From Geoalkalibacter halelectricus (GTDB lineage: Bacteria > Desulfobacterota > Desulfuromonadia > Desulfuromonadales > Geoalkalibacteraceae), in the NCBI RefSeq assembly GCF_025263685.1, contig NZ_CP092109.1, forward strand, positions 2,605,001 to 2,669,000: a DNA stretch of 64,000 nt. Direction: 5' to 3'. Position 1 is the stretch's first letter, and every line of letters starts with the position of its first letter. Shown one piece after another: positions 1 to 64,000 of this stretch. The notes beneath the pieces were generated by a model, which was given only the letters and a program-made list of their open reading frames with translations, was not told the origin of the DNA and did not search any database. The translations under genes and the position numbers were made by a program.

Positions 1-1347
1 GCCCTCCAAGACCTCACCGGCGCTCTTCACCCCGATGAGCTGCAAACCCTGCGGCGCGACCAGGTTCTTGAGACTTCCGGCGGGCAGAAAACAGCGGTCG
101 AAACCGAGCCGCGCCGCTTCCTTGACACGCAGGTCGGGGTGGGACACGGCCCGCACCTCGCCCACCAGGCCGACCTCGCCGAAGACGATGGTGCGCGCGG
201 CGATGGGCCGGTTGAGATGACTCGAAGCCAGCGCCGCCATCACGCCGAGATCCACGGCCGGCTCGTCGAGACGCACCCCGCCGGCGACATTGAGGAAAAT
301 ATCCTGGGACAGCAGGGACAGCCCGACTTTTTTTTCCAGTACCGCCACCAGCAGCGAGACGCGGTTGTGATCGATGCCCATGGTGGTGCGCCGCGGGGTG
401 CCGTAGGAGGAACCCGACACCAGCGCCTGCAACTCCACCAGAATCGGTCGGCTGCCCTCCAGGGCCGGCACCACGGCGCTGCCGGAGGCGGCCTCGGGGC
501 GCTCGGAGAGAAACAATTCGGAGGGATTGCCGACCTCGGCCAGACCGCCCTCCTTCATCTGAAAGACGCCGATTTCGTTGGTCGAACCGAAGCGATTCTT
601 GACCGCGCGCAGAATCCGGTAGGGATGGCCGGGTTCGCCCTCGAAGTAAAGCACCGTATCGACCATGTGTTCCAGCATGCGCGGTCCGGCGATGGCGCCA
701 TCCTTGGTCACGTGGCCGACGAGAAAGGTCGGGATGCCGTCACCCTTGGCCACCTGCATGAGGCGCCCGGCGCACTCGCGCACCTGGCTGACACTGCCCG
801 GTGCGGAATCCAGGGCGGCGGTGAAGATGGTCTGGATGGAATCGATGACGAGATAGGCGGGCTTGAGGGCGCGCACCTGCTCAAGCACCGCCTCCAGAGA
901 GGTTTCGGCGAGCAGATAGAGGTTCTCGGCGCCCACGCCGAGGCGATCGGCGCGCATGCGCACCTGCCGCGGCGACTCTTCGGCGGTGACGTACAGGGCC
1001 CTGCCCCGCTCGGCCAGGCGGCTGACGGCCTGCAGCAGCAGGGTCGATTTGCCGATGCCGGGATCCCCGCCGATGAGAATCAGCGAGCCGGCCACCACCC
1101 CGCCGCCCAGCACCTGGTCGAATTCGCCGATGCCGCAGCGCAAGCGGTCTTCCTGCCCGGTGGCCACCTCGGCCAGGCGCTGGGGCGCGCCGCCCGTGCC
1201 TGTAGCCGCCGCGCGCGTCGCGGCGCGCGGCGCCGCGACGCTTTCCTCCACCAGGGAATTCCACTGCCCGCAATCCGGGCAGCGCCCCAGCCATTTGGGG
1301 CTCTGGCAACCGCATTGCTGGCAGGTAAAAAGTGTGCGTCGTTTCAT
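1..1347 (-). CDS. radA: DNA repair/recombination protein RadA (Sms), 3' end off the window
   Basis: RadA is a RecA-family hexameric helicase that drives branch migration during recombinational repair. Reading leftward from an ATG at 1347, the 449 visible residues begin with a zinc finger (C9, C12, C23, C26). A Walker A box, GGDPGIGKST, lies near residues 93-102, and the RadA-specific KNRFG motif lies near 250-254. A Lon-protease-like C-terminal domain follows, with VDLGVMAAL and FGEVGLVGEVR segments. Family members are about 450-460 aa, so only the last few codons lie beyond base 1. It is separated from fliW by a strong terminator, so it is probably its own unit and not part of the flagellar operon. 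Confidence 0.95.
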   Translation of the reverse strand, partial: MKRRTLFTCQQCGCQSPKWLGRCPDCGQWNSLVEESVAAPRAATRAAATGTGGAPQRLAEVATGQEDRLRCGIGEFDQVLGGGVVAGSLILIGGDPGIGKSTLLLQAVSRLAERGRALYVTAEESPRQVRMRADRLGVGAENLYLLAETSLEAVLEQVRALKPAYLVIDSIQTIFTAALDSAPGSVSQVRECAGRLMQVAKGDGIPTFLVGHVTKDGAIAGPRMLEHMVDTVLYFEGEPGHPYRILRAVKNRFGSTNEIGVFQMKEGGLAEVGNPSELFLSERPEAASGSAVVPALEGSRPILVELQALVSGSSYGTPRRTTMGIDHNRVSLLVAVLEKKVGLSLLSQDIFLNVAGGVRLDEPAVDLGVMAALASSHLNRPIAARTIVFGEVGLVGEVRAVSHPDLRVKEAARLGFDRCFLPAGSLKNLVAPQGLQLIGVKSAGEVLEG

Positions 1348-1547
1348 GGAGTCCGGGTCGCGACGGTAGCGAGATCAGCACTGGGTGCGGGGTGCGAATA
1401 GGTGAAAAGCATCCGGCATTCTATGTCGCAAAAAACCAAACTGTCAACGCCAGGCTGCCCGCGCTCCGCGTAGCAGCGCCAGCGGCCTCCAGGGCCGCGT
1501 TTCGACCTCCGCTCGCCGTTCCTCTCCCGGCCGCACCCGCGCACAAT

Positions 1548-1590
1548 AAAAAAAGCCCGGCCGACGTTGGACAACGCCGATCGGGCCCTT
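1548..1590 (-). terminator. Intrinsic terminator after fliW
   Basis: On the minus strand a 15-base arm (1572-1586) pairs with 1555-1569 with a few wobbles, followed by a seven-T run (A-run 1548-1554 on the plus strand). It lies 29 bases past the fliW stop and closes flagellar unit III before radA. Confidence 0.8.
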
Positions 1591-1618
1591 GTTATTACGC
1601 CCAGAATGGGAGCAGCGC

Positions 1619-2044
1619 TCACACCTGCGGCAGCGGGGTGCGCGTCTGCCAGGAGGTCTTTTCCAGGATGACCTGGAGGGCGCGGTTGTTCTTGGGCGCG
1701 AAAAAAATCGGGGCGGCCAGATTGAGGGTGATGCGCCGGTCGGGCGGCACGGTGACCACCGCCAGCACCAGGCACTCATCGTCCTGCTCCAGACCGAGCT
1801 TGCGCCGCTCACCGGCGTCGGGCGCCACGGCGTAATCGAGAAAAAACCCGCTGGGATCGGTCAGGACGAAGGCCAGCGCCGGATCCTCGACGCTCTGAAT
1901 CCAGAACAGCGGCCCGGGCTTGTTCTGCGGCATGACCACGAACTCGCGCAGATGACCGAAACCGATGAGGCCCTCGGGGAAATGCAGGGTCTTGTCCGGC
2001 TCGTATTCGATGTCGCCGAATCGGGTGCCGGAAATTATGTTCAT
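1619..2044 (-). CDS. fliW: Flagellar assembly factor FliW (CsrA antagonist)
   Basis: FliW binds CsrA and relieves CsrA repression of flagellin translation; when flagellin accumulates it binds FliW instead, which forms a partner switch. The protein is 141 aa, the usual size, and shows the family core FPEGLIGFGHLREFV, then an ADP-like DPSGFFLDY segment, then VPPDRRITLNLAAPI. The ATG at 2044 overlaps the csrA stop (ATGA), so the two are translationally coupled. A longer in-frame reading to 2101 would run inside csrA and is rejected. It is the last gene of unit III; the flagellin gene it would serve is not in the window. Confidence 0.93.
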   Translation of the reverse strand: MNIISGTRFGDIEYEPDKTLHFPEGLIGFGHLREFVVMPQNKPGPLFWIQSVEDPALAFVLTDPSGFFLDYAVAPDAGERRKLGLEQDDECLVLAVVTVPPDRRITLNLAAPIFFAPKNNRALQVILEKTSWQTRTPLPQV

Positions 2045-2280
2045 GGGCGCTTGCGCTTCTGCAAGCTCTCGCTCAAGGCATCCAGATCGGACGGGTTCCA
2101 CTGTGCGGCCTCCTGATTTTCACGGCAGATACGCTCGTAGATTTCCTGCCGGTAGATTTTTTTGTCGGCGGGAGCCTCGATGCCGATGCGGATCGCGCCC
2201 CCCTTGATTTCCACCACGGTGATACGAATGTCATCACCGATCACGATGCCTTCTCCGGCCTTGCGGGTCAGTACCAGCAT
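2041..2280 (-). CDS. csrA: Carbon storage/translational regulator CsrA
   Basis: CsrA is a small dimeric RNA-binding protein that recognises GGA motifs in mRNA leaders. The 79-aa product begins MLVLTRKAGEGIVIGDDI and contains the GGAIRIGIEAP core strand, as in all CsrA proteins. The start is the ATG at 2280, placed after AGGGAGGGCGACAAC; an upstream in-frame extension to 2331 lacks family similarity. The C-terminal tail (from about residue 60) is slightly longer than in E. coli CsrA and resembles the tail of FliW-regulated CsrA types. A long inverted repeat lies between flgL and this gene. Confidence 0.95.
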   Translation of the reverse strand: MLVLTRKAGEGIVIGDDIRITVVEIKGGAIRIGIEAPADKKIYRQEIYERICRENQEAAQWNPSDLDALSESLQKRKRP

Positions 2281-2350
2281 GTTGTCGCCCTCCCTGGCTG
2301 TGTTGACGTTGCTGCTCGTCCTGAGCTGCAATTATTGTGCGAAGTTTAGA

Positions 2351-2416
2351 AGGCGGTCGAACTATCCGGGCCAAACAGCCGAATTTGCAGCCGACTCATG
2401 GATAGTTCGACCGCCT
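2351..2416 (-). repeat. 17-bp perfect inverted repeat between flgL and csrA
   Basis: Arms AGGCGGTCGAACTATCC (2351-2367) and its exact complement (2400-2416) flank a 32-base loop directly after the flgL stop codon. There is no T-run, so it is not a standard terminator. On the minus strand a 17-codon reading frame starts with ATG in the loop side and ends just past the second arm; its possible GGAGG is about 15 bases away, too far for a confident ribosome site. Confidence 0.75.
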
Positions 2417-2417
2417 C

Positions 2418-3308
2418 CTAGCGCATATAATCCAGAATCGACAGACGCGAAACGCGTGAGGTGATGTCCAGGGCCGCCTTGAAGGCGGTCTCCTGCATGG
2501 TCATGTTGGTGATGGTCTCGACGATGTCGGCATCTTCGTAGCGCGACAGCATGGCCATCATGTCGATGCGCATATCTTGCATATTGAGCTGGGCGTTGTC
2601 CACCCGCTGGGCGATGTTGCCCATCTGCGAACGCTGGGCGCGGATATGGTCGGCGGTTTGATCCAGACGCTCCATCTCGGCCAGGGCGCCGGCGCTGTCA
2701 CCGGCAGCCAGAGCGGCGATCATGTCGTCGAACAACTGCCAGAGATCCTTGCCGGTGCCCGGATCGCCGAAGATTGCATCACCGGAGAGGCCGACGGGAA
2801 CTTTTTCGCCCGGGCCGATTTCCAGCATGATGGAAGAAGCGTCGCCCTCGAACTCGCCCGGGGCGCCGCTCGGATAGGGGCGCACGTTCTCCTTGTAGCC
2901 GGAAAACAGGTATTTGCCCTCCACGTTGGCGTTGGCCACCGCGAGCAGCTCATCCTTCATCAGGCGCATCTGATCGCCCAGGGTCGCCAGATCCTGCTGC
3001 GAGAGGGTGCCGTTGCCCGCGTAGACCAGGGTCTCCTTGGCCCGCACCATGAGATTTTCGACCCGATCGAGATGAGTGTCGAGAATATCCAGCCGATCGC
3101 CCGCGGTGCCCAGGGTGCGTAAAAATCGCTCGGAGGAGCGAATCTGCCCGCGGCTGTCGAGAACCGGCCGAATTCCCGAGGGATCATCGCTGGGCTTGGT
3201 CATGCGCTTGCCCGTGGCCGCCTGCAGCCGCAACTCCTCAAGCCGCGTGGTCGAGTGCGAAAGATTGGCCAGCAGGCTGCGATAGGTGGTGGTCAGAGTG
3301 GCGCGCAT
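2418..3308 (-). CDS. flgL: Flagellar hook-filament junction protein FlgL
   Basis: FlgL (HAP3) joins hook to filament outside the cell and is exported by the flagellar type III system. It is 296 aa, typical for the family, with a flagellin-like N-terminal helix (MRATLTTTYRSLLANLSHS, QAATGKRMTKPSDDPSG) and a C-terminal helix (QETAFKAALDITSRVSRLSILDYMR). The ATG at 3308 follows GAGGTAAGCC. It sits 3 bases after flgK in unit III. The weak charge and heptad pattern at both ends is the expected D0/D1 domain arrangement. Confidence 0.95.
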   Translation of the reverse strand: MRATLTTTYRSLLANLSHSTTRLEELRLQAATGKRMTKPSDDPSGIRPVLDSRGQIRSSERFLRTLGTAGDRLDILDTHLDRVENLMVRAKETLVYAGNGTLSQQDLATLGDQMRLMKDELLAVANANVEGKYLFSGYKENVRPYPSGAPGEFEGDASSIMLEIGPGEKVPVGLSGDAIFGDPGTGKDLWQLFDDMIAALAAGDSAGALAEMERLDQTADHIRAQRSQMGNIAQRVDNAQLNMQDMRIDMMAMLSRYEDADIVETITNMTMQETAFKAALDITSRVSRLSILDYMR

Positions 3309-3311
3309 GGC

Positions 3312-4760
3312 TTACCTCTTGAGATTCAGGATGGATTCCATCAGTTCGTCGACCACCGCCAAAAATTTGGCCGAAGCCTCGAAGCCCTTCTGATACTGGA
3401 TGAGGTCGATCATCTCCTCTTCCAGGGACACGCCCACGGTGGCGTCGCGCATGTTCTTGATCTGCACCATGGCGTCTTCCATGCCGCGCGCGGCCAGGGT
3501 GGCACGGCTCGCCTCGATGCCGACCTTGGAGGTGATCTTGGAAAAATAGCCGATAAAGGAATCGTTGCCGTCCATGACTTGCAGGTTGTCGGCCAGCGCC
3601 GAGAGCGACAGGGCATTGCGGTTGTCGCCGATCAGGGCGTCGCCGGGACTGCCGCCCTGGGCCGCGGCCACCTGAGCCGTGTCGCCGAGGGCCACGGCGA
3701 GACTCTTGGCAAAACCCTTCTCGTGGGCGGCAAGGGGCACGGCCGGCGGGTTGGGCGCCGGGCCGGGCGGGTTGGGGGTAGCGATGAAAAAGTCCAGGCC
3801 GGGCTGTCCGTCGAGATCGGTACCGTCCCGATGCAACCGGTTGACCTCATGGGCCAGGCTGTAGGCGAGATGATCGAGTTCCTCCATGCGCTGCGGAATG
3901 AACTCATCGCGCACGCTCATCAAACCCTTGAACTCCCCACCGATCATGTTGGTGCTTAACGGCGTGGTGGTGTTGGGGCCGGTGCGCAGCACCAATTGCA
4001 GATTGAGCGAGCTGTCCATCTGCGTCTCGATGTTCATGGCCTGGGTGCCCTGCACCAGGGGCAGACCGCTGGGCAATTGCACCGACACCTGGCCTTTTTC
4101 CTCGTAATAGGTGACGCCCAGTTGCTTGGAGAGATCCTCAATGAGCAGATCCCGCCGGTCGCGGTCGGTGTTGGCCGTCTGCCCGGAGATCTCCAGGGTG
4201 GAGATGCGCAGGTTGAGATCGGCGATCTCCCGCAGCAGGGGATTGACGGAAATGACCTTGGATTCCACCGCCGCGTTGATGTTGCGCTGCGCGCTGGTCA
4301 GGCTGGTGACCGCGTCCTCGAAGGAACGCGCCAGAAGGTCGCCGCGCTGGAGCACGATCTGGCGCTCGGTCTGGCCGCTGGGATTGGTGGAGAGCTCCTT
4401 CCAGGAGTCGAAAAAGCGGTCGATCTCGGTGGCGAGGTTGTTCTCGGCCACACTGAAAATACGCTCCAACTCGGCCATGGGTGCCAGGCGCGCGCTTTCC
4501 TCGCCGAGGGTGCCGCTTTTGTCGTGAATCTGGCGCGTCAAAAAGACGTCGTGCTCACGGGCGATGTTGTTGATGTTGACGCCCTGGCCGATGAAAAAAC
4601 CGCGCAGTTCCAGGGAAGGCACCGGCTGGAACACCGCCACCTGGCGCGAATAGCCGGGGGTGTTGACGTTGGCGATATTGTTGCCGGCGATTTCCACCGC
4701 CTTCTGGCTGGTGCGCAGACTGGTCTTGCCGGCGTTGAGTGCACTGAGGAGTCCGGCCAT
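3312..4760 (-). CDS. flgK: Flagellar hook-associated protein 1 FlgK
   Basis: FlgK (HAP1) is the first junction protein between hook and filament. The 482-aa protein has the shared rod/hook N-terminus (SLRTSQKAVEIAGNNIANVNTPGYSRQ, within residues 14-40) and the conserved C-terminal VSLEEEMIDLIQYQKGFEASAKFL helix. The variable middle domain is short and proline-rich near residues 310-330 (NPPGPAPNPPAVP). The start follows GGAAGGATTTGAGCC. It lies between flgN, which encodes its probable export chaperone, and flgL. Confidence 0.95.
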   Translation of the reverse strand: MAGLLSALNAGKTSLRTSQKAVEIAGNNIANVNTPGYSRQVAVFQPVPSLELRGFFIGQGVNINNIAREHDVFLTRQIHDKSGTLGEESARLAPMAELERIFSVAENNLATEIDRFFDSWKELSTNPSGQTERQIVLQRGDLLARSFEDAVTSLTSAQRNINAAVESKVISVNPLLREIADLNLRISTLEISGQTANTDRDRRDLLIEDLSKQLGVTYYEEKGQVSVQLPSGLPLVQGTQAMNIETQMDSSLNLQLVLRTGPNTTTPLSTNMIGGEFKGLMSVRDEFIPQRMEELDHLAYSLAHEVNRLHRDGTDLDGQPGLDFFIATPNPPGPAPNPPAVPLAAHEKGFAKSLAVALGDTAQVAAAQGGSPGDALIGDNRNALSLSALADNLQVMDGNDSFIGYFSKITSKVGIEASRATLAARGMEDAMVQIKNMRDATVGVSLEEEMIDLIQYQKGFEASAKFLAVVDELMESILNLKR

Positions 4761-4763
4761 GGC

Positions 4764-5129
4764 TCAAATCCTTCCCGAGAGCAGGCGCCCGCCGGGGCGC
4801 GACTGCGTCATCAGGCCGGCGGCGCCGTAGCCCGGCGGCGGCACCTGCCTTTCGAAAAAAGCCATGGTGTCGCGCACCAGATTGAGGCCGGTCCAGAAGA
4901 GATAGGCGTTGCGGCGGTTTTCCTCGCGCACCTGGCGGGCCAGGGCGGAGAGATCCTCATCGGTTTCGAGCGCCTCCGCATCCAGGCCCTGCAACAGTTC
5001 GATGAGCGCCTGCTTCTCGCTCGCCACCGCCTCCAGAGTGCGCATATCGAGCCCGCGCGCGGCGGCGCGCTCCTGCATGATCAGCTCAAGCAGGCGCCGC
5101 AGGCCTGCGTCGATTTCACAAGCGGCCAT
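4764..5129 (-). CDS. flgN: FlgN-type export chaperone for hook-associated proteins
   Basis: The product, about 121 aa, is a small, acidic, mainly helical protein (repeated leucines, RLLELIMQERAAARGLD, LEAVASEKQALIELLQGL) consistent with the FlgN family that keeps FlgK and FlgL unfolded for export. Identification rests on size, helicity and position directly before flgK and after flgM. Of two in-frame ATGs (5138 and 5129) the second is preferred because GGGAGG lies 9 bases before it, while it abuts the first. The gene overlaps the flgM end. Confidence 0.75.
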   Translation of the reverse strand: MAACEIDAGLRRLLELIMQERAAARGLDMRTLEAVASEKQALIELLQGLDAEALETDEDLSALARQVREENRRNAYLFWTGLNLVRDTMAFFERQVPPPGYGAAGLMTQSRPGGRLLSGRI

Positions 5130-5421
5130 CGTTGTCATCCTCCCTGATGTGCTTCAAGAGACTCTCGGCCACCTTGTGCAGGTCGGGCCGGTAGGTTCCT
5201 GCGGCGATCTGCGCCTTGAGAGAGGCGACCTTCTCGGCGCGTTGCACATCGGCCATGCCCTTGGACTCCTTGGCTTTGTTGACCTGTTGCAGCACGGAGG
5301 AAAAATCCACCTTGTCCTTGGCCTGTGCCGCGCCCGGCTTGCCGCCGCCGGCCTTTTGCGTCGCACGTGGCGGCACCAGCGGGGGCACGATCTGATTGCC
5401 GAAAATTTTCTTGATGCTCAT
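5116..5421 (-). CDS. flgM: Anti-sigma-28 factor FlgM
   Basis: FlgM binds FliA until the hook is complete, then is exported. The 101-aa product starts MSIKKIFGNQIVPP and carries the conserved C-terminal sigma-binding helix (EKVASLKAQIAAGTYRPDLHKVAESLLKHI, residues about 62-92). The ATG at 5421 follows AAGGGTGATCCCC; the 27 extra codons upstream are not family-like. It is first gene of unit III, just after a terminator and a sigma-28-like promoter, which fits negative feedback on FliA. Confidence 0.92.
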   Translation of the reverse strand: MSIKKIFGNQIVPPLVPPRATQKAGGGKPGAAQAKDKVDFSSVLQQVNKAKESKGMADVQRAEKVASLKAQIAAGTYRPDLHKVAESLLKHIREDDNDGRL

Positions 5422-5519
5422 GGGGATCACCCTTCCCGTCGGCCGATCCGTCGGCCTTAGTATCCTGCCCGGCACCCGGGGGTTCACCCGCGAGGCCGTC
5501 ATAATTTCGTCCTGCCCTC

Positions 5520-5547
5520 TTTTCGGCCGCCGCCCGGCGATCCTTTA
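5520..5547 (-). promoter_or_regulatory. Sigma-28 (FliA)-like promoter before flgM
   Basis: The minus strand reads TAAA, 16 bases, GCCGAAAA (5547-5544 and 5527-5520). The FliA consensus is TAAA, 15 bases, GCCGATAA, so there is one mismatch and one extra spacer base. It lies about 100 bases before flgM and right after the flgJ terminator, the expected place for a late promoter. Confidence 0.5.
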
Positions 5548-5549
5548 GC

Positions 5550-5588
5550 AAAAAAAACCGCGGCCCCCTCAAGGACCGCGGTTTTTTT
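5550..5588 (-). terminator. Intrinsic terminator after flgJ
   Basis: A GC-rich hairpin (5558-5581, CCGCGG arms) is flanked by A-run and T-run; on the minus strand it ends in eight T. It lies 43 bases after the flgJ stop and separates unit II from unit III. Confidence 0.85.
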
Positions 5589-5631
5589 CATTGAAATCTT
5601 TGCGCCGCGTGTGCTTTGTGCGGCAAATGCC

Positions 5632-5946
5632 TTACTTCGGCGGCTCCTCACCGCCGAGTTGCCGGTAGAGCGCCTCGGCGATGCCAAGGCTCCCGGAGCG
5701 TGACGTCTGCCGCGCCAATTCCCAGTCCATCATCTCCTGAAAGGAATCCTCGGCCATGCCGCGCGGCAACAAGCCGTCCTGGGGGATGGTCTTGCGCATC
5801 TCCTTGAACATGGCATGCACGAACAGGGCCTCGAAATCCTGACAGGCGGCGCGCAACTTCTCGGGATCCTTGCGCTTAACGGCGGGATCGGCGGTTTGGG
5901 GCAGGCTCGGGGCCAGCAGCAGGCGCGGATCGATGTTGGTGTTCAT
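5632..5946 (-). CDS. flgJ: Rod-binding protein, FlgJ N-terminal domain type
   Basis: The 104-aa protein matches the rod-capping domain of FlgJ (LRAACQDFEALFVHAMFKEMRKTIP, then DSFQEMMDWELARQTSRSGSLGIAEAL). It lacks the C-terminal muramidase domain of the enterobacterial protein, as is usual outside gammaproteobacteria, so a separate hydrolase must open the peptidoglycan. It acts in the periplasm as scaffold for rod assembly. It is the last gene of unit II, 18 bases after flgI. Confidence 0.9.
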   Translation of the reverse strand: MNTNIDPRLLLAPSLPQTADPAVKRKDPEKLRAACQDFEALFVHAMFKEMRKTIPQDGLLPRGMAEDSFQEMMDWELARQTSRSGSLGIAEALYRQLGGEEPPK

Positions 5947-5964
5947 AAAATCCTCGTCCCTCGG

Positions 5965-7071
5965 TTACAGAATCACCAGCTCGGCGTGCAGCGAGCCGCT
6001 CGCCTTGATCGCCTGGAAGATGGCGATCAAATCGCGCGGCGTGGCGCCGATGGCGTTGAGAGCGCGGGCGATGTCGCCCAGGGACACGCCCGGCTCGACC
6101 ACCACCAGATTACCCATTTCCTCCATGACCTCGATACCGGTCTGCGGCACCACCACCGTCTGGCCCTCGGAAAAGGGGCCGGGCTGGGAGACCTGGGCCG
6201 ATTCGCTGACCACCAAGTTGAGGTTGCCGTGACTGACCGCCACCCGCTGAATGCGCACATTCTCGCCCATGACGATGGTACCGGTTTTCTCGTTGATGAC
6301 CACCCGCGCCACCGTATCCGGGGTCACGGGCAGCTCCTCCATGGCGGCAATGAACTCAATGAGCCGGCCGCGATAGGCGCCGGGCAGTTGCACCCGCACG
6401 CTGGCGCCGTCGATGGCCGCCGCGGTTCCTTCGCCGAAGCGCTCATTGATGGTGCGGCTCATGCGCGAGATGGTGGTGAAGTCGGCATTCTGGATGCGGT
6501 AGGTGAGCATATCGCCCGCCCCCAGGGCCAGGGGCACCTCGCGCTCGATGAGCGCGCCGCCGGGGATGCGCCCCACGGTGGGGTGATTCTTCTGCACCGT
6601 GGCCGCCTTGCCGCCGAAGGCCAGGGCGCCCACCACCAGGGGCCCCTGTGCCACGGCGTAGACGTTGCCGTCGGGGCCGTTGAGGGGCGTCATGAGCAGG
6701 GTGCCGCCGAGCAGGCTGTCGGCATCGCCGATGGAAGACACCAGCACGTCGATGGTGCCGCCGGCCTTGGCAAAGGGCGGCAGTTGAGCGGTGACCATGA
6801 CCGCCGCGACGTTGTCGACGCGCACCTGGCGCCGGTCGACGGAGACCCCCAGGCGCTCCATCATGCTCACCAGGGACTGCACGGTGAACTGGGTGCTGGC
6901 GCTGTCGCCGGTGCCGTTAAGGCCCACCACCAGGCCATACCCCACCAACTGATTGTCGCGCACGCCTTCGAGGCGCGCGATATCCTTGATGCGGGTGGCC
7001 TGGGACAGGCTGGGGGCCAGGCACAGGAAGAGGACGAGGAGGACGCATGGGACGTATGAAAATCTTTTCAT
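5965..7071 (-). CDS. flgI: Flagellar P-ring protein FlgI
   Basis: FlgI forms the periplasmic P-ring bushing around the rod. The 368-aa precursor has a Sec signal peptide (residues 1-25, ending LSQA before TRIKDIARLEGVRDNQLVGYG), the hallmark FlgI start. Family blocks GLVVGLNGTGDS and VVINEKTGTIVMGENVRI are present, and the end is KASGSLHAELVIL. Length is standard. The ATG follows AAGAGGACTTCATCGGC. It is co-transcribed with flgA, flgH and flgJ. Confidence 0.96.
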   Translation of the reverse strand: MKRFSYVPCVLLVLFLCLAPSLSQATRIKDIARLEGVRDNQLVGYGLVVGLNGTGDSASTQFTVQSLVSMMERLGVSVDRRQVRVDNVAAVMVTAQLPPFAKAGGTIDVLVSSIGDADSLLGGTLLMTPLNGPDGNVYAVAQGPLVVGALAFGGKAATVQKNHPTVGRIPGGALIEREVPLALGAGDMLTYRIQNADFTTISRMSRTINERFGEGTAAAIDGASVRVQLPGAYRGRLIEFIAAMEELPVTPDTVARVVINEKTGTIVMGENVRIQRVAVSHGNLNLVVSESAQVSQPGPFSEGQTVVVPQTGIEVMEEMGNLVVVEPGVSLGDIARALNAIGATPRDLIAIFQAIKASGSLHAELVIL

Positions 7072-7086
7072 GCCGATGAAGTCCTC

Positions 7087-7782
7087 TTAGAAGGGCGTGA
7101 TGTTGTCGAGGATGCGCACCAGCCAGCCCTGGCGCTGCTTGTCGCTGATCACGCCCTTGCCGGTGTAGGCGATGCGCGCGTCGAGAATGTGCTGGGAATC
7201 GACCACGTTGCCGGCGCTGATGTCGGCGGGACGCACGATGCCGGCCAGGCGGATGACCTGCTCCTCGTTGTTGACGATGACGTTCTTGCTGCCGTCGATG
7301 CGCAGATTGCCGTTGGGCAGCACCTCCACCACCTGGGTGGTGATGGTCGCCACCAGGTCCTCGCGGCGGGTGGTGGAGCCGGAGCCCTGGAAGTTGTTTT
7401 CATAGTTGGCGCTGATCAGGCGTTCGGGATCGATGGCGCTGTTGATGGTGCCGATGGATTTCTCCAGGCCGAAGAGCCGCGAGATGCCGCCCGAGGCGCT
7501 GCTGCGCCGCCCCGTCGAGGTGGTCGCCTCGCGGCTGGCGCTGGCGCGCTCGAAAATCGCCACGGTGATGATATCGCCCACGTAGCGGCCCTTGACGTCG
7601 TAGAGCAGGCCGCCCTGGCTGTTGGTCCACAGCGAGCCCGGCGTGGCGGGGCGCTCGGGCACGATAACCACCTCGCTCGGGGCGAAGCCGGTATCCGTCG
7701 TGGGTGCCGAGCGTGTCGCGCAGCCGCTGGAGATTAGGGCCGCGATTGCCAGCGCCGTCAGGCGCCACATCTTTCTTGTCAT
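7087..7782 (-). CDS. flgH: Flagellar L-ring lipoprotein FlgH
   Basis: FlgH builds the outer-membrane L-ring. The 231-aa precursor carries a lipoprotein signal with lipobox ISSGC (lipidated C21). Family motifs are SLWTNSQGGLLYDVKGRYVGDIITV, then NGNLRIDGSKNVIVNNEEQVIRLAGIVRPADI and DARIAYTGKGVI at the end. The start at 7782 lies one base past the flgA stop; the 51 upstream in-frame codons belong to flgA in another frame. Confidence 0.95.
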   Translation of the reverse strand: MTRKMWRLTALAIAALISSGCATRSAPTTDTGFAPSEVVIVPERPATPGSLWTNSQGGLLYDVKGRYVGDIITVAIFERASASREATTSTGRRSSASGGISRLFGLEKSIGTINSAIDPERLISANYENNFQGSGSTTRREDLVATITTQVVEVLPNGNLRIDGSKNVIVNNEEQVIRLAGIVRPADISAGNVVDSQHILDARIAYTGKGVISDKQRQGWLVRILDNITPF

Positions 7783-7783
7783 G

Positions 7784-8512
7784 TCAAAACTCCACCCGGA
7801 CCGTGGCCGGGGCCACCACCTGGCAGAGGATTTCCTTCTGCGAGGCGCTGTTGCGAATACGAATGGTGTCGCCGAGCTTGCCCTCGTCGCGCGCCACGCC
7901 CGTGGCGTTGAGTTCCAGGGCGCCGCGCCGCGCAATGATGGTCACCACCTCGCCGCGCCGCACCAGGGAGGGCTCCTCGACGAAGCTGCGATCGAGAACA
8001 TCGCCCAGGCGCATGGAGCGCCGCAGCACCTTGCCGACCAGATCCTCGGCGGAGAATGCCGGGTTGCGCAGACGCGCCAGATCCATCTCGACGAAATTAA
8101 TGTCGCGCTCGGTCAGCATCACACCGCGCGAGAGATCCACGGCGGCCACCGCCACCGGGGCGATGGCTTCGAGTTGCACGCGATAGGACTGGTTGTGCTG
8201 GATGCGCCCGTCCACGTAAAAAATGAACGTAAAGCGCCGACTGGTGAGAATCTGCGGATCCGAGGGGATGATCTCGTGAGTCACGCGCCCCGGCGGCAGG
8301 GTGAAAGCATCGCGCACGTCAAAGCTTTGAATGCGCACTTCGCCCTGGGGCAGAAAGGCGCGCTTGTCCTCGAGATAGTCCTCGAGCAGGGCGCGCATCT
8401 GCGCCGGGCCGATGAGCGTCCCCTTGGCGGCGGCGGGTTGGGCGAAGGCGCCGGCGCCGAGCAGCGCCAGGCAAACAATGAGTGTGGTAAGCAGCGTTTT
8501 CATGACCCTCAT
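7784..8512 (-). CDS. flgA: Flagellar P-ring assembly chaperone FlgA
   Basis: FlgA is the periplasmic chaperone for P-ring formation. The product is about 240 aa with a signal peptide (MKTLLTTLIVCLALLGAGAFA) and a C-terminal SAF-like domain (SRGVMLTERDINFVEMDLARL, LGDVLDRSFVEEPSLVRRGEVV, GDTIRIRNSASQKEILCQVV). Two starts are possible, 8512 and 8503; the second puts the signal-peptide lysine at position 2. It sits between flgG and flgH. Confidence 0.92.
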   Translation of the reverse strand: MRVMKTLLTTLIVCLALLGAGAFAQPAAAKGTLIGPAQMRALLEDYLEDKRAFLPQGEVRIQSFDVRDAFTLPPGRVTHEIIPSDPQILTSRRFTFIFYVDGRIQHNQSYRVQLEAIAPVAVAAVDLSRGVMLTERDINFVEMDLARLRNPAFSAEDLVGKVLRRSMRLGDVLDRSFVEEPSLVRRGEVVTIIARRGALELNATGVARDEGKLGDTIRIRNSASQKEILCQVVAPATVRVEF

Positions 8513-8543
8513 TCACTGCAAGCTCTGCGCCCAAAACGATTCA

Positions 8544-9329
8544 TCAAGCCAGATTGTTGACCATCTGCAGCATTTCGTCGGCGGAACGGATGGCCTTGGA
8601 ATTGATTTCGTAGGCGCGCTGGGTGGCGATCATGCTCACCATCTCCTCCATGACGCTGACGTTGGAGCCTTCCAGAAAGCCCTGGGCGAGGGCGCCGAAA
8701 CCGTCCTGGCCGGGGGTGCCGAGCACCGCCGGGCCCGAGGCCGGGGTTTCCAGGAACAGGCTGCGGCCCATGGCGTGCAGTCCCGCCGGGTTGCTGAACT
8801 TGGCCAGCTCCAGATCGCCGATCTGGTTAGGCTGGTTGTTGCCGTCGAGAAAGGCGTTGACCGCGCCGTCCTCGGTGATGGCCAGGCGGGTGGTGTTTTC
8901 GGGGATGATGATCTGCGGCAGCACCGGGTAACCGTCGGAGGTCACCAGACGCCCGGTGCCGTCCTTCTTGAAGGCGCCGGCGCGGGTGAAGGCCTCCTCG
9001 CCGCCGGGCAGCTCGACGCGAAAGAACCCGGCACCCTCGATGGCCACATCCAGGTCGTTGCCGGTCTGCATCAGATCGCCCACGGTAAAGACCTTCTGCA
9101 CCGCCGCGGCGCGCGCCCCGAGACCCACCTGGATGCCGGTGGGCACTTCGTTGCCCTCGGCCGATTCGGCACCGGCCGTGCGGCTGGTCTGATAGAGCAG
9201 ATCCTGAAAATCGGCGCGGCTTTTCTTGAAGCCGGTGGTGTTGACGTTGGCCAGATTATTGGAGATGACATCCATATTGAGTTGCTGCGCGGTCATGCCG
9301 GTCGCTGCGGTCCAGAGTGCTCTGATCAT
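8544..9329 (-). CDS. flgG: Flagellar distal rod protein FlgG
   Basis: FlgG forms the distal rod. The 261-aa length is the family norm. The N-terminus [20 protein letters not shown] and [15 protein letters not shown] motif, the conserved GAGFFRV segment, and the C-terminal [28 protein letters not shown] identify it as FlgG and not FlgF. The start follows AGGAGAATCACGGCA. It lies 73 bases after flgF. Confidence 0.96.
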
Positions 9330-9402
9330 TGCCGTGATTCTCCTTGATTCCTGAAAAAGGCGGCACCCGCCGCCCGTTTATCCTTGTCGCTTGGCCGTAA
9401 CG

Positions 9403-10125
9403 CTAACCCAGACTTCCCAGTTCGTCGGCCTTGGCGTTGATCTCCGAGTAGATTTTCATCACTCGGGTGTAGGACTCGAAGGTGCGGTGGGCTTCCATGA
9501 GCAAAGTCATTTCCTGGAGGGGATTGACGTTGGAGGTTTCGATATGTCCCTGGAGCAACTGCGGGCGCGGCACGGGGATCTCGATGGTTTCGGGGGCCGC
9601 TGCGAACAAACCGTCGGCACGCTTCTCCAGAAGGCGCGGATCGTTCACCTCGACGACCGCCAATCGCCCCACCAGAACCTCGCCGTCCCAGATGCGGCCG
9701 TCCTCGTCGATGCGCACTTCCTCGGCGCCGAGTTGCAGGGGGCCGTTTTCGCCAAGCACCCGGTTGCCGCCGCTGTTGACGAGAAAGCCCTCGGCATCCA
9801 GACGGAAATTGCCCTGGCGGGTGTAGAAGTCACCGCCCTGGCCCTCGATCTTGAAAAATCCCGGTCCCTCGATGGCCAGATCGAAGGGGTTGCCCGTGCC
9901 CTGGATGGTGCCCTGGCCGAGATCGGTGTAGCCCTCGGCGCTGCGGTTGAAGTTCACCCCCTTGGCGAGGCTGCGCTGGCGGGCGCCGTCAATGAGGGAC
10001 TCGAAGCACAGCCGATCCTTCTTGAACCCTGCCGTATCGGCATTGGCCAGGTTGTGACTGACCACCTCGAGCAGTTGCATGCGCGCCCGGGCACCGGATA
10101 AAACGCTGTAGACTCCTGAACTCAT
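9403..10125 (-). CDS. flgF: Flagellar proximal rod/basal-body protein FlgF
   Basis: This 240-aa rod protein shares the hook/rod architecture: N-terminal MSSGVYSVLSGARARMQLLEV, NLANADTAGFKKDR, GPGFFKIEG in the centre, and a C-terminal ETSNVNPLQEMTLLMEAHRTFESYTRV. It is shorter than FlgG and precedes it, the usual flgF-flgG order. It is exported through the type III apparatus. The assignment to FlgF over a second FlgG rests on order and length. Confidence 0.9.
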   Translation of the reverse strand: MSSGVYSVLSGARARMQLLEVVSHNLANADTAGFKKDRLCFESLIDGARQRSLAKGVNFNRSAEGYTDLGQGTIQGTGNPFDLAIEGPGFFKIEGQGGDFYTRQGNFRLDAEGFLVNSGGNRVLGENGPLQLGAEEVRIDEDGRIWDGEVLVGRLAVVEVNDPRLLEKRADGLFAAAPETIEIPVPRPQLLQGHIETSNVNPLQEMTLLMEAHRTFESYTRVMKIYSEINAKADELGSLG

Positions 10126-10208
10126 AAAACTCTCTCTGCTGGGATTGGCGAATCAACAAGGCGCCTGCGGCAACCTGAGGTTCATTTCGACATTCAGCCG
10201 GGCGATCT

Positions 10209-10643
10209 TTAGCTTTTTTTGCGCCCGACCTCGGCCAGGCGCACCAACTGCTCGGCCTCCATGGCCGATACCTGCAGCACGCGGGCGATCTCCTCCGGCG
10301 CCAGGCCCTTGTCGGCCAGGGTCGCCACATGGCGATAGCGCTCCGGCGCCTCGCCGCCGCAGCCTGCCTGCTGCAAGCGCGCGCGGATTTGTTCTTCATC
10401 GACAGGTGTCGGCGCCGCCGTCGGCGCCTGTTGCGCCTGGTTCGCGGGCTCAGCGTCGACGGCCAGGGGCGCGGCCTCCGCGCGCGGTGCCGCCACGACC
10501 TTCTGCCACAAGGCCAGCTCCTCACGCAGGGCGAACAGTTCGGCGCGCAGCTTACGCTGGCTCAGGTGCACCACGATCAGGGTGACACCGACCACGGTGG
10601 CCAGCACGGCGACGGCGAAAAAATTGACGTATTGCAAATCCAT
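10209..10643 (-). CDS. Membrane-anchored DUF2802-like protein between fliA and flgF
   Basis: The 144-aa product has one N-terminal membrane helix (YVNFFAVAVLATVVGVTLIVVHL, about residues 4-26), a short coiled coil (RKLRAELFALREELALWQKVV), an Ala/Pro linker and a C-terminal helix-turn segment (ATLADKGLAPEEIARVLQVSAMEAEQLVRLAE) typical of DUF2802 proteins found in flagellar/chemotaxis clusters of other proteobacteria. Function is unknown. An ATG at 10643 is chosen over a GTG at 10667 because it begins the hydrophobic anchor directly. Confidence 0.65.
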   Translation of the reverse strand: MDLQYVNFFAVAVLATVVGVTLIVVHLSQRKLRAELFALREELALWQKVVAAPRAEAAPLAVDAEPANQAQQAPTAAPTPVDEEQIRARLQQAGCGGEAPERYRHVATLADKGLAPEEIARVLQVSAMEAEQLVRLAEVGRKKS

Positions 10644-10679
10644 GATCAATCCAGGTGGAAGATTCACGCCGCGCGAGCT

Positions 10680-11426
10680 TCAGCGCCGCCGCTTGATGGT
10701 GCTGCTCAGGCGCGCCTTGAGCTTGTGCAGGGCCTGGCTGTGCAGTTGCGAAACACGCCCCTCGGTCACCGCGAGCACCTCGGCGATTTCCTTCTGGGTC
10801 AGCTCTTCGTAGTAGTACAGGGAGATGACCAGGCGCTCCTTCTCCGAGAGTCGCTCCAGATGCTCGGCCAGCTCGCGGGTCAGCTCGCGCCGCTCGACAT
10901 TTTCCAGGGGCGTTGCGGCCTGGGGATCGGGCAGGTTGTCGATGAAGCTGCGCCCCTCCTCGTACTCGTCGATGGTCTGATGCAGGCTCACGCAGCCCAG
11001 GTGGCTCACCTCGGTAAGCAGATCCCGGTAGCTCTCCAGATCCAGCTCCAGGGCCGCGGCGACCTCATGCTCCTCGGGCGAGCGGCCCAACTCACGCTCA
11101 AGCTGCTCCAGGGCCCGGGTCAGACGCGTCTGCTTGTCGCGCAGGGAGCGCGAGAACCAGTCGGTGCGGCGCGCCTCGTCGAGCATGGCGCCGCGCATGC
11201 GGTGCTCGGCGAAGGTCTTGAACAAAATCCCGCGACTCGGATCAAAGCGGTTGGCCGCGTCGAGCAGGCCCATCATGGCGGCGCTGGCCAAATCCTCGCG
11301 GGTCAACGACGCCGGCACCTGGGTGATCATGCGCTCCACCAGGAAATTGACCAGGGGCAGATGCTCCTCGACCAGGCGGGTGCGATGATCGCTCGGCGGT
11401 TGATAGTAGAGATCGGGAGGATTCAT
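10680..11426 (-). CDS. fliA: RNA polymerase sigma-28 factor FliA
   Basis: FliA directs late flagellar transcription. The 248-aa product shows region 2 (HLPLVNFLVERMI, DLASAAMMGLLDAANRFDPSRGILFKTFAEHRMRGAMLDEARRTDW), region 3 and region 4 HTH (SEKERLVISLYYYEELTQKEIAEVLAVTEGRVSQLHSQAL). The start at 11426 (MNPPDLYYQ) is selected; the 42 codons upstream read through the end of flhG. Its antagonist FlgM is encoded in unit III, and a promoter it may recognise lies at 5520-5547. Confidence 0.96.
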   Translation of the reverse strand: MNPPDLYYQPPSDHRTRLVEEHLPLVNFLVERMITQVPASLTREDLASAAMMGLLDAANRFDPSRGILFKTFAEHRMRGAMLDEARRTDWFSRSLRDKQTRLTRALEQLERELGRSPEEHEVAAALELDLESYRDLLTEVSHLGCVSLHQTIDEYEEGRSFIDNLPDPQAATPLENVERRELTRELAEHLERLSEKERLVISLYYYEELTQKEIAEVLAVTEGRVSQLHSQALHKLKARLSSTIKRRR

Positions 11427-11442
11427 AGGTATCACCCGTGGT

Positions 11443-12351
11443 TCAGGCCCCCTGGCCGAAGGACAGCAGCCGCCGCCAGAAGAACTGCAGGCTGCCCTTG
11501 GGCGCGGCCTGGTGCTGTTGGCCGATGACCAGATTGCGCGCGATATCCTCAAAGGCCCCGCTGATTTTGGTCTTGGGAAACAGATCGAGCATCACCCGCT
11601 GCCGGCGCACCGCCTCGCGCATGCGCTTGTCCTGGGGAATGCAGCCCAGATAATCGATGGAGATGTCCAGGTAGCGGTTGGACACCATGGTCAGCTTGCG
11701 ATAGACATCGAGGGCCTCGTCACTGCTGGTCACCGAATTGACGATGAGGTTGAAGCGCTTCTCGTGGTACTGCACCGAGAGCAGCTTCATCAGCGCGTAG
11801 GCGTCGGTGATGGCGGTGGGCTCGGGGGTGGTGACCACCAGAATGTCCTGCGCGGCGACGTTGAAGTAGGTGACGTTGTCGGAGATGCCCGCCTCGGTGT
11901 CGATGATGACGATCTCGAAATCGCCGTGCAGGGCGTCGAGTTCATCGAGAAACTTCATCTTCTGGTCGCTGCTCAGGCGGGTGACGGTCTGCATGCCCGA
12001 ACCGGCGGGCAGAATCCTGATCCCCTCGGGGCCCTCGACCATGATCTCGCTCAGGGAGCGCTCGCCGCTGAAGAAGTGGTTGAGGTTGTACTGCGGCGCC
12101 AGCCCGAACACCACATCGATATTGGCCAGACCCAGATCGGCATCGATGATCAGCACCCGCTTGCCCTGGCGCGCCAGAGCGATGGCCACGTTGGACACCA
12201 CCGCGGTCTTGCCCACGCCGCCCTTGCCGCTGGTCACCGACAGCACCCGCGCCGCCGCCTTGGGCTCGGCATCCTTGCGCGTGGCGCTGAAGCGCTCGCT
12301 GAGCGAGCGCAGGGTTCCGGCCTGATCCGTTCGTTCCTGCAACATTTCCAT
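11443..12351 (-). CDS. flhG: MinD-like flagellar number regulator FlhG (FleN)
   Basis: FlhG is a membrane-cycling ATPase that limits flagellar number, stimulates the FlhF GTPase, and in many bacteria represses the sigma-54 activator. The 302-aa product has the N-terminal DQAGTLR motif (residues 9-15) that contacts FlhF, a deviant Walker A GKGGVGKT (about 42-49), the switch VLIIDADLGLANIDV and IIDTEAGIS. The ATG follows AGGAAGGACGCAT, 13 bases after flhF. Confidence 0.94.
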   Translation of the reverse strand: MEMLQERTDQAGTLRSLSERFSATRKDAEPKAAARVLSVTSGKGGVGKTAVVSNVAIALARQGKRVLIIDADLGLANIDVVFGLAPQYNLNHFFSGERSLSEIMVEGPEGIRILPAGSGMQTVTRLSSDQKMKFLDELDALHGDFEIVIIDTEAGISDNVTYFNVAAQDILVVTTPEPTAITDAYALMKLLSVQYHEKRFNLIVNSVTSSDEALDVYRKLTMVSNRYLDISIDYLGCIPQDKRMREAVRRQRVMLDLFPKTKISGAFEDIARNLVIGQQHQAAPKGSLQFFWRRLLSFGQGA

Positions 12352-12364
12352 ATGCGTCCTTCCT

Positions 12365-13708
12365 CTACCTCTGCCCCAGAATAAGTTGGGCGATCTTCTT
12401 TGCGTCGGCCACCAGGATGTCTTCCGGCACGCGCTGACCGTTGGTCAGATAGGCCAGGGGGAAGTTGTGGCGCAGCTGAACATTGAGCAGCACGCCGAGA
12501 TTGGCGCACTCGTCGATTTTGGTGAAAATCAGATTGTGCAGCGGCACCCGCGCGAAGCGCGTCACCGCATCGTAGAGATCCTCGTCGCGCGTGGCCGCCG
12601 AGAGCACCAGGTGGTTTTCGGTGGCCAGGTCCGGGGAGAGTATCTCTTCGAGATTCTTCAGATTGACCTCGTCGCGCGGGCTGCGCCCGGCGGTATCGAT
12701 GAGAATCAGATCCTTGTCGCGATGCTTGTTGAGAACGCCGCGCATCTGCTTGGGCGACACCACCACCTCGACGGGCAGGTTCATGATCTCGCCGTAGACC
12801 TTGAGTTGCTCCACGGCGGCGATGCGGAAGGTGTCGATGGTCACCAGGGCCACGCTCTGTCCGCCGCCGAGCAGATGCTCGGCCGCCAGTTTGGCGATGG
12901 TGGTGGTCTTGCCGACTCCCGTGGGTCCGATGAGCGCCAGGCGCCGCTGGCGGCGCGAACCCTGGGGCTGGGGGCGGCGGCTGACCTGAATGAGATCGCC
13001 GATGACGTCGCTGAAAATGGCGCGCATCACCTCGGGATTCTGCTGCTGTTCGGGGGCCGCGCGCTGGGCGGCGAAGCGCACGATGGTTTCCGCGGCTTCC
13101 TGATCGATGCCGCGCGCGCGCAGCAATTGCACCAGGACCTCCAGGCCCCCATCGCCAGCGGCGGGCGCGGCCGAACGGCGCCGCCCGGAGCGAACGGCCG
13201 GCGTGGTCGGCGCGGGCGACGGCTCCGCGGCGGCGACGGTTTGCGGAGCCGGGGCGGCAGACGCGGCGCTCTGGCGCGATTCGCTGAGAAAGTCGCGCAT
13301 CAGGCCCTTGAGTTCATCGATCTCGCTGCGCAGCGCCAGAATTTCGCCGGTTTCGCGCGGGGCGGTGTCGCCCCTCGGTCGTGCCGCAGGCGGCGTGGGC
13401 GACGCGCTGCGCGCGTTCCAGACGTCCTCGTAGCTGATCTCGTCACCCGCCCCCGCCTTACTCGGCTGGGCGCGGCGCGCCGGGGCCGCGTAAGCGTCGC
13501 CGCGACGCGGCGCGGCGGGAACGCGGCCGTTTGCTACCGCCGCGGGCTCGATGGCCGCGGTCACCTCCAGGATCGGCTTGCCCAACACGCCCAGGCCGCC
13601 CTTGCGGATGGTGCGGGTGGAAATGATCAGGGCGTCGGGACCGAGGGCTTCCTTGACCTTCTTCAGGGCCGAAGCCATGTCTTCGGATTCAAATACCTTA
13701 ACCAGCAT
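12365..13708 (-). CDS. flhF: SRP-type GTPase FlhF
   Basis: FlhF marks the site of flagellar assembly at the pole. The 447-aa protein has a B domain (MLVKVFESEDMASALKKVKEALGPDALIISTR), a long low-complexity Ala/Pro linker (about 50-185), an N domain and a G domain with P-loop GPTGVGKT (about 261-268), DTFRIAAVEQLKVY, DTAGRSPRD and TKIDE. It overlaps the flhA end by 11 bases. With FlhG it implies a polar, number-controlled flagellum. Confidence 0.95.
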   Translation of the reverse strand: MLVKVFESEDMASALKKVKEALGPDALIISTRTIRKGGLGVLGKPILEVTAAIEPAAVANGRVPAAPRRGDAYAAPARRAQPSKAGAGDEISYEDVWNARSASPTPPAARPRGDTAPRETGEILALRSEIDELKGLMRDFLSESRQSAASAAPAPQTVAAAEPSPAPTTPAVRSGRRRSAAPAAGDGGLEVLVQLLRARGIDQEAAETIVRFAAQRAAPEQQQNPEVMRAIFSDVIGDLIQVSRRPQPQGSRRQRRLALIGPTGVGKTTTIAKLAAEHLLGGGQSVALVTIDTFRIAAVEQLKVYGEIMNLPVEVVVSPKQMRGVLNKHRDKDLILIDTAGRSPRDEVNLKNLEEILSPDLATENHLVLSAATRDEDLYDAVTRFARVPLHNLIFTKIDECANLGVLLNVQLRHNFPLAYLTNGQRVPEDILVADAKKIAQLILGQR

Positions 13709-15782
13709 GGGCCTTCACCGTTCCCACCGCGCGGATCTTCAGATCCGGGGCCACTTCGTTATGAGAAATCACCATCAGATTGGGCAGATAGCGCTCGGTC
13801 AGCCTTTTGACATGGGGGCGGATGGTGGGCGGACACAGCAACACCGGATCACCGCCGGCATATTGCTGAATCACCTCGCCGAGCCCGCTGAGAATGTTCT
13901 GCGCGGTGGTCGGATCCAGGGCCAGATAGCTGCCCTGGCCGCTGTGCTGCACCGCCTCCTGAATGCGCGCCTCGATGTCGCGGGCGAAGGTCAGCACCGG
14001 CAGCACGCCGTCCTGGGCCACCACCCCGGCGCAGATCGAGCGCGCCATGGAGCGGCGCACGTGCTCGGTGAGCACGTCGGGATCCTGACTGACCGGTGCC
14101 CAGTCGGCCAGGGTTTCCAGAATCGAGCGCAGATCGCGGATCGAAACATGTTCTCGCAAGAGATTTTGCAGCACGCGCATCACCGTTCCCAGGTTGAGCA
14201 GATCCGGAACCAACTCCTCGACCACCTTGGGGTGGCTCTTGCGGAAGTTGTCCAGCAAGTTCTGTACCTCCTGGCGCCCAAGCAGCTCATGGGCGTGTCT
14301 TTTTATGATTTCACTGATGTGCGTGGCGACCACGGTGGTGCAGTCGACCACCGTGTAGCCGGCGATCTGGGCGCGATCCTTTTTGTCATCGGAAATCCAC
14401 ACCGCCGGCAGGCCGAAGGCCGGCTCGGTGGTCTGCACCCCCTTGAGGGTTTCGGTGGCGGTGCCGGGATTCATGGCCAGGAAATGGCCCGGCAGCATCT
14501 CGCCCCCACTCAGGGCCACGCCCTTGAGCAGAATGCGGTATTCGTTGGGCTTGAGCTGCAGGTTGTCCTTGATGTGCACCGGCGGCACGATGAAGCCCAT
14601 CTCCAGGGCGAACTGCTTGCGGATCGATTTGATGCGCGGCAGCAGATCTCCCTCCTGGCTGGCGTCGACCAGGGGAATCAGGCCGTAGCCGACCTCGAGT
14701 TCGAGCAGATCGATGGCGAGCATCTCCTCGTAATTGTCGCTCTGCTCCGGCAGCAGCTCGCGTTCTTCCTGGGCCTCGCTTTCCAGCGCGGCGGCCTTGC
14801 CCTTCTGCACCCGGTAGGCGGCATAGCCCATGAGCAGGGCCAGCACCATGAAGGGCAGGGTCGGCAGGCCGGGAATCAGGGCGAAGCCGCCGAGAATTCC
14901 CGCCACCACCCACAGGGCGCGCGGGTGCAGGGTGAACTGGCCCTTGAGTTCGCTGCCGAAATCGCCCATGCCCGAGGTGCGGGTCACGAGAATACCGGCG
15001 GCGGTGGAGATGATGAGGGCCGGGATCTGCCCCACCAGCCCGTCGCCGACGGTCAGAATGGTGTAGGTCTGGGCGGCCTCGGCGGCGGGCATGCCCTTTT
15101 GCAGCACGCCGATGACGAAGCCCGCGCCGATATTGATCAGGGTGATGATGATCCCGGCGATGGCGTCGCCGCGCACGAACTTGCTGGCACCGTCCATGGC
15201 GCCGTAGAAGTCGGCTTCCTGACTGATTTCCTTGCGCCGCGAGCGCGCCTCGTCCTCGCTGACCAGGCCTGAATTGAGATCGGCGTCGATGGCCATCTGC
15301 TTGCCGGGCATGGCATCGAGGGTGAAGCGCGCCGCGACTTCCGCCACGCGCCCTGCGCCCTTGGTGATGACCATGAAGTTGATCACCACCAGGATGGTGA
15401 AGATGACGATGCCGACCACGTAGTTGCCGCCCACCACGAACTGTCCGAAGGAGGCGATCACCGTGCCGGCGGCGTCGGTGCCCTGGTCGCCGTTGAGCAG
15501 AATGAGGCGCGTCGAGGCGACGTTGAGGGACAGACGAAACAGGGTGGTGGCCAACAAAATGGCCGGGAAGATGGCGAAATCGAGCACCCGCACGGTGTAC
15601 AGACCGATGATCAGGATGAGCAGCGCCACGGTGATGTTGAGGGACAGAAACAGGTCGAGCAAAATGGTGGGCAGGGGAATGATCATCACCAGCAAGATGG
15701 CCACCAGGCCCAGGGCCACCATGACATCGCTGCGGAAAACCGCCTGCGCGAAGGGGATATTTCTCAATTGCTCCAGATTCAC
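13698..15782 (-). CDS. flhA: Flagellar export gate protein FlhA
   Basis: FlhA is the nonameric inner-membrane export gate that couples proton motive force to secretion. It is 694 aa with about eight membrane helices in the first 320 residues, including the FHIPEP region DAMPGKQMAIDADLNSGLVSEDEARSRR, and a large cytosolic domain that binds chaperones. The start is GTG at 15782, overlapping the flhB stop (GTGA). Length and blocks are standard. Confidence 0.97.
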   Translation of the reverse strand: MNLEQLRNIPFAQAVFRSDVMVALGLVAILLVMIIPLPTILLDLFLSLNITVALLILIIGLYTVRVLDFAIFPAILLATTLFRLSLNVASTRLILLNGDQGTDAAGTVIASFGQFVVGGNYVVGIVIFTILVVINFMVITKGAGRVAEVAARFTLDAMPGKQMAIDADLNSGLVSEDEARSRRKEISQEADFYGAMDGASKFVRGDAIAGIIITLINIGAGFVIGVLQKGMPAAEAAQTYTILTVGDGLVGQIPALIISTAAGILVTRTSGMGDFGSELKGQFTLHPRALWVVAGILGGFALIPGLPTLPFMVLALLMGYAAYRVQKGKAAALESEAQEERELLPEQSDNYEEMLAIDLLELEVGYGLIPLVDASQEGDLLPRIKSIRKQFALEMGFIVPPVHIKDNLQLKPNEYRILLKGVALSGGEMLPGHFLAMNPGTATETLKGVQTTEPAFGLPAVWISDDKKDRAQIAGYTVVDCTTVVATHISEIIKRHAHELLGRQEVQNLLDNFRKSHPKVVEELVPDLLNLGTVMRVLQNLLREHVSIRDLRSILETLADWAPVSQDPDVLTEHVRRSMARSICAGVVAQDGVLPVLTFARDIEARIQEAVQHSGQGSYLALDPTTAQNILSGLGEVIQQYAGGDPVLLCPPTIRPHVKRLTERYLPNLMVISHNEVAPDLKIRAVGTVKAHAG

Positions 15783-16843
15783 GACTGCTGTCCTTTAAGG
15801 CTGTAGACATAGGCGAGGATTTCCGCCACCGCCTTGAACATTTCCTCGGGGATTTCCTGCCCCAGCTCCACCTGGTAGAGGGCGCGCGCCACGGGCACGT
15901 TCTCCACCAGGGGCACATCGTTTTCACGGGCGATCTCGCGGATGCGCAGCGCCACCCGGTCGGCGCCCTTGGCCACCACGCGCGGCGCGTCCATGCGGCC
16001 GCGCTCGTAGGACAGGGCCACCGAGAGGTGGGTGGGGTTGGTCACCACCACGTCGGCCTTGGGCACCTCGCTCATCATGCGCTTGCGCGCCATTTCCATC
16101 TGCACCGAACGGATCTTGGCCTTGAGCAGCGGGTCGCCCTCGGTCTGCTTGTGCTCATCCTTGGTTTCCTGCTTGGTCATCTTCATTTTTTCCTCCATCT
16201 CCCAGCGGGTGAAGGCATAATCGAAGATGGCCAGAATGATGAGCACCCCGCAGGTCTTGAGCAGCACCAAAAAGGTGATGCGCGCCACGAAATTGAGGGT
16301 TTCTGTCAAATCCATGTCGACCAGGTAGAGGGCGTTTTCGAACTCCCCGGCCACGGTCAGGTAGGCGACATAGCCCACCACGCCCACCTTGGTCAGGGAT
16401 TTGACCAACTCCACCAGCATGCGCTTGGAGACGAACTTCTTCATCCCGGTGATGGGATTGAGCTTGGTGAGGTCGGGCTCCATGGGCTTGGTGGTGAACA
16501 GCCAGCCGATCTGCATCACCGAGGCGGCCATGCCCAGCACCAGGGTGAGCAGCAGCAAGGGCGCCAGTAGCAGCGCCATCTTGCCGAGAATGGCGCGCAT
16601 CAGCACCGGCACCGACCCGGTGGTCACCTCCAGCTCCGCCGCGCGCCCCCAGATCGAGCCGATCAGGGTGTGCAGCTCGGCATAGAAAAAAGGCGCGTAG
16701 AAAAACCACAGGATCACCGCGCCGATCATGATGACGGCGGTATTGACTTCGCGGCTCTGCGCCACCTGGCCCTTCTGGCGAAAGTCCTGGCGGCGCTTGG
16801 CTGTCGCCTTCTCTGTTTTTTCCTGACCGCTTTCCGCCGACAT
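15779..16843 (-). CDS. flhB: Flagellar export switch protein FlhB
   Basis: FlhB switches export from rod/hook to filament substrates by self-cleavage. The product is 354 aa with four membrane helices. With the start at 16843 (MSAESGQEKTEKAT) the NPTH autocleavage motif falls at N269, the same number as in E. coli, which supports this start over the ATG at 16864. A 133-base gap with a hairpin separates it from fliR. Confidence 0.95.
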   Translation of the reverse strand: MSAESGQEKTEKATAKRRQDFRQKGQVAQSREVNTAVIMIGAVILWFFYAPFFYAELHTLIGSIWGRAAELEVTTGSVPVLMRAILGKMALLLAPLLLLTLVLGMAASVMQIGWLFTTKPMEPDLTKLNPITGMKKFVSKRMLVELVKSLTKVGVVGYVAYLTVAGEFENALYLVDMDLTETLNFVARITFLVLLKTCGVLIILAIFDYAFTRWEMEEKMKMTKQETKDEHKQTEGDPLLKAKIRSVQMEMARKRMMSEVPKADVVVTNPTHLSVALSYERGRMDAPRVVAKGADRVALRIREIARENDVPLVENVPVARALYQVELGQEIPEEMFKAVAEILAYVYSLKGQQS

Positions 16844-16869
16844 GCCTATGACTCCGACCGACAATTTTG

Positions 16870-16945
16870 ACGCCAGGAATCCGTCTCCCGTGGCTTAGGC
16901 CGGCCGGGGTCCGAACCCCGCGCCGGTCGACGGATTTTTGGCGTT
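16870..16945. repeat. Structured spacer between fliR and flhB
   Basis: An outer 8-bp inverted repeat (AATCCGTC/GACGGATT) encloses a GC-rich hairpin with GGGGT/ACCCC arms. The T-run lies on the plus-strand side, opposite to flagellar transcription, so it is unlikely to terminate the operon; it may be a processing or attenuation element. No gene is seen in this 133-base gap. Confidence 0.4.
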
Positions 16946-16976
16946 GCCGGGAGTTTAAGCATTTCTCATGCCGGAT

Positions 16977-17753
16977 TTACAACAGACGCAGAATACTGAG
17001 GAAATGCTCGCCCAAACCATTGAACTCACGGATGAGAATGGCCGCGGTCAGGTTCATGGTGGCGCCGATGATAATCAGCGACAGGGCGATTTTGATGGGG
17101 AAGGACAAAAAGAACACATTGAGCTGGGGAAACACCCGCGCCATCACGCCCAGCACCACGCTGAGCAGGATCAGCACCGCGAGCACCGGGGCGGCCAGCT
17201 TGACGCCGAGCACGAAAATGGTGCTGGAGAGCTCGATCACATAGCCCAGGGCGCCCTGGGACAGGTTGGCCTGGCCCGGCGTCAGCAGGGCGTAGGATTC
17301 GGCCAGCACGCGCAGGAACATGTGGTGCAGATCCAGGGAGAGAAAAATCAGAATCGCCAGAATGTTCTGAAACTGCGGCACCACCGAGACCTGGCGCTGG
17401 GTCTGGGGATCGAAGACGTTGGCGGCGGCAAAGCCCATCTGATAGCTGATGACCGTGCCGCCCAACTCCACCGCGCTGAACACGAACTGAGCGATGAAAC
17501 CGAACAGCAGGCCGATCAGGGCCTCGCTGAGAATCAGCAGGGCCAGGCCGATGGGGTCAAAGGAGACTTCGGGAATATGCACCAGGGCGCGGGGGAAAAC
17601 CACCAGGGACAGAATCACCGCCAGCCCGACGCGCACCTGCGCGGGCACCTGGCCGCCACTGAACACCGGCAGTACCGCCACCAGGGTGCCGACGCGGGCC
17701 AGGCACACCAGAAAACTCTGGAAACGATCGACGGGCAGCAGCAGCAATTCCAC
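16977..17753 (-). CDS. fliR: Flagellar export protein FliR
   Basis: FliR is part of the FliPQR export channel. The product is 258 aa with about six membrane helices and the usual ELLLLPVDRFQSFLVCLARVGTLVAVLPVFSG start. A GTG at 17753, with AGGTGG 6-8 bases before it and right after the fliQ stop, matches the family N-terminus. The ATG at 17789 would overlap fliQ by 29 bases and add residues unlike the family. Confidence 0.93.
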   Translation of the reverse strand: MELLLLPVDRFQSFLVCLARVGTLVAVLPVFSGGQVPAQVRVGLAVILSLVVFPRALVHIPEVSFDPIGLALLILSEALIGLLFGFIAQFVFSAVELGGTVISYQMGFAAANVFDPQTQRQVSVVPQFQNILAILIFLSLDLHHMFLRVLAESYALLTPGQANLSQGALGYVIELSSTIFVLGVKLAAPVLAVLILLSVVLGVMARVFPQLNVFFLSFPIKIALSLIIIGATMNLTAAILIREFNGLGEHFLSILRLL

Positions 17754-17760
17754 GCGCCAC

Positions 17761-18030
17761 CTAACCGCCCACCAGGTGAATGTTGCCATAGATCCGCGTG
17801 GTGAAGGCGAGCAGGGTCTTGATCATCCAGGGCGCCATGATCAGCAGGGTGACCAGCACCGCGACGATCTTGGGGATAAAAGTCATGGTCTGCTCGTTGA
17901 TCTGGGTGGCCGCCTGGAAAACGGCGATGGTCAGGCCCGTTCCCAGCGCCACGATGAGCAGCGGCCCGGCGACCATCAGCACCGTCTCGACGGCCTGGCG
18001 GCCGATATCAACCACGAATTCGGGGGTCAT
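17761..18030 (-). CDS. fliQ: Flagellar export protein FliQ
   Basis: An 89-aa protein with two membrane helices (VLMVAGPLLIVALGTGLTIAVFQA and IVAVLVTLLIMAPWMI) separated by the conserved TQINEQTMTFIPK loop. FliQ stacks with FliP and FliR in the export channel. Length is exactly typical. It sits 10 bases after fliP. Confidence 0.96.
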   Translation of the reverse strand: MTPEFVVDIGRQAVETVLMVAGPLLIVALGTGLTIAVFQAATQINEQTMTFIPKIVAVLVTLLIMAPWMIKTLLAFTTRIYGNIHLVGG

Positions 18031-18040
18031 GAATCAATCC

Positions 18041-18775
18041 TCAACCAAAACTTCGCACCAGCGAGGTCACCACCAGCTCCCAGCCGTCCACCAGCACGAA
18101 GAGCAGCAGCTTGAAGGGCAGCGAGATGATGATCGGCGGCAGCATCATCATCCCCATGCCCATGAGCACCGAAGCCACCACCATATCGATGACCAAAAAG
18201 GGAATGTAGATGAGAAAACCGATCTGAAAAGCGCGTTTGAGCTCGGAGAGCATGAACGCCGGGATCAGGGTCAGGGTGGAGAGCTCATCCACATTGGCCG
18301 GCGCGGGCCGGCCGCTGATGTCGATCATTAGGGCCAGATCCTTCTCGCTGGTCTGGCCGAGCATGAAGTCGCGCATGGGGATCAGGGCCTCTTCGACCGC
18401 CTCGGTGAAGGCGATCTCCTCGGCCATGTAGGGTTGCAGGGCGCGCTCGTTGATCTCGCCGAACACCGGCGCCATGATGAAAAAAGTCAGAAACAGGGCC
18501 AGGCCGATGATCACCTGATTGGGCGGCGCCTGCTGGGTGCCCATGGCGTTGCGCACAAAACCCAGCACGATGACGATGCGGGTGAAGCTGGTGGTCATGA
18601 GCAAGATGGCCGGCGCCACCGACAGCACGGTGAAGACGAACAGCACCTGCAAAGCGGTAGCCACCTCCTGGGGGCCGCTTGCCTCGCCGATACCGAAGGT
18701 CAGGGTCGGCATCTGCGCCGCCGCCGCGCCGGGCAACAGGATCAGGGCCGCAAGGGCCGCAAGCAGCGCCTTCAT
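18041..18775 (-). CDS. fliP: Flagellar export protein FliP
   Basis: FliP is the main subunit of the export channel. The 244-aa precursor has a cleavable signal peptide (MKALLAALAALILLPGAAAA) and the conserved blocks TSFTRIVIVLGFVRNAMGTQQAPPNQV and PFLVIDMVVASVLMGMGMMMLPP. The ATG overlaps the fliO stop (ATGA); the 45 codons upstream in frame are fliO sequence in another frame. Confidence 0.97.
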   Translation of the reverse strand: MKALLAALAALILLPGAAAAQMPTLTFGIGEASGPQEVATALQVLFVFTVLSVAPAILLMTTSFTRIVIVLGFVRNAMGTQQAPPNQVIIGLALFLTFFIMAPVFGEINERALQPYMAEEIAFTEAVEEALIPMRDFMLGQTSEKDLALMIDISGRPAPANVDELSTLTLIPAFMLSELKRAFQIGFLIYIPFLVIDMVVASVLMGMGMMMLPPIIISLPFKLLLFVLVDGWELVVTSLVRSFG

Positions 18776-19149
18776 GGGCTCTTCTCCAGTTCCGTGCGCA
18801 GCCGGTGGTCGAATGCACCGGGCTGGACCTGGCCCAACTTCGCCAGCAGTTCGACGCGCTCGGCGCCGACCCCGAGCAGCAGCTCCTGTCCGCCGACTTC
18901 CACCAGGCACAGACCCTTCTTGGGGCCGAGGCTGCGCATCTCCACCACCTTGATGCGCCCGTTGCGGGTTCCCGGCATGAGATTGAGGCCGCGCCGCGAG
19001 ATGGCGTAGAGCAAAAACACCAGGCCCAGCACCAGGGCCAGGCCACCAAGGGCCTTGAGCAAGGTCGCGGTGGTGGACACCGCGCCGCTTTCGGCGGCCT
19101 GGGCCAGGGTGGGCGCAAGCAGCGCAACGGATAGGAAAGCCTTCTTCAT
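18772..19149 (-). CDS. fliO: Flagellar biosynthesis protein FliO
   Basis: FliO helps FliP assemble. The 125-aa product has a signal-like N-terminus, one membrane helix (LLKALGGLALVLGLVFLLYAIS, about residues 30-51) and the short cytosolic domain with GRIKVVEMRSLGPKKGLCLVEVGGQELLLGVG typical of the family. Sequence conservation in FliO is low, so position between fliN and fliP supports the call. Confidence 0.9.
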   Translation of the reverse strand: MKKAFLSVALLAPTLAQAAESGAVSTTATLLKALGGLALVLGLVFLLYAISRRGLNLMPGTRNGRIKVVEMRSLGPKKGLCLVEVGGQELLLGVGAERVELLAKLGQVQPGAFDHRLRTELEKSP

Positions 19150-19156
19150 GGCGCGC

Positions 19157-19471
19157 TTATCCCAGTTTCTCCAAACGCTCGGCGGGACTGACCACGTCGG
19201 TCAGGCGCAGGCCGAATTTGTCGTTGACCAGCACCGCCTCGCCGCGCGCGATGAGCCGTTGGTTGACATAGACATCGAGGGTTTCACCGGCGAGCTTGTC
19301 CAGTTCGATGACGTAACCCTCGCGCATCTGCAGCAGATCCTTGATCAGAATGCGCGTGCGGCCGACCTCCACCGCCACCTGCAAGGGCACATCGAGCAGA
19401 AAATCGAGATTACGGATTTCGCCCTGCTCGCCGGGGGCTGCGGTCGTTTTGGTGGCTTTGCTGTTGTCCAT
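19157..19471 (-). CDS. fliN: Flagellar motor switch protein FliN
   Basis: FliN forms the lower part of the C-ring and helps switch rotation. The 104-aa product is essentially one SpoA domain (NLDFLLDVPLQVAVEVGRTRILIKDLLQM, then LDKLAGETLDVYVNQRLIARGEAVLVNDKFGLRLTDVV). It is a short FliN without the CheC-like N-terminal domain of FliY, which is notable because separate CheX/CheC-type phosphatases are abundant in the chemotaxis cluster. Confidence 0.95.
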   Translation of the reverse strand: MDNSKATKTTAAPGEQGEIRNLDFLLDVPLQVAVEVGRTRILIKDLLQMREGYVIELDKLAGETLDVYVNQRLIARGEAVLVNDKFGLRLTDVVSPAERLEKLG

Positions 19472-19516
19472 GGCCTTGTCTCCTGCCGATTTAATGGAAA
19501 AGCTGAAAAGTTCGAA

Positions 19517-20500
19517 TCAATAGGTTTCGCTGATGCGCACGGCCTTCTTGCCGTTTTTCACCCCGGGCGTGCCCTCGAATTTGACCCGCTCCTCGACCTG
19601 GATCCGCAGGGCGGAGTGGGGCTCGCAGCCCAGGTCGATGATGTCGCCGACCTCCAGGTTGAGGATTTCGCGCACGCGCAGACTGACCTTGCCGAGGGTG
19701 GCGCAGAGGGTGACTTCGGTTTCGCCCAGTTCTTCCTGCAGGCGCCGCGACCACAGGGTTTCACGCCGGCCCGCCCCACCCAGGGCGCTCTCCTTGAGCT
19801 TTTCCCGCAGGGGATCGAGGGTGGCGTGGGGGATGGCCAGGGTCAGCTTGCCCTGCAGGTTGTCGACCCGCACCGTGAGCCGGGTGATGAGCATGGCCGC
19901 ATCGGGCGGCACGATTGTCACCAGGCGCGGATTGGTCTCCACCTTGACCAGGGAGCAATCCAGGGATTCAAGGGGCGCGAAGGCCTTTTTGAGATCCGGG
20001 CAGGCGTCGGCGATGATGCCCTTGATGACGTTGATCTCGATAGCGGTCATGGACCGCTCGAAAATGGTGAATTTGCTGCGCGTGGTGCCGCCGAGCATCA
20101 GCTCGAGCAGCGAAAAGGAGAGCTGATCGTCGAAGATCAGCAGGCCGCCGGCCTTGAGGGGATCGAGGCGCACAATGCCGATCAGGCCGTTTTTCGGCAG
20201 ATTGTTTAAAAAGCTTTCGAATTCGACGGTTTCCAGATCGTTGCGCTTGACGCTCACCGAGGCCTGCAGGCGGTTGGTCAGGGACATGCCGTAGTTGCGC
20301 GCGAAGGCATCGAGGATGATGTCGATGTTCTGAAAGCGCCAGCGCCCGGAGTCCTGCAGGCGCAGCAAATCAAGACGTGTGGGTTCGCCACCGCGCTCCT
20401 GGACGTCGATCGGCTCGCCGAATTCCTCGGTGTCGATCTCGCCCTCGCTGACCGCCGAGAGCAGTTCCGCGATTTCTTCCTTGCTCAGTATGCGTTCCAA
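19517..20500 (-). CDS. fliM: Flagellar motor switch protein FliM
   Basis: FliM receives phospho-CheY at the switch. The 327-aa product begins with the CheY-binding segment LSKEEIAELLSAV (residues 5-17), followed by the CheC-like middle domain and a C-terminal SpoA domain (ILNLEVGDIIDLG). The start codon is TTG at 20500 with GGGGGAATGC before it; the ATG three bases earlier is in another frame. Confidence 0.95.
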   Translation of the reverse strand: MERILSKEEIAELLSAVSEGEIDTEEFGEPIDVQERGGEPTRLDLLRLQDSGRWRFQNIDIILDAFARNYGMSLTNRLQASVSVKRNDLETVEFESFLNNLPKNGLIGIVRLDPLKAGGLLIFDDQLSFSLLELMLGGTTRSKFTIFERSMTAIEINVIKGIIADACPDLKKAFAPLESLDCSLVKVETNPRLVTIVPPDAAMLITRLTVRVDNLQGKLTLAIPHATLDPLREKLKESALGGAGRRETLWSRRLQEELGETEVTLCATLGKVSLRVREILNLEVGDIIDLGCEPHSALRIQVEERVKFEGTPGVKNGKKAVRISETY

Positions 20501-20553
20501 GCATTCCCCCCTGTGCCCTCGGCGGACTCGGCCTTAAGCCGGGTCGCATCGAG

Positions 20554-20578
20554 AGGGCGCGGCACGCCGCGCCCCTAC
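20554..20578. repeat. Half-copy of the GTAGGGGCG-type palindromic repeat
   Basis: The stretch GGGCGCGGC AC GCCGCGCCC plus CTAC matches one hairpin and the terminal CCCCTAC of the three full elements at 22900-23085. It lies in the fliM-fliL gap. Confidence 0.6.
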
Positions 20579-21069
20579 TGGACGACGAATTCGGTGAAGT
20601 AGATGCGCCGCACGCGGTCGCGCCGCATGATCTCGTTGACCCGGCCGAGCAGCTCAGCGCGCAACTGCAGCTTGCCTTGCAGGTCGCGTAGCTCATCGAA
20701 GGTCTTGTTGCTGGCCACCAGCAGAATGGCGTCGCGCAGCTGCGGCATGCGGTCGATAACTTCCTGGCGCCCGGCGTTGGTCTCCACCTCCAGGGTGATG
20801 GCCGCCTTGAGATAGCGGGTGCCGTCGTTGTCGAGGATGTTGACGATGAACGGTTCGATCTCGATCATCGGGCCAATGATATCGGAGTTCGCCCCGGCGG
20901 CGCGCGCCGCCTCGGCGCTGCCGGTGCCGGGCAAGGCGCCCTTGCTGCCCAGGTAGTAGGCCCCGGCGCCGATGCCCGCGGCCAGCAGCAGCACCGCCGC
21001 GATGATCAGGCCCATCTTGCCGCCGGACTTCTTGCCGCCTTCCTGCTCTTCCTTTTTCTTTTCCGCCAT
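20575..21069 (-). CDS. fliL: Flagellar basal body-associated protein FliL
   Basis: FliL is a single-pass inner-membrane protein that rings the stators. The 164-aa product has a lysine-rich N-terminus, one membrane helix (KMGLIIAAVLLLAAGIGAGAYYLG, about residues 18-41) and a periplasmic domain with PFIVNILDNDGTRYLKAAITLEVE and RVRRIYFTEFVVQ at the end. It lies between motB and fliM, the common order. Confidence 0.94.
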   Translation of the reverse strand: MAEKKKEEQEGGKKSGGKMGLIIAAVLLLAAGIGAGAYYLGSKGALPGTGSAEAARAAGANSDIIGPMIEIEPFIVNILDNDGTRYLKAAITLEVETNAGRQEVIDRMPQLRDAILLVASNKTFDELRDLQGKLQLRAELLGRVNEIMRRDRVRRIYFTEFVVQ

Positions 21070-21108
21070 GGTCGATCTCCAAAGATGTTGAAAAATCCAG
21101 AAACTTTT

Positions 21109-21204
21109 GGCACAGGGATCAAATCTGATGAAATCGGATCAAACAACTATTTTTTTAGGGTTTTGCCCCGCCTGATCCGCCTTGATCAGATTTGATCCGT
21201 GTCC
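21109..21204. repeat. Long imperfect palindrome between fliL and motB
   Basis: GGATCAAATCTGAT (21116-21129) is exactly complementary to 21185-21198. Flanking bases and an inner GGATCA/TGATCC pair extend the stem. The loop holds a T-run and GC-rich bases. It fills the 154-base gap; no gene is seen there. Confidence 0.65.
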
Positions 21205-21223
21205 CCAGTCTTTGTCCTTGACC

Positions 21224-21988
21224 CTAAAACGGCATCTGATCACGCGCATCGATGAGATATGGCAGTTCCTCGCGCGAGGAACTGGTGCTCTCCAGGACGA
21301 ATTCGACGCGCCGGTTGAGGGCGCGGCCCTCGGCCGTGTCGTTGGAGCCGATGGGGCGTTTTTCGCCGTAGCCCACCGCCGCGAGCCGCTCCAGGGGCAG
21401 CAGCTCCTCGCTGCCGAAGAACTTGAGCACCGAGACGGCGCGCGCCACCGAGTAGTCCCAGTTGGTCAAGCCCGGACGGGCCACGGGCGTCGAATCCGTG
21501 TGCCCCTCGATGCGCAGGTTAAAGGGTAGCGGCCGCACCATCTCGGCCACCTTGCGCAGCACCGGGTAGGCCTCAGGGCGCACCTCGGTCTGGCCCGGCT
21601 CGAAGAGCACCGCGTCGTTGACCCGCAGCACCACCGCGCCGCGATCCTTGACCAGGGTGATGTCGCGATCCAGGCGCAACCGCTGCATCTGCACGATCAT
21701 GCGCTGGTAGAGGCGCGCCGTGTAGTCGTCCTCGATGGGCAGATACTCGACGATGCGCGGGCGGTCGATGGTGGTCAGGTTGGAGCTGGCCATGACGCCG
21801 AAGGCCCCCTTGAGCGACCCGAGCACCTCCTTGAAGCGCATCTGATCGAGCTGCGCCATGGACAGCAGCAGCACGAAGAAGGTCAGCAGCAGCGTCACCA
21901 TGTCGCTGTAGGTAACCATCCACAGGGGCGCTCCCGGAGCCTGGCGCTTTTTCTTTTTCACTGCGCCGTTGTGCTTGTCCTCGGCCAC
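21224..21988 (-). CDS. motB: Flagellar stator protein MotB
   Basis: MotB anchors the stator to peptidoglycan and carries the proton-binding aspartate. The 254-aa product has PLWMVTYSDMVTLLLTFFVLLLSM with the critical D at residue 29, a plug/linker, and an OmpA-like domain (LRIEGHTDSTPVARPGLTNWDYSVARAVSVLKF, AVGYGEKRPIGSNDTAEGRALNRRVEF). The start is GTG at 21988, three bases past the motA stop, after AAGGGGTAGGCC. Confidence 0.96.
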   Translation of the reverse strand: MAEDKHNGAVKKKKRQAPGAPLWMVTYSDMVTLLLTFFVLLLSMAQLDQMRFKEVLGSLKGAFGVMASSNLTTIDRPRIVEYLPIEDDYTARLYQRMIVQMQRLRLDRDITLVKDRGAVVLRVNDAVLFEPGQTEVRPEAYPVLRKVAEMVRPLPFNLRIEGHTDSTPVARPGLTNWDYSVARAVSVLKFFGSEELLPLERLAAVGYGEKRPIGSNDTAEGRALNRRVEFVLESTSSSREELPYLIDARDQMPF

Positions 21989-21991
21989 GGC

Positions 21992-22768
21992 CTACCCCTT
22001 CTTCTTGGTGAAAAAGCTCTCGCGAAACTTCGGCGCGACGAAGGCGTGGAGCTTTTGCTCCATGATGCGCGGGTTCTCGCCGGCCAGAATCGACTTCATG
22101 CCCTCGGAAATCAGGGTTTTCTTGAGGATTTCCGACTGGGAGCGGTTCTTGAGCTTGCCTGACATGGGAATGAAGAGCACGTTGGCCATGACCGCGCCGT
22201 AGAAGGTGGTCAACAGCGCCATGGCCATGGCCGGCCCGATGGTCGAGGGATCTTCCATGGTCTGGAGCATCTGCACCAGCCCGATGAGGGTGCCGATCAT
22301 GCCCATGGCTGGCGCGTAGGTGCCCATGGCGACGAAGATGTCGGCGCCCTCGCCGTGACGCTCCATAATGTATTCAATCTCGCGGTCGAGCATCTCCTTC
22401 ATGGCCTCGGGCTCCTGGCCGTCCACGGCCATCTGCACCCCCTTGACGAAAAAGGGATCGCGGATCTCCGAAACCACCGACTGCAGGGACAGAATGCCTT
22501 CCTTGCGCGCCTTGTTGGAGTAGCGGATCAGCGCCTCGATGGTTTCCGTGGGCGTCTCCTCGGTGTGAAAGAACGCCTTCTTCGACACGGCGAAGGCCCG
22601 CATCACCTCGCGGAAGGGGTAATGCACCAGGGTGGCGCCCATGGTTCCGCCGGCCACCACGGTCAGGGCCGCGAAGTCGATGAACAGGGTCAGGCCGCTG
22701 CCCGAGGTGATGGCCATGATCATCAGGCCGAAGGCGGCGACGATGCCGAGAATGGTGGAGAGATCCAT
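21992..22768 (-). CDS. motA: Flagellar stator protein MotA
   Basis: MotA surrounds MotB in the proton-driven stator. The 258-aa product shows four membrane segments, two N-terminal (ILGIVAAFGLMIMAI; LFIDFAALTVVAGGTMGATLV) and two later (MGMIGTLIGLVQML; MAMALLTTFYGAVMANVLFIP), with the cytosolic loop between. It is first gene of unit II, 63 bases after the predicted start of a sigma-54 promoter. Confidence 0.96.
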   Translation of the reverse strand: MDLSTILGIVAAFGLMIMAITSGSGLTLFIDFAALTVVAGGTMGATLVHYPFREVMRAFAVSKKAFFHTEETPTETIEALIRYSNKARKEGILSLQSVVSEIRDPFFVKGVQMAVDGQEPEAMKEMLDREIEYIMERHGEGADIFVAMGTYAPAMGMIGTLIGLVQMLQTMEDPSTIGPAMAMALLTTFYGAVMANVLFIPMSGKLKNRSQSEILKKTLISEGMKSILAGENPRIMEQKLHAFVAPKFRESFFTKKKG

Positions 22769-22842
22769 AACGAAAAACCTCGATTCGGTTGGTTCTGCAC
22801 AGGCGCCGGAACCCTGCGACGATCTCCGGCAACCCCTGATTG

Positions 22843-22858
22843 AGCAAATGCCGTGCCA
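22843..22858 (-). promoter_or_regulatory. Consensus sigma-54 promoter for the motA operon
   Basis: The minus strand reads TGGCACGGCATTTGCT, a full match to the TGGCACG-N4-TTGCT consensus, with GG and GC ten bases apart. Transcription would begin near 22831, about 60 bases before motA. The NtrC-type activator encoded at 47011-48522 is the obvious candidate partner. Confidence 0.85.
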
Positions 22859-22899
22859 TGACGGTGGGGGTATTGGCGAATTGTTCCGGCCACGCCCCG

Positions 22900-23085
22900 G
22901 TAGGGGCGCATTGCATGCGCCCTGGGCGGACGCAGTCCGCCCCTACGAATTATCCGTGCCCGTAGGGGCGCGGCGCTGCCCCGCCCCGGGCGCCCCCCTG
23001 GGGCGCCCCTACAATAACCCCCGCACCGTACCCGTAGGGGCGAGGCGCTGCCTCGCCCAGGGCGACCCACCGGGTCGCCCCTACG
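22900..23085. repeat. Three palindromic GTAGGGGCG...CGCCCCTAC repeats (REP-like)
   Basis: Copies lie at about 22900-22947, 22961-23012 and 23033-23085, separated by 13-20 bases. Each is about 50 bp, bounded by TAGGGGCG and CGCCCCTA. The third folds into two adjacent 9-bp hairpins, GGGCGAGGC/GCCTCGCCC and GGGCGACCC/GGGTCGCCC, inside an outer stem, giving a three-way junction. The stems differ between copies but pairing is kept. They occupy the gap between motA and flgE, upstream of the sigma-54 promoter. Confidence 0.85.
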
Positions 23086-23103
23086 AAAACCGTCACCGCC
23101 GTC

Positions 23104-23134
23104 AAAAAAAAGGCCGTCCCTGACGGGACGGCCT
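23104..23134 (-). terminator. Intrinsic terminator after flgE
   Basis: A perfect 10-bp stem (AGGCCGTCCC/GGGACGGCCT) with a four-base loop is followed on the minus strand by seven or more T. It lies 24 bases past the flgE stop and closes unit I. Confidence 0.9.
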
Positions 23135-23157
23135 CTCAGGTCAACTTTTTGACCCGC

Positions 23158-24420
23158 TTAGCGCTTAAGGTTGATCAGCTCGCCGAGCATCTCGTCGGTG
23201 GTGGTGATGATGCGCGAGTTGGCCTGGAAGCCGCGCTGGGTGGTGATCATCTTGACGAACTCCTGGGCCAGGTCGACGTTGGACTGCTCCAGGGCGTTGG
23301 TGAAGATCTTGCCCAGCTCCGCCCCGGGCACGCCCACGCGTGGATCGCCCGAGGTGTTGGTGGCGGCGTAGAGGTTGCTGCCTTCCTTGCTCAGGCCGTT
23401 GACGTTGGGGAACTTGGCCAGGGCGATTTGCGCCACGCGGATGCGCTCGCCGTTGGAGTAGTTGGCGGTGACCACGCCGTCGCCGTCGATGGCGATGCGC
23501 ACCAGGCTGCCGGCACCATAGCCGTTTTGCCCTTGGGAGATGACGATGGAGTCGCTGCTGTACTGGGTGGTGTTGAAGCTGAAATTGATATCCTGGGTGC
23601 TGGCGCCGTTGACCCAGGTGAGCACGCCGGGGTTGGTGGCCCCGGTCTGGCCGCTGACCAGATTGCCGTTGGTGTCGAATTCCAGGGTGCCGGTACCGAC
23701 GATGGTCAGCTCGCCCGGCGTGCCGCCGATTTCAGCCCCGTCGACCACGGTGTTCCACTCCCATTCATTGGCAGCGGTCTTGGTGAAATAGGTCGAGAGC
23801 AGGTGAGTGTTGCCCAGGGTGTCGAACACCGGAATCGAGGTCGCGTAGCTCGAGGTCCCCATGGGATTGAGGGGATCAAAGCCGCCTGCGACCACGGGCG
23901 CGTTGGAATCGAGGTTGGTGGTCAGATTGATCTCGCTGGTGGGCCGCGCCGGAATCAGCGTCCCGGTATCGACGCGGATGTCGGCGGGATCACCGATGCC
24001 CAGGGTGCCGTCGGCCTCGAAGCCCTTGCCCTGCACGCGAAAGCCTTCGGGGTTGACCAGATAGCCCTGCTCGTTGAAGCGAAAGGCGCCGGCGCGGGTG
24101 TAGAAATCCTGCATGCCGCCGGGGGCCTTGACCATGAAGAAGCCCTCGCCTTCGATGGCCAGGTCCGTGTTGGACTCGGTGTTTTCGAAGGTGCCCTGGC
24201 TGAAGATGTTGTCGACGACGGAGAGCTGCGTGCCGCGCCCGACCTGGGAGGCGCCGCCGGAGCCGGAGATGTTGGCCGAGAGCAGGTCGGAGAAGATGGT
24301 GCGGCTCGATTTGAAGCCGATAGTGTTGGTGTTGGCGATGTTGTTGCCGAGCACGCTCATGGCGTTGCCGTTGGTGTTGAGACCCGAGACGCCGGTGTAC
24401 AGTGCGCTGGAAATACCCAT
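23158..24420 (-). CDS. flgE: Flagellar hook protein FlgE
   Basis: FlgE builds the hook. The 420-aa product has the N-terminal MGISSALYTGVSGLNTNGNAMSV and NNIANTNTIGFKSSR motif, the central GEGFFMV segment, and C-terminal EQSNVDLAQEFVKMITTQRGFQANSRIITTTDEML. Length is normal. The ATG follows GGAGGATGAAACACC. It is the last gene of unit I, 132 bases after the flagellar operon protein. Confidence 0.96.
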   Translation of the reverse strand: MGISSALYTGVSGLNTNGNAMSVLGNNIANTNTIGFKSSRTIFSDLLSANISGSGGASQVGRGTQLSVVDNIFSQGTFENTESNTDLAIEGEGFFMVKAPGGMQDFYTRAGAFRFNEQGYLVNPEGFRVQGKGFEADGTLGIGDPADIRVDTGTLIPARPTSEINLTTNLDSNAPVVAGGFDPLNPMGTSSYATSIPVFDTLGNTHLLSTYFTKTAANEWEWNTVVDGAEIGGTPGELTIVGTGTLEFDTNGNLVSGQTGATNPGVLTWVNGASTQDINFSFNTTQYSSDSIVISQGQNGYGAGSLVRIAIDGDGVVTANYSNGERIRVAQIALAKFPNVNGLSKEGSNLYAATNTSGDPRVGVPGAELGKIFTNALEQSNVDLAQEFVKMITTQRGFQANSRIITTTDEMLGELINLKR

Positions 24421-24552
24421 GGTGTTTCATCCTCCGTGGTGAGGGGCCGCCTCTGTCGGTCGGCGGCCCGCGAACCTCCTCGTTGAGGACCGGTTCGGTT
24501 GGTTTAAAAGCTGGTCAGTTGTCCGTGGTTCGTTGTCCGTTGTTTAAAACTT

Positions 24553-24945
24553 TCAGGCGATGATGGCGCTGTCGATGTTGGTGAAGACGTTGTTTTTGAG
24601 GCTGTGCTGGTCGACGACGGTGACGACGGTGGAATTTTTGACGCTCACCACCAGGGCATTGCCGTCGAGCATCACCAGGGAGTCGCGCCCGCCCTTGGCC
24701 TGGACGGATTGCACCGCGCTTTCGATGCGGCCCAGTTCGGCGGGGCCGAAGTTGATGCCGCGGCTCTCCATGCGCGCCAGGGCGTGGCGGGAGAACTGCA
24801 GCTCGGGCTTGCCTTTGAGCTGTCCGCGCAGCACCTCGTCGAAAGAGGCGCCGGCGGGCCTGGCCGGTTGCCGGGCGCTCGCGGGCGGCGGCTGAGGCGC
24901 CGTCGGATAGACCGGCGGGGTATAGAGAGTGAATTTATCGCTCAT
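24553..24945 (-). CDS. Flagellar operon protein (TIGR02530 family)
   Basis: A 130-aa protein with a disordered proline-rich N-terminus (residues 1-30) and a conserved domain LQFSRHALARMESRGINFGPAELGRIESAVQSVQAKGGRDSLVMLDGNALVVSVKNSTVVTVVD. This domain between flgD and flgE is known as the flagellar operon protein family. Its exact role is not established; a part in hook-length control or hook export is a guess from position. Confidence 0.8.
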   Translation of the reverse strand: MSDKFTLYTPPVYPTAPQPPPASARQPARPAGASFDEVLRGQLKGKPELQFSRHALARMESRGINFGPAELGRIESAVQSVQAKGGRDSLVMLDGNALVVSVKNSTVVTVVDQHSLKNNVFTNIDSAIIA

Positions 24946-24947
24946 GG

Positions 24948-25610
24948 TTAGAGATCCCTGACGCTGACGATGTCCTTGAGGCGGAAATTGCCGTTGTCCG
25001 AAACCAGCCAGTTGGTGCCGCCGAGCATATCCACCCCGGTGATGACGCTTTTGACCAGGGGTTTGGCCGGCATCGTTTCCTCCGCGGCATCCAGGGCCCG
25101 CACCACCACCTGGTATTCGCCGGGAGCGACCTTCTGGCCGTTGAGGCCGACGCCGTTCCAGGTGAGGAAATGCTCGCCGGCCGAGGTGGCCGCGGCCGGC
25201 AGGTTGGCGACGTTGCGGCCGGTGGCATCGAGAATATGCAGGCTCACCTCATGGGCCGTGCTGTCGAGCTTGTAGCCGAGGGTGGCCGAGGTGCCGTTGA
25301 ACGCAAAGGCGCCATTGCCCGACACCGCTTCCTTGCCGATCATGGAGAGGGCCGAGAGTCGCTCCATCTCCATGGAACTGCCGGCCATCAGGCCGAGGTT
25401 GTCGTTGATGGCGAAGAGCTGCTCCAGGGAGCTGAACTGCGCCAGTTGGGCGGTGAACTCGGTGGGATCCTGGGGATTCATGGGATCCTGGTTCTGCAGT
25501 TGGGTTACGAGCAGGAGCAGAAAATCGTCCTTGCCCATGACCGAGCCGCCCGCGAGGGATTTGGTCAGGCTGCCTGAAGCGACCGCCTGGGTGTCCGCTA
25601 TGACCGTCAT
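24948..25610 (-). CDS. flgD: Flagellar hook cap protein FlgD
   Basis: FlgD caps the growing hook so that FlgE subunits polymerise. The 220-aa product has the conserved N-terminal KDDFLLLLVTQLQNQDPMNPQDPTEFTAQLAQFSSLEQL (about 26-65) and the FlgD Ig/tudor-like region with NLPAAATSAGEHFLTWNGVGLNGQKVAPGEYQV. The start follows GGGAGGTAGTAATTTC. Confidence 0.95.
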   Translation of the reverse strand: MTVIADTQAVASGSLTKSLAGGSVMGKDDFLLLLVTQLQNQDPMNPQDPTEFTAQLAQFSSLEQLFAINDNLGLMAGSSMEMERLSALSMIGKEAVSGNGAFAFNGTSATLGYKLDSTAHEVSLHILDATGRNVANLPAAATSAGEHFLTWNGVGLNGQKVAPGEYQVVVRALDAAEETMPAKPLVKSVITGVDMLGGTNWLVSDNGNFRLKDIVSVRDL

Positions 25611-25633
25611 GAAATTACTACCTCCCGGTTCTG

Positions 25634-27118
25634 TCAGATCCGCAGGTTGATGCCTCCGCCGGCAGGGGCGGCAGCGCTTGGCTCAGGGCTTTCTTTTTCC
25701 AGGGCCGCCAGGGATCTGGCGGATGTACGCGGTTGCGCAAACTCCGCCGCGGGCCGTTGATCGAAGGCCTGATGCCCGCCGTTGCGCCGTCCGTCGTCAA
25801 GACCGACCTCGAAACTGTCGATTTTGACGCCCTGACCTTCCAGGGCCTCACGCAGACGATGGAGGTTGCGCTCCAGAACCTCCTGAACCTGCGGGGTCTG
25901 AGCCAGCACCTGGGCCTTGAGCACGCCCTTTTCCATCACCAGTTCCATGCGCAGCTCGCCCAGTTCCTGGGGATTTAGCCGCAGGGTCATGACGCTGCGT
26001 TCTCCGGCGTTGCGCACCTGGAGGCGTTCCATAACCTGGTTGAGGATCTGCTGCTCGGGAACCTGAGCGCCTGAGGGCAGCTTGACGGTTTGGGGTGCCG
26101 CGGCTTCCGGTGTAACAGGCGCGCTTCGCGCTGTGTCCACGGCGAAGGTCGTGCTTGGCTCCGCCGCTGCTCCCGGAGAGGGGAGAGCAACTTCAGCCGC
26201 CGGATTGCGGTGCAGCAACGTGCCTGCGTCCGATTGCCCCTGGCGGGAGGCGAGCCCCGCGATCCGGGAGCTTTCCTCGCCGGCTCCTGGTTCCTGCACC
26301 AGGACCGCGTCCAGCCGTCCGCCCTCGCTCGGGCGCAGGCTTTCGCCGTGCAGGGCACGTGGGCCGAGCAACGCCGCGAAACGCGCATCCATGGTGTCTC
26401 TGAGCATCTGGCCGGGCTCATCCCGGCGCAGGCTCGGTGCTGGGGCGCCTTGGGATTCGGGGGACACACCCCTGTCCACCCCAGGCTCAACTGCCGCCTT
26501 GCCCATCTGCTCAGGAACCACGGCTTGCATCCTGGCCGCCATGACGGCAGAGTCGGTTGCCGCGCCGGACGCTTGCGCACCGGGGCGCAAGGCCTGGGCG
26601 TGCGCCTTGGGATCAACCGGCACTGCTTCGGGTTGGGGCGTCAATTCCTGACGAGAAGTCTCGCCCCAGGGATTTTGCGCACCGCCCTGTGCCCCGAAGG
26701 ACGGCTGAGCCTGCGGCAATCCGGAATCCGGCTGTCGCAGGGACACAAAGCCAGGATGTTGCTCGACCGCAAAAGCGGCGCGGCCTTCACCTGGCGATAC
26801 GTCTGCTTGCACTTGCGGGGCAGAAGTCCCCTGGGGCAGGTTTTCGTATCGAGGCCCTTGGGCCGGCAGCTCCCGCGCCATCTCGGCAACCTGAGCGGGG
26901 ATCAGGGTCGGCTGCGGCGTGAAAAGCTCCGCGGGCTGCGCGCCCAATGCCTGATCCTCGGCGGCCAGAGCGGAGAACAACTCCTCGTTGTGCTCGCCGG
27001 CCCCGGCGAGGGCCTGCAACAACTTGGCGAAATTATCGTTGTTCACGCCCTTCCCCTGGGCCTGAGCCCCAGCAAGACCGGGAAGCAGCTGAGTCATATC
27101 GATCATGAGTGCTTGCAT
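25634..27118 (-). CDS. fliK: Flagellar hook-length control protein FliK
   Basis: FliK measures hook length and triggers the FlhB substrate switch. The 494-aa product is low-complexity, Ala/Gln/Pro-rich over most of its length, as FliK proteins are. It ends with the conserved hook-length domain (VMTLRLNPQELGELRMELVMEKGVLKAQVLAQTPQVQEVLERNLHRLREALEGQGVKIDSFEV, about 375-440). The ATG at 27118 follows an ideal AGGAGGTGAAACGAT. Confidence 0.9.
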   Translation of the reverse strand: MQALMIDMTQLLPGLAGAQAQGKGVNNDNFAKLLQALAGAGEHNEELFSALAAEDQALGAQPAELFTPQPTLIPAQVAEMARELPAQGPRYENLPQGTSAPQVQADVSPGEGRAAFAVEQHPGFVSLRQPDSGLPQAQPSFGAQGGAQNPWGETSRQELTPQPEAVPVDPKAHAQALRPGAQASGAATDSAVMAARMQAVVPEQMGKAAVEPGVDRGVSPESQGAPAPSLRRDEPGQMLRDTMDARFAALLGPRALHGESLRPSEGGRLDAVLVQEPGAGEESSRIAGLASRQGQSDAGTLLHRNPAAEVALPSPGAAAEPSTTFAVDTARSAPVTPEAAAPQTVKLPSGAQVPEQQILNQVMERLQVRNAGERSVMTLRLNPQELGELRMELVMEKGVLKAQVLAQTPQVQEVLERNLHRLREALEGQGVKIDSFEVGLDDGRRNGGHQAFDQRPAAEFAQPRTSARSLAALEKESPEPSAAAPAGGGINLRI

Positions 27119-27170
27119 ATCGTTTCACCTCCTTTCATCGCGAAGTGGTGGTGCCTGCCTGCCGGAGCCT

Positions 27171-27641
27171 TTAGTTCTCCGGCGAGGAATAGGAAACGGT
27201 GAGTCGCGAGGCGATTTCGTAGTCCATGGCGGCCAGGATGCGGCCGGCGGATTTGGCGCGCATGCCTTCGAGAATGGCCACGGCCAGTTCCTTGTCCAGG
27301 GTGGTGAGAATGCGCGCGGCGCTGGCGGGGTCCATACGTTCGTACATTTTGCTCAATTCCTGGGCCTTCTGGATTTCGACCTCATCCTTCTGCGCGAGCA
27401 TGACGGCCAGCTCTTCACGCCACTGCCGCAGCTCGCCGAGTTTCTTATCGACCTCGGCCTGCAGAGTCTTTAGCTCGATTTCGCGCTGATCCAACTTCTT
27501 TTCCCGCTCCTGCAGGGCGCGGCGCTGCTCCTGCAGTTCGTTGAGAATGCGGCGCTCTTCCACCGAGCCGGCCTGCCCGGGCGCGGGCACCAGAAACAGC
27601 AGTGCGATCATCAGCAGGGGGGGCAGCATCAAACGGGTCAT
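27171..27641 (-). CDS. MotE-like periplasmic stator/magnesium-transporter-N-domain protein
   Basis: The 156-aa product has a signal peptide or anchor (MTRLMLPPLLMIALLFLVPAPGQA), a coiled coil (about 28-95, LNELQEQRRALQEREKKLDQREIELKTLQAEVDKKLGELRQ) and a C-terminal MgtE-N-like helical domain (LSKMYERMDPASAARILTTLDKELAVAILEGMRAKSAGRILAAMD). This architecture matches MotE of rhizobia, a chaperone for the stator-associated protein MotC. It lies between fliJ and fliK, as in many deltaproteobacteria. The start follows AGGAGATGAGCTC. Confidence 0.75.
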   Translation of the reverse strand: MTRLMLPPLLMIALLFLVPAPGQAGSVEERRILNELQEQRRALQEREKKLDQREIELKTLQAEVDKKLGELRQWREELAVMLAQKDEVEIQKAQELSKMYERMDPASAARILTTLDKELAVAILEGMRAKSAGRILAAMDYEIASRLTVSYSSPEN

Positions 27642-27645
27642 GAGC

Positions 27646-28080
27646 TCATCTCCTGTGAAACTGAACGGCGATCTCGTCGAGCACGATGCCGTCGCGGCGT
27701 TTGCTTTCTTGCTCGAATTCGAGGCGCTTTTTTTCCTTGAGTTTTTCCAGCAGCTTTTTGTCGCGCCCGGCTTCCGTAAGGCGCAGGCGCTTTTGATCGA
27801 TCTGGCGGCGCAACCGCTCGAGATCCTCCACCAGTCGCGCCACCGTCTCCACCTTGTGGCTGATGCGGTTTTGGAACAGCAGCAGATACTCGCAGCGAAT
27901 ACCGTCACGCTGGTGCTCTTCGAGATCGCGGTAGAGCTCACTCAGATCCTGCTCCTCCTGGGTCAGCCGGGTGAGCAGATCGGCTTCCTGCTGCAGGCTG
28001 CGCGCCAGATCCTGCTTGGCCTGGTCCTCGAGAATCTGGCGATAGTCGAGAACCGGTTGCAGTTTGAACTTCGGTGTCAT
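27646..28080 (-). CDS. fliJ: Flagellar export protein FliJ
   Basis: FliJ is the coiled-coil stalk of the export ATPase. The 144-aa product is an almost continuous charged coiled coil (QEADLLTRLTQEEQDLSELYRDLEEHQ, VETVARLVEDLERLRRQIDQKRLRLTEAGRDKKLLEKLKEKKRLEFEQE). It begins FKLQPVLDYRQILEDQAKQDLA, matching the family. The ATG follows GGAGGCTGATCC. Confidence 0.92.
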   Translation of the reverse strand: MTPKFKLQPVLDYRQILEDQAKQDLARSLQQEADLLTRLTQEEQDLSELYRDLEEHQRDGIRCEYLLLFQNRISHKVETVARLVEDLERLRRQIDQKRLRLTEAGRDKKLLEKLKEKKRLEFEQESKRRDGIVLDEIAVQFHRR

Positions 28081-28135
28081 GGATCAGCCTCCAGGCTGAA
28101 AAACAAAAAGAAAAAAGGGACGTATCTTTTCACCT

Positions 28136-28250
28136 GGTGTGGGGTCGCAACCCCCATGGCGAGGGTGTCTGGCGCCAGGGATGGCGCCGGCCAAGCGGCC
28201 AGGACGGCGAAAAGCGCCCCTTGCCATGGGGGTTGTGGCCCCACGCCGAA
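28136..28250. repeat. Palindromic intergenic element between fliJ and fliI
   Basis: Arms of about 26 bases starting GTGGGGTCGCAACCCCCATG and ending in the matching CATGGGGGTTGTGGCCCCAC pair with only three changes, all compatible with G-U wobble. Inside are two smaller hairpins, GGCGCC-AGGGAT-GGCGCC and GGCC-AAGC-GGCC. The phrase GCGCCAGGGATGGCGC recurs near 59141-59157. It fills the 182-base gap; no gene is seen. Confidence 0.7.
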
Positions 28251-28262
28251 CAGTTACGGAGC

Positions 28263-29585
28263 TCAGCGCAACTCCTTGCGCCGGTCGAGCACCAGGGCCT
28301 CGAGTTCGGCCAGGGTCGTGTCCAGATCGACCTTCTCGTCCATGCCCTGGCGCAGAAACTCCGTCACCGCCTCGATGCGGGTGAGGGTGTAGTCGATCTT
28401 GGCGTTGCTGCCCTTGGCGTAGGCGCCGATGTTGATGAGATCCTCGGCTTCCTTGAAGGTGGCGAGGATCTCGCGCACCTGTCCGGCGCACCTGAGGTGT
28501 TCGGTGGAGACGATATCGCGCATGACGCGGCTGGACGAGGCCAGGATATCGATGCAGGGATAGTGGTTTTTGGCGGCCAGGGCGCGCGAGAGCACGATGT
28601 GGCCGTCGAGGATGGAGCGCACCGCGTCGGCGATGGGCTCGTTCATGTCGTCGCCTTCGACCAGCACGGTGTAGAGACCGGTGATGCTGCCGCGGTCGCG
28701 GAAGGACCCGGCGCGCTCGAGGAGCTTGGGCAGGGTGGCGAACACCGAAGGCGTGTAGCCCTTGGTGGTGGGCGGCTCGCCCACGGCCAGCCCGACCTCG
28801 CGCATGGCCATGGCAAACCGCGTGACCGAGTCCATCATCAGCAATACGTCGGCGCCCTGGGCGCAGAAGTATTCGGCGACGGTGGTGGCGACGAAGGCGC
28901 CGCGCATGCGCAACAGCGGCGACTGATCCGAGGTGGCGACCACCACCACGGAGCGTGCCAGGCCCTCGGGCCCCAGGTCGCGTTCCATGAATTCCATGAC
29001 CTCGCGGCCACGCTCGCCGATCAGGGCGATGACGTTGACGTCGGCGCGGGCATGCTTGGCCATCATGCCGAGCAGCACGCTCTTGCCCACCCCCGAACCG
29101 GCCATGATGCCCATGCGTTGGCCCAGGCCGCTGGTCAAAAGGGCGTTGATGGAGCGCACCCCCAAATCCAGGGGTTGGGCGATTTTCTTGCGCTCCAGGG
29201 GGCCGGGCGGCAGGGCATAGAGCGGCATCTCGCGCCCGCCGTCCAGGGGCGGCCCGCCGTCGAGGGGCTCGCCCATGGCGCCGATGACCCGCCCCAGCAG
29301 CCCGTCATGAACCTGCAGCGCGGCGCTGGAGCGACGCACCCGGATCAGGCTGCCGGGCCCCAGCCCGCGCAATTCCCCCAAGGGCATGAGCAGCGCCTGG
29401 GAGTCGCGAAAGCCCACCACCTCGGCGGGAACCGCGGGTCCGCCGTCGAGGGGCTGAATCTCGCAGAGGGTGCCTACCGAGGCCTGGGGACAAGAGCCCT
29501 CGACGATCAGCCCGACGATGCGGGTGACCTTGCCGAGCACCCGCAGGGGGGGCACGGCGCGAATGCTTTCGAGCAGCGCCTCCAT
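28263..29585 (-). CDS. fliI: Flagellum-specific export ATPase FliI
   Basis: FliI is the hexameric ATPase that unfolds export substrates. The 440-aa product has an F1-like beta-barrel, Walker A AGSGVGKSV (about 162-170), the VIALIGERGREVMEFM block, Walker B DVLLMMDSVTRFAMAMRE and the C-terminal LAALEALVLDRR helix. Its ATG overlaps the fliH stop (TGATG). Length is normal. Confidence 0.97.
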   Translation of the reverse strand: MEALLESIRAVPPLRVLGKVTRIVGLIVEGSCPQASVGTLCEIQPLDGGPAVPAEVVGFRDSQALLMPLGELRGLGPGSLIRVRRSSAALQVHDGLLGRVIGAMGEPLDGGPPLDGGREMPLYALPPGPLERKKIAQPLDLGVRSINALLTSGLGQRMGIMAGSGVGKSVLLGMMAKHARADVNVIALIGERGREVMEFMERDLGPEGLARSVVVVATSDQSPLLRMRGAFVATTVAEYFCAQGADVLLMMDSVTRFAMAMREVGLAVGEPPTTKGYTPSVFATLPKLLERAGSFRDRGSITGLYTVLVEGDDMNEPIADAVRSILDGHIVLSRALAAKNHYPCIDILASSSRVMRDIVSTEHLRCAGQVREILATFKEAEDLINIGAYAKGSNAKIDYTLTRIEAVTEFLRQGMDEKVDLDTTLAELEALVLDRRKELR

Positions 29586-30247
29586 CAGCGCGCTCCGAGA
29601 TGTTCTTGCAGCCGCTGGCGGATCTCGTCGAGGCGGCTGTCGATGGTGGCGTCGACCTGGCCCAGGTGGGATTCCACCACGCAGCCGCCGCGCGAAACCC
29701 CGTCGTCGGCGCTGAAGCGCAGGTCGCGCAGACCGCTCACCGCCGCCAGGAACAACGGCTTGTGCTCGACCACCAGGGCGAGATCCTCGGGATGCACCCG
29801 CACCTGGTATTCGTCCGCCTTAAGAGCATGCTGCAGAGCGCTTTTAAGGGTTTCGAGCACGAACTCCGGGCGCGTGTCGATCTCGGCCCCAACCACCTGC
29901 TCGGCAATCGCCATGACCAGACGCACCATGTCCTCGGTGCTGTTTTTCAGCAAGGTGGCGCGCAACCGGCTCACCTCGTCGAGGGCCTGGCTCAGGGCAT
30001 CGGCGGCCTGCACCAGCGCGCCGGCGGCCTCATTCATGGCCTGGCGGTGACCCTCGCGGCGCGCCTCCTCGAGCTGTTCGCGCGCCGCCGCGGCGGTGGG
30101 TGCCGCCTGGGCGGGCTGTTCCAACACCCGGGCGCGCGCGCTCAGATCCTCCGCGACAAACACGCCGAACCCGCCCAGGGCCTGATCCGCGTCCTGCGCG
30201 TCGAAATCCAGGAAGCGCAAAGTCTTGAGCGCTGCCGTCTCCTCCAT
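29585..30247 (-). CDS. fliH: Flagellar assembly protein FliH
   Basis: FliH dimers hold FliI at the export gate. The product is about 220 aa with a central coiled region (AAAREQLEEARREGHRQAMNEAAGALVQAADALSQALDEVSRLRATL) and the conserved C-terminal domain (EDMVRLVMAIAEQVVGAEIDTRPEFVLETLKSALQHALKADEYQVRVHPEDLALV). The ATG at 30247 has TAGGGTATTTCGC before it; the ATG at 30271 has GGAGG with no spacer and is less likely. Confidence 0.9.
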   Translation of the reverse strand: MEETAALKTLRFLDFDAQDADQALGGFGVFVAEDLSARARVLEQPAQAAPTAAAAREQLEEARREGHRQAMNEAAGALVQAADALSQALDEVSRLRATLLKNSTEDMVRLVMAIAEQVVGAEIDTRPEFVLETLKSALQHALKADEYQVRVHPEDLALVVEHKPLFLAAVSGLRDLRFSADDGVSRGGCVVESHLGQVDATIDSRLDEIRQRLQEHLGAR

Positions 30248-30257
30248 GCGAAATACC

Positions 30258-31265
30258 CTAGACAAGCGCATCCTCCCCGCCGCGGCCCGGAATCACCAAC
30301 TGGCCTTCCTCCTCGAGCTTGAGCGCCACCTGCAGGATGGTCTGCTGCATGGCCTCGACCTCGGAAACCCGCACCGGGCCCATGGCCTCGAGATCCTCCT
30401 CGATCATCTCGGCGGCGCGCTGGGAGATGTTGCTGAAGATCTTTTCCTTGACTTCGTCGGATGCCGATTTGAGTGCCAGGGTCAGGGTGTCGTTGTTGAC
30501 CTCGCGCAGCACCATCTGCAAGGAGCGATTGTCGAGCTTGACCAGGTCCTCGAAGGTGAACATCTTGCGCCGGATGGTTTCGGCCATTTCCGGGTCGGTG
30601 ACCTCCAGGGCGGCAAGAATCGCCCGGTCGCCGCCCTTGTCGAGCCGCCCGAGGATTTCCACTACCTTGTCGATGCCGCCGACCTGCTTCTGCTCCTTGC
30701 TCACCACCACGCCGATCTCACGCTGCAAGGCATCCTCGATCTGCGCGATGACCTCGGGCGACACCCGGTCGATCTTGGCCACGCGGTACATGACGTCGGC
30801 CTGCAGCTCCTCGGGAAGAAAAGAGACAACCTTGCTCGCATGCTCGGATTTCTGCGTCGAGAGAATCAGGGCGATGGTCTGGGGATGCTCGCTTTCAAGC
30901 AGGCTGGCCACCATGCGCGGCTGCATCATGGAGATGGTTTCCAGGGGCCGGCCCTCGGTACCGCTGGCGACCTGCTCGAGCAGGCTCTCGGCACGCTCGT
31001 CGTCGCCGGAGCTGGCGATGGCGCGGCGCACGAAATCGTTGCCGTTGACGAACAGCCCGATGCTTTTGTTCTGGATCTGGCGGCATTCGTTGAGCACGTC
31101 GCGCGCGATGTCGGCGGGCACGTGGTCGATGGCCATCATACAGCGGCTGATCATGCGCACCTCAAGATCGTCGAGCTCGGCAAAGATCGCCGAGGAGGCT
31201 TCCTCGCCCAGACACAGCAGCAAAATCGCCGCCTTTTCCACACCGGAGAGTTTCGAATATTGCAT
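30258..31265 (-). CDS. fliG: Flagellar motor switch protein FliG
   Basis: FliG transmits stator torque to the rotor. The product is about 335 aa with the N-terminal MS-ring-binding domain (YSKLSGVEKAAILLLCLGEEASSAIFAEL), the EHPQT motif in the middle domain, and the charged torque helix in the C-terminal domain (MFTFEDLVKLDNRSLQMVLREVNNDTLTLALKSASDEVKEKIFSNISQRAAEMI). The second ATG (31265) has GAGG eight bases upstream and is preferred to 31271. Confidence 0.96.
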   Translation of the reverse strand: MQYSKLSGVEKAAILLLCLGEEASSAIFAELDDLEVRMISRCMMAIDHVPADIARDVLNECRQIQNKSIGLFVNGNDFVRRAIASSGDDERAESLLEQVASGTEGRPLETISMMQPRMVASLLESEHPQTIALILSTQKSEHASKVVSFLPEELQADVMYRVAKIDRVSPEVIAQIEDALQREIGVVVSKEQKQVGGIDKVVEILGRLDKGGDRAILAALEVTDPEMAETIRRKMFTFEDLVKLDNRSLQMVLREVNNDTLTLALKSASDEVKEKIFSNISQRAAEMIEEDLEAMGPVRVSEVEAMQQTILQVALKLEEEGQLVIPGRGGEDALV

Positions 31266-31281
31266 GGCCATCGCCTCGGGC

Positions 31282-32844
31282 TTAGCTTTCCTTAAGCCAG
31301 GTTTTGATCACCTGGGCCGGGGTGGCCTTACCGGCCAGCACCTCGTTGCGGATCTGCGCCATCGGATCGCGGGGCCCAGGCAACATGCCGGTCTGGCTCA
31401 TCTCCGACTCCAGCTCCTCGACGGTCTTGTAATGCTCGACGGCCTTGGCCTCGGTCTTGAGGGTACGCACCAGGGGCCGCACCAGCAGGAAATAAACCAG
31501 GGCGGCGGCGATGGCCAGCAACGCGTACTTGATCAACGGCCAGAACTGCCAGAACCGATCCAGGGGGCTTGATTCCACCCCGGGAAAATCGGCCAGGCCG
31601 TTCTCGAAGGGCATGGAGACGATCTGGATCTGATCGCCGCGGTTGCGATCCAGCCCCAGGGCGCCGATGACCATATTCTCGATGGACAGCAGCTCGTTGT
31701 TGTTGCGCGGCACGAAGGCCGGGCCCTCGCTGCCCGGAGCCGCCGGCCGATCACCGACCAGCACCGCCACCGAGAGGTTGCGGATTCCGCCGACGGAGCC
31801 GATGGTGCGGCTAATGGATTTGCTGATTTCGAAATTGGTGGTTTCCTCGTTGCGGCTCGACGGAATACCGCCGCCCAAGGCAAAGGCCGGGCCTTCAAGG
31901 TTGGATTCCACCCCGGGCACGCCGCCGGCGGCCTGCTGACCGGAGCGCTCTTCCATGACCTGCTCGCTACGCACCGCGGTGCGGCTGGGATCGAAAATTT
32001 CCTCGGTGCGCTCGACCTGGGAGAAATCAAGTTGCGCGGTAATGCGGACCAGCGAATTGCCGATCCCCAGGGCGCGGTCGAGCAGGGACTGGGCGCGCTC
32101 CTCAAGACTGCGCTCGACACGGCTCTGATAGTCGAGCATCCCCGGCGTCATGGGGCCTTCGATGCCGTCGCCCGGCCGTTTCGAGAGTACCCGCCCGGTG
32201 GAGTCGATGACGGTGACGTTTTTCGGGTCCAGCCCCTCGATGCTGCTCGCCACCAGGTGCACGATACCCTGCACCTGGCCGTCGCTGGGGCTGCGCCCGG
32301 GCACCAGTTGGAGAATCACCGAGGCGGTGGCCTCCTGCTGCTGCTCGCGAAACAGGCGCCGCTCCGGCAGGGCCAGGTGCACCCGCGCGCCCTCCACCAG
32401 GGAGAGATTGGCGATGGTGCGCGCCAGCTCGCCCTGCAGGGCGCGTTGATAGTTGACCTTCTGGGCGAAGTCGGTCATGCCGAAACTCTGCTTGTCGAAC
32501 AGCTCGAAACCGACGCCGCCGCCCTGGGGAATGCCGGCGCCGGCCATCTCCAGGCGCGCCTCGTAGACCTGGTTGGCGGGCAGGTAGATGGAGCGCCCCT
32601 CGTTCTGCAACCGATAGGGGATGCGGTTGTCCTTGAGCCAGGTCACCACGGCCGCCGCGTCGGTGGAATCGAGATTGCTGTAGAGCAACCGATAATCCCC
32701 GGTGCGCGCGCTCAGGATGATAAGCGCGAACAGCAGCAGGCTCACCAGCCCTACCCCGGCAAAGCTCAGCTTGCGCTTGAGGGGCCATTGCATGATGAGC
32801 TCAAACAGATTTTTCGGCGGTAATTTTTTCGCTTCTTCGGCCAT
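31282..32844 (-). CDS. fliF: Flagellar MS-ring protein FliF
   Basis: FliF forms the MS-ring in the inner membrane. The 520-aa product has two membrane helices, near residues 25-46 and 430-455, enclosing periplasmic RBM domains (DYRLLYSNLDSTDAAAVVTWLKDNRIPYRL; RTIANLSLVEGARVHLALPERRLF). The cytosolic tail that binds FliG is present (EHYKTVEELESEMSQ...IKTWLKES). The ATG follows TGAGGTTTCGGGCCG. Confidence 0.96.
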   Translation of the reverse strand: MAEEAKKLPPKNLFELIMQWPLKRKLSFAGVGLVSLLLFALIILSARTGDYRLLYSNLDSTDAAAVVTWLKDNRIPYRLQNEGRSIYLPANQVYEARLEMAGAGIPQGGGVGFELFDKQSFGMTDFAQKVNYQRALQGELARTIANLSLVEGARVHLALPERRLFREQQQEATASVILQLVPGRSPSDGQVQGIVHLVASSIEGLDPKNVTVIDSTGRVLSKRPGDGIEGPMTPGMLDYQSRVERSLEERAQSLLDRALGIGNSLVRITAQLDFSQVERTEEIFDPSRTAVRSEQVMEERSGQQAAGGVPGVESNLEGPAFALGGGIPSSRNEETTNFEISKSISRTIGSVGGIRNLSVAVLVGDRPAAPGSEGPAFVPRNNNELLSIENMVIGALGLDRNRGDQIQIVSMPFENGLADFPGVESSPLDRFWQFWPLIKYALLAIAAALVYFLLVRPLVRTLKTEAKAVEHYKTVEELESEMSQTGMLPGPRDPMAQIRNEVLAGKATPAQVIKTWLKES

Positions 32845-32909
32845 CGGCCCGAAACCTCATTGAAAGGTGGGATCGCTGTGCTTGCGGGATCGCTACGCCC
32901 AATCCCACC

Positions 32910-33206
32910 TTAAACCTGCATGCGCATCACTTCGTGATAGGCTTCGCTGACCTTGTTGCGCATCTGCACCATGAGACGCAGGGAAATGTCGGCCTGCTCC
33001 ATGGAGATCATGACTTCGTGCAGGTTCTTGGCCTGGCCGCTGTGCAGTTCCTCGACCTGGCGGTCGGCATGGATCTGGGCGGCGTTGACCTTGGTAATGG
33101 TGTCGGCGAGAATTTCACCGAAGCCGGGACCGCTGGCGGCGGCGGCCGGGCGGGCCGGGGGGGTGCCCAGGCCCTGCAGATGCGTGAGCAGGGTGATGTC
33201 TTTCAT
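32910..33206 (-). CDS. fliE: Flagellar hook-basal body protein FliE
   Basis: FliE links the MS-ring and rod and is the first export substrate. The 98-aa product has the family pattern FGEILADTITKVNAAQIHADRQVEELHSG followed by LHEVMISMEQADISLRLMVQMRNKVSEAYHEVMRMQV. It sits between flgC and fliF, the standard order. The ATG follows GGTAGGATTGAATC. Confidence 0.95.
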   Translation of the reverse strand: MKDITLLTHLQGLGTPPARPAAAASGPGFGEILADTITKVNAAQIHADRQVEELHSGQAKNLHEVMISMEQADISLRLMVQMRNKVSEAYHEVMRMQV

Positions 33207-33215
33207 GATTCAATC

Positions 33216-33647
33216 CTACCTTCCGATTTCAAGGGCCTTGAGGGCCATGCGTTTGCTGGCCTTGACCACGGTGACGTTGGCTTCATAAGCGCGGCTGGCC
33301 GATTTCATATCCACCATCTCGTCCATCAGGTTGATGTTGGGCATGGCCACATAGCCGGTCTCGTCGGCGTCTGGGTGCGAGGGGTCGTAGACCAGTTTCG
33401 GCTCGCTGGTGTCGGCGAGGATGCGATCGACCCGCACTCCCTGCACCGCGCCGCGCAGGCTTCGATCAAGTCGCTCTTCAAAAGACGTGCCCACCGGACG
33501 AAAAACCACGCTTTTCTTTTGGTAGGGACCGCCCTCGGGAGTGCGGGTGGTCTCCATATTGGCCAGGTTCGAGCTGATGGTGTCCATGCGCAGGCGCTGC
33601 GCCTGAAGCGCCGAGGAACTGATCCGCAAACTATTGAAAAGATCCAT
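33216..33647 (-). CDS. flgC: Flagellar proximal rod protein FlgC
   Basis: The 143-aa product begins MDLFNSLRISSSALQAQRLRM and contains NLANMETTRTPEGGPYQKKSVVFRPV, then the C-terminal GYVAMPNINLMDEMVDMKSASRAYEANVTVVKASKRMALKALEIGR. These are definitive FlgC blocks. It is a rod subunit exported by the flagellar system. The ATG follows AAGGAGTTGACTT. Confidence 0.96.
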   Translation of the reverse strand: MDLFNSLRISSSALQAQRLRMDTISSNLANMETTRTPEGGPYQKKSVVFRPVGTSFEERLDRSLRGAVQGVRVDRILADTSEPKLVYDPSHPDADETGYVAMPNINLMDEMVDMKSASRAYEANVTVVKASKRMALKALEIGR

Positions 33648-33658
33648 AAGTCAACTCC

Positions 33659-34072
33659 TTAGCGCCCATCCTGGGCGACGTATTTGAGCAGTCCGAGTTT
33701 TTTGCTGAGCATCTGCGCCGCCGCTTCGTAGAGCAGTTGGTTTTCGGCCATGTTGAGCATTTCCTGGTCGACGCTGACGTTGTTGCCGTCGCCGACGCCG
33801 GATTGATCCGGGGTGCGCAACACCCGCCCCGACACCTGATCGAGATTGTTTTGCGACAGGGGAAAGTGGCGCGCGTGGGTGGCCGCCATTTTTCCGTCAT
33901 TGCGTCCCACGGCGGCGCTCAGGGCCTCGGCGAACTCAAAGCGCGCCGCCGTGTAGCCGGGCGTGTTGCCGTTGGCGATGTTGCTGGCGATGACCTGCTG
34001 GTTCTGCTGGCGCAGATCAAGCACCTTGTGCAGCAACTGGCTGGTTTGGTCGAAAATTCCCAAATTGGACAT
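33659..34072 (-). CDS. flgB: Flagellar proximal rod protein FlgB
   Basis: The 137-aa product has LLHKVLDLRQQNQQVIASNIANGNTPGYTAARFEFAEAL and the C-terminal VSVDQEMLNMAENQLLYEAAAQMLSKKLGLLKYVAQDGR, as in FlgB. It is first gene of unit I. The upstream gap to the TPR gene is only 74 bases with no clear promoter, so unit I may start at the TPR gene. Confidence 0.95.
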   Translation of the reverse strand: MSNLGIFDQTSQLLHKVLDLRQQNQQVIASNIANGNTPGYTAARFEFAEALSAAVGRNDGKMAATHARHFPLSQNNLDQVSGRVLRTPDQSGVGDGNNVSVDQEMLNMAENQLLYEAAAQMLSKKLGLLKYVAQDGR

Positions 34073-34146
34073 GGTATTGCTCTCCTTCCGTCAACAAGCG
34101 GCCCCGAAAACCCTGCGCCGCTGTCGGTCTTTTGACAGGGCCGGAC

Positions 34147-36576
34147 TCACAGAGCCAGAACCGCGATCTTTTCCTGACCCAGGCGTCGCCAGAGGTCACT
34201 GCTGCCCTCATCGACCAATTGGCGCAAAAGCTTAAGAGCCAGGACTCGGTCGCCCTGGTGCAGATGGATCTGCGCGCAGCGGTAGGCGGCTTGGTCGGCG
34301 GTCTGTGCCTGGGTCCGCAGGGCCTCGAAATGCTCCAGGGCCTCCGCGTGCCGTGCCGCCCGATAGAGGGCCTCGGCTAGCAGCAGATGCTCCTCGGCGC
34401 TAAACACACCCGCGGGCTGCGCCACCAGGCGCTTGAGGCAGTCGATGGCCTGGGGGTAGCGCCCCAGTTGGAAATTGAGTTGCCCGCCGAGTCGATCGAG
34501 TTCGACGCCCGCGGGCCGCTCCGGCGCGCTGAGCAGGGCGGCGGCCTCCTCCCTGCGTCCCGCGACTTTGAGGGCGCGCGCCTCGATGAGCAGCACCTCG
34601 GCCCGGTCGGCGCCGCGCGGATATTCGCGCGCGTAGCGCCGTGCGTATTCTCTGACGGATTCATACTGGCCGCGCTCCAGCAGCACCCGCACCAGGGGCA
34701 GGTAAAGGCCTTGTTCGCGCCCGGGTTCACGGTTGTTGTCGAGCATGAACAGATACACCCGGGCGGCGCGCCCGAGCAGTTCCATGTCGCGAAACGCTCC
34801 GGCCAGGCGCTTGAGAAAATCCCAATCGATGCGGTGATCGAGCAGGATCTCGCGGTGGCGCTCGACCAGCACCAAGGCCTGCAAATACTCCTCGGCCGCG
34901 ATCAGCTCGTCGATCACCGGCGGCAGCAGCTCACCGAGCAGGGCCTCGGCCTCGCCGCGCAGGGTGCCGCTGAAGTAGTTGCGGATGAATTGCTCGAGCA
35001 CCGTCACGCTACGCCGGTTGTCATGGCCCAAATGCAGGGCCAGGGCCTGCTTGAAGGCCGCTTCCTCGCGCAGCCCGCGCTCGGGCGCCTCCTCGGCCAG
35101 GCGCCCGTAGTCCATGATGGCCCACACCAGACTCTTGTCCTCGCCGCGAATCACGGCCAGGTCAATCAGCTTGAGCGTCGCGCGGGGTCCGCCCTGGCTG
35201 TCGGGGAAAGCGACCAGCACCCGATCGAGCAGTATCCGTGCTTCGCGGGCATCGCCGGAACGCCAGTTTGCCTGCGCCTGGGCGAAGACGGCCAACCCCT
35301 GAGCGGGCTCGCCCGCGCTCAGGCCGGCGAGGCTGGCATAGGCCTGCGCCGCCTCGGCAAATCTCTGCAGGGCGTAATGAGAGCGCGCCAGGCGCTCCAC
35401 GGCGAAGGCGTGGCGCAATTCGCCGTAGCGGGCCTGCAATGCCTCAAACAGCTCCAGGGCTTCCTCATGACGACCGACGCCGCTTAGGGCGGCGGCGCGC
35501 GCCAGACGGCGCAGATCGTCGGTGCCGCCCTCCAGGCTCAGACTCTCGAGGAGGACCAGGGCCTGGGCATCGCGCCCCATGCCCAGCTGGATCTCCGCCT
35601 CAAGCAGACCGACGCGCGCCGCCAGGGGATCGTCCTCGGCGAGCACCATACGCGCCTGGCTGAGTTGAAACAACGCGCCATGGGGATCGCCGCCGGCGGC
35701 CTGCGCGTAGGCAGCCAGATAGCGCGCCCGCGCCTCCAGGACCACTCCCGCGCGCCCCTCGACGAGTTCCTTGAGACGGCGGCGCGCCTCCTGCATCGCG
35801 CCGGTGCGCGCCAGGGCCTCGCCGGTTAGAAGTTCGAATTGTTCCCGTGCCGCACCCTTCAGGGCTGCATTGGGCACCTGGCGTAAAATCTCCAGAGCGC
35901 CCCGCCAGTCTCCGCCATGGCCAAGTTCCAGGGCCGCGTTGAGGGTCGCGGTGAATTCCCCGGCCGCGTTTGGCTCCAGGGGTGCCAACGCCTCCAGGGC
36001 CGGCAAGGAGTAGAGCGGCTGCAACTCGAAGCGCAGGGGCGTTTCATAATCGGCAAAAAAGCGGCGCCAGTCGCCGGCGTAGCGCGAATGGCGCTTGCGC
36101 TGCCCGGTCGCGCCGTCGGCCTGCACCATCAGGGAGCCGCCCAGGCGCGGCGCGATGGCGGTACGCCGGGCGGCGTCCGCCTCGTCCCAAAACACCTCGA
36201 GCACCACCTGGTTGCGGCCGCGGTCGTAAACCGCCTCGGCGCGCGCCGGCGGCCGCCGGAACAGATGGGACACCACCAGGTCACCACGGCGGTTGATGAA
36301 CAGCACGCGGATCAGGCTGGCATCCTCGGGCAGGCCCTGAACATTGGTCCCCAGGGCGGCATTGCTCAGGGTCAAGTCGACGCGCTGACCCGAAATCGCT
36401 ACTTGTGGCGTGGTCCGCGCCGAGAGGTGCAGGGTGATGCGCACGGCGCCGACCCCTTCCTCCTTGGCCATGCCCAGCACCAGGGCCCCGGGCGACTGGG
36501 CCGCGACCGGCGCCGCCCACAAAAGCAGGCCGGCGACCAGGAAAAGAATGATTTGAAAAAAATTAGTTCTAGCCAA
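34147..36576 (-). CDS. Exported beta-domain plus TPR-repeat protein beside flgB
   Basis: The product is about 809 aa. A TTG at 36576 with GGAGG seven bases upstream gives a clean signal peptide (LARTNFFQIILFLVAGLLLWAAPVAAQ); an ATG at 36615 is possible but has a weaker ribosome site and a longer N-terminus. Residues about 30-130 form a beta-rich, AMIN-like domain (VGAVRITLHLSARTTPQVAISGQRVDLTLSNA). The rest is at least a dozen degenerate TPR units with A/G-rich helices. It is probably periplasmic. Its place next to flgB suggests a role in the motor or secretion, perhaps like the TPR scaffold PflA of Campylobacter, but that is inference from architecture only. Confidence 0.7.
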   Translation of the reverse strand: MARTNFFQIILFLVAGLLLWAAPVAAQSPGALVLGMAKEEGVGAVRITLHLSARTTPQVAISGQRVDLTLSNAALGTNVQGLPEDASLIRVLFINRRGDLVVSHLFRRPPARAEAVYDRGRNQVVLEVFWDEADAARRTAIAPRLGGSLMVQADGATGQRKRHSRYAGDWRRFFADYETPLRFELQPLYSLPALEALAPLEPNAAGEFTATLNAALELGHGGDWRGALEILRQVPNAALKGAAREQFELLTGEALARTGAMQEARRRLKELVEGRAGVVLEARARYLAAYAQAAGGDPHGALFQLSQARMVLAEDDPLAARVGLLEAEIQLGMGRDAQALVLLESLSLEGGTDDLRRLARAAALSGVGRHEEALELFEALQARYGELRHAFAVERLARSHYALQRFAEAAQAYASLAGLSAGEPAQGLAVFAQAQANWRSGDAREARILLDRVLVAFPDSQGGPRATLKLIDLAVIRGEDKSLVWAIMDYGRLAEEAPERGLREEAAFKQALALHLGHDNRRSVTVLEQFIRNYFSGTLRGEAEALLGELLPPVIDELIAAEEYLQALVLVERHREILLDHRIDWDFLKRLAGAFRDMELLGRAARVYLFMLDNNREPGREQGLYLPLVRVLLERGQYESVREYARRYAREYPRGADRAEVLLIEARALKVAGRREEAAALLSAPERPAGVELDRLGGQLNFQLGRYPQAIDCLKRLVAQPAGVFSAEEHLLLAEALYRAARHAEALEHFEALRTQAQTADQAAYRCAQIHLHQGDRVLALKLLRQLVDEGSSDLWRRLGQEKIAVLAL

Positions 36577-36900
36577 TTTCCTACCTCCGCATGGAGACAG
36601 GCAAGCGAAATTCATGCCAGACGCCTCTGTCGGCTTTTTGACCGCCGCCTCACCCCTGGCACAGGGTTCTGCAAAGGCCCAGAAAGCCCTGGGGGCTCTC
36701 AAGGATGGCGCGTGCGGGTCAAAAATTTTTGGCCCGAATTCTGCTTGAAGGGTTCGCGGAGCAAGACGATTTTTTGAAATTAGGTATTGCTAATTACAAA
36801 TTTATTATATAACCTGGATCGACCTTCGGCCTCGCCGACCCGTTTCCGCGGGCGCACTCCGGCGCGGGCCCCAGCTTGGAATCAAAGGGATAGATAAGCC
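36577..36900. other. Divergent promoter region between the TPR gene and cheA
   Basis: The 324-base gap holds no gene. It contains a sigma-54-like site at 36730-36745 reading toward cheA and an AT-rich block at about 36773-36812 with a 6-bp inverted repeat AATTAG/CTAATT. On the minus strand that block includes a perfect TATAAT, on the plus strand TATAAC, so both directions may start here. Confidence 0.5.
36730..36745 (+). promoter_or_regulatory. Possible sigma-54 promoter for the chemotaxis cluster
   Basis: TGGCCCGAATTCTGCT keeps GG and GC ten bases apart and matches TGGCACG-N4-TTGCT at all but two fixed positions. It lies 155 bases before cheA. Confidence 0.4.
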
Positions 36901-39354
36901 ATGGTTAGCGACGACCAGATTGAAATCATTCAGGAATTCGTTCAGGAAAGCCGCGACATGATCGACCAGCTCGAACCGACCATCATCGAGCTGGGACAGA
37001 GCGTGCACGACGTGCAGTGCTGGGAGACCCTCGGCTGCACGGACACTCAGTGCTCGCGCCACGGCCACCCCAGCGATTTTCCCTGCTGGCTGGAAATGGG
37101 CCACATCGCCGAGGGCAGCGGCCGCTGCATCTACACCGAATCCAAGCAGGACTGCCTCAATTGCCGGGTGTTTCAATCCATCAACGGCGACGGCAAAACC
37201 ATGAACGCCATCTTCCGCCTGTTTCACTCCATGAAGGGCAGCGCGGGCTTTCTGGAATTCGACGACATCACGCGTGTGGCTCACACGGCGGAAAACCTGC
37301 TGGATCTAATTCGCAACGGCGGCATCCGCATGCAGCCCGCGCATGTCAACCTGCTGTGCGCCAGCTGCGACTTCGCCAAGGCGGCCCTCGATCAGGTCGA
37401 GGAACACTTCAGCGACCAGGGCATGCGCGAAGCCGCCGAGGACATCAGCGCGCGCCTCGACCAGGCCATCGAAGAGGCCCGCACCCTGGCCCGCGGTCCC
37501 GCCGCGGAGGCGGCAAGTCCCGCGCCCGTCGCCGCCCCACCGGTTGATGCGCCGCCCGAGCAAACACTCGAGATCGACACCGCCGAGGAGCCGGCCTTCG
37601 TGCTGGAAATCTCCGGAGAGATGCTGGAAAAATTCGTACAGGAAGGCGACGAACTGCTGCAAAACGTCGAGCAGGATCTGCTCAAATGGGAAGAGATCAG
37701 GGAGAATCCCACCATCATCGCCAGCCTGTTCCGCAACGTGCACAGCTTTAAGGGCAACTGCGGCTTTTTCGGCGTGGCCGACATGGAGCGACTCTCCCAC
37801 CAGATGGAAACCCTGCTCGACGCGGTCAAGTCGGGCCGGGATTTCGGCCTGCGGCCGGGCGAGGTCATGCTCGGCCTGATCGATGTGCTGCGCGAAGCGC
37901 TGGGCGACCTCGCGCGCGGCGGCAGCGGCCGCATCGCCAACCTCGATGCCTACCTCAGGCAACTGGCCGATATTTTGGCCGAGGAAACGCCCGCCGCGGC
38001 CGTTGAGGAGGTGCCGCAGGCCGTAAACTGCGTCGCACCGATCGCCGAAGCCCCTGAGCCGCCGCAAGCCGCCGCGCCGATCCTGGCGAAGCCGGCACCC
38101 GTGCGCACCGAGGCCAAACCCAAGCCCGTGGAGAACAAGCCCGCTGCCACCGCCAGCCAGGCACCCCTTAAGCGCCAGGACATCCGTGTCGATCTGGAAA
38201 AGCTCGACAACCTCATCAATCTCATCGGCGAAATCGTCATCGCCGAGAACATGCTGGTGCGCAATCCCGACCTCGACGGCCTGGAACTGGAAAACTTTAA
38301 CAAGGCCGGCCAGCACATGAGCAAGCTGGTGCGCGAGCTGCAGGAAACCGCCATGATCATCCGCATGATCCCGGTTTCCGGGCTGTTTCGCCGCATGATC
38401 CGCCTGGTGCACGATATCTCGCTGAAGGCGGGCAAGAAGGTCGACCTGCGGCTTTCCGGCGAAGAGACGGAGATGGATAAGACGGTGATCGAAACCATCA
38501 CCGATCCCCTGGTGCATATCCTGCGCAATTCCTGCGATCACGGCATCGAGCCGCCCGCCGAGCGCTTGAAGGCGGGCAAGCCGGAGAAGGGGGTGGTCAA
38601 GCTCTCGGCCTGCCACGAGGAGGGCGAGGTGTGGATCACCATCGAGGACGACGGCCGCGGCCTTGATCGCGACAAGCTGCTGGCCAAGGCCATCAGCAAG
38701 GGATTGGTGGAGGGCGACGGTTCCGACATGTCGGACAAGGCGGTCTACAACCTGATTTTCGCGCCCGGCTTTTCCACCGCGGAGAAGATCACCGATATCT
38801 CGGGGCGCGGGGTGGGCATGGACGTGGTGCGCCAGAATCTCGACAAGATCAAGGGCCGGGTCGACGTGCACAGCCGCAAGGGCCAGGGCACCCGTATCAC
38901 CCTGCGCATTCCCCTGACCCTGGCGATCATCGACGGCATGCTGGTGCGCGTCGGCCAGACCAAGGCCATCGTGCCGACCCTGGCGATTCGCGAGGCGTTT
39001 CGGCCCCAGGCCGACGCCGTCACCCACACCCCCGACGGCGATCACCTGGTGCGGGTGCGCGAGCGCTTTCTGCCGGTGGTGCGCCTGCATGAAATTCTGC
39101 GCAAGGAGCCCGACTCCCACCAGATCGAGGACGGCATCCTCATCGTGCTGGAAAACCAGGACGCCAGCATCTGTCTGCTGGTCGACGAGATCCTCGGCCA
39201 GCAGCAAACGGTCATCAAGGGGCTCTCCGACTACATCGGCTCGGTGCGCGCCGTCTCTGGCTGCACCATCATGGGCAACGGCGAAGTCTGCCTGATTCTC
39301 GACATCGGCAGCCTCATGGAAATCAGCCAAGGCGAAAGCCTGGGGAGCAACTGA
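36901..39354 (+). CDS. cheA: Chemotaxis histidine kinase CheA with two Hpt domains and a Cys-rich insert
   Basis: CheA autophosphorylates and passes phosphate to CheY and CheB. The 817-aa protein has a first Hpt domain split by an insert: helix 1 (about 5-33), then residues 36-95 with C40-W41, C46, C51, C62-W63, C76, C85 and C88, then the phospho-helix FHSMKGSAGF with H109. A second Hpt domain follows (H281 in VHSFKGNCGF). After a Pro/Ala linker come the dimerisation domain (about 425-485), the HATPase with HILRNSCDHG (539-548), DDGRG (583-587) and GRGVGMD (635-641), and a CheW-like domain (about 672-810). The CW...CW pattern resembles the two-CW cysteine motif seen in some signalling proteins. 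The function of the insert is unknown; metal or redox sensing is a guess. Confidence 0.95.
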   Translation: MVSDDQIEIIQEFVQESRDMIDQLEPTIIELGQSVHDVQCWETLGCTDTQCSRHGHPSDFPCWLEMGHIAEGSGRCIYTESKQDCLNCRVFQSINGDGKTMNAIFRLFHSMKGSAGFLEFDDITRVAHTAENLLDLIRNGGIRMQPAHVNLLCASCDFAKAALDQVEEHFSDQGMREAAEDISARLDQAIEEARTLARGPAAEAASPAPVAAPPVDAPPEQTLEIDTAEEPAFVLEISGEMLEKFVQEGDELLQNVEQDLLKWEEIRENPTIIASLFRNVHSFKGNCGFFGVADMERLSHQMETLLDAVKSGRDFGLRPGEVMLGLIDVLREALGDLARGGSGRIANLDAYLRQLADILAEETPAAAVEEVPQAVNCVAPIAEAPEPPQAAAPILAKPAPVRTEAKPKPVENKPAATASQAPLKRQDIRVDLEKLDNLINLIGEIVIAENMLVRNPDLDGLELENFNKAGQHMSKLVRELQETAMIIRMIPVSGLFRRMIRLVHDISLKAGKKVDLRLSGEETEMDKTVIETITDPLVHILRNSCDHGIEPPAERLKAGKPEKGVVKLSACHEEGEVWITIEDDGRGLDRDKLLAKAISKGLVEGDGSDMSDKAVYNLIFAPGFSTAEKITDISGRGVGMDVVRQNLDKIKGRVDVHSRKGQGTRITLRIPLTLAIIDGMLVRVGQTKAIVPTLAIREAFRPQADAVTHTPDGDHLVRVRERFLPVVRLHEILRKEPDSHQIEDGILIVLENQDASICLLVDEILGQQQTVIKGLSDYIGSVRAVSGCTIMGNGEVCLILDIGSLMEISQGESLGSN

Positions 39355-39361
39355 CCCCGCT

Positions 39362-40243
39362 ATGTTCGAGCAACGCCTGGAATCAGCATCCGCCCTCGAG
39401 GCAGCCGGCGGCGGACTCATGTCCATCAGCGACGAGGAGTTCGAGCTGCTGCGGCGCCTGATCAAGAGCCGCTTCGGCATCAACCTCACCGACCAGAAAA
39501 AATCCCTGGTGGTGGGCCGGTTGCAGAAGCTGCTGCGCAGCACCGGATTTGCGTCCTTCCACGCCTATTACGAACATCTGGTCAACGACAAGAACGAGGG
39601 CGCGCTCTCGGAACTGATCAACCGCATCTCCACCAACCACACCTATTTCAACCGGGAGAAGGCGCATTTCGACTATTTTCAGCAGACCGCCCTGCCCGCC
39701 GTGGTCGAAAGGCTCAGGCAAGAGGGCAGCCGCGATCTGCGCATCTGGTGCGCCGGGTGCTCCTCGGGCGAGGAAGCCTATACCCTGCAGATGCTCATGC
39801 TCGAGTATTTCGGCGGCGATTACGGCCGCTGGGACGCGGGCATCCTCGCCACCGATATTTCCGAACGGGTGCTCTCCATCGCCCAGGCCGGAATTTATCC
39901 CCAGGAGCGGGTCATGCAGTTGCCCGAAGGGCTGCAACGCAAGTATTTCCGCCGCCTGCCCGACGGTAGCAGCCAGGTCGTCGAAAGCGTGCGCAACGAG
40001 GTCACCCTGCGGCGCTTCAACCTGATGAACGAGCGGTTTCCCTTCAAGAAACCTTTTCACATCATTTTTTGCCGCAATGTCATGATTTACTTCGACCAGC
40101 CGACGCGTGAAACCCTGGTCGGAAAATTCCATCAATTAACGGTGCCCGGCGGTTATCTGTTCATCGGCCACTCGGAAACCCTGGGCCGCAACCATTCCCT
40201 TTATCGCTACGTGATGCCCGCCGTATTCCAGAAGGGAGCCTGA
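39362..40243 (+). CDS. cheR: Chemoreceptor methyltransferase CheR
   Basis: CheR methylates receptor glutamates using S-adenosylmethionine. The 293-aa product has an N-terminal helical domain (ISDEEFELLRRLIKSRFGINLTDQKKSLVVGRL) and the SAM-binding domain with WCAGCSSGEEAYTLQML (129-144), ATDISERVLSIAQAGIY and FHIIFCRNVMIYFD. An internal ATG at 39419 is an alternative start just before the conserved domain. It lies 7 bases after cheA. No receptor gene is in the window. Confidence 0.94.
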   Translation: MFEQRLESASALEAAGGGLMSISDEEFELLRRLIKSRFGINLTDQKKSLVVGRLQKLLRSTGFASFHAYYEHLVNDKNEGALSELINRISTNHTYFNREKAHFDYFQQTALPAVVERLRQEGSRDLRIWCAGCSSGEEAYTLQMLMLEYFGGDYGRWDAGILATDISERVLSIAQAGIYPQERVMQLPEGLQRKYFRRLPDGSSQVVESVRNEVTLRRFNLMNERFPFKKPFHIIFCRNVMIYFDQPTRETLVGKFHQLTVPGGYLFIGHSETLGRNHSLYRYVMPAVFQKGA

Positions 40244-40245
40244 CC

Positions 40246-41319
40246 ATGACGTTGAAAAAAGTCCGGGTACTGGTGGTGGACGATTCGGCGCTGGTGCGCC
40301 AGATCCTCACCCAGGGCCTCGATGCCGACCCCGCCATCGAGGTGGTGGGATCGGCCGCCGATCCCTACCAGGCACGCGACAAAATCGTGCAACTCAATCC
40401 CGACGTGCTGACTCTCGATGTGGAGATGCCGCGCATGGACGGCGTGGAATTCCTGCGCCGCCTCATGCCCCAGCATCCCCTACCGGTGGTCATGGTCAGC
40501 TCGCTGACGCAAAAGGGCAAACAGATCACCATCGACGCCCTGGAGGCCGGGGCGGTGGATTTCGTCGCCAAACCGACCAGCGATGTCGCCCGCGGCCTGC
40601 AGGCGATGATGCTCGAATTGCGCGTCAAGGTGAAGATCGCCTCCACGGCCAATGTCTCGCACTGGAAAAGCCGGCGCGACAGCGTCACCGCACCGCCGCC
40701 GCGCCCGCCCCTGACGGCTCCGGCGGCCCTGGCCGAATCCACCGACAAGGTCATCGCCATCGGCGCCTCCACCGGCGGCACCGAGGCGATCAAGAAGGTC
40801 ATCACCCGCTTTCCCGCCACCGGCCCCGGGGTGGTCATCGTGCAGCACATGCCGGCGGGCTTCACCAAGATGTTCGCCGAGCGCCTCAACCAGCTCTGCC
40901 CCATGGAGGTCAAGGAAGCCGCCAGCGGCGACCGCGTCATGCCCGGCCGCATCCTGGTGGCGCCCGGCGAAAAACAGATGCGCGTAATCCGCTCGGGGGG
41001 CTTCTACCAGGTGAGCTGCGAGCCGGGAGAAAAGGTCAGCGGCCACTGCCCCTCCGTCGACGTGCTCATGCATTCGGTGGCCAAGCATGTGGGCGCCAAC
41101 GCGGTGGGCGCCATGCTCACGGGCATGGGCGCCGACGGTGCCGACGGCATGGCGGCCATGCGTCAGGCCGGCGCGCGCTGCATCGCCCAGGATGAGGCGA
41201 GCTGCGTGGTGTTCGGCATGCCCAAGGTGGCCTATGAGCGCGGCGGCGCCGAAAAGCTGGTCTCCATCGACGATATCGCGCCGACGCTGCTGCGCCTGCT
41301 CAGTGAGAAACGCGCATGA
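40246..41319 (+). CDS. cheB: Chemoreceptor glutamate methylesterase CheB
   Basis: CheB removes methyl groups from receptors when phosphorylated by CheA. The 357-aa product has a receiver domain (D12, D13, D58, K109 in FVAKPTSD) and a methylesterase domain with the catalytic triad S175 (GASTGGTEA), H201 (VQHMPAGFT) and D297 (LTGMGADGADGM). The ATG follows GAAGGGAGCCTGACC, two bases past the cheR stop. All catalytic residues are present. Confidence 0.96.
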   Translation: MTLKKVRVLVVDDSALVRQILTQGLDADPAIEVVGSAADPYQARDKIVQLNPDVLTLDVEMPRMDGVEFLRRLMPQHPLPVVMVSSLTQKGKQITIDALEAGAVDFVAKPTSDVARGLQAMMLELRVKVKIASTANVSHWKSRRDSVTAPPPRPPLTAPAALAESTDKVIAIGASTGGTEAIKKVITRFPATGPGVVIVQHMPAGFTKMFAERLNQLCPMEVKEAASGDRVMPGRILVAPGEKQMRVIRSGGFYQVSCEPGEKVSGHCPSVDVLMHSVAKHVGANAVGAMLTGMGADGADGMAAMRQAGARCIAQDEASCVVFGMPKVAYERGGAEKLVSIDDIAPTLLRLLSEKRA

Positions 41320-41804
41320 GTAACATGATTCTGGGCATCGGCGATCTGGGCGCCAGCAAGAATCCCGAGGACACGGTCAAGACCTTCGCCCTGGGCTCTT
41401 GCGTCGCGGTGATCATGCTCGACCCCAAGACCCGTACCGTGGGCATGGTGCACTGCGCCCTGCCCGAGGCGCGCATCAATCCGGCCAAGGCGCAGGAGCG
41501 CCCGGGCTACTTTGCCGACTCCGGCATTCCCGCCCTGCTCAAGGAAATGGCGCGCCACGGCTGCGACCCCACGGGACGCGGTTTTATCGTCAAGCTCGCC
41601 GGGGGCGCCAAGGTCATGGACCCCAACGACACCTTCAACATCGGCAAGCGCAACCTGCTGGCCGCCAAAAAAATCCTCTGGGCACAGGGATTAGGGGCGG
41701 TGGCCGAAGACGTCGGCGGAAATTTCAGCCGCACGGTGACCATCACCGTGCGCACCGGCGAGGTGATGCTCTCCTCCCCGGGCCGCCCCAACTGGAAACT
41801 CTAA
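41316..41804 (+). CDS. cheD: Chemoreceptor glutamine deamidase CheD
   Basis: CheD deamidates receptor glutamines and in some species binds a CheC phosphatase. The 162-aa product keeps the catalytic C29 in LGSCVAVIM and H46 in GMVHCALP, and the GGNFSRTVTITVRTGEV C-terminus. Its ATG overlaps the cheB stop (ATGA). Since CheC/CheX-type proteins follow in the same cluster, a CheD-phosphatase interaction is plausible. Confidence 0.94.
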   Translation: MSNMILGIGDLGASKNPEDTVKTFALGSCVAVIMLDPKTRTVGMVHCALPEARINPAKAQERPGYFADSGIPALLKEMARHGCDPTGRGFIVKLAGGAKVMDPNDTFNIGKRNLLAAKKILWAQGLGAVAEDVGGNFSRTVTITVRTGEVMLSSPGRPNWKL

Positions 41805-41813
41805 GAGGACGCC

Positions 41814-42695
41814 ATGGCAACCAGGGTCGACCGTCAAGCTATTCTCGAGACCATCCAAAAGGCGCCCATGCTCTCGCCCAGCGCCTCGCGCCTGTTGCAG
41901 ATCACCGCCGCGCGCGACCATGAAATGGCCGAAGTGATCGCCGTGGTGCGCACCGACGCGCACCTGACCGCACGGGTCTTGAAAACCGTCAACTCCGCCG
42001 CCTTCGGGCTGCTCTACGAGATCACCTCCATCGATCGCGCGGTGAACTATCTGGGCGAGCGCATGGTGGTGGGCATCGCCATCGGCGACTGCGCCGCGCA
42101 GCTGTTCCAGAAACCCCTGGACGGCTACGAAAGCGAAAAGGGCAGCCTGTGGCGTCATGATCTGCTCACCGCCATCGCCGCGCGCGAGGTGGCGGGCAAA
42201 TGCAAAACGCCCCTCAACCCCGACCTGGCCTTTACCGCCGGCCTGCTGCACGACATCGGCAAGGCCCTGATCTCGGATTTTCTCAAGGGCACCGCCCCGG
42301 ATCTGCTGCGCGAACTCGAGGAACAACTTCTCAATGACTACCTTGAGGGCGAGCGCGCCGCCCTGGGCATCGATCACCCCGAGGCGGGCGCGGAGCTGGC
42401 GGCGGCCTGGCGACTGCCGCACTCCCTGCAGGCCGCGATTCTCCACCACCATGCGCCTCAGCAGGCACCGGCCGAGCAGCGCGCGCTGGTCTACGCCGTG
42501 CATCTCGGCGACATCATCGCCATGATGGCCGGCTGCGGCACCGGCACCGACAGTCTGCGCTACCGCCTTGACCCAAAATATTCCGATTATTTCGCCCTCA
42601 GCCAGGATGAGCTGTTCGGGATCATTCTCGAAGCGGATGCGGAATTTCAGAAAATCACCCATTCAATGGCCGAAGCCAAGGAGAAACCGGTGTGA
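41814..42695 (+). CDS. HDOD domain protein
   Basis: A 293-aa signalling protein made of one HDOD domain (about 15-210: QKAPMLSPSASRLLQITAARDHEMAEVIAVVRTDAHLTARVLKTVNSAAFG) with an intact HD pair (LWRHD at 112-116 and GLLHDIGK at 143-150), followed by a helical tail. HDOD proteins are common in deltaproteobacterial chemotaxis and gliding clusters, but no enzyme activity is established for most. It starts 9 bases after cheD and overlaps the next receiver gene. Confidence 0.85.
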   Translation: MATRVDRQAILETIQKAPMLSPSASRLLQITAARDHEMAEVIAVVRTDAHLTARVLKTVNSAAFGLLYEITSIDRAVNYLGERMVVGIAIGDCAAQLFQKPLDGYESEKGSLWRHDLLTAIAAREVAGKCKTPLNPDLAFTAGLLHDIGKALISDFLKGTAPDLLRELEEQLLNDYLEGERAALGIDHPEAGAELAAAWRLPHSLQAAILHHHAPQQAPAEQRALVYAVHLGDIIAMMAGCGTGTDSLRYRLDPKYSDYFALSQDELFGIILEADAEFQKITHSMAEAKEKPV

Positions 42696-43084
42696 AACGC
42701 ATTGTCATCGCCGACGATTCGGAAACCGCGCGCATGTTCATCCGTCGCTGCCTGGAGATCATCGGTTTGCGCGATGCCCAGTTCATCGAGGCGGAAAACG
42801 GTCGCGAGGCCCTGCAGCGGGCCAAGGAAGCGCCCACCGACCTGCTGGTTTCCGATTTGAACATGCCGGTCATGGACGGTGCCACCTTGCTTAAATGGGT
42901 CAAGACCAGCCCCAAACTGACCGCACTGCCGGTGCTGATCATCACCAGCGCCGGCAACCCCGCCAAGGAAAAGGAATTGCTGGAGCTCGGCGCCTTTGCG
43001 GTGCTCAACAAACCCGTGGCGCCGGCTCCGCTGCTCAAGGTCCTGGCTCCCTTGCTGCCCGAGGAGAACGAGAATGCCCCCTGA
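42692..43084 (+). CDS. Single-domain response regulator (CheY-like)
   Basis: A 130-aa receiver with acidic pair D8/D9, phospho-acceptor D55 in VSDLNMPVMDG, T85 and K107, so it should be phosphorylatable. It starts with GTG overlapping the HDOD stop codon, indicating coupled translation. It has no output domain. It is a second CheY-type receiver in the cluster; the one at 43598 is closer to classical CheY, so this one may be a phosphate sink or act on the CheX partner encoded next. Confidence 0.88.
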   Translation: MKRIVIADDSETARMFIRRCLEIIGLRDAQFIEAENGREALQRAKEAPTDLLVSDLNMPVMDGATLLKWVKTSPKLTALPVLIITSAGNPAKEKELLELGAFAVLNKPVAPAPLLKVLAPLLPEENENAP

Positions 43085-43556
43085 GATGCCCCCGCATATC
43101 GAACAGGCCATGTTTGAAGCGGTCAGCACCACGCTGGAAAACATGGCATTCATGGATATTCAGCCTCTGCGCGTCCCCCATGACTGCGACGGTCACGCAC
43201 GCGTCTTTCGCGCTTCACTGCTGGTCAAGGATCCCCTGCAGGGCGAACTCTGCCTGATCATGCCCGAGGAGCTGCTGCGCGAAATCGCCTCGGGCATCTA
43301 CGCCGCGCCGCCCGAGGAACTGCCGCGCCGCAAACTCAGCGACATTCTCACCGAGTTGCTCAACACCATCGCCGGGTTGTTTCTCAGCCGCGCGCTGCCG
43401 GCCAACCAGACCTTTGAATTGGGCCTGCCGGAAATCACCGAAGTCAACTGCCGGGAAATCGAACCGACCCTGCTGCAATGGCATTTCCAAGCCGACGCTG
43501 GACACTTCTGCCTGAGCGCGGGAGGCGATTCCTGGAATCAACTATTAGTCCCCTAA
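43074..43556 (+). CDS. CheX/CheC-type phosphatase domain protein
   Basis: A 160-aa protein with the D-X3-E-X2-N phosphatase signature at D90, E94, N97 (LSDILTELLNTIAG), characteristic of the CheC/CheX/FliY family that dephosphorylates CheY-P. The start ATG at 43074 overlaps the preceding receiver by 11 bases and follows GAGGAGAACGAGA; a second ATG at 43086 is possible. It is the most divergent of the phosphatase set here. Target assignment is inferred only from its coupling to the receiver gene. Confidence 0.75.
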   Translation: MPPEMPPHIEQAMFEAVSTTLENMAFMDIQPLRVPHDCDGHARVFRASLLVKDPLQGELCLIMPEELLREIASGIYAAPPEELPRRKLSDILTELLNTIAGLFLSRALPANQTFELGLPEITEVNCREIEPTLLQWHFQADAGHFCLSAGGDSWNQLLVP

Positions 43557-43597
43557 ATAAACGACACTCACCGACAACCGCAAAACAGGAGGCAACC

Positions 43598-43969
43598 ATG
43601 GCCACATCCGTACTGATCATCGACGACTCCAACACCATGCGCAAAATCGTGCAGCGCTCCCTGCGCCAGGCCGGTTTTGAATTCAGCAAAATCCTCGAGG
43701 CCGGCGACGGCCAGGAAGCCCTGTCCGTTCTGGCGTCCGAACAGGTCGACCTGATCCTCTCCGACATCAACATGCCCAACATGGACGGCATCGAATTTTT
43801 GCGCCAGAAAGCGGCCAATGCCGACATCAAGGACATTCCCGTGGTCATGATCACCACCGAGGCCGGCAACGACATTCTCGGCGAAGCCAAGTCCCTGGGC
43901 GCCAAAGGCAGCATCAAGAAACCCTTTACCGCCGACCAGGTCCAGGACGTTCTCGGGGGTCTCATTTAA
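43598..43969 (+). CDS. cheY: Chemotaxis response regulator CheY
   Basis: A 123-aa receiver with D9/D10, phospho-acceptor D56 in LSDINMPNMDG, T86 in MITTEAG and K108 in IKKPFTADQ, all canonical. It would carry the signal from CheA to FliM. The ATG at 43598 follows ACAGGAGGCAACC, so it has its own strong ribosome site; the 40 codons upstream in frame are inside the preceding gene. Confidence 0.92.
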   Translation: MATSVLIIDDSNTMRKIVQRSLRQAGFEFSKILEAGDGQEALSVLASEQVDLILSDINMPNMDGIEFLRQKAANADIKDIPVVMITTEAGNDILGEAKSLGAKGSIKKPFTADQVQDVLGGLI

Positions 43970-43992
43970 CCTGTCGAAATAAGGAGTCGCCC

Positions 43993-44454
43993 GTGGATCT
44001 GGCAAAAACCATCAGTGAAGCGACCCGGGAAATCTTCGAAACCATGATCATGGCCGAAGTCATCCCCGGAGAGCCCCGCAATGAAGGGGCGCAAAAATAT
44101 TCCTGCACGGTATCGGGAATGGTCGGCCTGGCCGGGCTGTTCAAGGGCATGATCGCCATCCACACCCCGGATGCCGTGGCCATGTCCATCACCAGCAGCT
44201 TTCTCGGCATGGACGTGGAGGAAGTCAACGACGATGTCACCGATGCCATCGGCGAGTTGGCCAACATGCTCGCCGGGTCGGTAAAAATGGCCTTGTCGCA
44301 AAACGGCAAGGACATTACCCTGTCGATTCCCTCAACCATCACCGGCGAGGAATATTCCATCAACTGCATTCTCGACACCGACCGGGTAATCATGCCCTTC
44401 ACCCTCGGCGAGGGGCAGTTTCTGGTGGAATTGCAAGTGGAAAAACAAGCCTGA
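43993..44454 (+). CDS. cheX: CheX-like phosphatase, copy A
   Basis: A 153-aa protein with the CheX fold pattern: an N-terminal helix (ISEATREIFETMIMAEV), a central GLFKGMIAIHTPDAVAMSITSSFLGM, and D84-AIG-E88-LA-N91 as the catalytic signature. It starts with GTG after AAGGAGTCGCCC, 23 bases past cheY. It is clearly paralogous to the next gene: same length and signature residues at identical positions. Expected activity is CheY-P dephosphorylation. Confidence 0.85.
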   Translation: MDLAKTISEATREIFETMIMAEVIPGEPRNEGAQKYSCTVSGMVGLAGLFKGMIAIHTPDAVAMSITSSFLGMDVEEVNDDVTDAIGELANMLAGSVKMALSQNGKDITLSIPSTITGEEYSINCILDTDRVIMPFTLGEGQFLVELQVEKQA

Positions 44455-44521
44455 GACCGACGCCCGGCACCTTGAACGGTATCATCCGCCGCCCGCCGAT
44501 GGGGCGGCCAGGGAGAAGAAT

Positions 44522-44983
44522 GTGGATCTCGAGCCTTTGATCGTCACCGCGACCCAGTGCGTCTTTTCCACCATGCTCATGCTCGATCTCGAGCCCGAAC
44601 CGGTCGAGAATGCGGGCGAGGTGGCCCTTGCCGGGGGCATCACCGGCATGCTGGGCTTTTCCGGGGATCTCAGCGGCATGCTCAGCCTGCACTGTCCGGC
44701 GCAAGTCGCAACCGGTATCACCGGCGGTTTTCTCGGCATGGAGGTGGAAGAAATCAATGCCGACGTCAAGGACGCCATCGGCGAGATGGTCAACATGCTC
44801 ACCGGTAGCCTGAAAGAAGGCCTGGCCCATGTCGGGCACGACATCCGCCTGGCGATTCCCACCACCATCGTCGGACGCTCCTTTCGCATCTCCAGCCAGA
44901 GCGCGGAGAACCGGATCTGCATCCCCTTCTCCCTGCCCGAGGGGCGCTTTTTCGTCGAAGTGAAATACAAGCGGACAACTTAG
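44522..44983 (+). CDS. cheX: CheX-like phosphatase, copy B
   Basis: A 153-aa protein with D84-AIG-E88-MV-N91 and the same layout as copy A (GDLSGMLSLHCPAQVATGITGGFLGMEVEEIN). The start is GTG after AGGGAGAAGAAT. The two copies are moderately diverged, so the duplication is old and they may serve different receivers. Confidence 0.85.
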   Translation: MDLEPLIVTATQCVFSTMLMLDLEPEPVENAGEVALAGGITGMLGFSGDLSGMLSLHCPAQVATGITGGFLGMEVEEINADVKDAIGEMVNMLTGSLKEGLAHVGHDIRLAIPTTIVGRSFRISSQSAENRICIPFSLPEGRFFVEVKYKRTT

Positions 44984-45001
44984 AAGGGATAGAATCCGAA
45001 C

Positions 45002-46942
45002 GTGCAAAGGGCGGTAGTCGACAGCGTTCTCAAATCGGCGATGACCAAGGTCGCCGAGGAGGTCGCCAGCCTGCTGGGCGAGGAGTTCAAGCTTGCCGAA
45101 CCTCGCTTCGCGGCGCTGAGCAAACAGGAGTATTTCGCCACTCCGCGGGACAAGTGCGCCTACACCCGGGTCGCCGGCAACGGTGACTTCAGCGGCGAGG
45201 CCGCCATCATCCTGCCCCTCAAGGACGCGGTCCAGCTCGGCGGCACCCTGATCATGCTGCCCGACGAGGAACTGGCACAGAAAGTCAAAAACCCCGTCCT
45301 CGATGGGGAGGAAGGCGATGCTTTCGGCGAGGTGGCCAACATCATCGTCGGAGCGGTCACGGCGGTCTTCGAGGATCTCTACCCGAAAAAGCTGCATTTT
45401 AAAAAAACCACCAGCGAAACCCTCATCCCCACCAAGGTCGACCTCGAGGCGCCGGAGCCGTTCGCGCCCGGTCATTATCATCTCAGCGCGGCCGCCATGA
45501 GCCTCGCCGGCAAGCCCCTGGGCGACCTGGAGTTACTCTTTCCCCTGGCCCTGCTCGGCTTGCCCCTGCCCGAACAAGCACCGCAGGCCGCCGCGACGAC
45601 CGAAAAACCCCAGCAGTCATCGGTCAAACGCGACGCCGTGGCGACGCCGACCGAGGACCAGACGGCCGCGCGCTCCGCGTCCACCGCCTCCAACGAGGAG
45701 CGCCAGGCCGCGGCACGCGTTGCCCAAGCCGACGCCGAAGCCCCGGCCGCGCCCGCAGCCGCGCAAGAATCGCCGGATGCGCAAGCCGAGCAGCCGACCG
45801 AGGTCCAATCCGCCGGGGTGGCGCGCGGCGTCGTCGACAACATTCTCGGCAACGCTTTCAAGGAAATCGCCAAGGATCTCTCCGACCTGGTCGGCCAGCC
45901 GGTCAAATGCGCCGGCCCCGCCTTTCAGCCCCTGACCAAGGCCGATTACCTCGCCCTGCCCCGCGACAAGGGTGCGCTGGCGCGCCTGGAAATCAACGGC
46001 GACTACCAGGGCGAAGCGTTTCTCATCGTGCGCCAGCGCGATGCGGTGCTGTTCGGCGGCACCCTCATCATGCTGCCGGACGAGGAGCTGGCGGCCAAGG
46101 TCAAAGCAGCGAAATTCGAGGGCGAGGAGGCCGACGCCTACGGCGAGGTGGCCAATATCGTCACCGGCTCGCTGACCAAGGTGCTTGAAGAGCAATATCC
46201 GCGCAAACTGCATCTCAAGCGCACCCTGGTGGAGCCGTTGATCCCGACCAAGGTCGATCTTCAGGGGGCGCAGCCCTTTGCTCCCGGCGAGTACTATCTG
46301 GCCACCTGCCAACTGGCCCTGGAAAAAAAACCCCTGGGCGAACTCGACCTGCTCTTTCCGGCGGCGGCCCTGGATGTCAAGCTCGACAAGCCCGAGGAAA
46401 AACCAGCGGCCGCAAACGCCGACGCAAGCCGTGGGAATACTTCGCGCCAGGCCGAGTCCGCTGAAAACGACCGCAAAGTCACTCATGCCAACGCCATCAG
46501 CAGCGACGACCTTGCTGCCCTTCAAGCCGAGGCTGCTCGCAGCGACGACGATGAGGCACCCAAGCAGGTCGGTACCATTCTGATCGTGGCGGAAACCGGG
46601 GATGTCGGGGAGCCTTTCGGCGCGTTGCTGAATCAGCGTGGGCAGGATCACCGGATCATGCATTTTCAGGACAACGTCAAAAAAGCCGTTAACGGCCACC
46701 AGGTCCATGGCGTCTTTCTGGTCATGAACGAGGTTTCGGAACAGGGCTTTGCCGCCGCCATCAAAATCAAGTCGGCCCTGCCGAAAAAGGTGCCGTTGGT
46801 GATGGCCGCCCCCCAGTGGACCCGCACCACCGTGCTCAAGGCGGTACGCTACGGGGTGCGCGACATTCTGGTCACGCCCGCCGCGCCCGAGGAAATCGCC
46901 GAGAAGCTCTCCCGCCACATGGGCACCGCTTCCAGCCCTTGA
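45002..46942 (+). CDS. Tandem CheX/CheC-like domains fused to a degenerate receiver
   Basis: The 646-aa protein has two copies of a domain of about 185 residues (1-190 and 274-460). Both share Y-x-A-x-PRDK, FGGTLIMLPDEELA-type and LIPTKVDL blocks. Each carries the phosphatase signature, D106-AFG-E110-VA-N113 and D378-AYG-E382-VA-N385. An Ala/Glu-rich linker joins them, and another (about 462-520) leads to a receiver-like domain (523-640) that lacks the acidic pair, has N576 where the phospho-acceptor would sit, and lacks the lysine. It starts with GTG after AGAAGGGATAGAATCCGAAC. Function is unknown; a double phosphatase regulated by a pseudo-receiver is inference. Confidence 0.7.
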   Translation: MQRAVVDSVLKSAMTKVAEEVASLLGEEFKLAEPRFAALSKQEYFATPRDKCAYTRVAGNGDFSGEAAIILPLKDAVQLGGTLIMLPDEELAQKVKNPVLDGEEGDAFGEVANIIVGAVTAVFEDLYPKKLHFKKTTSETLIPTKVDLEAPEPFAPGHYHLSAAAMSLAGKPLGDLELLFPLALLGLPLPEQAPQAAATTEKPQQSSVKRDAVATPTEDQTAARSASTASNEERQAAARVAQADAEAPAAPAAAQESPDAQAEQPTEVQSAGVARGVVDNILGNAFKEIAKDLSDLVGQPVKCAGPAFQPLTKADYLALPRDKGALARLEINGDYQGEAFLIVRQRDAVLFGGTLIMLPDEELAAKVKAAKFEGEEADAYGEVANIVTGSLTKVLEEQYPRKLHLKRTLVEPLIPTKVDLQGAQPFAPGEYYLATCQLALEKKPLGELDLLFPAAALDVKLDKPEEKPAAANADASRGNTSRQAESAENDRKVTHANAISSDDLAALQAEAARSDDDEAPKQVGTILIVAETGDVGEPFGALLNQRGQDHRIMHFQDNVKKAVNGHQVHGVFLVMNEVSEQGFAAAIKIKSALPKKVPLVMAAPQWTRTTVLKAVRYGVRDILVTPAAPEEIAEKLSRHMGTASSP

Positions 46943-46987
46943 AACATCAAAGGCCCATCCCCAGCGGGGGATGGGCCTTTGATGTTT
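46942..46987. terminator. Bidirectional terminator between converging genes
   Basis: A perfect 21-bp stem (46942-46962 and 46967-46987) with a four-base loop, flanked by AAA and TTT, lies between the chemotaxis cluster and the converging activator gene. It can stop transcription from both sides. Confidence 0.88.
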
Positions 46988-47010
46988 CATTCAATAAAGC
47001 AAGCCGCGTC

Positions 47011-48522
47011 TCACTCCTTCTTGCGCGCCACCCGGGCGAGGAGACTGTCCAGCTGCTTTTTCTTGATCTTTTCCAGCAGCGTGGTGCGCTTTAGATTGAG
47101 CAATTCGGCCGCTTCCTTTTTATTGCCGCCGGTACGGGTCAGGGCCTGCAAAATCAAGCGATCCTCGAAATCGCTCACCAGGGTGTTGAAATCCGCCTGC
47201 TGCTCCAGGGCCGCCAATTCCTCGTCGGGGAGCGGCGGCGCGGTTTGGGGCGGGGATGCGACGGGGGGCGCAACGGATGTCTGGGGCGGCAGCGATGAGG
47301 CGCTAAGGACTGGTGCCGGCGCCGGCTCGGCGGCTGGACCCTCATATTCGCCCCGATATTTTTCCGGCAGATCAGCCGCGGTGACCAGGCCGTCGGCATG
47401 CAGGATAGCCAGGCGCTGCACCAGGTTCTCCAGCTCGCGCACGTTGCCGGGCCAGGCGTATTGCTGCAACGCCGCCAGGGCATCCCCGGCAAATCCGGCC
47501 AGCCCGTGCTTGCGCCCGCGATTGTAAACCTGCATGAACTTTTCGATGAGCAGCGCAATGTCTTCCTTGCGCTCGCGCAGGGGCGGAATCTGCAGGGGCA
47601 CGACGCTCAGACGGTAATAAAGATCCTCGCGGAACAGGCCCTTTTTCACCGAATCCTCCAGATTGCGGTGAGTGGCGGCCACGATACGCACATCGGCGCG
47701 AATGGGTTTAAGACCGCCGACGGGCTCGAATTCCTTCTCCTGCAAAACCCGCAGCAGCTTGGCCTGCAGGGCCGGTTTCATGTCGCCGATCTCATCGAGA
47801 AACAGCGTGCCGCCCTCTGCGTACTGGATGCGCCCCTGCTTGGACTGATTGGCGCCGGTAAAGGCACCCTTGACGTAGCCGAACAGTTCGCTCTCGAGCA
47901 GATCGTCGGGGATGGCGGCGCAGTTGAGAGGCACGAAATTTTTTCCGGCGCGCGGGCTGAAGGCATGCACCGCCTTGGCCACCATTTCCTTGCCGGTACC
48001 GCTTTCGCCCTGAATCAGCACAGTGCTCTCGCCGTCCTCGGCGACGCGCTCGATGATGCCGAAGAGCTTCTGCATCTTCGGCGACTGGCCGATAATGCCA
48101 TGAAAGCCCTCGGTCTTGCGGATTTTCGGGCCGCGCTTTTCCTTGTGGATGAGCAGGTCGTGATGTTCGAGGCTGCGCGCGGTGACGATGATCGCCTCGT
48201 CCAGATCGGTGGGCTTGTTGAGGTAGAAGAGCGCGCCGGCTTGCAGGGACTTGACCACCGCTTCGCGGCTTCCGGCCGGCACCATCACCACCGAAACCAC
48301 CTCGGGGTTCTTGCGCAACACGGCCTTGACCAGATCGATCCCCAGATCCTTGGGGGCGTAGAGGTCGGTGATCAGCAGCGAGATATCCTGGCCGTCGAGG
48401 GACTCCAGGGCCTCTTCGGGGGCATCGGCCTCCAATACCGGACAACCGATCTCCTTGCGCAGCATCACCGCAAGGGTTTCCCGGCCAAGACGGTCATTGT
48501 CAACGAGCAGAATGGATCGCAA
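47011..48522 (-). CDS. Sigma-54-dependent response regulator, flagellar activator type
   Basis: A 503-aa NtrC-class activator. The receiver has D8, D10, phospho-acceptor position D53 and K103. The AAA+ domain has GESGTGKE (172-179), GAFTGA (219-224) for sigma-54 contact and Walker B GGTLFLDEIG (237-246). After a Pro/Ala linker a Fis-type HTH ends the protein (LILQALTRTGGNKKEAAELLNLKRTTLLEKIKKK). The start is TTG at 48522 with AGGGAG seven bases before it. Location next to the chemotaxis cluster and a consensus sigma-54 site before motA make it the likely flagellar regulator (FlgR/FleQ/FlrC role). No sensor kinase gene is adjacent. Confidence 0.88.
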   Translation of the reverse strand: MRSILLVDNDRLGRETLAVMLRKEIGCPVLEADAPEEALESLDGQDISLLITDLYAPKDLGIDLVKAVLRKNPEVVSVVMVPAGSREAVVKSLQAGALFYLNKPTDLDEAIIVTARSLEHHDLLIHKEKRGPKIRKTEGFHGIIGQSPKMQKLFGIIERVAEDGESTVLIQGESGTGKEMVAKAVHAFSPRAGKNFVPLNCAAIPDDLLESELFGYVKGAFTGANQSKQGRIQYAEGGTLFLDEIGDMKPALQAKLLRVLQEKEFEPVGGLKPIRADVRIVAATHRNLEDSVKKGLFREDLYYRLSVVPLQIPPLRERKEDIALLIEKFMQVYNRGRKHGLAGFAGDALAALQQYAWPGNVRELENLVQRLAILHADGLVTAADLPEKYRGEYEGPAAEPAPAPVLSASSLPPQTSVAPPVASPPQTAPPLPDEELAALEQQADFNTLVSDFEDRLILQALTRTGGNKKEAAELLNLKRTTLLEKIKKKQLDSLLARVARKKE

Positions 48523-48560
48523 TGCGGGCTCCCTGGATGAGAAATCCGTTACAGCGCCCT

Positions 48561-48589
48561 ATCATAACGGGGGCCGCGCCATCCTGCAA
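48561..48589 (-). promoter_or_regulatory. Sigma-70 promoter for the activator gene
   Basis: The minus strand has TTGCAG (48589-48584), a 17-base spacer and TATGAT (48566-48561), about 30 bases before the TTG start of the activator. Confidence 0.65.
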
Positions 48590-48623
48590 GATATCATCAA
48601 TGAAAATCAAGGAGAATTAAGCA

Positions 48624-48652
48624 CGGGATCGGCCATCGCAGCGCCGATCCCG
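48624..48652 (-). terminator. Hairpin after tRNA-Ser
   Basis: A perfect 10-bp stem (CGGGATCGGC/GCCGATCCCG) lies 18 bases past the tRNA 3' end on the minus strand. A T-run is weak, so efficiency is uncertain. Confidence 0.5.
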
Positions 48653-48669
48653 CAGAGCAAAGACAAAAA

Positions 48670-48757
48670 TGGCGGAGGGGGTGGGATTCGAACCCACGGT
48701 ACCTTGCGGTACAACAGATTTCGAGTCTGTCACCTTCGACCTCTCGGACACCCCTCC
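48670..48757 (-). tRNA. tRNA-Ser (anticodon CGA)
   Basis: The minus strand gives an 88-base class II tRNA including encoded CCA. The acceptor stem GGAGGGG (48757-48751) pairs with CCCCTCC, the discriminator is G, and the anticodon loop CTCGAAA reads CGA. A long variable arm (TGTACCGCAAGGTACCG region) and a TTCGAAT T-loop are present. It lies between the activator and tadA. Confidence 0.97.
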
Positions 48758-48777
48758 GCATGGGGGATAGGAAAAAG

Positions 48778-49305
48778 TCAGTCTTGGCGCTTGAGATTGC
48801 GTTTTTCTTCGCGCAGTCGGCGGAAAAAACCGCTGAGCAGGGCGCTGCATTCCTGCTCCAGAATGCCTTCGCTCACCGCCACGCGGTGATTGAAGCGCTC
48901 ATCCCGGGAAAAATCATAGATCGAGCCGACGGCGCCGGCGCGCGGGTCGCGGCAGGCGAACACCAGGCGCGGGATGCGCGCCAGGATGATGGCCCCCATG
49001 CACATGACGCAAGGTTCCAGGGTCACGTACAGGGTGGTGTCGAGCAGGCGCCAGGAACCCAGTGCGGCGGCCGCCTCGCGAATGGCGAGCATTTCGGCGT
49101 GGCTGGTCGGATCCTTGCTGATTTCACGCAGGTTGCCGCCGCGCCCGATGACCCGCTCGCCCAGGACAATAATGGCGCCGATGGGCACCTCGCCCTGGTT
49201 TTCGGCGCGGCGCGCCTCCTCCAGAGCCATCTCCATGAACCGCTGGTCACGAAGGTGCTGCGCGGGATCGCCAGCCAAGGATTGCTCAATCGGTCCGCTC
49301 GACAC
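48778..49305 (-). CDS. tadA: tRNA-specific adenosine deaminase TadA
   Basis: TadA converts A34 to inosine in tRNA-Arg(ACG). The 175-aa product has the zinc deaminase motifs SHAE (H69, E71) and PCVMC (C99, C102) and the YDFSRDERFNHRVAVSEGILEQEC segment. The listed start is a GTG; an ATG at 49236 (MEMALEEARRAEN) matches typical TadA N-termini equally well. Interestingly the attachment scar at 52084 derives from a tRNA-Arg(ACG), the TadA substrate. Confidence 0.93.
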   Translation of the reverse strand: MSSGPIEQSLAGDPAQHLRDQRFMEMALEEARRAENQGEVPIGAIIVLGERVIGRGGNLREISKDPTSHAEMLAIREAAAALGSWRLLDTTLYVTLEPCVMCMGAIILARIPRLVFACRDPRAGAVGSIYDFSRDERFNHRVAVSEGILEQECSALLSGFFRRLREEKRNLKRQD

Positions 49306-49712
49306 AAGGGGTATCTTTTACCACGATCAGCCGCCCGTGACAAGCGCCGAAACGCCGCGCCCGGCGAGAAAAATGCGCCATCTTGGCGGGAAAAATCTGG
49401 GTGCAGGGAAAAAATGAAAAAAATTGGGGCGAACCTGGATGGAGGTGGTATCCAGGTCGCCCCGGGTCTCAACAGGGAGAGGGAAGAGGGTTTCGAAAGC
49501 CCGCCTGCCACAACAGGCCTTCGATGGTTGTGATCCTATCCTTTTCTGATTGAGACGGCTACGTTGAGACCGGCAAATTTTACCTCGCAGCCTCACCTTT
49601 GCGCGGTGTGCGAATGCACAGGCCGCAAAGGCGGCGCGACACGGGTTGCGGTCGAAAAACCGTCAATGTTAACATTTTCCTGAATCCGCAAGCCCCCTCC
49701 CGGAGCCTGGTC
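49306..49712. other. 407-base gap with a structured RNA candidate
   Basis: No protein gene is supported here. The central part on the minus strand holds a candidate RNA (49411-49571) described separately. The parts next to tadA and next to the DUF362 gene show no other clear signal. Confidence 0.5.
49411..49571 (-). ncRNA. Candidate structured RNA or tadA leader
   Basis: On the minus strand GGTCTCAAC (49571-49563) near a likely 5' end pairs perfectly with GTTGAGACC (49473-49465). Immediately after comes a strong terminator: GGGGCGACCTGGAT pairs with ATCCAGGTTCGCCCC (one bulge) followed by a T-rich tail. A second TTGAGAC on the plus strand (49550-49556) could compete for the same partner. An inner hairpin TCGAA-GCCTG/CAGGC-TTCGA lies between. 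A TAAAAT box at 49582-49577 would place the start near 49570. It is about 160 bases. It does not look like SRP RNA, and no known riboswitch was recognised. It could be a free RNA or an attenuator in front of tadA. Confidence 0.45.
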
Positions 49713-50591
49713 ATGCCTGACATCCACAGCAATGCCCTCCGCCCCGACACCGCTCACGGCGGTTCGGTTTCTGCCGCCCATCGCGGCAGGGTCCATGTGT
49801 GCACCTTGACGGGTTGGAATGCCAGTGTGGCGCGCCTGCTCGACGCGGCCGGCCTGGCGGAGCAACTCAGCGGCCGGCGCACCGTCCTGCTCAAACCCAA
49901 TCTAGTCGAAGCCAGCAACCCGCCGATCACAACCCCTGTCGCACTCACCGCTGCCGTGGTCGACTACATTCTTACCCACCATCCCGAAATGCGCCTCATC
50001 ATCGGTGAGGGCTGCGGCTCCCTGGATTACGAAACCCAACATTGTTTCGACTCTCTGGGCTACACTGAACTCGCCGAAGAACAAGGCGTCGAGCTCCTTG
50101 ATCTCAATTGCGCCCCCCTCGAACAGTTGAAAAATCCCCGATGCCGGCGCTGGCCACAGATGCACCTGCCAACGGTGCTGTTTGACGCCTACCTGATTTC
50201 CCTGCCGGTTCTCAAAGCCCACACCCTGGCCGGCGTCACCCTGACCCTGAAAAACATGATGGGCGTCGCCCCACCCCGGCACTACCAACAGGGCGGCCAT
50301 TGGAAAAAAGCCGCCTTTCACACCGACATCCATAAGGCAGTGCTCGACCTCAACCGCTACCGCTGCCCTGATTTCACCCTGCTCGACGCCAGCGTCGGCA
50401 TGCGCAAGGCCCACCTCTGGGGTCCGCCCTGCGACCCGCCCCCCAACCTGCTGGTCGCCGGCTACGACCCGGTGGCGGTCGACGCCTACGGCTGCGGCCT
50501 GCTCGGGCGCGCCTGGCAGTCCATCGACCACATCGCCCAGGCTCACGGCGAACTGGGCCAAGCCCACCCCCTTCAGATCCTTGAAGCCTGA
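49713..50591 (+). CDS. DUF362 domain protein
   Basis: The 292-aa product matches the DUF362 domain (VLLKPNLVEASNPPITTPVALTAAVVDYIL, IIGEGCG, LISLPVLKAHTLAGVTLTLKNMMGVAPPRHY, DLNRYRCPDFTLLDASVGMRKAHLWGPP, DPVAVDAYGCGLLGR). Many DUF362 proteins carry ferredoxin-type clusters, but no CX2CX2C motif is present here. Biochemical function is unknown. The ATG at 49713 follows CGGAGCCTGGTC; 38 upstream in-frame codons do not look coding. Confidence 0.8.
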   Translation: MPDIHSNALRPDTAHGGSVSAAHRGRVHVCTLTGWNASVARLLDAAGLAEQLSGRRTVLLKPNLVEASNPPITTPVALTAAVVDYILTHHPEMRLIIGEGCGSLDYETQHCFDSLGYTELAEEQGVELLDLNCAPLEQLKNPRCRRWPQMHLPTVLFDAYLISLPVLKAHTLAGVTLTLKNMMGVAPPRHYQQGGHWKKAAFHTDIHKAVLDLNRYRCPDFTLLDASVGMRKAHLWGPPCDPPPNLLVAGYDPVAVDAYGCGLLGRAWQSIDHIAQAHGELGQAHPLQILEA

Positions 50592-50671
50592 TCCCCGACC
50601 GCGTTTGCCCACAAACGGCAAACTATGCTATTCTGCGTCGGAATTTCGCCAACCATCGCGAGGAGTCTCCT

Positions 50672-51991
50672 TTGCTCAACTTCGACGAACTGGAAAAAGG
50701 CTTCACGGAAGAAGAAGCCCTGGAAGAGGCGCGCCGCTGCCTCAAATGCAAAAACCCGCCCTGCGTCAAGGGCTGCCCCATCGAGAATCGCATCCCCGCG
50801 ATCGTGCGCGCCATCGAGGCCAAGGACTACCGCACCGCCATCGACATCATCAACGAAAACAGCAACCTCGCCGTGATCTGCGCGCGCGTGTGCCCGCACA
50901 ACGATCAGTGCGAGGGCGCCTGCGTGCTCAACCGCAAGGGCCAGGGCATCCGCATCAGCAAGCTTGAGCGCTTTCTCGCCGAAAAGGAGATGGAACTGGC
51001 CCTCAACCGCCTGCGCGGCAAGGTGGCGGTGATCGGCTCGGGCCCGGCGGGGCTCTCGGTGGCGGCGATCCTCGCCAAGCAGAACTACCGCGTGACCATC
51101 TTCGAGGCCCAGCACAAGGCCGGCGGCGTGCTGCGCTACGGCATCCCCGAGTATCGTCTGCCCAACGAGGTGGTGGACAAGCAGATCGAGATCGTGCGCA
51201 ACTTGGGCGTGCGCCTGGAAACCGGCGTGGTCATCGGCGAGGATCTGACCCTCGACCAGCTCTTCGCCATGGGCTACCAGGCGGTGTTCATCGGCACCGG
51301 CACGGGCCTGGCGCGCAAGCTCGGGGTCGCCGGCGAGAGCCTGCCCGGCGCCATGCAGGCCATCTACTTTCTCGAAACCGTCAACCTGATTCGCGACGGC
51401 AGCCTGCCTGGACGCCCCTACCCGGTACGCACGGGCGATCGGGTGCTGGTGGTGGGCGCCGGCAACGTCGCCGTCGACGCCGCGCGCACCGCCCTGCGCC
51501 TGGGCGCCGCGCAGGTGGACGTGGTGGATATCGTGCCGGAAAAAGAACGCCGCGCGAGCGACAAGGAATACGCCGAGGCGTTGCACGAAGGCGTGCGCTT
51601 TCACTTCGAGACCAGCGTGACGCGCATCCTCGGCGACCGCCAGGTCGAAGGCGTGGTGCTGCAGAACTTCACGCGCCAGGTCCAGGGCCGCGAAAGCGCG
51701 ATTATCCCCCTGCCCGGCACCGAGCGCGAGTTGGCTTACGACAAGGTGATCATCGCCATCGGCCAGAAGCCCTTCGCCCGCATCGTCTCGACCACCACCG
51801 GCATCAAGACCAGCGCCCAGGGTTACGTCCTCACCGAAACTGAGCCTTACTACGGCATGACCACCCGCGAAGGCGTCTTCGCCGCCGGCGACGTGGTGCA
51901 CGAACCCAAGACCGTCATCCTCGCCATGCGCGAGGGCCGCCGCGTCGCCGAAGCCATCGATGCTTGGCTGCAGCGGGGCAAAGAGGCGTGA
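50672..51991 (+). CDS. GltD-like NAD(P)-dependent Fe-S flavoprotein
   Basis: A 439-aa protein of the glutamate synthase small-subunit family. Two cysteine clusters for 4Fe-4S centres lie at C23, C26, C31, C35 and C70, C74, C80, C84. An FAD-binding site GSGPAG (122-127), the GGVLRYGIPEYRLP block and an NAD(P)-binding site VVGAGNVAVDAARTAL follow, and the end has FAAGDVVHEPKTVILAMREGR. No large subunit is adjacent, so it may act as an electron-transfer module and not in glutamate synthesis. The start is TTG with GCGAGGAGTCTCCT before it. Confidence 0.85.
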   Translation: MLNFDELEKGFTEEEALEEARRCLKCKNPPCVKGCPIENRIPAIVRAIEAKDYRTAIDIINENSNLAVICARVCPHNDQCEGACVLNRKGQGIRISKLERFLAEKEMELALNRLRGKVAVIGSGPAGLSVAAILAKQNYRVTIFEAQHKAGGVLRYGIPEYRLPNEVVDKQIEIVRNLGVRLETGVVIGEDLTLDQLFAMGYQAVFIGTGTGLARKLGVAGESLPGAMQAIYFLETVNLIRDGSLPGRPYPVRTGDRVLVVGAGNVAVDAARTALRLGAAQVDVVDIVPEKERRASDKEYAEALHEGVRFHFETSVTRILGDRQVEGVVLQNFTRQVQGRESAIIPLPGTERELAYDKVIIAIGQKPFARIVSTTTGIKTSAQGYVLTETEPYYGMTTREGVFAAGDVVHEPKTVILAMREGRRVAEAIDAWLQRGKEA

Positions 51992-52041
51992 GAACTTACG
52001 GAAAAGGACAGTGGCGGAACAACAGGAGGGCAAAAAACACA

Positions 52042-52073
52042 AAGGGCTTGGCCGAGAATTCAGCCAAGCCCTT
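52042..52073 (+). terminator. Hairpin after the GltD-like gene
   Basis: A perfect 11-bp stem (AAGGGCTTGGC/GCCAAGCCCTT) with a 10-base loop, followed by GATTTG, ends 82 bases past the stop. The T-run is short. Confidence 0.6.
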
Positions 52074-52083
52074 GATTTGTAAG

Positions 52084-52128
52084 TGGCGCGCCTCGAGAGA
52101 TTCGAACTCCCGGCCTTCTGATCCGTAG
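52084..52128 (-). other. Attachment-site scar: 3' half of tRNA-Arg(ACG)
   Basis: On the minus strand the sequence runs from an anticodon loop CTACGGA through TCAGA, a T-arm with TTCGAAT, the acceptor strand GAGGCGC, discriminator G and CCA. The 5' half (acceptor, D-arm, anticodon 5' stem) is missing; bases beyond 52128 do not continue a tRNA. This is what a tRNA-targeting integrase leaves at the far border of an insertion. No intact tRNA-Arg is seen in the window. Confidence 0.75.
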
Positions 52129-52140
52129 GGCGTCGAACAT

Positions 52141-52528
52141 CAGATGTCCAGAATCAGGGAAAACACCATAAGTAGCTGCAACTACAGGCATTTTAAAAAA
52201 TTCCAAAAAGTATGTCAATGGGCATCAATTTCCTGCATCTGCATTTTTCTTATATTTTTCGGACACTTGCCGGCGTAACACCTCCTTGACCGTTTAAGGT
52301 TCCATTTTCGTGTTCAAAAACAAGTAAATAGCTCCGGGGGTCCAACGGTGAGGCCGTACACGGGAACGCTGGGGGAACACAGCGGACCACAAACGCCCCG
52401 CACAGGGCCAATCAAATCCCGGAAAACAGAGTTGGCATTAGTGTCCTTCTTTTGCCAAAGGCTCATTTGCGCCATCTGCCCCTTCAAGGAAAAAGTAAGC
52501 GGTTCTCCTACCCTCGATTGTCATGTTG
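52141..52528. other. 388-base AT-rich stretch without a gene
   Basis: No credible reading frame or RNA gene was recognised. A short frame at 52348-52551 has unusual composition and no ribosome site. It belongs to the mobile remnant. Confidence 0.4.
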
Positions 52529-52723
52529 TCAATAGAGCAGAAAACCAATGATTATGTAGAAAATATAAGCCGCGACACAAACAACTACACCTACAGCAGT
52601 TTGCGGCGACGCGCAGATCATGACTCCGATAACGCCCCCAAGCACAAAAGACGAAAAGAACCCAAGAGGGGTAAACCACCAAATCAGTAAAAACAGACCT
52701 AGAGGGAAGACGATGTACTGCAT
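52529..52723 (-). CDS. Small two-helix membrane protein, unknown
   Basis: A 64-aa, strongly hydrophobic protein with two or three membrane segments (IVFPLGLFLLIWWF; FVLGGVIGVMICA; VGVVVCVAAYIFYIIIGFLLY). The ATG follows AAGGGGGCGCT. It lies 9 bases after the next small gene, so the pair forms an operon inside the mobile remnant. No family was recognised. Confidence 0.55.
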   Translation of the reverse strand: MQYIVFPLGLFLLIWWFTPLGFFSSFVLGGVIGVMICASPQTAVGVVVCVAAYIFYIIIGFLLY

Positions 52724-52732
52724 AGCGCCCCC

Positions 52733-52915
52733 TTAGTTTAGGAAGCGAATGGCGAGAAGGACTGGCCAGACGAGCGCCTTCACCAATGCTACGAAAAAGC
52801 CGTCTCCTGCGTAGATGACGTGGAGACCGGCCCATACCCCTGATTTATCAGACATATTTATCCAGGTAAAAATAATCACCCCTAAACCATAGACCCCCAA
52901 CAGCTTTTCTTTCAT
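52733..52915 (-). CDS. Small membrane protein, unknown
   Basis: A 60-aa protein starting MKEKLLGVYGLGVIIFTWINM, with two hydrophobic segments and a central GVWAGLHVIYAGDG. The ATG at 52915 follows CGGAGGGAACC; the 42 codons upstream in frame lack a ribosome site. Co-transcribed with the preceding small protein. A toxin-like or accessory membrane role is possible but unproven. Confidence 0.5.
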   Translation of the reverse strand: MKEKLLGVYGLGVIIFTWINMSDKSGVWAGLHVIYAGDGFFVALVKALVWPVLLAIRFLN

Positions 52916-53112
52916 GGTTCCCTCCGTATTTCGATGGTTCTTCTCGAGAATTAACTGCCCCAAGCTAAGAAACACACACTGGTTTGTCACAAATCTGTGT
53001 GTGCAGGCGGGCACTATGAGCCACCCCAGCAAAATTAGCACGGCTTCATTTTTTTTGAAAGCAAAAAGCAGACTATAGTCCGTGGACCCTGTGTCACGGC
53101 CAAACTAGGATT

Positions 53113-53129
53113 GCCCTCCATAGGAGGGC
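53113..53129 (+). promoter_or_regulatory. Hairpin that covers the ribosome site of the XRE gene
   Basis: GCCCTCC-ATA-GGAGGGC is a perfect 7-bp stem. Its right arm contains the AGGAGG ribosome site for the TTG start at 53136, so folding would hide the site. Confidence 0.55.
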
Positions 53130-53135
53130 TCGTCT

Positions 53136-53363
53136 TTGGAACTTGAGGTCGCTTTTGGAAAAACACTGCGCGAGTTTCGAAAACAAGCACATCTCTCTCA
53201 GGAGGCGCTGGCGCTGGAGTGTGACCTTGACCGCACCTTTATTTCATTACTGGAGAGGGGCCTGCGTCAGCCAACGCTCAAAACCCTTTTCCGCCTTGCC
53301 AATGTTTTGAATGTTTCTCCTTCTGTTCTCATCTCGGCTGTCGAAAGCCATTTAAATTCTTAG
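53136..53363 (+). CDS. XRE-family helix-turn-helix regulator
   Basis: A 75-aa Cro/CI-type DNA-binding protein (FGKTLREFRKQAHLSQEALALECDLDRTFISLLERGLRQPTLKTLFRLANVLNV). It is only the HTH domain, typical of mobile-element repressors. The start is TTG after AGGAGGGCTCGTCT. A 10-bp palindrome GACTATAGTC lies about 60 bases upstream and may be its operator. It converges on the integrase. Confidence 0.85.
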   Translation: MELEVAFGKTLREFRKQAHLSQEALALECDLDRTFISLLERGLRQPTLKTLFRLANVLNVSPSVLISAVESHLNS

Positions 53364-53389
53364 CTCTCTGCCTCACCATCTCAACGAAA

Positions 53390-53416
53390 CGCCCCAATCC
53401 ATTTCGGGTTGGGGCG
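53390..53416. terminator. Bidirectional hairpin between XRE gene and integrase
   Basis: An 11-bp stem (CGCCCCAATCC/GGGTTGGGGCG, one wobble) with a five-base loop lies between the two convergent genes. No long T-run on either side. Confidence 0.55.
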
Positions 53417-53435
53417 CTGAGTTGTCTACCATCGG

Positions 53436-54626
53436 CTAATCGAAGAAATTGCCAATCTTGTCTGCAACCACCTGGGTCGCCTTGCGCAGGGTGCTGTTGT
53501 GCAGATGAGCGTAAGTTGTCTGGGTGGTCCGCACGTCAGCGTGACCCAACAGGTCCTTGACGACGTACAAGTCGACGCCGTTGTTGACCAAGAGGGTCGC
53601 AAAGCTTCGACGCATGTCATGAAGCCGCAGATTGCTGATCTCGGCGCGCTGCGCGATGGTTGCGAAGGTGCGCCGCACTTCCTTCAGGTGCCCGGCGCGG
53701 GAGCGACGACTGGGGAAGACGAAGGGATTACCGTCCACCCGCTTTGCGTGCATCGTTTCGAGAAGCTGCGCGGCACTGCTGTTGAGATAGAGATAACGGG
53801 ACGTGCCAGGCTTGGTGTTCGGCAGGAAAACTGATTCCCCTTGCAGATCGACATGCTCCCAGCGTGCGGACAGAAATTCCATCTTGCGCAGCCCCGAGAG
53901 CAGCAGCAGATAAATGGCCTGGGCGGAGGGATTGCCAAGATCGACCTCCTTGCGCAGCTCTGTGATAAAGAGCTGCAGCTCCTTCTCGTCCAGCGCCCGG
54001 GTGCGGGGACCTTTTTCGCGAAACTTCTTGATGCCCCGCGCCGGATTGCTGGTGGCGTGCCCCATTTCAATGGCCAGTACGTAAACCGCTGAGATCTGGG
54101 AGAGGTGGCGGTTGGCGGTGGTGGCGGAAACCTCCTCACGCAGGCGCTGGTGGAACCCGGAGATGTCGGCCTTGGTAATGCGCTCCAGGACCTTTTTACC
54201 AAAGGTTGGGATTAGACGAAGCTGGCAGCGGTTCACAATGTCCTTGTAGGAGCGTTTCTCCCGTTGTGCAAAGGGCAGATAGTGCTGGTTGACAAAATCG
54301 CCAAAGCTGATGGCCTGACGGATTTGGTTGCGCTCTTCCCTGGGGTCGATGTTCTGGGCGAGCAGGCGCTTGTGTTCTCTGACTCGCTCGCGGGCCAGAT
54401 CCACATTGATAGCCGGGTACTCGCCGATGGTCGCTGAGCACTTATTGCCCAAAAAGGTATAGCGATGACGAAAGCTTTTACGGCCCGACTTGTAGACCGC
54501 GATGCGCAGGCCCGATTCGACCTCGTCGCTGTACTCGACATTGGAGGCGGGATGATCCTTGGGGGGGACCGGCAAGGCGTCGATGGCGCGGTGGGAGAAG
54601 CGGATACGGTTTCGGGATTTGCTCAT
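53436..54626 (-). CDS. Tyrosine-type site-specific integrase
   Basis: A 396-aa phage-type integrase. The N-terminal arm-binding region (VESGLRIAVYKSGRKSFRHRYTF), SAM-like core-binding domain (SFGDFVNQHYLPFAQREKRSYKDIVNRCQ) and catalytic domain are present. The catalytic residues are visible: R in LSGLRKMEFL, HxxR in LHDMRRSFA, H in LLGHADVRTTQ and the nucleophile Y in TTYAHLH. The ATG at 54626 follows AAGGAGACTATCCC; an in-frame ATG at 54722 is a weaker choice. It presumably recombined at the tRNA-Arg(ACG) scar 1.3 kb away. Confidence 0.93.
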   Translation of the reverse strand: MSKSRNRIRFSHRAIDALPVPPKDHPASNVEYSDEVESGLRIAVYKSGRKSFRHRYTFLGNKCSATIGEYPAINVDLARERVREHKRLLAQNIDPREERNQIRQAISFGDFVNQHYLPFAQREKRSYKDIVNRCQLRLIPTFGKKVLERITKADISGFHQRLREEVSATTANRHLSQISAVYVLAIEMGHATSNPARGIKKFREKGPRTRALDEKELQLFITELRKEVDLGNPSAQAIYLLLLSGLRKMEFLSARWEHVDLQGESVFLPNTKPGTSRYLYLNSSAAQLLETMHAKRVDGNPFVFPSRRSRAGHLKEVRRTFATIAQRAEISNLRLHDMRRSFATLLVNNGVDLYVVKDLLGHADVRTTQTTYAHLHNSTLRKATQVVADKIGNFFD

Positions 54627-55665
54627 GGGATAGTCTCCTTGTTCAACGACGTCCGCAAAATAGACTCCGCCCTGCGCCCTGAAGGGGGTTCCATCGGGGC
54701 CATTTTGCTGTCCGTCGTTCATTAGATTTTTGGGTCGGGGGTCACCGAACCCATGGTGTGATTGGTTTACGGGATGAAGCAGAAGAGTGTGCGGTCCCTG
54801 TGCGGTCTTGGCGAGCCGTTTGGGATCAGCGGTGAGGCACGTGCAGGCAAAACGGAAACGTCCTCAATGGAGTGTTCGCAGCTGCCTTTTTGAAAAGTTT
54901 TGATCCTCCTGTTCGAAAAAACGCTCAGATGGGAGCCGGTTGGGGCTGCTGGGGTTGATGGGCCAGTCCAACTCCGGTAAGGACGGCCAAAGCCTCACGC
55001 CTGGAGCCTATCTCCGGGCGGTGGGGTCGGGTCACTTTCTGAGCGGGGGTAAAGGGATCCAGCGGTGAGGCACGTGCAGGCAAAACGGAAATGTCCTCAA
55101 TGGAGTGTTCGCATCTGCCTAACGCGCAAGTTTTTGATCCTCCTGTTCGAAAAAACGCTCAGATGGGAGCCGGTTGGGGCTGCTGGGGTTGATGGGCTAG
55201 CCCAACTCCGGTAAGGACGGCCAAAGCCTCACGACTGGAGCCCAACTCCGGGCGGTGGGGTCTGGTCTCTTTCTGTTCGGGGGTAAAGGGCTCCAGCGGT
55301 GAGGCACGTGCAGGCAAAACGGAAATGTCCTCAATGGAGTGTTCGCATCTGCCTAACGCGCAAGTTTTTGATCCCCCGCTTCGAAAAAACACTCAGAGGG
55401 GAGCCGTTGGGGCTGCTGGGGTTGATGGGCCAGTCCAACTCCCGCAAGGACGCCCGAGGACTCGGGCTTGGAGCACATCTCTGGGCGCTGGGGTCGGGGC
55501 TCTTCGTGAGTGTGCAGTGCAGGTGTAGTGTGGGATTTTGAGCACGCGCAGCAAGGGGGTCCCGATCTTCAACGGAAGGGGGGCACCAAGGATGAGGGGA
55601 AACGGGCGGCATGGCCGGAATCCGGATCGGACTTCGGGGGATGATGCCGCCACGCTTCTTTTGGT
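54627..55665. other. 1-kb gene-free region upstream of the integrase
   Basis: No credible protein gene is seen. Most of it is the three-unit tandem repeat at 54831-55510. Short open frames here follow the 234-bp (78-codon) period and differ between units, so they are not supported. Confidence 0.6.
54831..55510. repeat. Three direct tandem repeats of about 234 bp
   Basis: Units begin GGTGAGGCACGTGCAGGC at 54831, 55064 and 55298 (periods 233 and 234). The third is cut at about 55510. Shared landmarks are TCAATGGAGTGTTCGCA, TTCGAAAAAACGCTCAGA and GGGGCTGCTGGGGTTGATGG. Units 2 and 3 are closest; unit 1 differs around CAGCTGCCTTTTTGAAAAG. Each unit has a possible hairpin between CCGGTTGG and CCAACTCCGG. 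Function is unknown. Confidence 0.85.
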
Positions 55666-55992
55666 TTACGATGCCAACGGCAGGTATGACGCCAACTGTT
55701 CCGGCACAAACAAAATCTCCGAGGGGTAGACAACCCGGTAGAGGCAACGGGAGCCGTCGCTGGTCTGGATATCGATACGGACGGCCTCTTCCGGAGAGCC
55801 CAGCGCTTGCAGCACCGGCTCGTCCCCGTCGTCCAGGATCTGGACATTGAAATCGTGCTCCTCCAAATCCTCCGGGTCGCCATACTCCAAAAACTCGGCA
55901 ATGCAGACCGACAGATAACCGTAGACCTCCCGCCACAGTTCCGGGTCGTCCAGCAGTTGTTCGGTGTCTTGCAGATTGCGAATGGTGATCAT
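55666..55992 (-). CDS. Small acidic protein of unknown function
   Basis: A 108-aa, acidic protein (MITIRNLQDTEQLLDDPELWREVYGYLSVCIAEFLEYGDPEDLEEHDFNVQILDDGDEPVL...). The ATG at 55992 follows GAAAGGACACCACACC. It begins 22 bases after the radC remnant stop, and such small genes often follow radC in genomic islands. No family was recognised. The pI and size would fit an anti-restriction or antitoxin-like protein, but there is no motif to support that. Confidence 0.6.
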   Translation of the reverse strand: MITIRNLQDTEQLLDDPELWREVYGYLSVCIAEFLEYGDPEDLEEHDFNVQILDDGDEPVLQALGSPEEAVRIDIQTSDGSRCLYRVVYPSEILFVPEQLASYLPLAS

Positions 55993-56014
55993 GGTGTGGT
56001 GTCCTTTCTTTCGA

Positions 56015-56190
56015 TCAGAGCAGGCCCTGATCGGCAAATGAGCAGTGGTGATGACCAATGATGACGTGATCAAGCAGGCGGATTCCCAGCAGGTCTGCGG
56101 CCTCCTTCAGGCGCTTGGTGATGTCCATGTCCTCGCGACTGGGGGTGGGATCACCGGACGGGTGGTTGTGTAATGTGAAGCTGCCAGTAA
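56015..56190 (-). pseudogene. radC: Truncated RadC (JAB/MPN domain) remnant
   Basis: The minus strand encodes the RadC C-terminus: [11 protein letters not shown], then [26 protein letters not shown] and SFADQGLL, with a stop at 56017-56015. Upstream of HNHP the similarity ends and there is no start or N-terminal half. At the break, TAATGTGAAG occurs twice (about 56171-56180 and 56188-56197) around a short spacer. RadC-like genes are common cargo of mobile elements. Confidence 0.8.
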
Positions 56191-56364
56191 TGTGAAGTCG
56201 CCCTCTCCGATGACCTGTTCTACTCCACTTTCCCAGTAGAAGCCGCCTTTTGACTCCACATTATTCTGATGTCGGTCAAAACCATGACGATAATCAGATG
56301 CAATTTAATCTGAGATTCTCATTGCCCTCTCTAACACATTCTGAGAATAACCTGCCAGTTTTTA

Positions 56365-57985
56365 TCAACTCAGTCTGGGAACCAACATGTGGCAGCTTAG
56401 GCAATCGCCCTGTTGCGCCGCAGGCTGTCCGTGGTGATCGGGATCACTGTGGCAGGACGCACAGCCGATGCCGGCGGGTTCGGATCCGGCATGGCAGAAC
56501 TGACACTGGCCGTGCCCATACAAGTCGGTCGCATGGTGGCGCTCGACAGCCAGGGGCGAACCCGAGTCGAAATGGCAGCTCGAACAATCGAGGCCTTCGA
56601 CCTCGGCGCCCACGTGGCACGAGACGCAATCGCCCATCTGGGCGGGAATGGTCATATGGTGCAGATCGTTGATGGCCGGCTGACCGCTACCCGTGTGGCA
56701 ACTCTGGCAGTCGAGGAAGGTGTAGTCGGCCCCGACGTGACACACCGTGCACTGACCTTGCAGAGCCAGATCAAAGGCGTGGTGGCGCTCGCCGACGGTG
56801 CCGTTGCTCGAATCATGGCAGTCGTTGCACGACTGGATGCCCTGGTCGGCCCCGACATGGCACAGGGTGCAGTTGTCGGCGAAGAAAGCGTCGGTGGTGT
56901 GATGCGCATCGACGATGGAGCCGCTGCCTACTACCGTGGTATGGCAGTGCACGCACTGCGCGGCGGTGGGCATGGTCATGGTGAGAACGGGGGTAAATTC
57001 GTAGTCATGGCAATCGAAGCAGCCCAACCCATAGCTGGACAGGATCGCACTGTCATGGTGCCGGTTCGCTCCGAAGGTCGGAAAACTGTGGCAGCTCGCG
57101 CAGCCGCTGGTCGAGGTCATCTGGGTGTGGCAGCTCGCGCAATCGAGGCCCCGGCTGTCGACCAACAGGTGATGCTGATCGCGGTTGGATTCGGCGCCGT
57201 GGCAACTTGCGCAGCCGGCTTCGGGCTGCAGCATGGCGTGACAGCTGGTGCAATCGACATTCTGCGCCGCACCGTAGGCGTGGTGGGCGTCTTGCGATTG
57301 ACCCGGCTGATGGCAGCTCTGGCAGCTGGTGGTGACGACGATATCCACATGGCAGGACGCGCAAGCCATGCCGGCAGTATCGACCAGGTCGTGATGACGC
57401 TCGCGCACCGAGCCGGCATGACAGCTCTGGCATGAGGTGTCAGCGGACATGGTGCTGTGGCAGGAGACGCAGGACACGCCCGCGGCGGCGATTTCATGGT
57501 GACGGTTCTGGGTTTTGCCCTGGTGGCAGCTCAGGCAATCGCCGAGATCGCCGACCCCGCTGTGGCAGGCCACGCAATTGCCGGCCAGGGCATCGGGCAC
57601 CTCATGGTGCACGTTCTGCAACCCGAAGCCGTGGCAGCTCGAGCAATCGCCCTCGGTGGAAAAGCCCTCGTGGCAGCGAAAGCATTCGCCCTGGAAAAAC
57701 CACGGCGTTTCATGGTGGCGTTGGGCGACGTCACCGCCGTGACACTCCGAGCAGTTGATGACGGGGGAAGACCCGCCGGATCCGCCACTCCCACCGGAGC
57801 CGGAGTCGCTATTCCCTGAACTGCCGCCCCCCCCCTGAACTGCCGCCCCAAGAACTACCGCTGCCTGAACTTCCGCCCCAGGCCCATGCCCCGGATGCAA
57901 TGCAGAGGGCCAGCAGCATGGCCGAGCTTGCGATCATGAGCCTGAGGGCCCGTCGCACAAACACCTCTCCCGCAAAATTTCCCAT
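56365..57985 (-). CDS. 24-haem c-type cytochrome, frameshifted in a G9 tract
   Basis: A secreted multihaem cytochrome. Translation from ATG 57985 gives a signal peptide (RRALRLMIASSAMLLALCIASGAWA) and a Gly/Ser linker, then stops soon after nine G (57835-57827). Removing one G restores a single frame of 539 codons into the haem part. That part (from about 57754) has 24 CXXCH motifs and 12 HH dyads in strict order CXXCH-HH-CXXCH, twelve times. The product is probably periplasmic or on the cell surface for extracellular electron transfer. The shift may be a sequencing error, a mutation or a phase-variable tract. No outer-membrane porin or other cytochrome gene is adjacent. Confidence 0.85.
57827..57835 (-). 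other. G9 homopolymer frameshift site in the cytochrome gene
   Basis: Nine C on the plus strand. With nine, the signal-peptide frame reads into a stop (ends RQFRE); with eight, it continues as Gly/Ser-rich linker into the first CXXCH. The 1621-base interval from start to stop is one more than a multiple of three. Confidence 0.9.
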
Positions 57986-58537
57986 CCCCAAGTACTCCCT
58001 CTTCTCCTTGTAAACCCTTAGAAAAAACCCCAGCCGCCAACCTGGAAGAATCACAAGCGATAAATACACCCCGACTGCGGGCCTGGGCTGTTTCCCTCGA
58101 CATTTGAGCCATGGCAGGCGCAGAGAGAAACAATCATCCTTATTAATTTGGGGCATTCCAGTGCAGAAATCAACAGCTTTTCGCCCCACTCTCAAGGTGG
58201 CGCGGCCGAAGGGTTCTTGTTCAAAAAAAACTAACGAAAAACAAAAAAATAATTTAATTGAGGTTCGCTAACGGCGAGATGGTGCCTCTTGCTCTTTCAT
58301 CGAATCTCAATCAATGCAAACCATGCATTGGTCATGATTTAACGGAAAAACAGCATGCCGACAGCAAAAGTCAATTCACCTAGGGTATTCTTTACTTCAC
58401 ACTCTTAGAGGTAACGAGCGCCGGGAATGCAGCAATAGTCATATTGCCCGCAATCAGAATTATTTTTCTCTTAATTTTTTTCGCAATCACCGGCCAGTCA
58501 ATCGAGCATCAAAATTTTTGAAAAAAAAGGAAATAAC
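57986..58537. other. 552-base leader/intergenic region before the cytochrome
   Basis: No gene is supported. The cytochrome leader on the minus strand contains a GC-rich segment ending GGCTGGGGTTTTTT, which might act as an attenuator. A 7-bp inverted repeat CAATGCA/TGCATTG lies at 58312-58330. The part around 58220-58260 is A-rich. No cyclic-dinucleotide riboswitch pattern was recognised. Confidence 0.4.
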
Positions 58538-58633
58538 ATGCAGAAAATACTCGTATTTATTTTGCTCTTTCTTGCCGTTGTCATTGGCGGGTTCATTGCT
58601 TACTCGCAACTCATGATGCTGCGGGGAGGGTAG
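58538..58633 (+). CDS. 31-aa single-pass membrane peptide
   Basis: ATG at 58538 follows AAAAAAAAGGAAATAAC, a good ribosome site. The peptide MQKILVFILLFLAVVIGGF continues with IAYSQLMMLRGG and stops at 58633. It is one membrane helix with a short tail. Its A/T-rich leader and strong ribosome site suggest it is real, but no family is recognised. A hairpin terminator lies about 150 bases downstream. Confidence 0.5.
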   Translation: MQKILVFILLFLAVVIGGFIAYSQLMMLRGG

Positions 58634-58783
58634 TCCTGGCGCCTGTCTTGAGGCGTGCCGGGCTAATGCCACGAAATTAATTGTCTTGCTTTCTCAAGGC
58701 GGGCGTGCTAGTGTTTTTTCACTTAACTAAGTTTGTGTAAGTTTTTATTGTTCAACAGTTCGACGAGGTGTCGGGCTGAAACA

Positions 58784-58818
58784 AAAAACACAAGCCTATT
58801 GGGGCCTGTGTTTTTTTT
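58784..58818 (+). terminator. Intrinsic terminator or cold-shock leader hairpin
   Basis: AACACAAGCC pairs with GGCCTGTGTT (one mismatch) and is followed by eight T and a second T-run. It could end transcription from the small peptide gene, or lie in the leader of the cold-shock gene. Confidence 0.65.
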
Positions 58819-58884
58819 GTTTTTTGGATCAATCAGGATTTGCACGACAAAAAGACACCCAAAAAAGGGTACATGGAGAAAAAA

Positions 58885-59085
58885 ATGGCTGAAGGTACCG
58901 TGAAATGGTTCAACGACGCAAAGGGTTTTGGCTTTATCGAGCAGGATAACGGACCCGATGTGTTCGTGCATTTTTCTGAAATTCAAGGCGACGGCTTCAA
59001 GTCTCTCGCCGAGGGGGATCGCGTGAGCTTTCAGGTGACTCAAGGCCAAAAAGGCCCCCAGTCAGCCGGCGTGCGCAAAATTTAA
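58885..59085 (+). CDS. Cold-shock protein (CspA family)
   Basis: A 66-aa nucleic-acid chaperone with one OB fold: [21 protein letters not shown] contains RNP1 (KGFGFI) and DVFVHFSEI contains RNP2. The start at 58885 follows GGAGAAAAAA; two upstream in-frame ATGs at 58840 and 58873 would add residues not found in the family. A strong terminator follows. It is a single-gene unit. Confidence 0.95.
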
Positions 59086-59107
59086 AGAAAATTTGACGTT
59101 AAATGCC

Positions 59108-59139
59108 GAAAGCCCCGCGAATTCTCGTGGGGCTTTTTT
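59108..59139 (+). terminator. Intrinsic terminator after the cold-shock gene
   Basis: AAAGCCCCGCGA pairs with TCGTGGGGCTTT and is followed by seven T, 22 bases past the stop codon. Confidence 0.9.
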
Positions 59140-59187
59140 TGTGCGCCAGGGATGGCGCGGGGTGCGCATTCAGAAAAGGATGGATTG

Positions 59188-59316
59188 ATGGCTCGAAAAC
59201 CCAACTATGGATTTGAAAAGCGCCAGAAGGAACTCGCCAAAAAAGCCAAAAAGGAAGAGAAGAAGCAGCGCCGGCAAGATGAAAAAGCGCAGGATGTCCA
59301 AGAAGAGCAGGATTAG
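59188..59316 (+). CDS. 42-aa lysine/glutamate-rich small protein
   Basis: ATG at 59188 follows AAAAGGATGGATTG. The protein begins MARKPNYGFEKRQKELAKK and continues as a highly charged helix (KKEEKKQRRQDEKAQDVQEEQD). Small proteins with this MARKPNYGFEKRQKE start recur in proteobacteria, often near cold-shock genes; function is unknown. It is a credible gene in spite of its size. Confidence 0.65.
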   Translation: MARKPNYGFEKRQKELAKKAKKEEKKQRRQDEKAQDVQEEQD

Positions 59317-59418
59317 CGGGTGTATGATTTGGGTCGGCCCTGACAACCCATTGAAAAAAGTGAGAAAATAATTCGGCGGCGCTGCAAGGGGAGGGTGGGC
59401 CGAATTTCTCGCAATCAT

Positions 59419-60369
59419 TCACTCGGAGGGAATTCGAACCAGGCAGGCGACGGCGTTTTTTCCCTGTGAGGTACTGATTCTGCTGAAAGTCAGCTCTTTC
59501 GCATCGGCGTCGCCTGGGTTGCGTTTAATACCCAGGGAGTCGACGATCAGGTGCAGAGGGTCGGACCAGAGGTGCTTCTGAGGTGTGCCGAGGACCTCGA
59601 CAAGCAGATTGAAATGTTTCTGATCGGCTTTGGTTTCGCAACCGAGTTTGGCAAGTTCGTTGCGGATCTCATTGATCTCCCTGCCCAATTCAGCGGTGTT
59701 GACCGGCGGCGAGAGAGTTGCGGCCACGAAGCCTCCTTTGGCGCGCTCCAAAACCCTCGCCTTGGATTGCAGCAGGGTGTGACGGCGCTCCAGACCGGCG
59801 CGTTTGTCACGTTGCCGGGTGATGAGATTTAGAGCGATTTGCAGTAACTGGTCATAGGCGCGCCGCCGCAGAAGACAAAGAGTTTCCTGGGCATCGCGAG
59901 TCACATCAAGCAGTCGGTGGTTGCGGAAATTGGCGGCAACCTGCGGCACATTGCTGGTGACGATGTTACCCAGAGATTCGGTTCCGAAGGTGGATTTTTC
60001 CTCGTAATCCATGACCAAAAGCGCGTGGATTGAGCCGGTAGCGGCAGTTTTTGCGGCCCTCAACCTCTTCACATTCGGATCATCACGAAGGACTCGGCTC
60101 AGGTGCTCGGCCGAGGGAAACAGCAGCTTAAGGCGAAAATCGCGGGAGAAGCCGACGCCGTCCATCTGGAGCGGTTCGCCGAGGCTTTCCACCAGGGCTG
60201 TGACGTGTTCCAGGGATTTAACTACGGCAGGCTTGAGCTTTTTTCGATAGCCGCTGACGCCCTTCAGGCAAGGGTCGGTGTCTTCCATGGCGCGCTCGGT
60301 GGCGTCCTCCACCAAGGATTTAGTGTAAGGACCGGTATTTTTCTGGCGAAAAATGGATCGAAACAGCAT
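59419..60369 (-). CDS. Protein of unknown function, 316 aa
   Basis: A soluble, basic-to-neutral protein with no signal peptide or membrane helix. Residues about 165-265 are rich in charged helices (LITRQRDKRAGLERRHTLLQSKARVLERAKGG; ELGREINEIRNELAKLGCETKADQKHFNLLVEVLG), suggesting a coiled coil. No family was recognised. The ATG at 60369 follows AGGAAGAGAACAG. A perfect TTGACA lies about 85 bases upstream. It is a single gene, convergent with the small charged protein. Confidence 0.7.
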   Translation of the reverse strand: MLFRSIFRQKNTGPYTKSLVEDATERAMEDTDPCLKGVSGYRKKLKPAVVKSLEHVTALVESLGEPLQMDGVGFSRDFRLKLLFPSAEHLSRVLRDDPNVKRLRAAKTAATGSIHALLVMDYEEKSTFGTESLGNIVTSNVPQVAANFRNHRLLDVTRDAQETLCLLRRRAYDQLLQIALNLITRQRDKRAGLERRHTLLQSKARVLERAKGGFVAATLSPPVNTAELGREINEIRNELAKLGCETKADQKHFNLLVEVLGTPQKHLWSDPLHLIVDSLGIKRNPGDADAKELTFSRISTSQGKNAVACLVRIPSE

Positions 60370-60673
60370 CTGTTCTCTTCCTCTGCTTCTTGGCGCGAAG
60401 ATTTTGTCGGCGAAGTCTGCTAATTGAATTTTTGTAATTTTTCTGTCTCTATGTCAATCTAAAAAGAAGCCTCGGGACGCTATTTCCTCGGTCGCGGGCG
60501 GAGCGCCCGGTGATAAACTGGGCTTATCTCTCGTGAATCGTTCACGGGGGCTAAGCACCGGGACACAATGGCTCCAAATAATCGATGAGCCTCGCAATTC
60601 GTCCGCTTGTGGGTATTCTAGCTATATAGGGCAAGCGTAGGGTAAACCACCATGCCGACGGGGGAGAGGTGTT
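60370..60673. other. 304-base divergent intergenic region
   Basis: No gene is seen. It carries the candidate promoter for the 316-aa gene, a CGTGAATCGTTCACG palindrome near 60533-60547, and an AT block TAGCTATATAGG before the plus-strand operon. Confidence 0.4.
60431..60457 (-). promoter_or_regulatory. Possible sigma-70 promoter of the 316-aa gene
   Basis: On the minus strand a perfect TTGACA (60457-60452) is followed after 15 bases by TACAAA (60436-60431). The -10 box is poor and the spacer short. Confidence 0.3.
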
Positions 60674-61093
60674 ATGAGCGATCAAAACAGCATAAACCTG
60701 GAGTGGGTCTGTGGGGAAGGCGTGGCCAAGGATTATGCGGCACGCGTCAGTAGCGACGGCGGGCAGGTCGTGGATTCCGTCCCCTTTGTGCCGCCCCCTG
60801 AGGAGGCGGATCTTTACAGCGATGCCCAATTTGACCCGCTGGTGATTGTCGGCGCCGTTCTGGCTTCGGGGATGGTGCTGCGTTACGTGAGAGAGTTGGT
60901 TCTGGATCTCAAGGGCAGAGAGATCGCCATCCTGGATTTTTCCGGAAAGAAACCGCAAGTCCGGGTCGTTCCCGTGGGAAAGGCTTCCCAGATCATAATG
61001 AAAAGTCCGGACGGAACCATAGAGCGCTTTTCTCCGTCCGAAATCGACAAGATCGAACAAAACCTGGCCGCACTGCTTTCGCCTGCGAAGTAG
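60674..61093 (+). CDS. Small membrane protein, possible effector-associated component
   Basis: A 139-aa protein: an acidic/polar N-terminus, one membrane helix (FDPLVIVGAVLASGMVLRYV, about 54-73), and a small beta-rich C-terminal part (REIAILDFSGKKPQVRVVPVGKASQIIMKSPDGTIERFSPSEIDKI). The helix plus compact basic-to-beta tail is reminiscent of effector-associated constant components of bacterial conflict operons, but similarity was not tested. The ATG follows GGGGGAGAGGTGTT. It is followed at 16 bases by the HEXXH gene. Confidence 0.65.
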   Translation: MSDQNSINLEWVCGEGVAKDYAARVSSDGGQVVDSVPFVPPPEEADLYSDAQFDPLVIVGAVLASGMVLRYVRELVLDLKGREIAILDFSGKKPQVRVVPVGKASQIIMKSPDGTIERFSPSEIDKIEQNLAALLSPAK

Positions 61094-61109
61094 TTTGTGA
61101 GGAGTTCTT

Positions 61110-62333
61110 ATGGGCGGCATTCGGCGTTCGACCAGCGTGAATCGCTATGTGCCCGTATCCATGATTGTCGATGTGGGAGAAGCCTGGACTCCGCCCAATC
61201 CCTATTCGCTCGCCGGTCCCAAGGATTGGCGCCCGCCTCTCTCACGCGTGATCTTCCATGAAACAATCCATTACTGGCAATACATCGGGCACACGCACTT
61301 AATCCGCCTGGTCGAGGAGGATTGGGGGCGCTTGAGGCATTTTGACAAAACCCGTGAAATATTGCCGCCGGGCGCATTGCGGCGGGGCTTTTCCCAACGC
61401 AAACCCGAGATCGGATTCAGCACCCAGGATCTGGTTGAAGCCCATGCGCGGTTCTGGGATGTGCAGGCTCTCGGACCGCCGCTGCTCATTGAGCTTGAAT
61501 TGGACGCGCCCAACCGTGATGTCGGCGAGATTTTGACCCGCGCGCACTATGAGCGGCTTAAGGCGGAGGGAAAGATCTGGCACCACTATGACCAGGATGG
61601 ACAGGGCGTGGGCTATTCGAGCCTGAGTTTTGATTTGGCCATGCGGCTTGCCGCCGGCCGCTACGCCTTGCCCTATCTTGAACTGCTCGAAAAAACCAAT
61701 GATCTGATCGCTGCGGCCTTGTTTCCGCTCTGTGTCCACTTTGCGCTTCACAGCCGGGAACCGGCGGATTTTTACCTTGCCCTGGTCGCGCGGCTTGCGG
61801 GGCAGGTCGGCCTGGAGCGAGGGCGGGCCATCGAACAGGCCTGGCGGGCATTGTACGTTGATGTGTGGCGGGAGGCGGAACTGTTGCATTGTGAACTCTA
61901 TGGGTGCGAGTTTTTCACGGGTCAGGCAGAGATTCACGAAAGCCTGTTGTATCAGGAACATCCTGGTTACAGGATGGCTCACACCATGCTTGCTCTGGCT
62001 TGTGACCACATTCAAAAAAACCGTCCGCCGCAGTTTCTCGTCGGCCCCGTGGAAATGCCCGCGGCAATGCGGGCGTTGTGGACCCTGGACTATTTGCTCG
62101 GGTGCTGCGGCATGACCGTGAGCAGATCTCCCGATCTGTTGGCATTCACTGCGCCGCCGGTGATTCGTTTTGCGGAGGGCCGGAGTTGGAAGATCGGAGA
62201 GATCTTCGACCAGTTGCCGTATCAATCATCAGCGCCCTGCACGGTCGCTCAGCCACCGCCGCGTGCCGGACTTGCTCAGGCTCTCCTCGAGGTGGACGAG
62301 AAATGGAACGAGATGCTTCTGGCAGGTCTGTGA
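61110..62333 (+). CDS. Unknown protein with HEXXH zinc-protease motif
   Basis: A 407-aa soluble protein with an HETIH sequence (H50, E51, H54) inside FHETIHYWQYIGHTH and a later LVEAHARFWD helix that could give a glutamate third ligand as in gluzincins. The C-terminal part has a Cys-rich stretch (LLHCELYGCEF; LGCCGMTVS) and no signal peptide. No known peptidase family was recognised. The ATG follows TGAGGAGTTCTT. With the preceding membrane protein it forms a two-gene operon. Confidence 0.65.
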   Translation: MGGIRRSTSVNRYVPVSMIVDVGEAWTPPNPYSLAGPKDWRPPLSRVIFHETIHYWQYIGHTHLIRLVEEDWGRLRHFDKTREILPPGALRRGFSQRKPEIGFSTQDLVEAHARFWDVQALGPPLLIELELDAPNRDVGEILTRAHYERLKAEGKIWHHYDQDGQGVGYSSLSFDLAMRLAAGRYALPYLELLEKTNDLIAAALFPLCVHFALHSREPADFYLALVARLAGQVGLERGRAIEQAWRALYVDVWREAELLHCELYGCEFFTGQAEIHESLLYQEHPGYRMAHTMLALACDHIQKNRPPQFLVGPVEMPAAMRALWTLDYLLGCCGMTVSRSPDLLAFTAPPVIRFAEGRSWKIGEIFDQLPYQSSAPCTVAQPPPRAGLAQALLEVDEKWNEMLLAGL

Positions 62334-62369
62334 CGCCGCGGCAAAGAATGAAACACGACAGGAAGAGCT

Positions 62370-62729
62370 ATGAAGCCAAAATTCACCGCCGGGCGAAACA
62401 TCGCCATCAAAATCCCGCCTCACGAATACGCCGCGACGGTCCATTTTTATGCCGATATTCTCGGCCTCGCACGCATTTCCGAGTTTGCGCCGGATATCGT
62501 GTTCGATTTCAACGGCAAGAACCTCTGGCTCGACAAGGTCGACGGGCTGAGCCAGGCCGAAACCTGGCTTGAAGTGTGCGCGGACGACCTCTCGGCGGCT
62601 GCCGGGTACCTTGATGCCCAGGGAGTTGTTCGGCGCGATGAAATCGAAAAGCTGCCCGAGGGTTTCGAGGGATTCTGGATCACCAACGCCGCCGGAATAA
62701 TCCACCTGGTGTCCCGGCAGAGAGATTAA
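62370..62729 (+). CDS. VOC (glyoxalase/bleomycin resistance) family protein
   Basis: A 119-aa single VOC module: NIAIKIPPHEYAATVHFYADILGL, DFNGKNLWLDKVDGLSQAETWLEVCADDLSAAAGYLDAQG and GFWITNAAGIIHLVSR. VOC dimers bind a metal; the usual N-terminal His is replaced here by a less clear residue, so activity is uncertain. The ATG follows ACAGGAAGAGCT, 36 bases after the HEXXH gene, so it may share its transcript. Confidence 0.8.
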   Translation: MKPKFTAGRNIAIKIPPHEYAATVHFYADILGLARISEFAPDIVFDFNGKNLWLDKVDGLSQAETWLEVCADDLSAAAGYLDAQGVVRRDEIEKLPEGFEGFWITNAAGIIHLVSRQRD

Positions 62730-62744
62730 AGGCAAAAGGCGGAG

Positions 62745-64000
62745 TCAATTCGGCGCCGCGACGGAGCCGTCATAAAAGACCTCGCATTCCACTCCGGGAA
62801 ACAGGGTCAACCCCCTTTTGAGCAATTCCAGCGCCGGTCGGGCGAGGGTGGTGAGAAAATGGGGTTTTCGCATCTCGGGTTCATCAAAGGTGCCGACGAT
62901 TTTTTGCTCCACGATGGCACAGCCTTCGGCGTCGACGAGGGCCACGGTCAGATCGTCGAATCGCTCATGGGCGAGATCAACGCCACCCTGTAGAGCCACG
63001 CGGTATTGGGAGGTCGCCATGGCGACATCCTTTGCCCGAGTGACACCTTCTTCAACCTCCCATTCCGAAACCAGGGTCCGAATCGCGGTACTGCCTTCCG
63101 TGCGGTAGAAAATACTGGCGAATTCATACCCCTTGGTCACCACCATCCCGAACGGACCGACAAAGAATAAGGCGCCCAAATCCACGAGATTGAAGGACTG
63201 GACCGCTTCAAACTGGGCGAATTCCCGATCCAGATCCGTGCCGTGAAGGGTCAGATCCGTGCCGCGCAGGGAGATTTGACCTTCCAGGGAGCGCCTGAGG
63301 GCGTCGCGGGTATCGCCCTGGGCAGAGAGCGTCGCGCTGAAGTCCATGCGCCCCTCGGCGACTTGTTCCGAGGCGAGGGTTTGAAAAAACCGGTCGACGT
63401 CGAATTGCGGCAGAGAGAATTCTGCCTGAAAACGCGGGACTGCGCCGGTGAAATCCCCTTGCAGGCTGCCGGTGCCTTGACTGCCGAAGGCTTGCACGGT
63501 GAATTCCGTGATATCCAATGTCGCGCCATCCGCAACAAGGGCGCCGCTGAGGTCCGCTACGCCGAAGTCGTCATGACGGAATTCGGCGCAGGCGAGATCG
63601 GCGGTGAAGGACGGGTATCTGCGCGGATCGCTGGAATTTTCGACGGCGGGAAGGTGCAGATCGCGCAGGTTCAGGTTGCAATCAACGGCCTCAAGAGTTT
63701 GGCCGAGTTTTTTGTCGGTGAAAATAAGGCTGCCCTCCGAGACGGTGAGTTTTGCCAAGGTCAGGGCCGGTTGGTGCTCCTGCGCATCCCGAGGGTCCGT
63801 GAAAGGAAACTTGCCCTCCTGGTCGCGCTCAAAGGCAATTTGGGGCTGGACCAGCACGACTTCCTTGATCCGGATTTTTCCTTGCAGCAAGGGGCCAAGC
63901 GCCACCGCGACCCTGGCTTTTTTGACCGAAGCGATCTCGGCATCTTCATCATCGAGGTGGGCATCCTCAAGGGTGAGAACCAGGGGGGAGAAGATGGTGA
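62745..64000 (-). CDS. AsmA-like protein, 5' end off the window
   Basis: At least 418 residues of an AsmA-family protein, cut by the right edge. The visible N-terminal part shows the typical LTLEDAHLDDEDAEIASVKKARV and GPLLQGKIRIKEVVLVQPQIAFERDQEGKFPF pattern, then repeating beta segments (LTLAKLTVSEGSLIFTDKKLG; SLQGDFTGAVPRFQAEFSLPQFDVDRFF). AsmA-like proteins are anchored in the inner membrane and act in outer-membrane lipid homeostasis. It converges on the VOC gene. Confidence 0.8.
   Translation of the reverse strand, partial: TIFSPLVLTLEDAHLDDEDAEIASVKKARVAVALGPLLQGKIRIKEVVLVQPQIAFERDQEGKFPFTDPRDAQEHQPALTLAKLTVSEGSLIFTDKKLGQTLEAVDCNLNLRDLHLPAVENSSDPRRYPSFTADLACAEFRHDDFGVADLSGALVADGATLDITEFTVQAFGSQGTGSLQGDFTGAVPRFQAEFSLPQFDVDRFFQTLASEQVAEGRMDFSATLSAQGDTRDALRRSLEGQISLRGTDLTLHGTDLDREFAQFEAVQSFNLVDLGALFFVGPFGMVVTKGYEFASIFYRTEGSTAIRTLVSEWEVEEGVTRAKDVAMATSQYRVALQGGVDLAHERFDDLTVALVDAEGCAIVEQKIVGTFDEPEMRKPHFLTTLARPALELLKRGLTLFPGVECEVFYDGSVAAPN

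Follow-up and report, generated by a model that had tools for sequence, protein, structure and literature searches.

A conserved two-CW-like cysteine module within the first phosphotransfer domain of a Geoalkalibacter CheA

Introduction

Can a chemotaxis kinase carry, inside its own phosphotransfer domain, a module of the kind expected of a sensor? One CheA survey (PMC10782961) presents CheA as a histidine kinase without a sensor or input domain that depends on receptors. An insert of the type reported here goes unmentioned in the survey's Hpt section, the words 'cysteine' and 'zinc' are absent from its main text, and the sole insertion found in the available text lies in a CheW domain. A two-CW domain or cysteine insert in CheA was likewise not found in the literature as represented by titles and the opening parts of abstracts, a body of text that leaves most subscription papers outside. 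NCBIfam already knows the module kind; what seems new is that it lies within an Hpt domain and has been gained and lost there. A conserved sensor-like module within the phosphotransfer domain of CheA would break the rule that this kinase is sensor-less, and would do so in organisms that depend on metals and redox state for their energy metabolism.

The CheA in question is encoded in a 64,000-nucleotide stretch of the Geoalkalibacter halelectricus genome (contig NZ_CP092109.1, positions 2,605,001 to 2,669,000), referred to as the window. An earlier note, made from the sequence alone, had described about 60 extra cysteine-rich residues interrupting the first Hpt domain of this kinase, likened them to a two-CW motif and proposed a response to metal, haem or redox state.

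A cysteine-rich insert in the first Hpt domain

The cheA gene (36901-39354, plus strand) encodes 817 amino acids in which Pfam recognises a first Hpt domain (P1) holding the insert, a second Hpt domain, and H-kinase_dim, HATPase_c and CheW domains. The first domain scores as an Hpt over the Pfam cut-off and has an HxxKG phospho-acceptor (HSMKG), the histidine of which, H109 (37225-37227), is borne by helix B (residues 98-117, 37192-37251) of the AlphaFold2 model; helix A covers residues 4-34 (36910-37002). The second Hpt domain (residues 240-313, 37618-37839, with H281) is without an insert, and the kinase core of H-kinase_dim, HATPase_c and CheW spans 38176-39321. Pfam found neither a P2 (CheY-binding) domain nor a CZB match in the window CheA.

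Helix A and the phospho-histidine helix are separated by a two-CW-like cysteine module of 61 residues in the P1 A-B loop, S34 to I94 (37000-37182), with bounds judged against insert-less orthologues reading ...IIELGQ-NSDPETMNAIFRLFHSMKG. The earlier note had placed its insert at 37008-37190, close to these bounds, and had the cysteines and tryptophans exactly right: C40-W41, the first CW (37018-37023), C46 (37036-37038), C51 (37051-37053), C62-W63, the second CW (37084-37089), C76, 14 residues past C62 (37126-37128), and the C85-x2-C88 pair (37153-37164), together with H109.

The alignment of homologues called for by that note was run by searching 136 genomes from the order for the window P1 (E 1e-12). 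Matches occurred in 79 genomes: 33 extended over nearly the whole of P1 with the insert, 45 began only at residue 92-97, and the last (G065) was a weak P1 match to a different CheA. DNA was read for all 33 insert-bearing orthologues and for 44 of the 45 insert-less orthologues, the one left out (G059) lying at a contig edge. All 44 join cleanly at one and the same position, IIELGQ being followed directly by NSDPETMNAIFRLFHSMKG or by a short-looped variant of it. The other Hpt/CheA-like matches of the G. halelectricus genome (four loci) lack the insert. A second copy of the module was detected in this genome neither with NF045718 at E 0.1, a search that misses the CheA insert too, nor in two profile searches at E 0.001, one of which scored 15 of 41 candidates, and each of the genome's 12 matches to one module-bearing chemoreceptor falls before or after the module of that receptor.

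Conservation and predicted structure of the insert

The seven cysteines and two tryptophans of the insert are unchanged in all 33 orthologues that possess it. All nine Cys/Trp columns of the module are thus invariant, compared with four of the 46 others (R53, L64, G67 and G72; Fisher p about 1e-7), and most remaining positions vary. The pattern by which the 33 were sorted fixes C40, C46, C51 and C62-W63, plus W or F at position 41, and is not circular in practice, since no orthologue read with an insert-length loop fails it and C76, C85 and C88 lie outside it. An eighth cysteine occurs at position 35 in 28 of the 33 inserts, with valine instead in the window's genus (four genomes) and in one further genome (G045); H54 is likewise present in 28, and no histidine is invariant among the 33. 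Amongst seven close relatives, dN of the insert was below dS in every one of 21 pairs (ratio 0.10-0.54) and was higher in the insert than in the rest of P1 in 18 of them.

The Hpt fold was modelled with the insert in place, as the earlier note had proposed, and the bundle stayed intact. AlphaFold2, run on P1 plus insert with an alignment of 43 sequences, returned a mean pLDDT of 94.0 and a pTM of 0.89, with about 93 for the insert in its P1 context (89-96 over ten-residue blocks). The insert model has short helices at residues 40-44, 82-86 and 89-95, the rest being coil, and thus little regular secondary structure. Around it, the model superimposes on the CheA P1 domain of Salmonella (1i5n) with a Z of 20.0 and an rmsd of 1.6 Å over 129 residues (Foldseek E 3.1e-4); the match spans all 129 residues of the same helical bundle with its phospho-histidine on helix B, the difference being that the A-B loop of 1i5n is short and that of the window CheA holds the 61-residue module. 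The insert therefore interrupts the kinase's own phosphotransfer domain, in agreement with the earlier note. H109 is the 12th residue of helix B, about 16 Å along the helix from its module-side start at the 1.5 Å rise per residue of an alpha-helix.

Folded alone, the insert reached a pLDDT of 54.5 (27 sequences), which may mean either that it needs packing against P1 or that the in-context model borrows confidence. Fold searches with the whole of P1 returned a match list filled by the Hpt bundle, a viral fold library gave no match at E 0.001, and sequence searches of the PDB found no convincing relative (best E 0.16 with the CheA profile and none up to E 5 with the profile of the kinase-type module described below). 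A disordered linker with variable cysteines, the case that the earlier note had named as its refutation, is ruled out by the invariant Cys/Trp positions and the high pLDDT.

Relatives in kinases, stand-alone proteins and chemoreceptors

A profile of the insert finds the same cysteine pattern in histidine kinases and a hybrid kinase, and also N-terminally in a PAS protein and C-terminally in an HTH protein. In profile comparison (hhalign) the CheA insert matched this kinase-type module at 98.4% with a score of 70.75 over 61 columns. Column shuffles reached at most 8.8% (n = 30), and shuffles that kept the Cys/Trp columns in place reached at most 80% and a score of 28.7, with a median probability of 6% (n = 30). 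Cysteine spacing can thus produce a high score by itself, but it does not account for the whole of the match. The kinase-type alignment (A4) contained 18 of the 23 hits over 20 bits, leaving out a near copy (L179, of L180), one with a longer spacer (L191) and three with CF for the second CW (L184, L190 and L194). These last three carry a variant of the module in which one cysteine is also shifted, and the C-terminal domain of L184, the member read over its full length, reads to us as a GGDEF domain.

Except for two of the 18 rows (L182 and L189), which lie outside a HAMP region, the kinase-type module mostly looks as though it follows the first HAMP helix, and the GDEI..L..SF..M stretch after it is, in our reading, the second. 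Pfam sees only the first HAMP half, at 20.9 bits in L178 (below the cut-off of 25) and 27.3 bits in L123, and reports no HAMP in L192. Two of the kinases (L178 and L180) have a CxxCH motif (CYKCHG and CFKCHG) ahead of the HAMP-like helix and module; kinases of this sort may hold haem outside the cell and the cysteine module inside.

The likeness to a two-CW motif in the earlier note holds at the level of a two-CW-like module recognised by profile, and fails at the library threshold: against two_CW NF045718 the window P1 scored 16.3 bits (E 0.0092, residues 52-95) with a cut-off of 35 bits, and inserts elsewhere also scored below it (22.4 bits in G041, 14.9 bits in L095). By that cut-off the insert is not an NF045718 member. 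The stand-alone proteins of this family (alignment A5, six of seven loci, L090 being without a pattern match) resemble the CheA insert in their two CW pairs, seven cysteines in order and C-x2-C end (6/6 aligned), and differ in longer spacers and in CGR and NGG signatures of their own. Compared directly by hhalign, insert and stand-alone family matched at only 6.2% (E 0.006), and kinase-type module and stand-alone family at 98.5%, both with six stand-alone rows, so the link from insert to NF045718 runs through the kinase-type modules (98.4%, then 98.5%). Judged by these profile comparisons, the CheA insert is a divergent module of the two-CW kind, with homologues lodged in the HAMP connectors of kinases and chemoreceptors; it probably descends from a two-CW module and would work like one.

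A further set of relatives came from an order-wide profile search for module-bearing proteins, from which 18 ORFs were fetched (L221-L238, alignment A7). All 18 match MCPsignal and 16 match HAMP in Pfam, making them chemoreceptors. The CheA insert matches the chemoreceptor-type module at 97.8% over 55 columns, and the chemoreceptor-type module matches the stand-alone family at 1.9%. In all 18, by our reading, the module is preceded by a membrane-like stretch and a HAMP-like helix and followed by an ELGS...GMA-like stretch. The seven cysteines are kept in every one, with CS in place of the first CW (CG in 1/18). In the one member with coordinates, Pfam places HAMP immediately downstream of the module, and this may be a second HAMP. 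The HAMP-borne module has the same cysteine order as the CheA insert, similar spacing and a similar position between two helices of a signalling domain, the host being HAMP in one case and Hpt in the other, so that the CheA insert has no HAMP location. No library name for the HAMP-borne module emerged from the Pfam and NCBIfam scans.

Ten of the 18 module-bearing chemoreceptors also match CZB (PF13682) in Pfam, which would put two putative metal elements in one receptor. CZB, a metal element of chemotaxis receptors and a proposed redox sensor, is a separate helical domain, unlike the CheA insert; its co-occurrence fits a metal or redox theme and proves nothing for CheA.

Six cysteines are common by position to all versions compared, and the seventh is not. 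It lies 14 residues from the cysteine of the second CW in 33/33 CheA inserts, 13 in 18/18 chemoreceptors, and 8 in 6/6 stand-alone proteins and most kinase-type rows. The CheA insert groups with the chemoreceptors by the place of this residue and is nearer to the kinase type by hhalign score, and with the seventh cysteine at differing places a single metal site common to all versions is not certain.

Module-bearing ORFs of at least 550 aa outside CheA occurred in 15 of the 45 insert-less genomes versus 2 of the 33 insert-bearing genomes (Fisher p 0.005); the 18 fetched ORFs were read from 16 of these 17 genomes, the ORF of the other (G077) being seen as L139. Four loci encode a module-bearing receptor a short way downstream of cheA and in the same orientation, three of them insert-less (L123:8926-10971, L139:5176-7269 and L131:8848-10835) and one, from a Desulfobulbaceae MAG, insert-bearing (L095:9636-12188). 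The receptors at these loci have a CS...CW variant of the module in a HAMP-looking region, and that of L131 is split over two frames. A trade-off by which lineages would carry the module either in the kinase or in a receptor is offered as no more than a remark, as shared ancestry explains the distribution equally well and the two to three independent pairs give no significance.

Distribution, gain and loss

A scan of 84,980 species, with one genome per species, was based on two short peptide patterns that distant cases may escape, and identified the insert in at least 26 CheA loci among the best 79 of 84 confirmed loci. The insert-bearing loci listed belong, by title, to Geoalkalibacter, Geothermobacter, Desulfuromonas, Pelobacter, and Desulfuromonadales or Desulfuromonadaceae, with others from MAGs, namely unplaced Deltaproteobacteria, one member of the Desulfobulbaceae and one labelled as Acidobacteriota, which falls inside the insert-bearing clade of the tree. 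In a phylum sample of 395 genomes searched with the insert profile at E 0.001, with the best 15 candidates per genome scored in most, at least 81 genomes matched; in at least seven of these the score is 91 bits or higher and the match is a CheA insert. Next in score among the matches listed, at 44 bits, is one in a histidine kinase, and no CheA was seen among the 23 weaker phylum loci examined.

Presence of the insert requires three changes on a 73-row tree and five on an 83-row tree, with none of 500 shuffles as low. The smaller tree left out L166 and loci whose CheA frame does not exceed 550 aa, and both were built by a 'quick' method that returned long-branch warnings. The count of changes is not fixed, since the starred branches alone force just two and the root is a single outgroup row; one gain followed by about four losses fits, with the losses falling in the Desulfobulbaceae, in families f7 with f16, in family f8 and in G123. 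The last of these sits among insert-bearing relatives (support 81, wider fork 99), and its CheA reads ELGQSCQDASGDPETIN, a short stub with the SCQ start of insert-bearing CheAs. This SCQDAS stub at the start of CheA (L058/L132) is likely the remnant of an in-frame deletion. The insert was probably spliced once into one CheA, in an ancestor of the Desulfuromonadales and some neighbours. The inferred losses show that CheA functions without the insert, making a core role unlikely.

Possible roles of the insert

The position, homology, conservation, predicted fold and loss in several lineages of the insert are established. Its position, fixed cysteines and relatives together suggest a module that holds metal in the cytoplasm and is set in the link from one helix to another, and the reading that we favour, at a probability of roughly 0.5, is that of a folded, probable metal module in the P1 A-B loop, the state of which tunes phosphate flow through H109 besides control by receptors. 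The common design would be a cysteine knot set where one helix of a helical signalling domain connects to the next. In the reducing cytoplasm the cysteines would hold Zn or an Fe-S cluster, which is likely, and a loaded, emptied or oxidised module could move helix B, alter its dynamics or affect how it docks to the kinase core or CheY. Phosphate flow through H109 might then be tuned by the metal or redox state of the cytoplasm, added to receptor control; such control of phosphotransfer by the insert is plausible. P1 domains of related CheAs, some bearing the insert and some lacking it, together with the apparent loss stub, amount to a natural experiment in which an effect on phosphotransfer is directly measurable.

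A bolder version, which we advance tentatively and hold to be less probable, is that this CheA has its own cytoplasmic sensor gating H109 without a receptor, that the same module is a general plug-in of HAMP and Hpt connectors for redox or metal input, and that lineages keep it at either the kinase or the receptor.

The main rival is a constitutive structural or docking role, in which a permanent structural Zn would support a binding surface, with CheY, a phosphatase or the receptor array as the partner, and nothing would be sensed. We rate this as the less probable account, though a serious one. It agrees with the intact P1 fold and with cysteines that stay fixed as many other positions differ between families, and an alternative docking surface could help a CheA in which Pfam found no P2. 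Against it stand the relatives of the module, located in HAMP connectors and at the ends of kinases or regulators, hosts for which we know of no shared docking partner, and the loss of the insert by orthologues in several lineages.

A metal-free thiol-disulfide switch, by which paired cysteines would oxidise on exposure to oxygen and alter P1, is improbable in our estimate. The seven cysteines include one C-x2-C pair, and the named hosts belong to deltaproteobacterial groups with a largely anaerobic physiology; however, with six cysteines shared by position and a further one present in almost every version, the set resembles a metal site more than a switch of two cysteines, and a cytoplasmic protein of an anaerobe is normally reduced.

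Of the three stimuli in the earlier note, haem is the weakest, and binding of haem by the insert is very improbable. Haem chemoreceptors do exist in the same bacterial group (Geobacter GSU0582 and GSU0935; PMC8396549), but these, according to the available text of that source, bind c-type haem in periplasmic domains, and the insert has no CXXCH (C85-L-N-C88-R) and no invariant histidine in its 33 examples. A neutral linker or annotation artefact would account for a dispensable insert, cleanly absent from many orthologues by what are taken as losses, and has a negligible chance of being correct given Cys/Trp positions invariant across deep branches, an open frame, a high-confidence model and homologous modules elsewhere.

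Chemotaxis genes around cheA

Downstream of cheA, on the same strand (39362-44454), lie che genes for CheR, CheB, CheD, an HDOD protein, a receiver, CheX, a second receiver and a second CheX, and the opposite-strand frames upstream of cheA are, as we read them, flagellar genes. Beyond the che genes, the plus strand of the window at 45002-46942 encodes a 646-aa protein of two similar halves that matches CheX at 30.7 bits with no single stretch passing. CheX is also matched at 43056 and at 43993, and a frame at 44522 looks similar; with this protein they form a row of CheX-like proteins in the che cluster.
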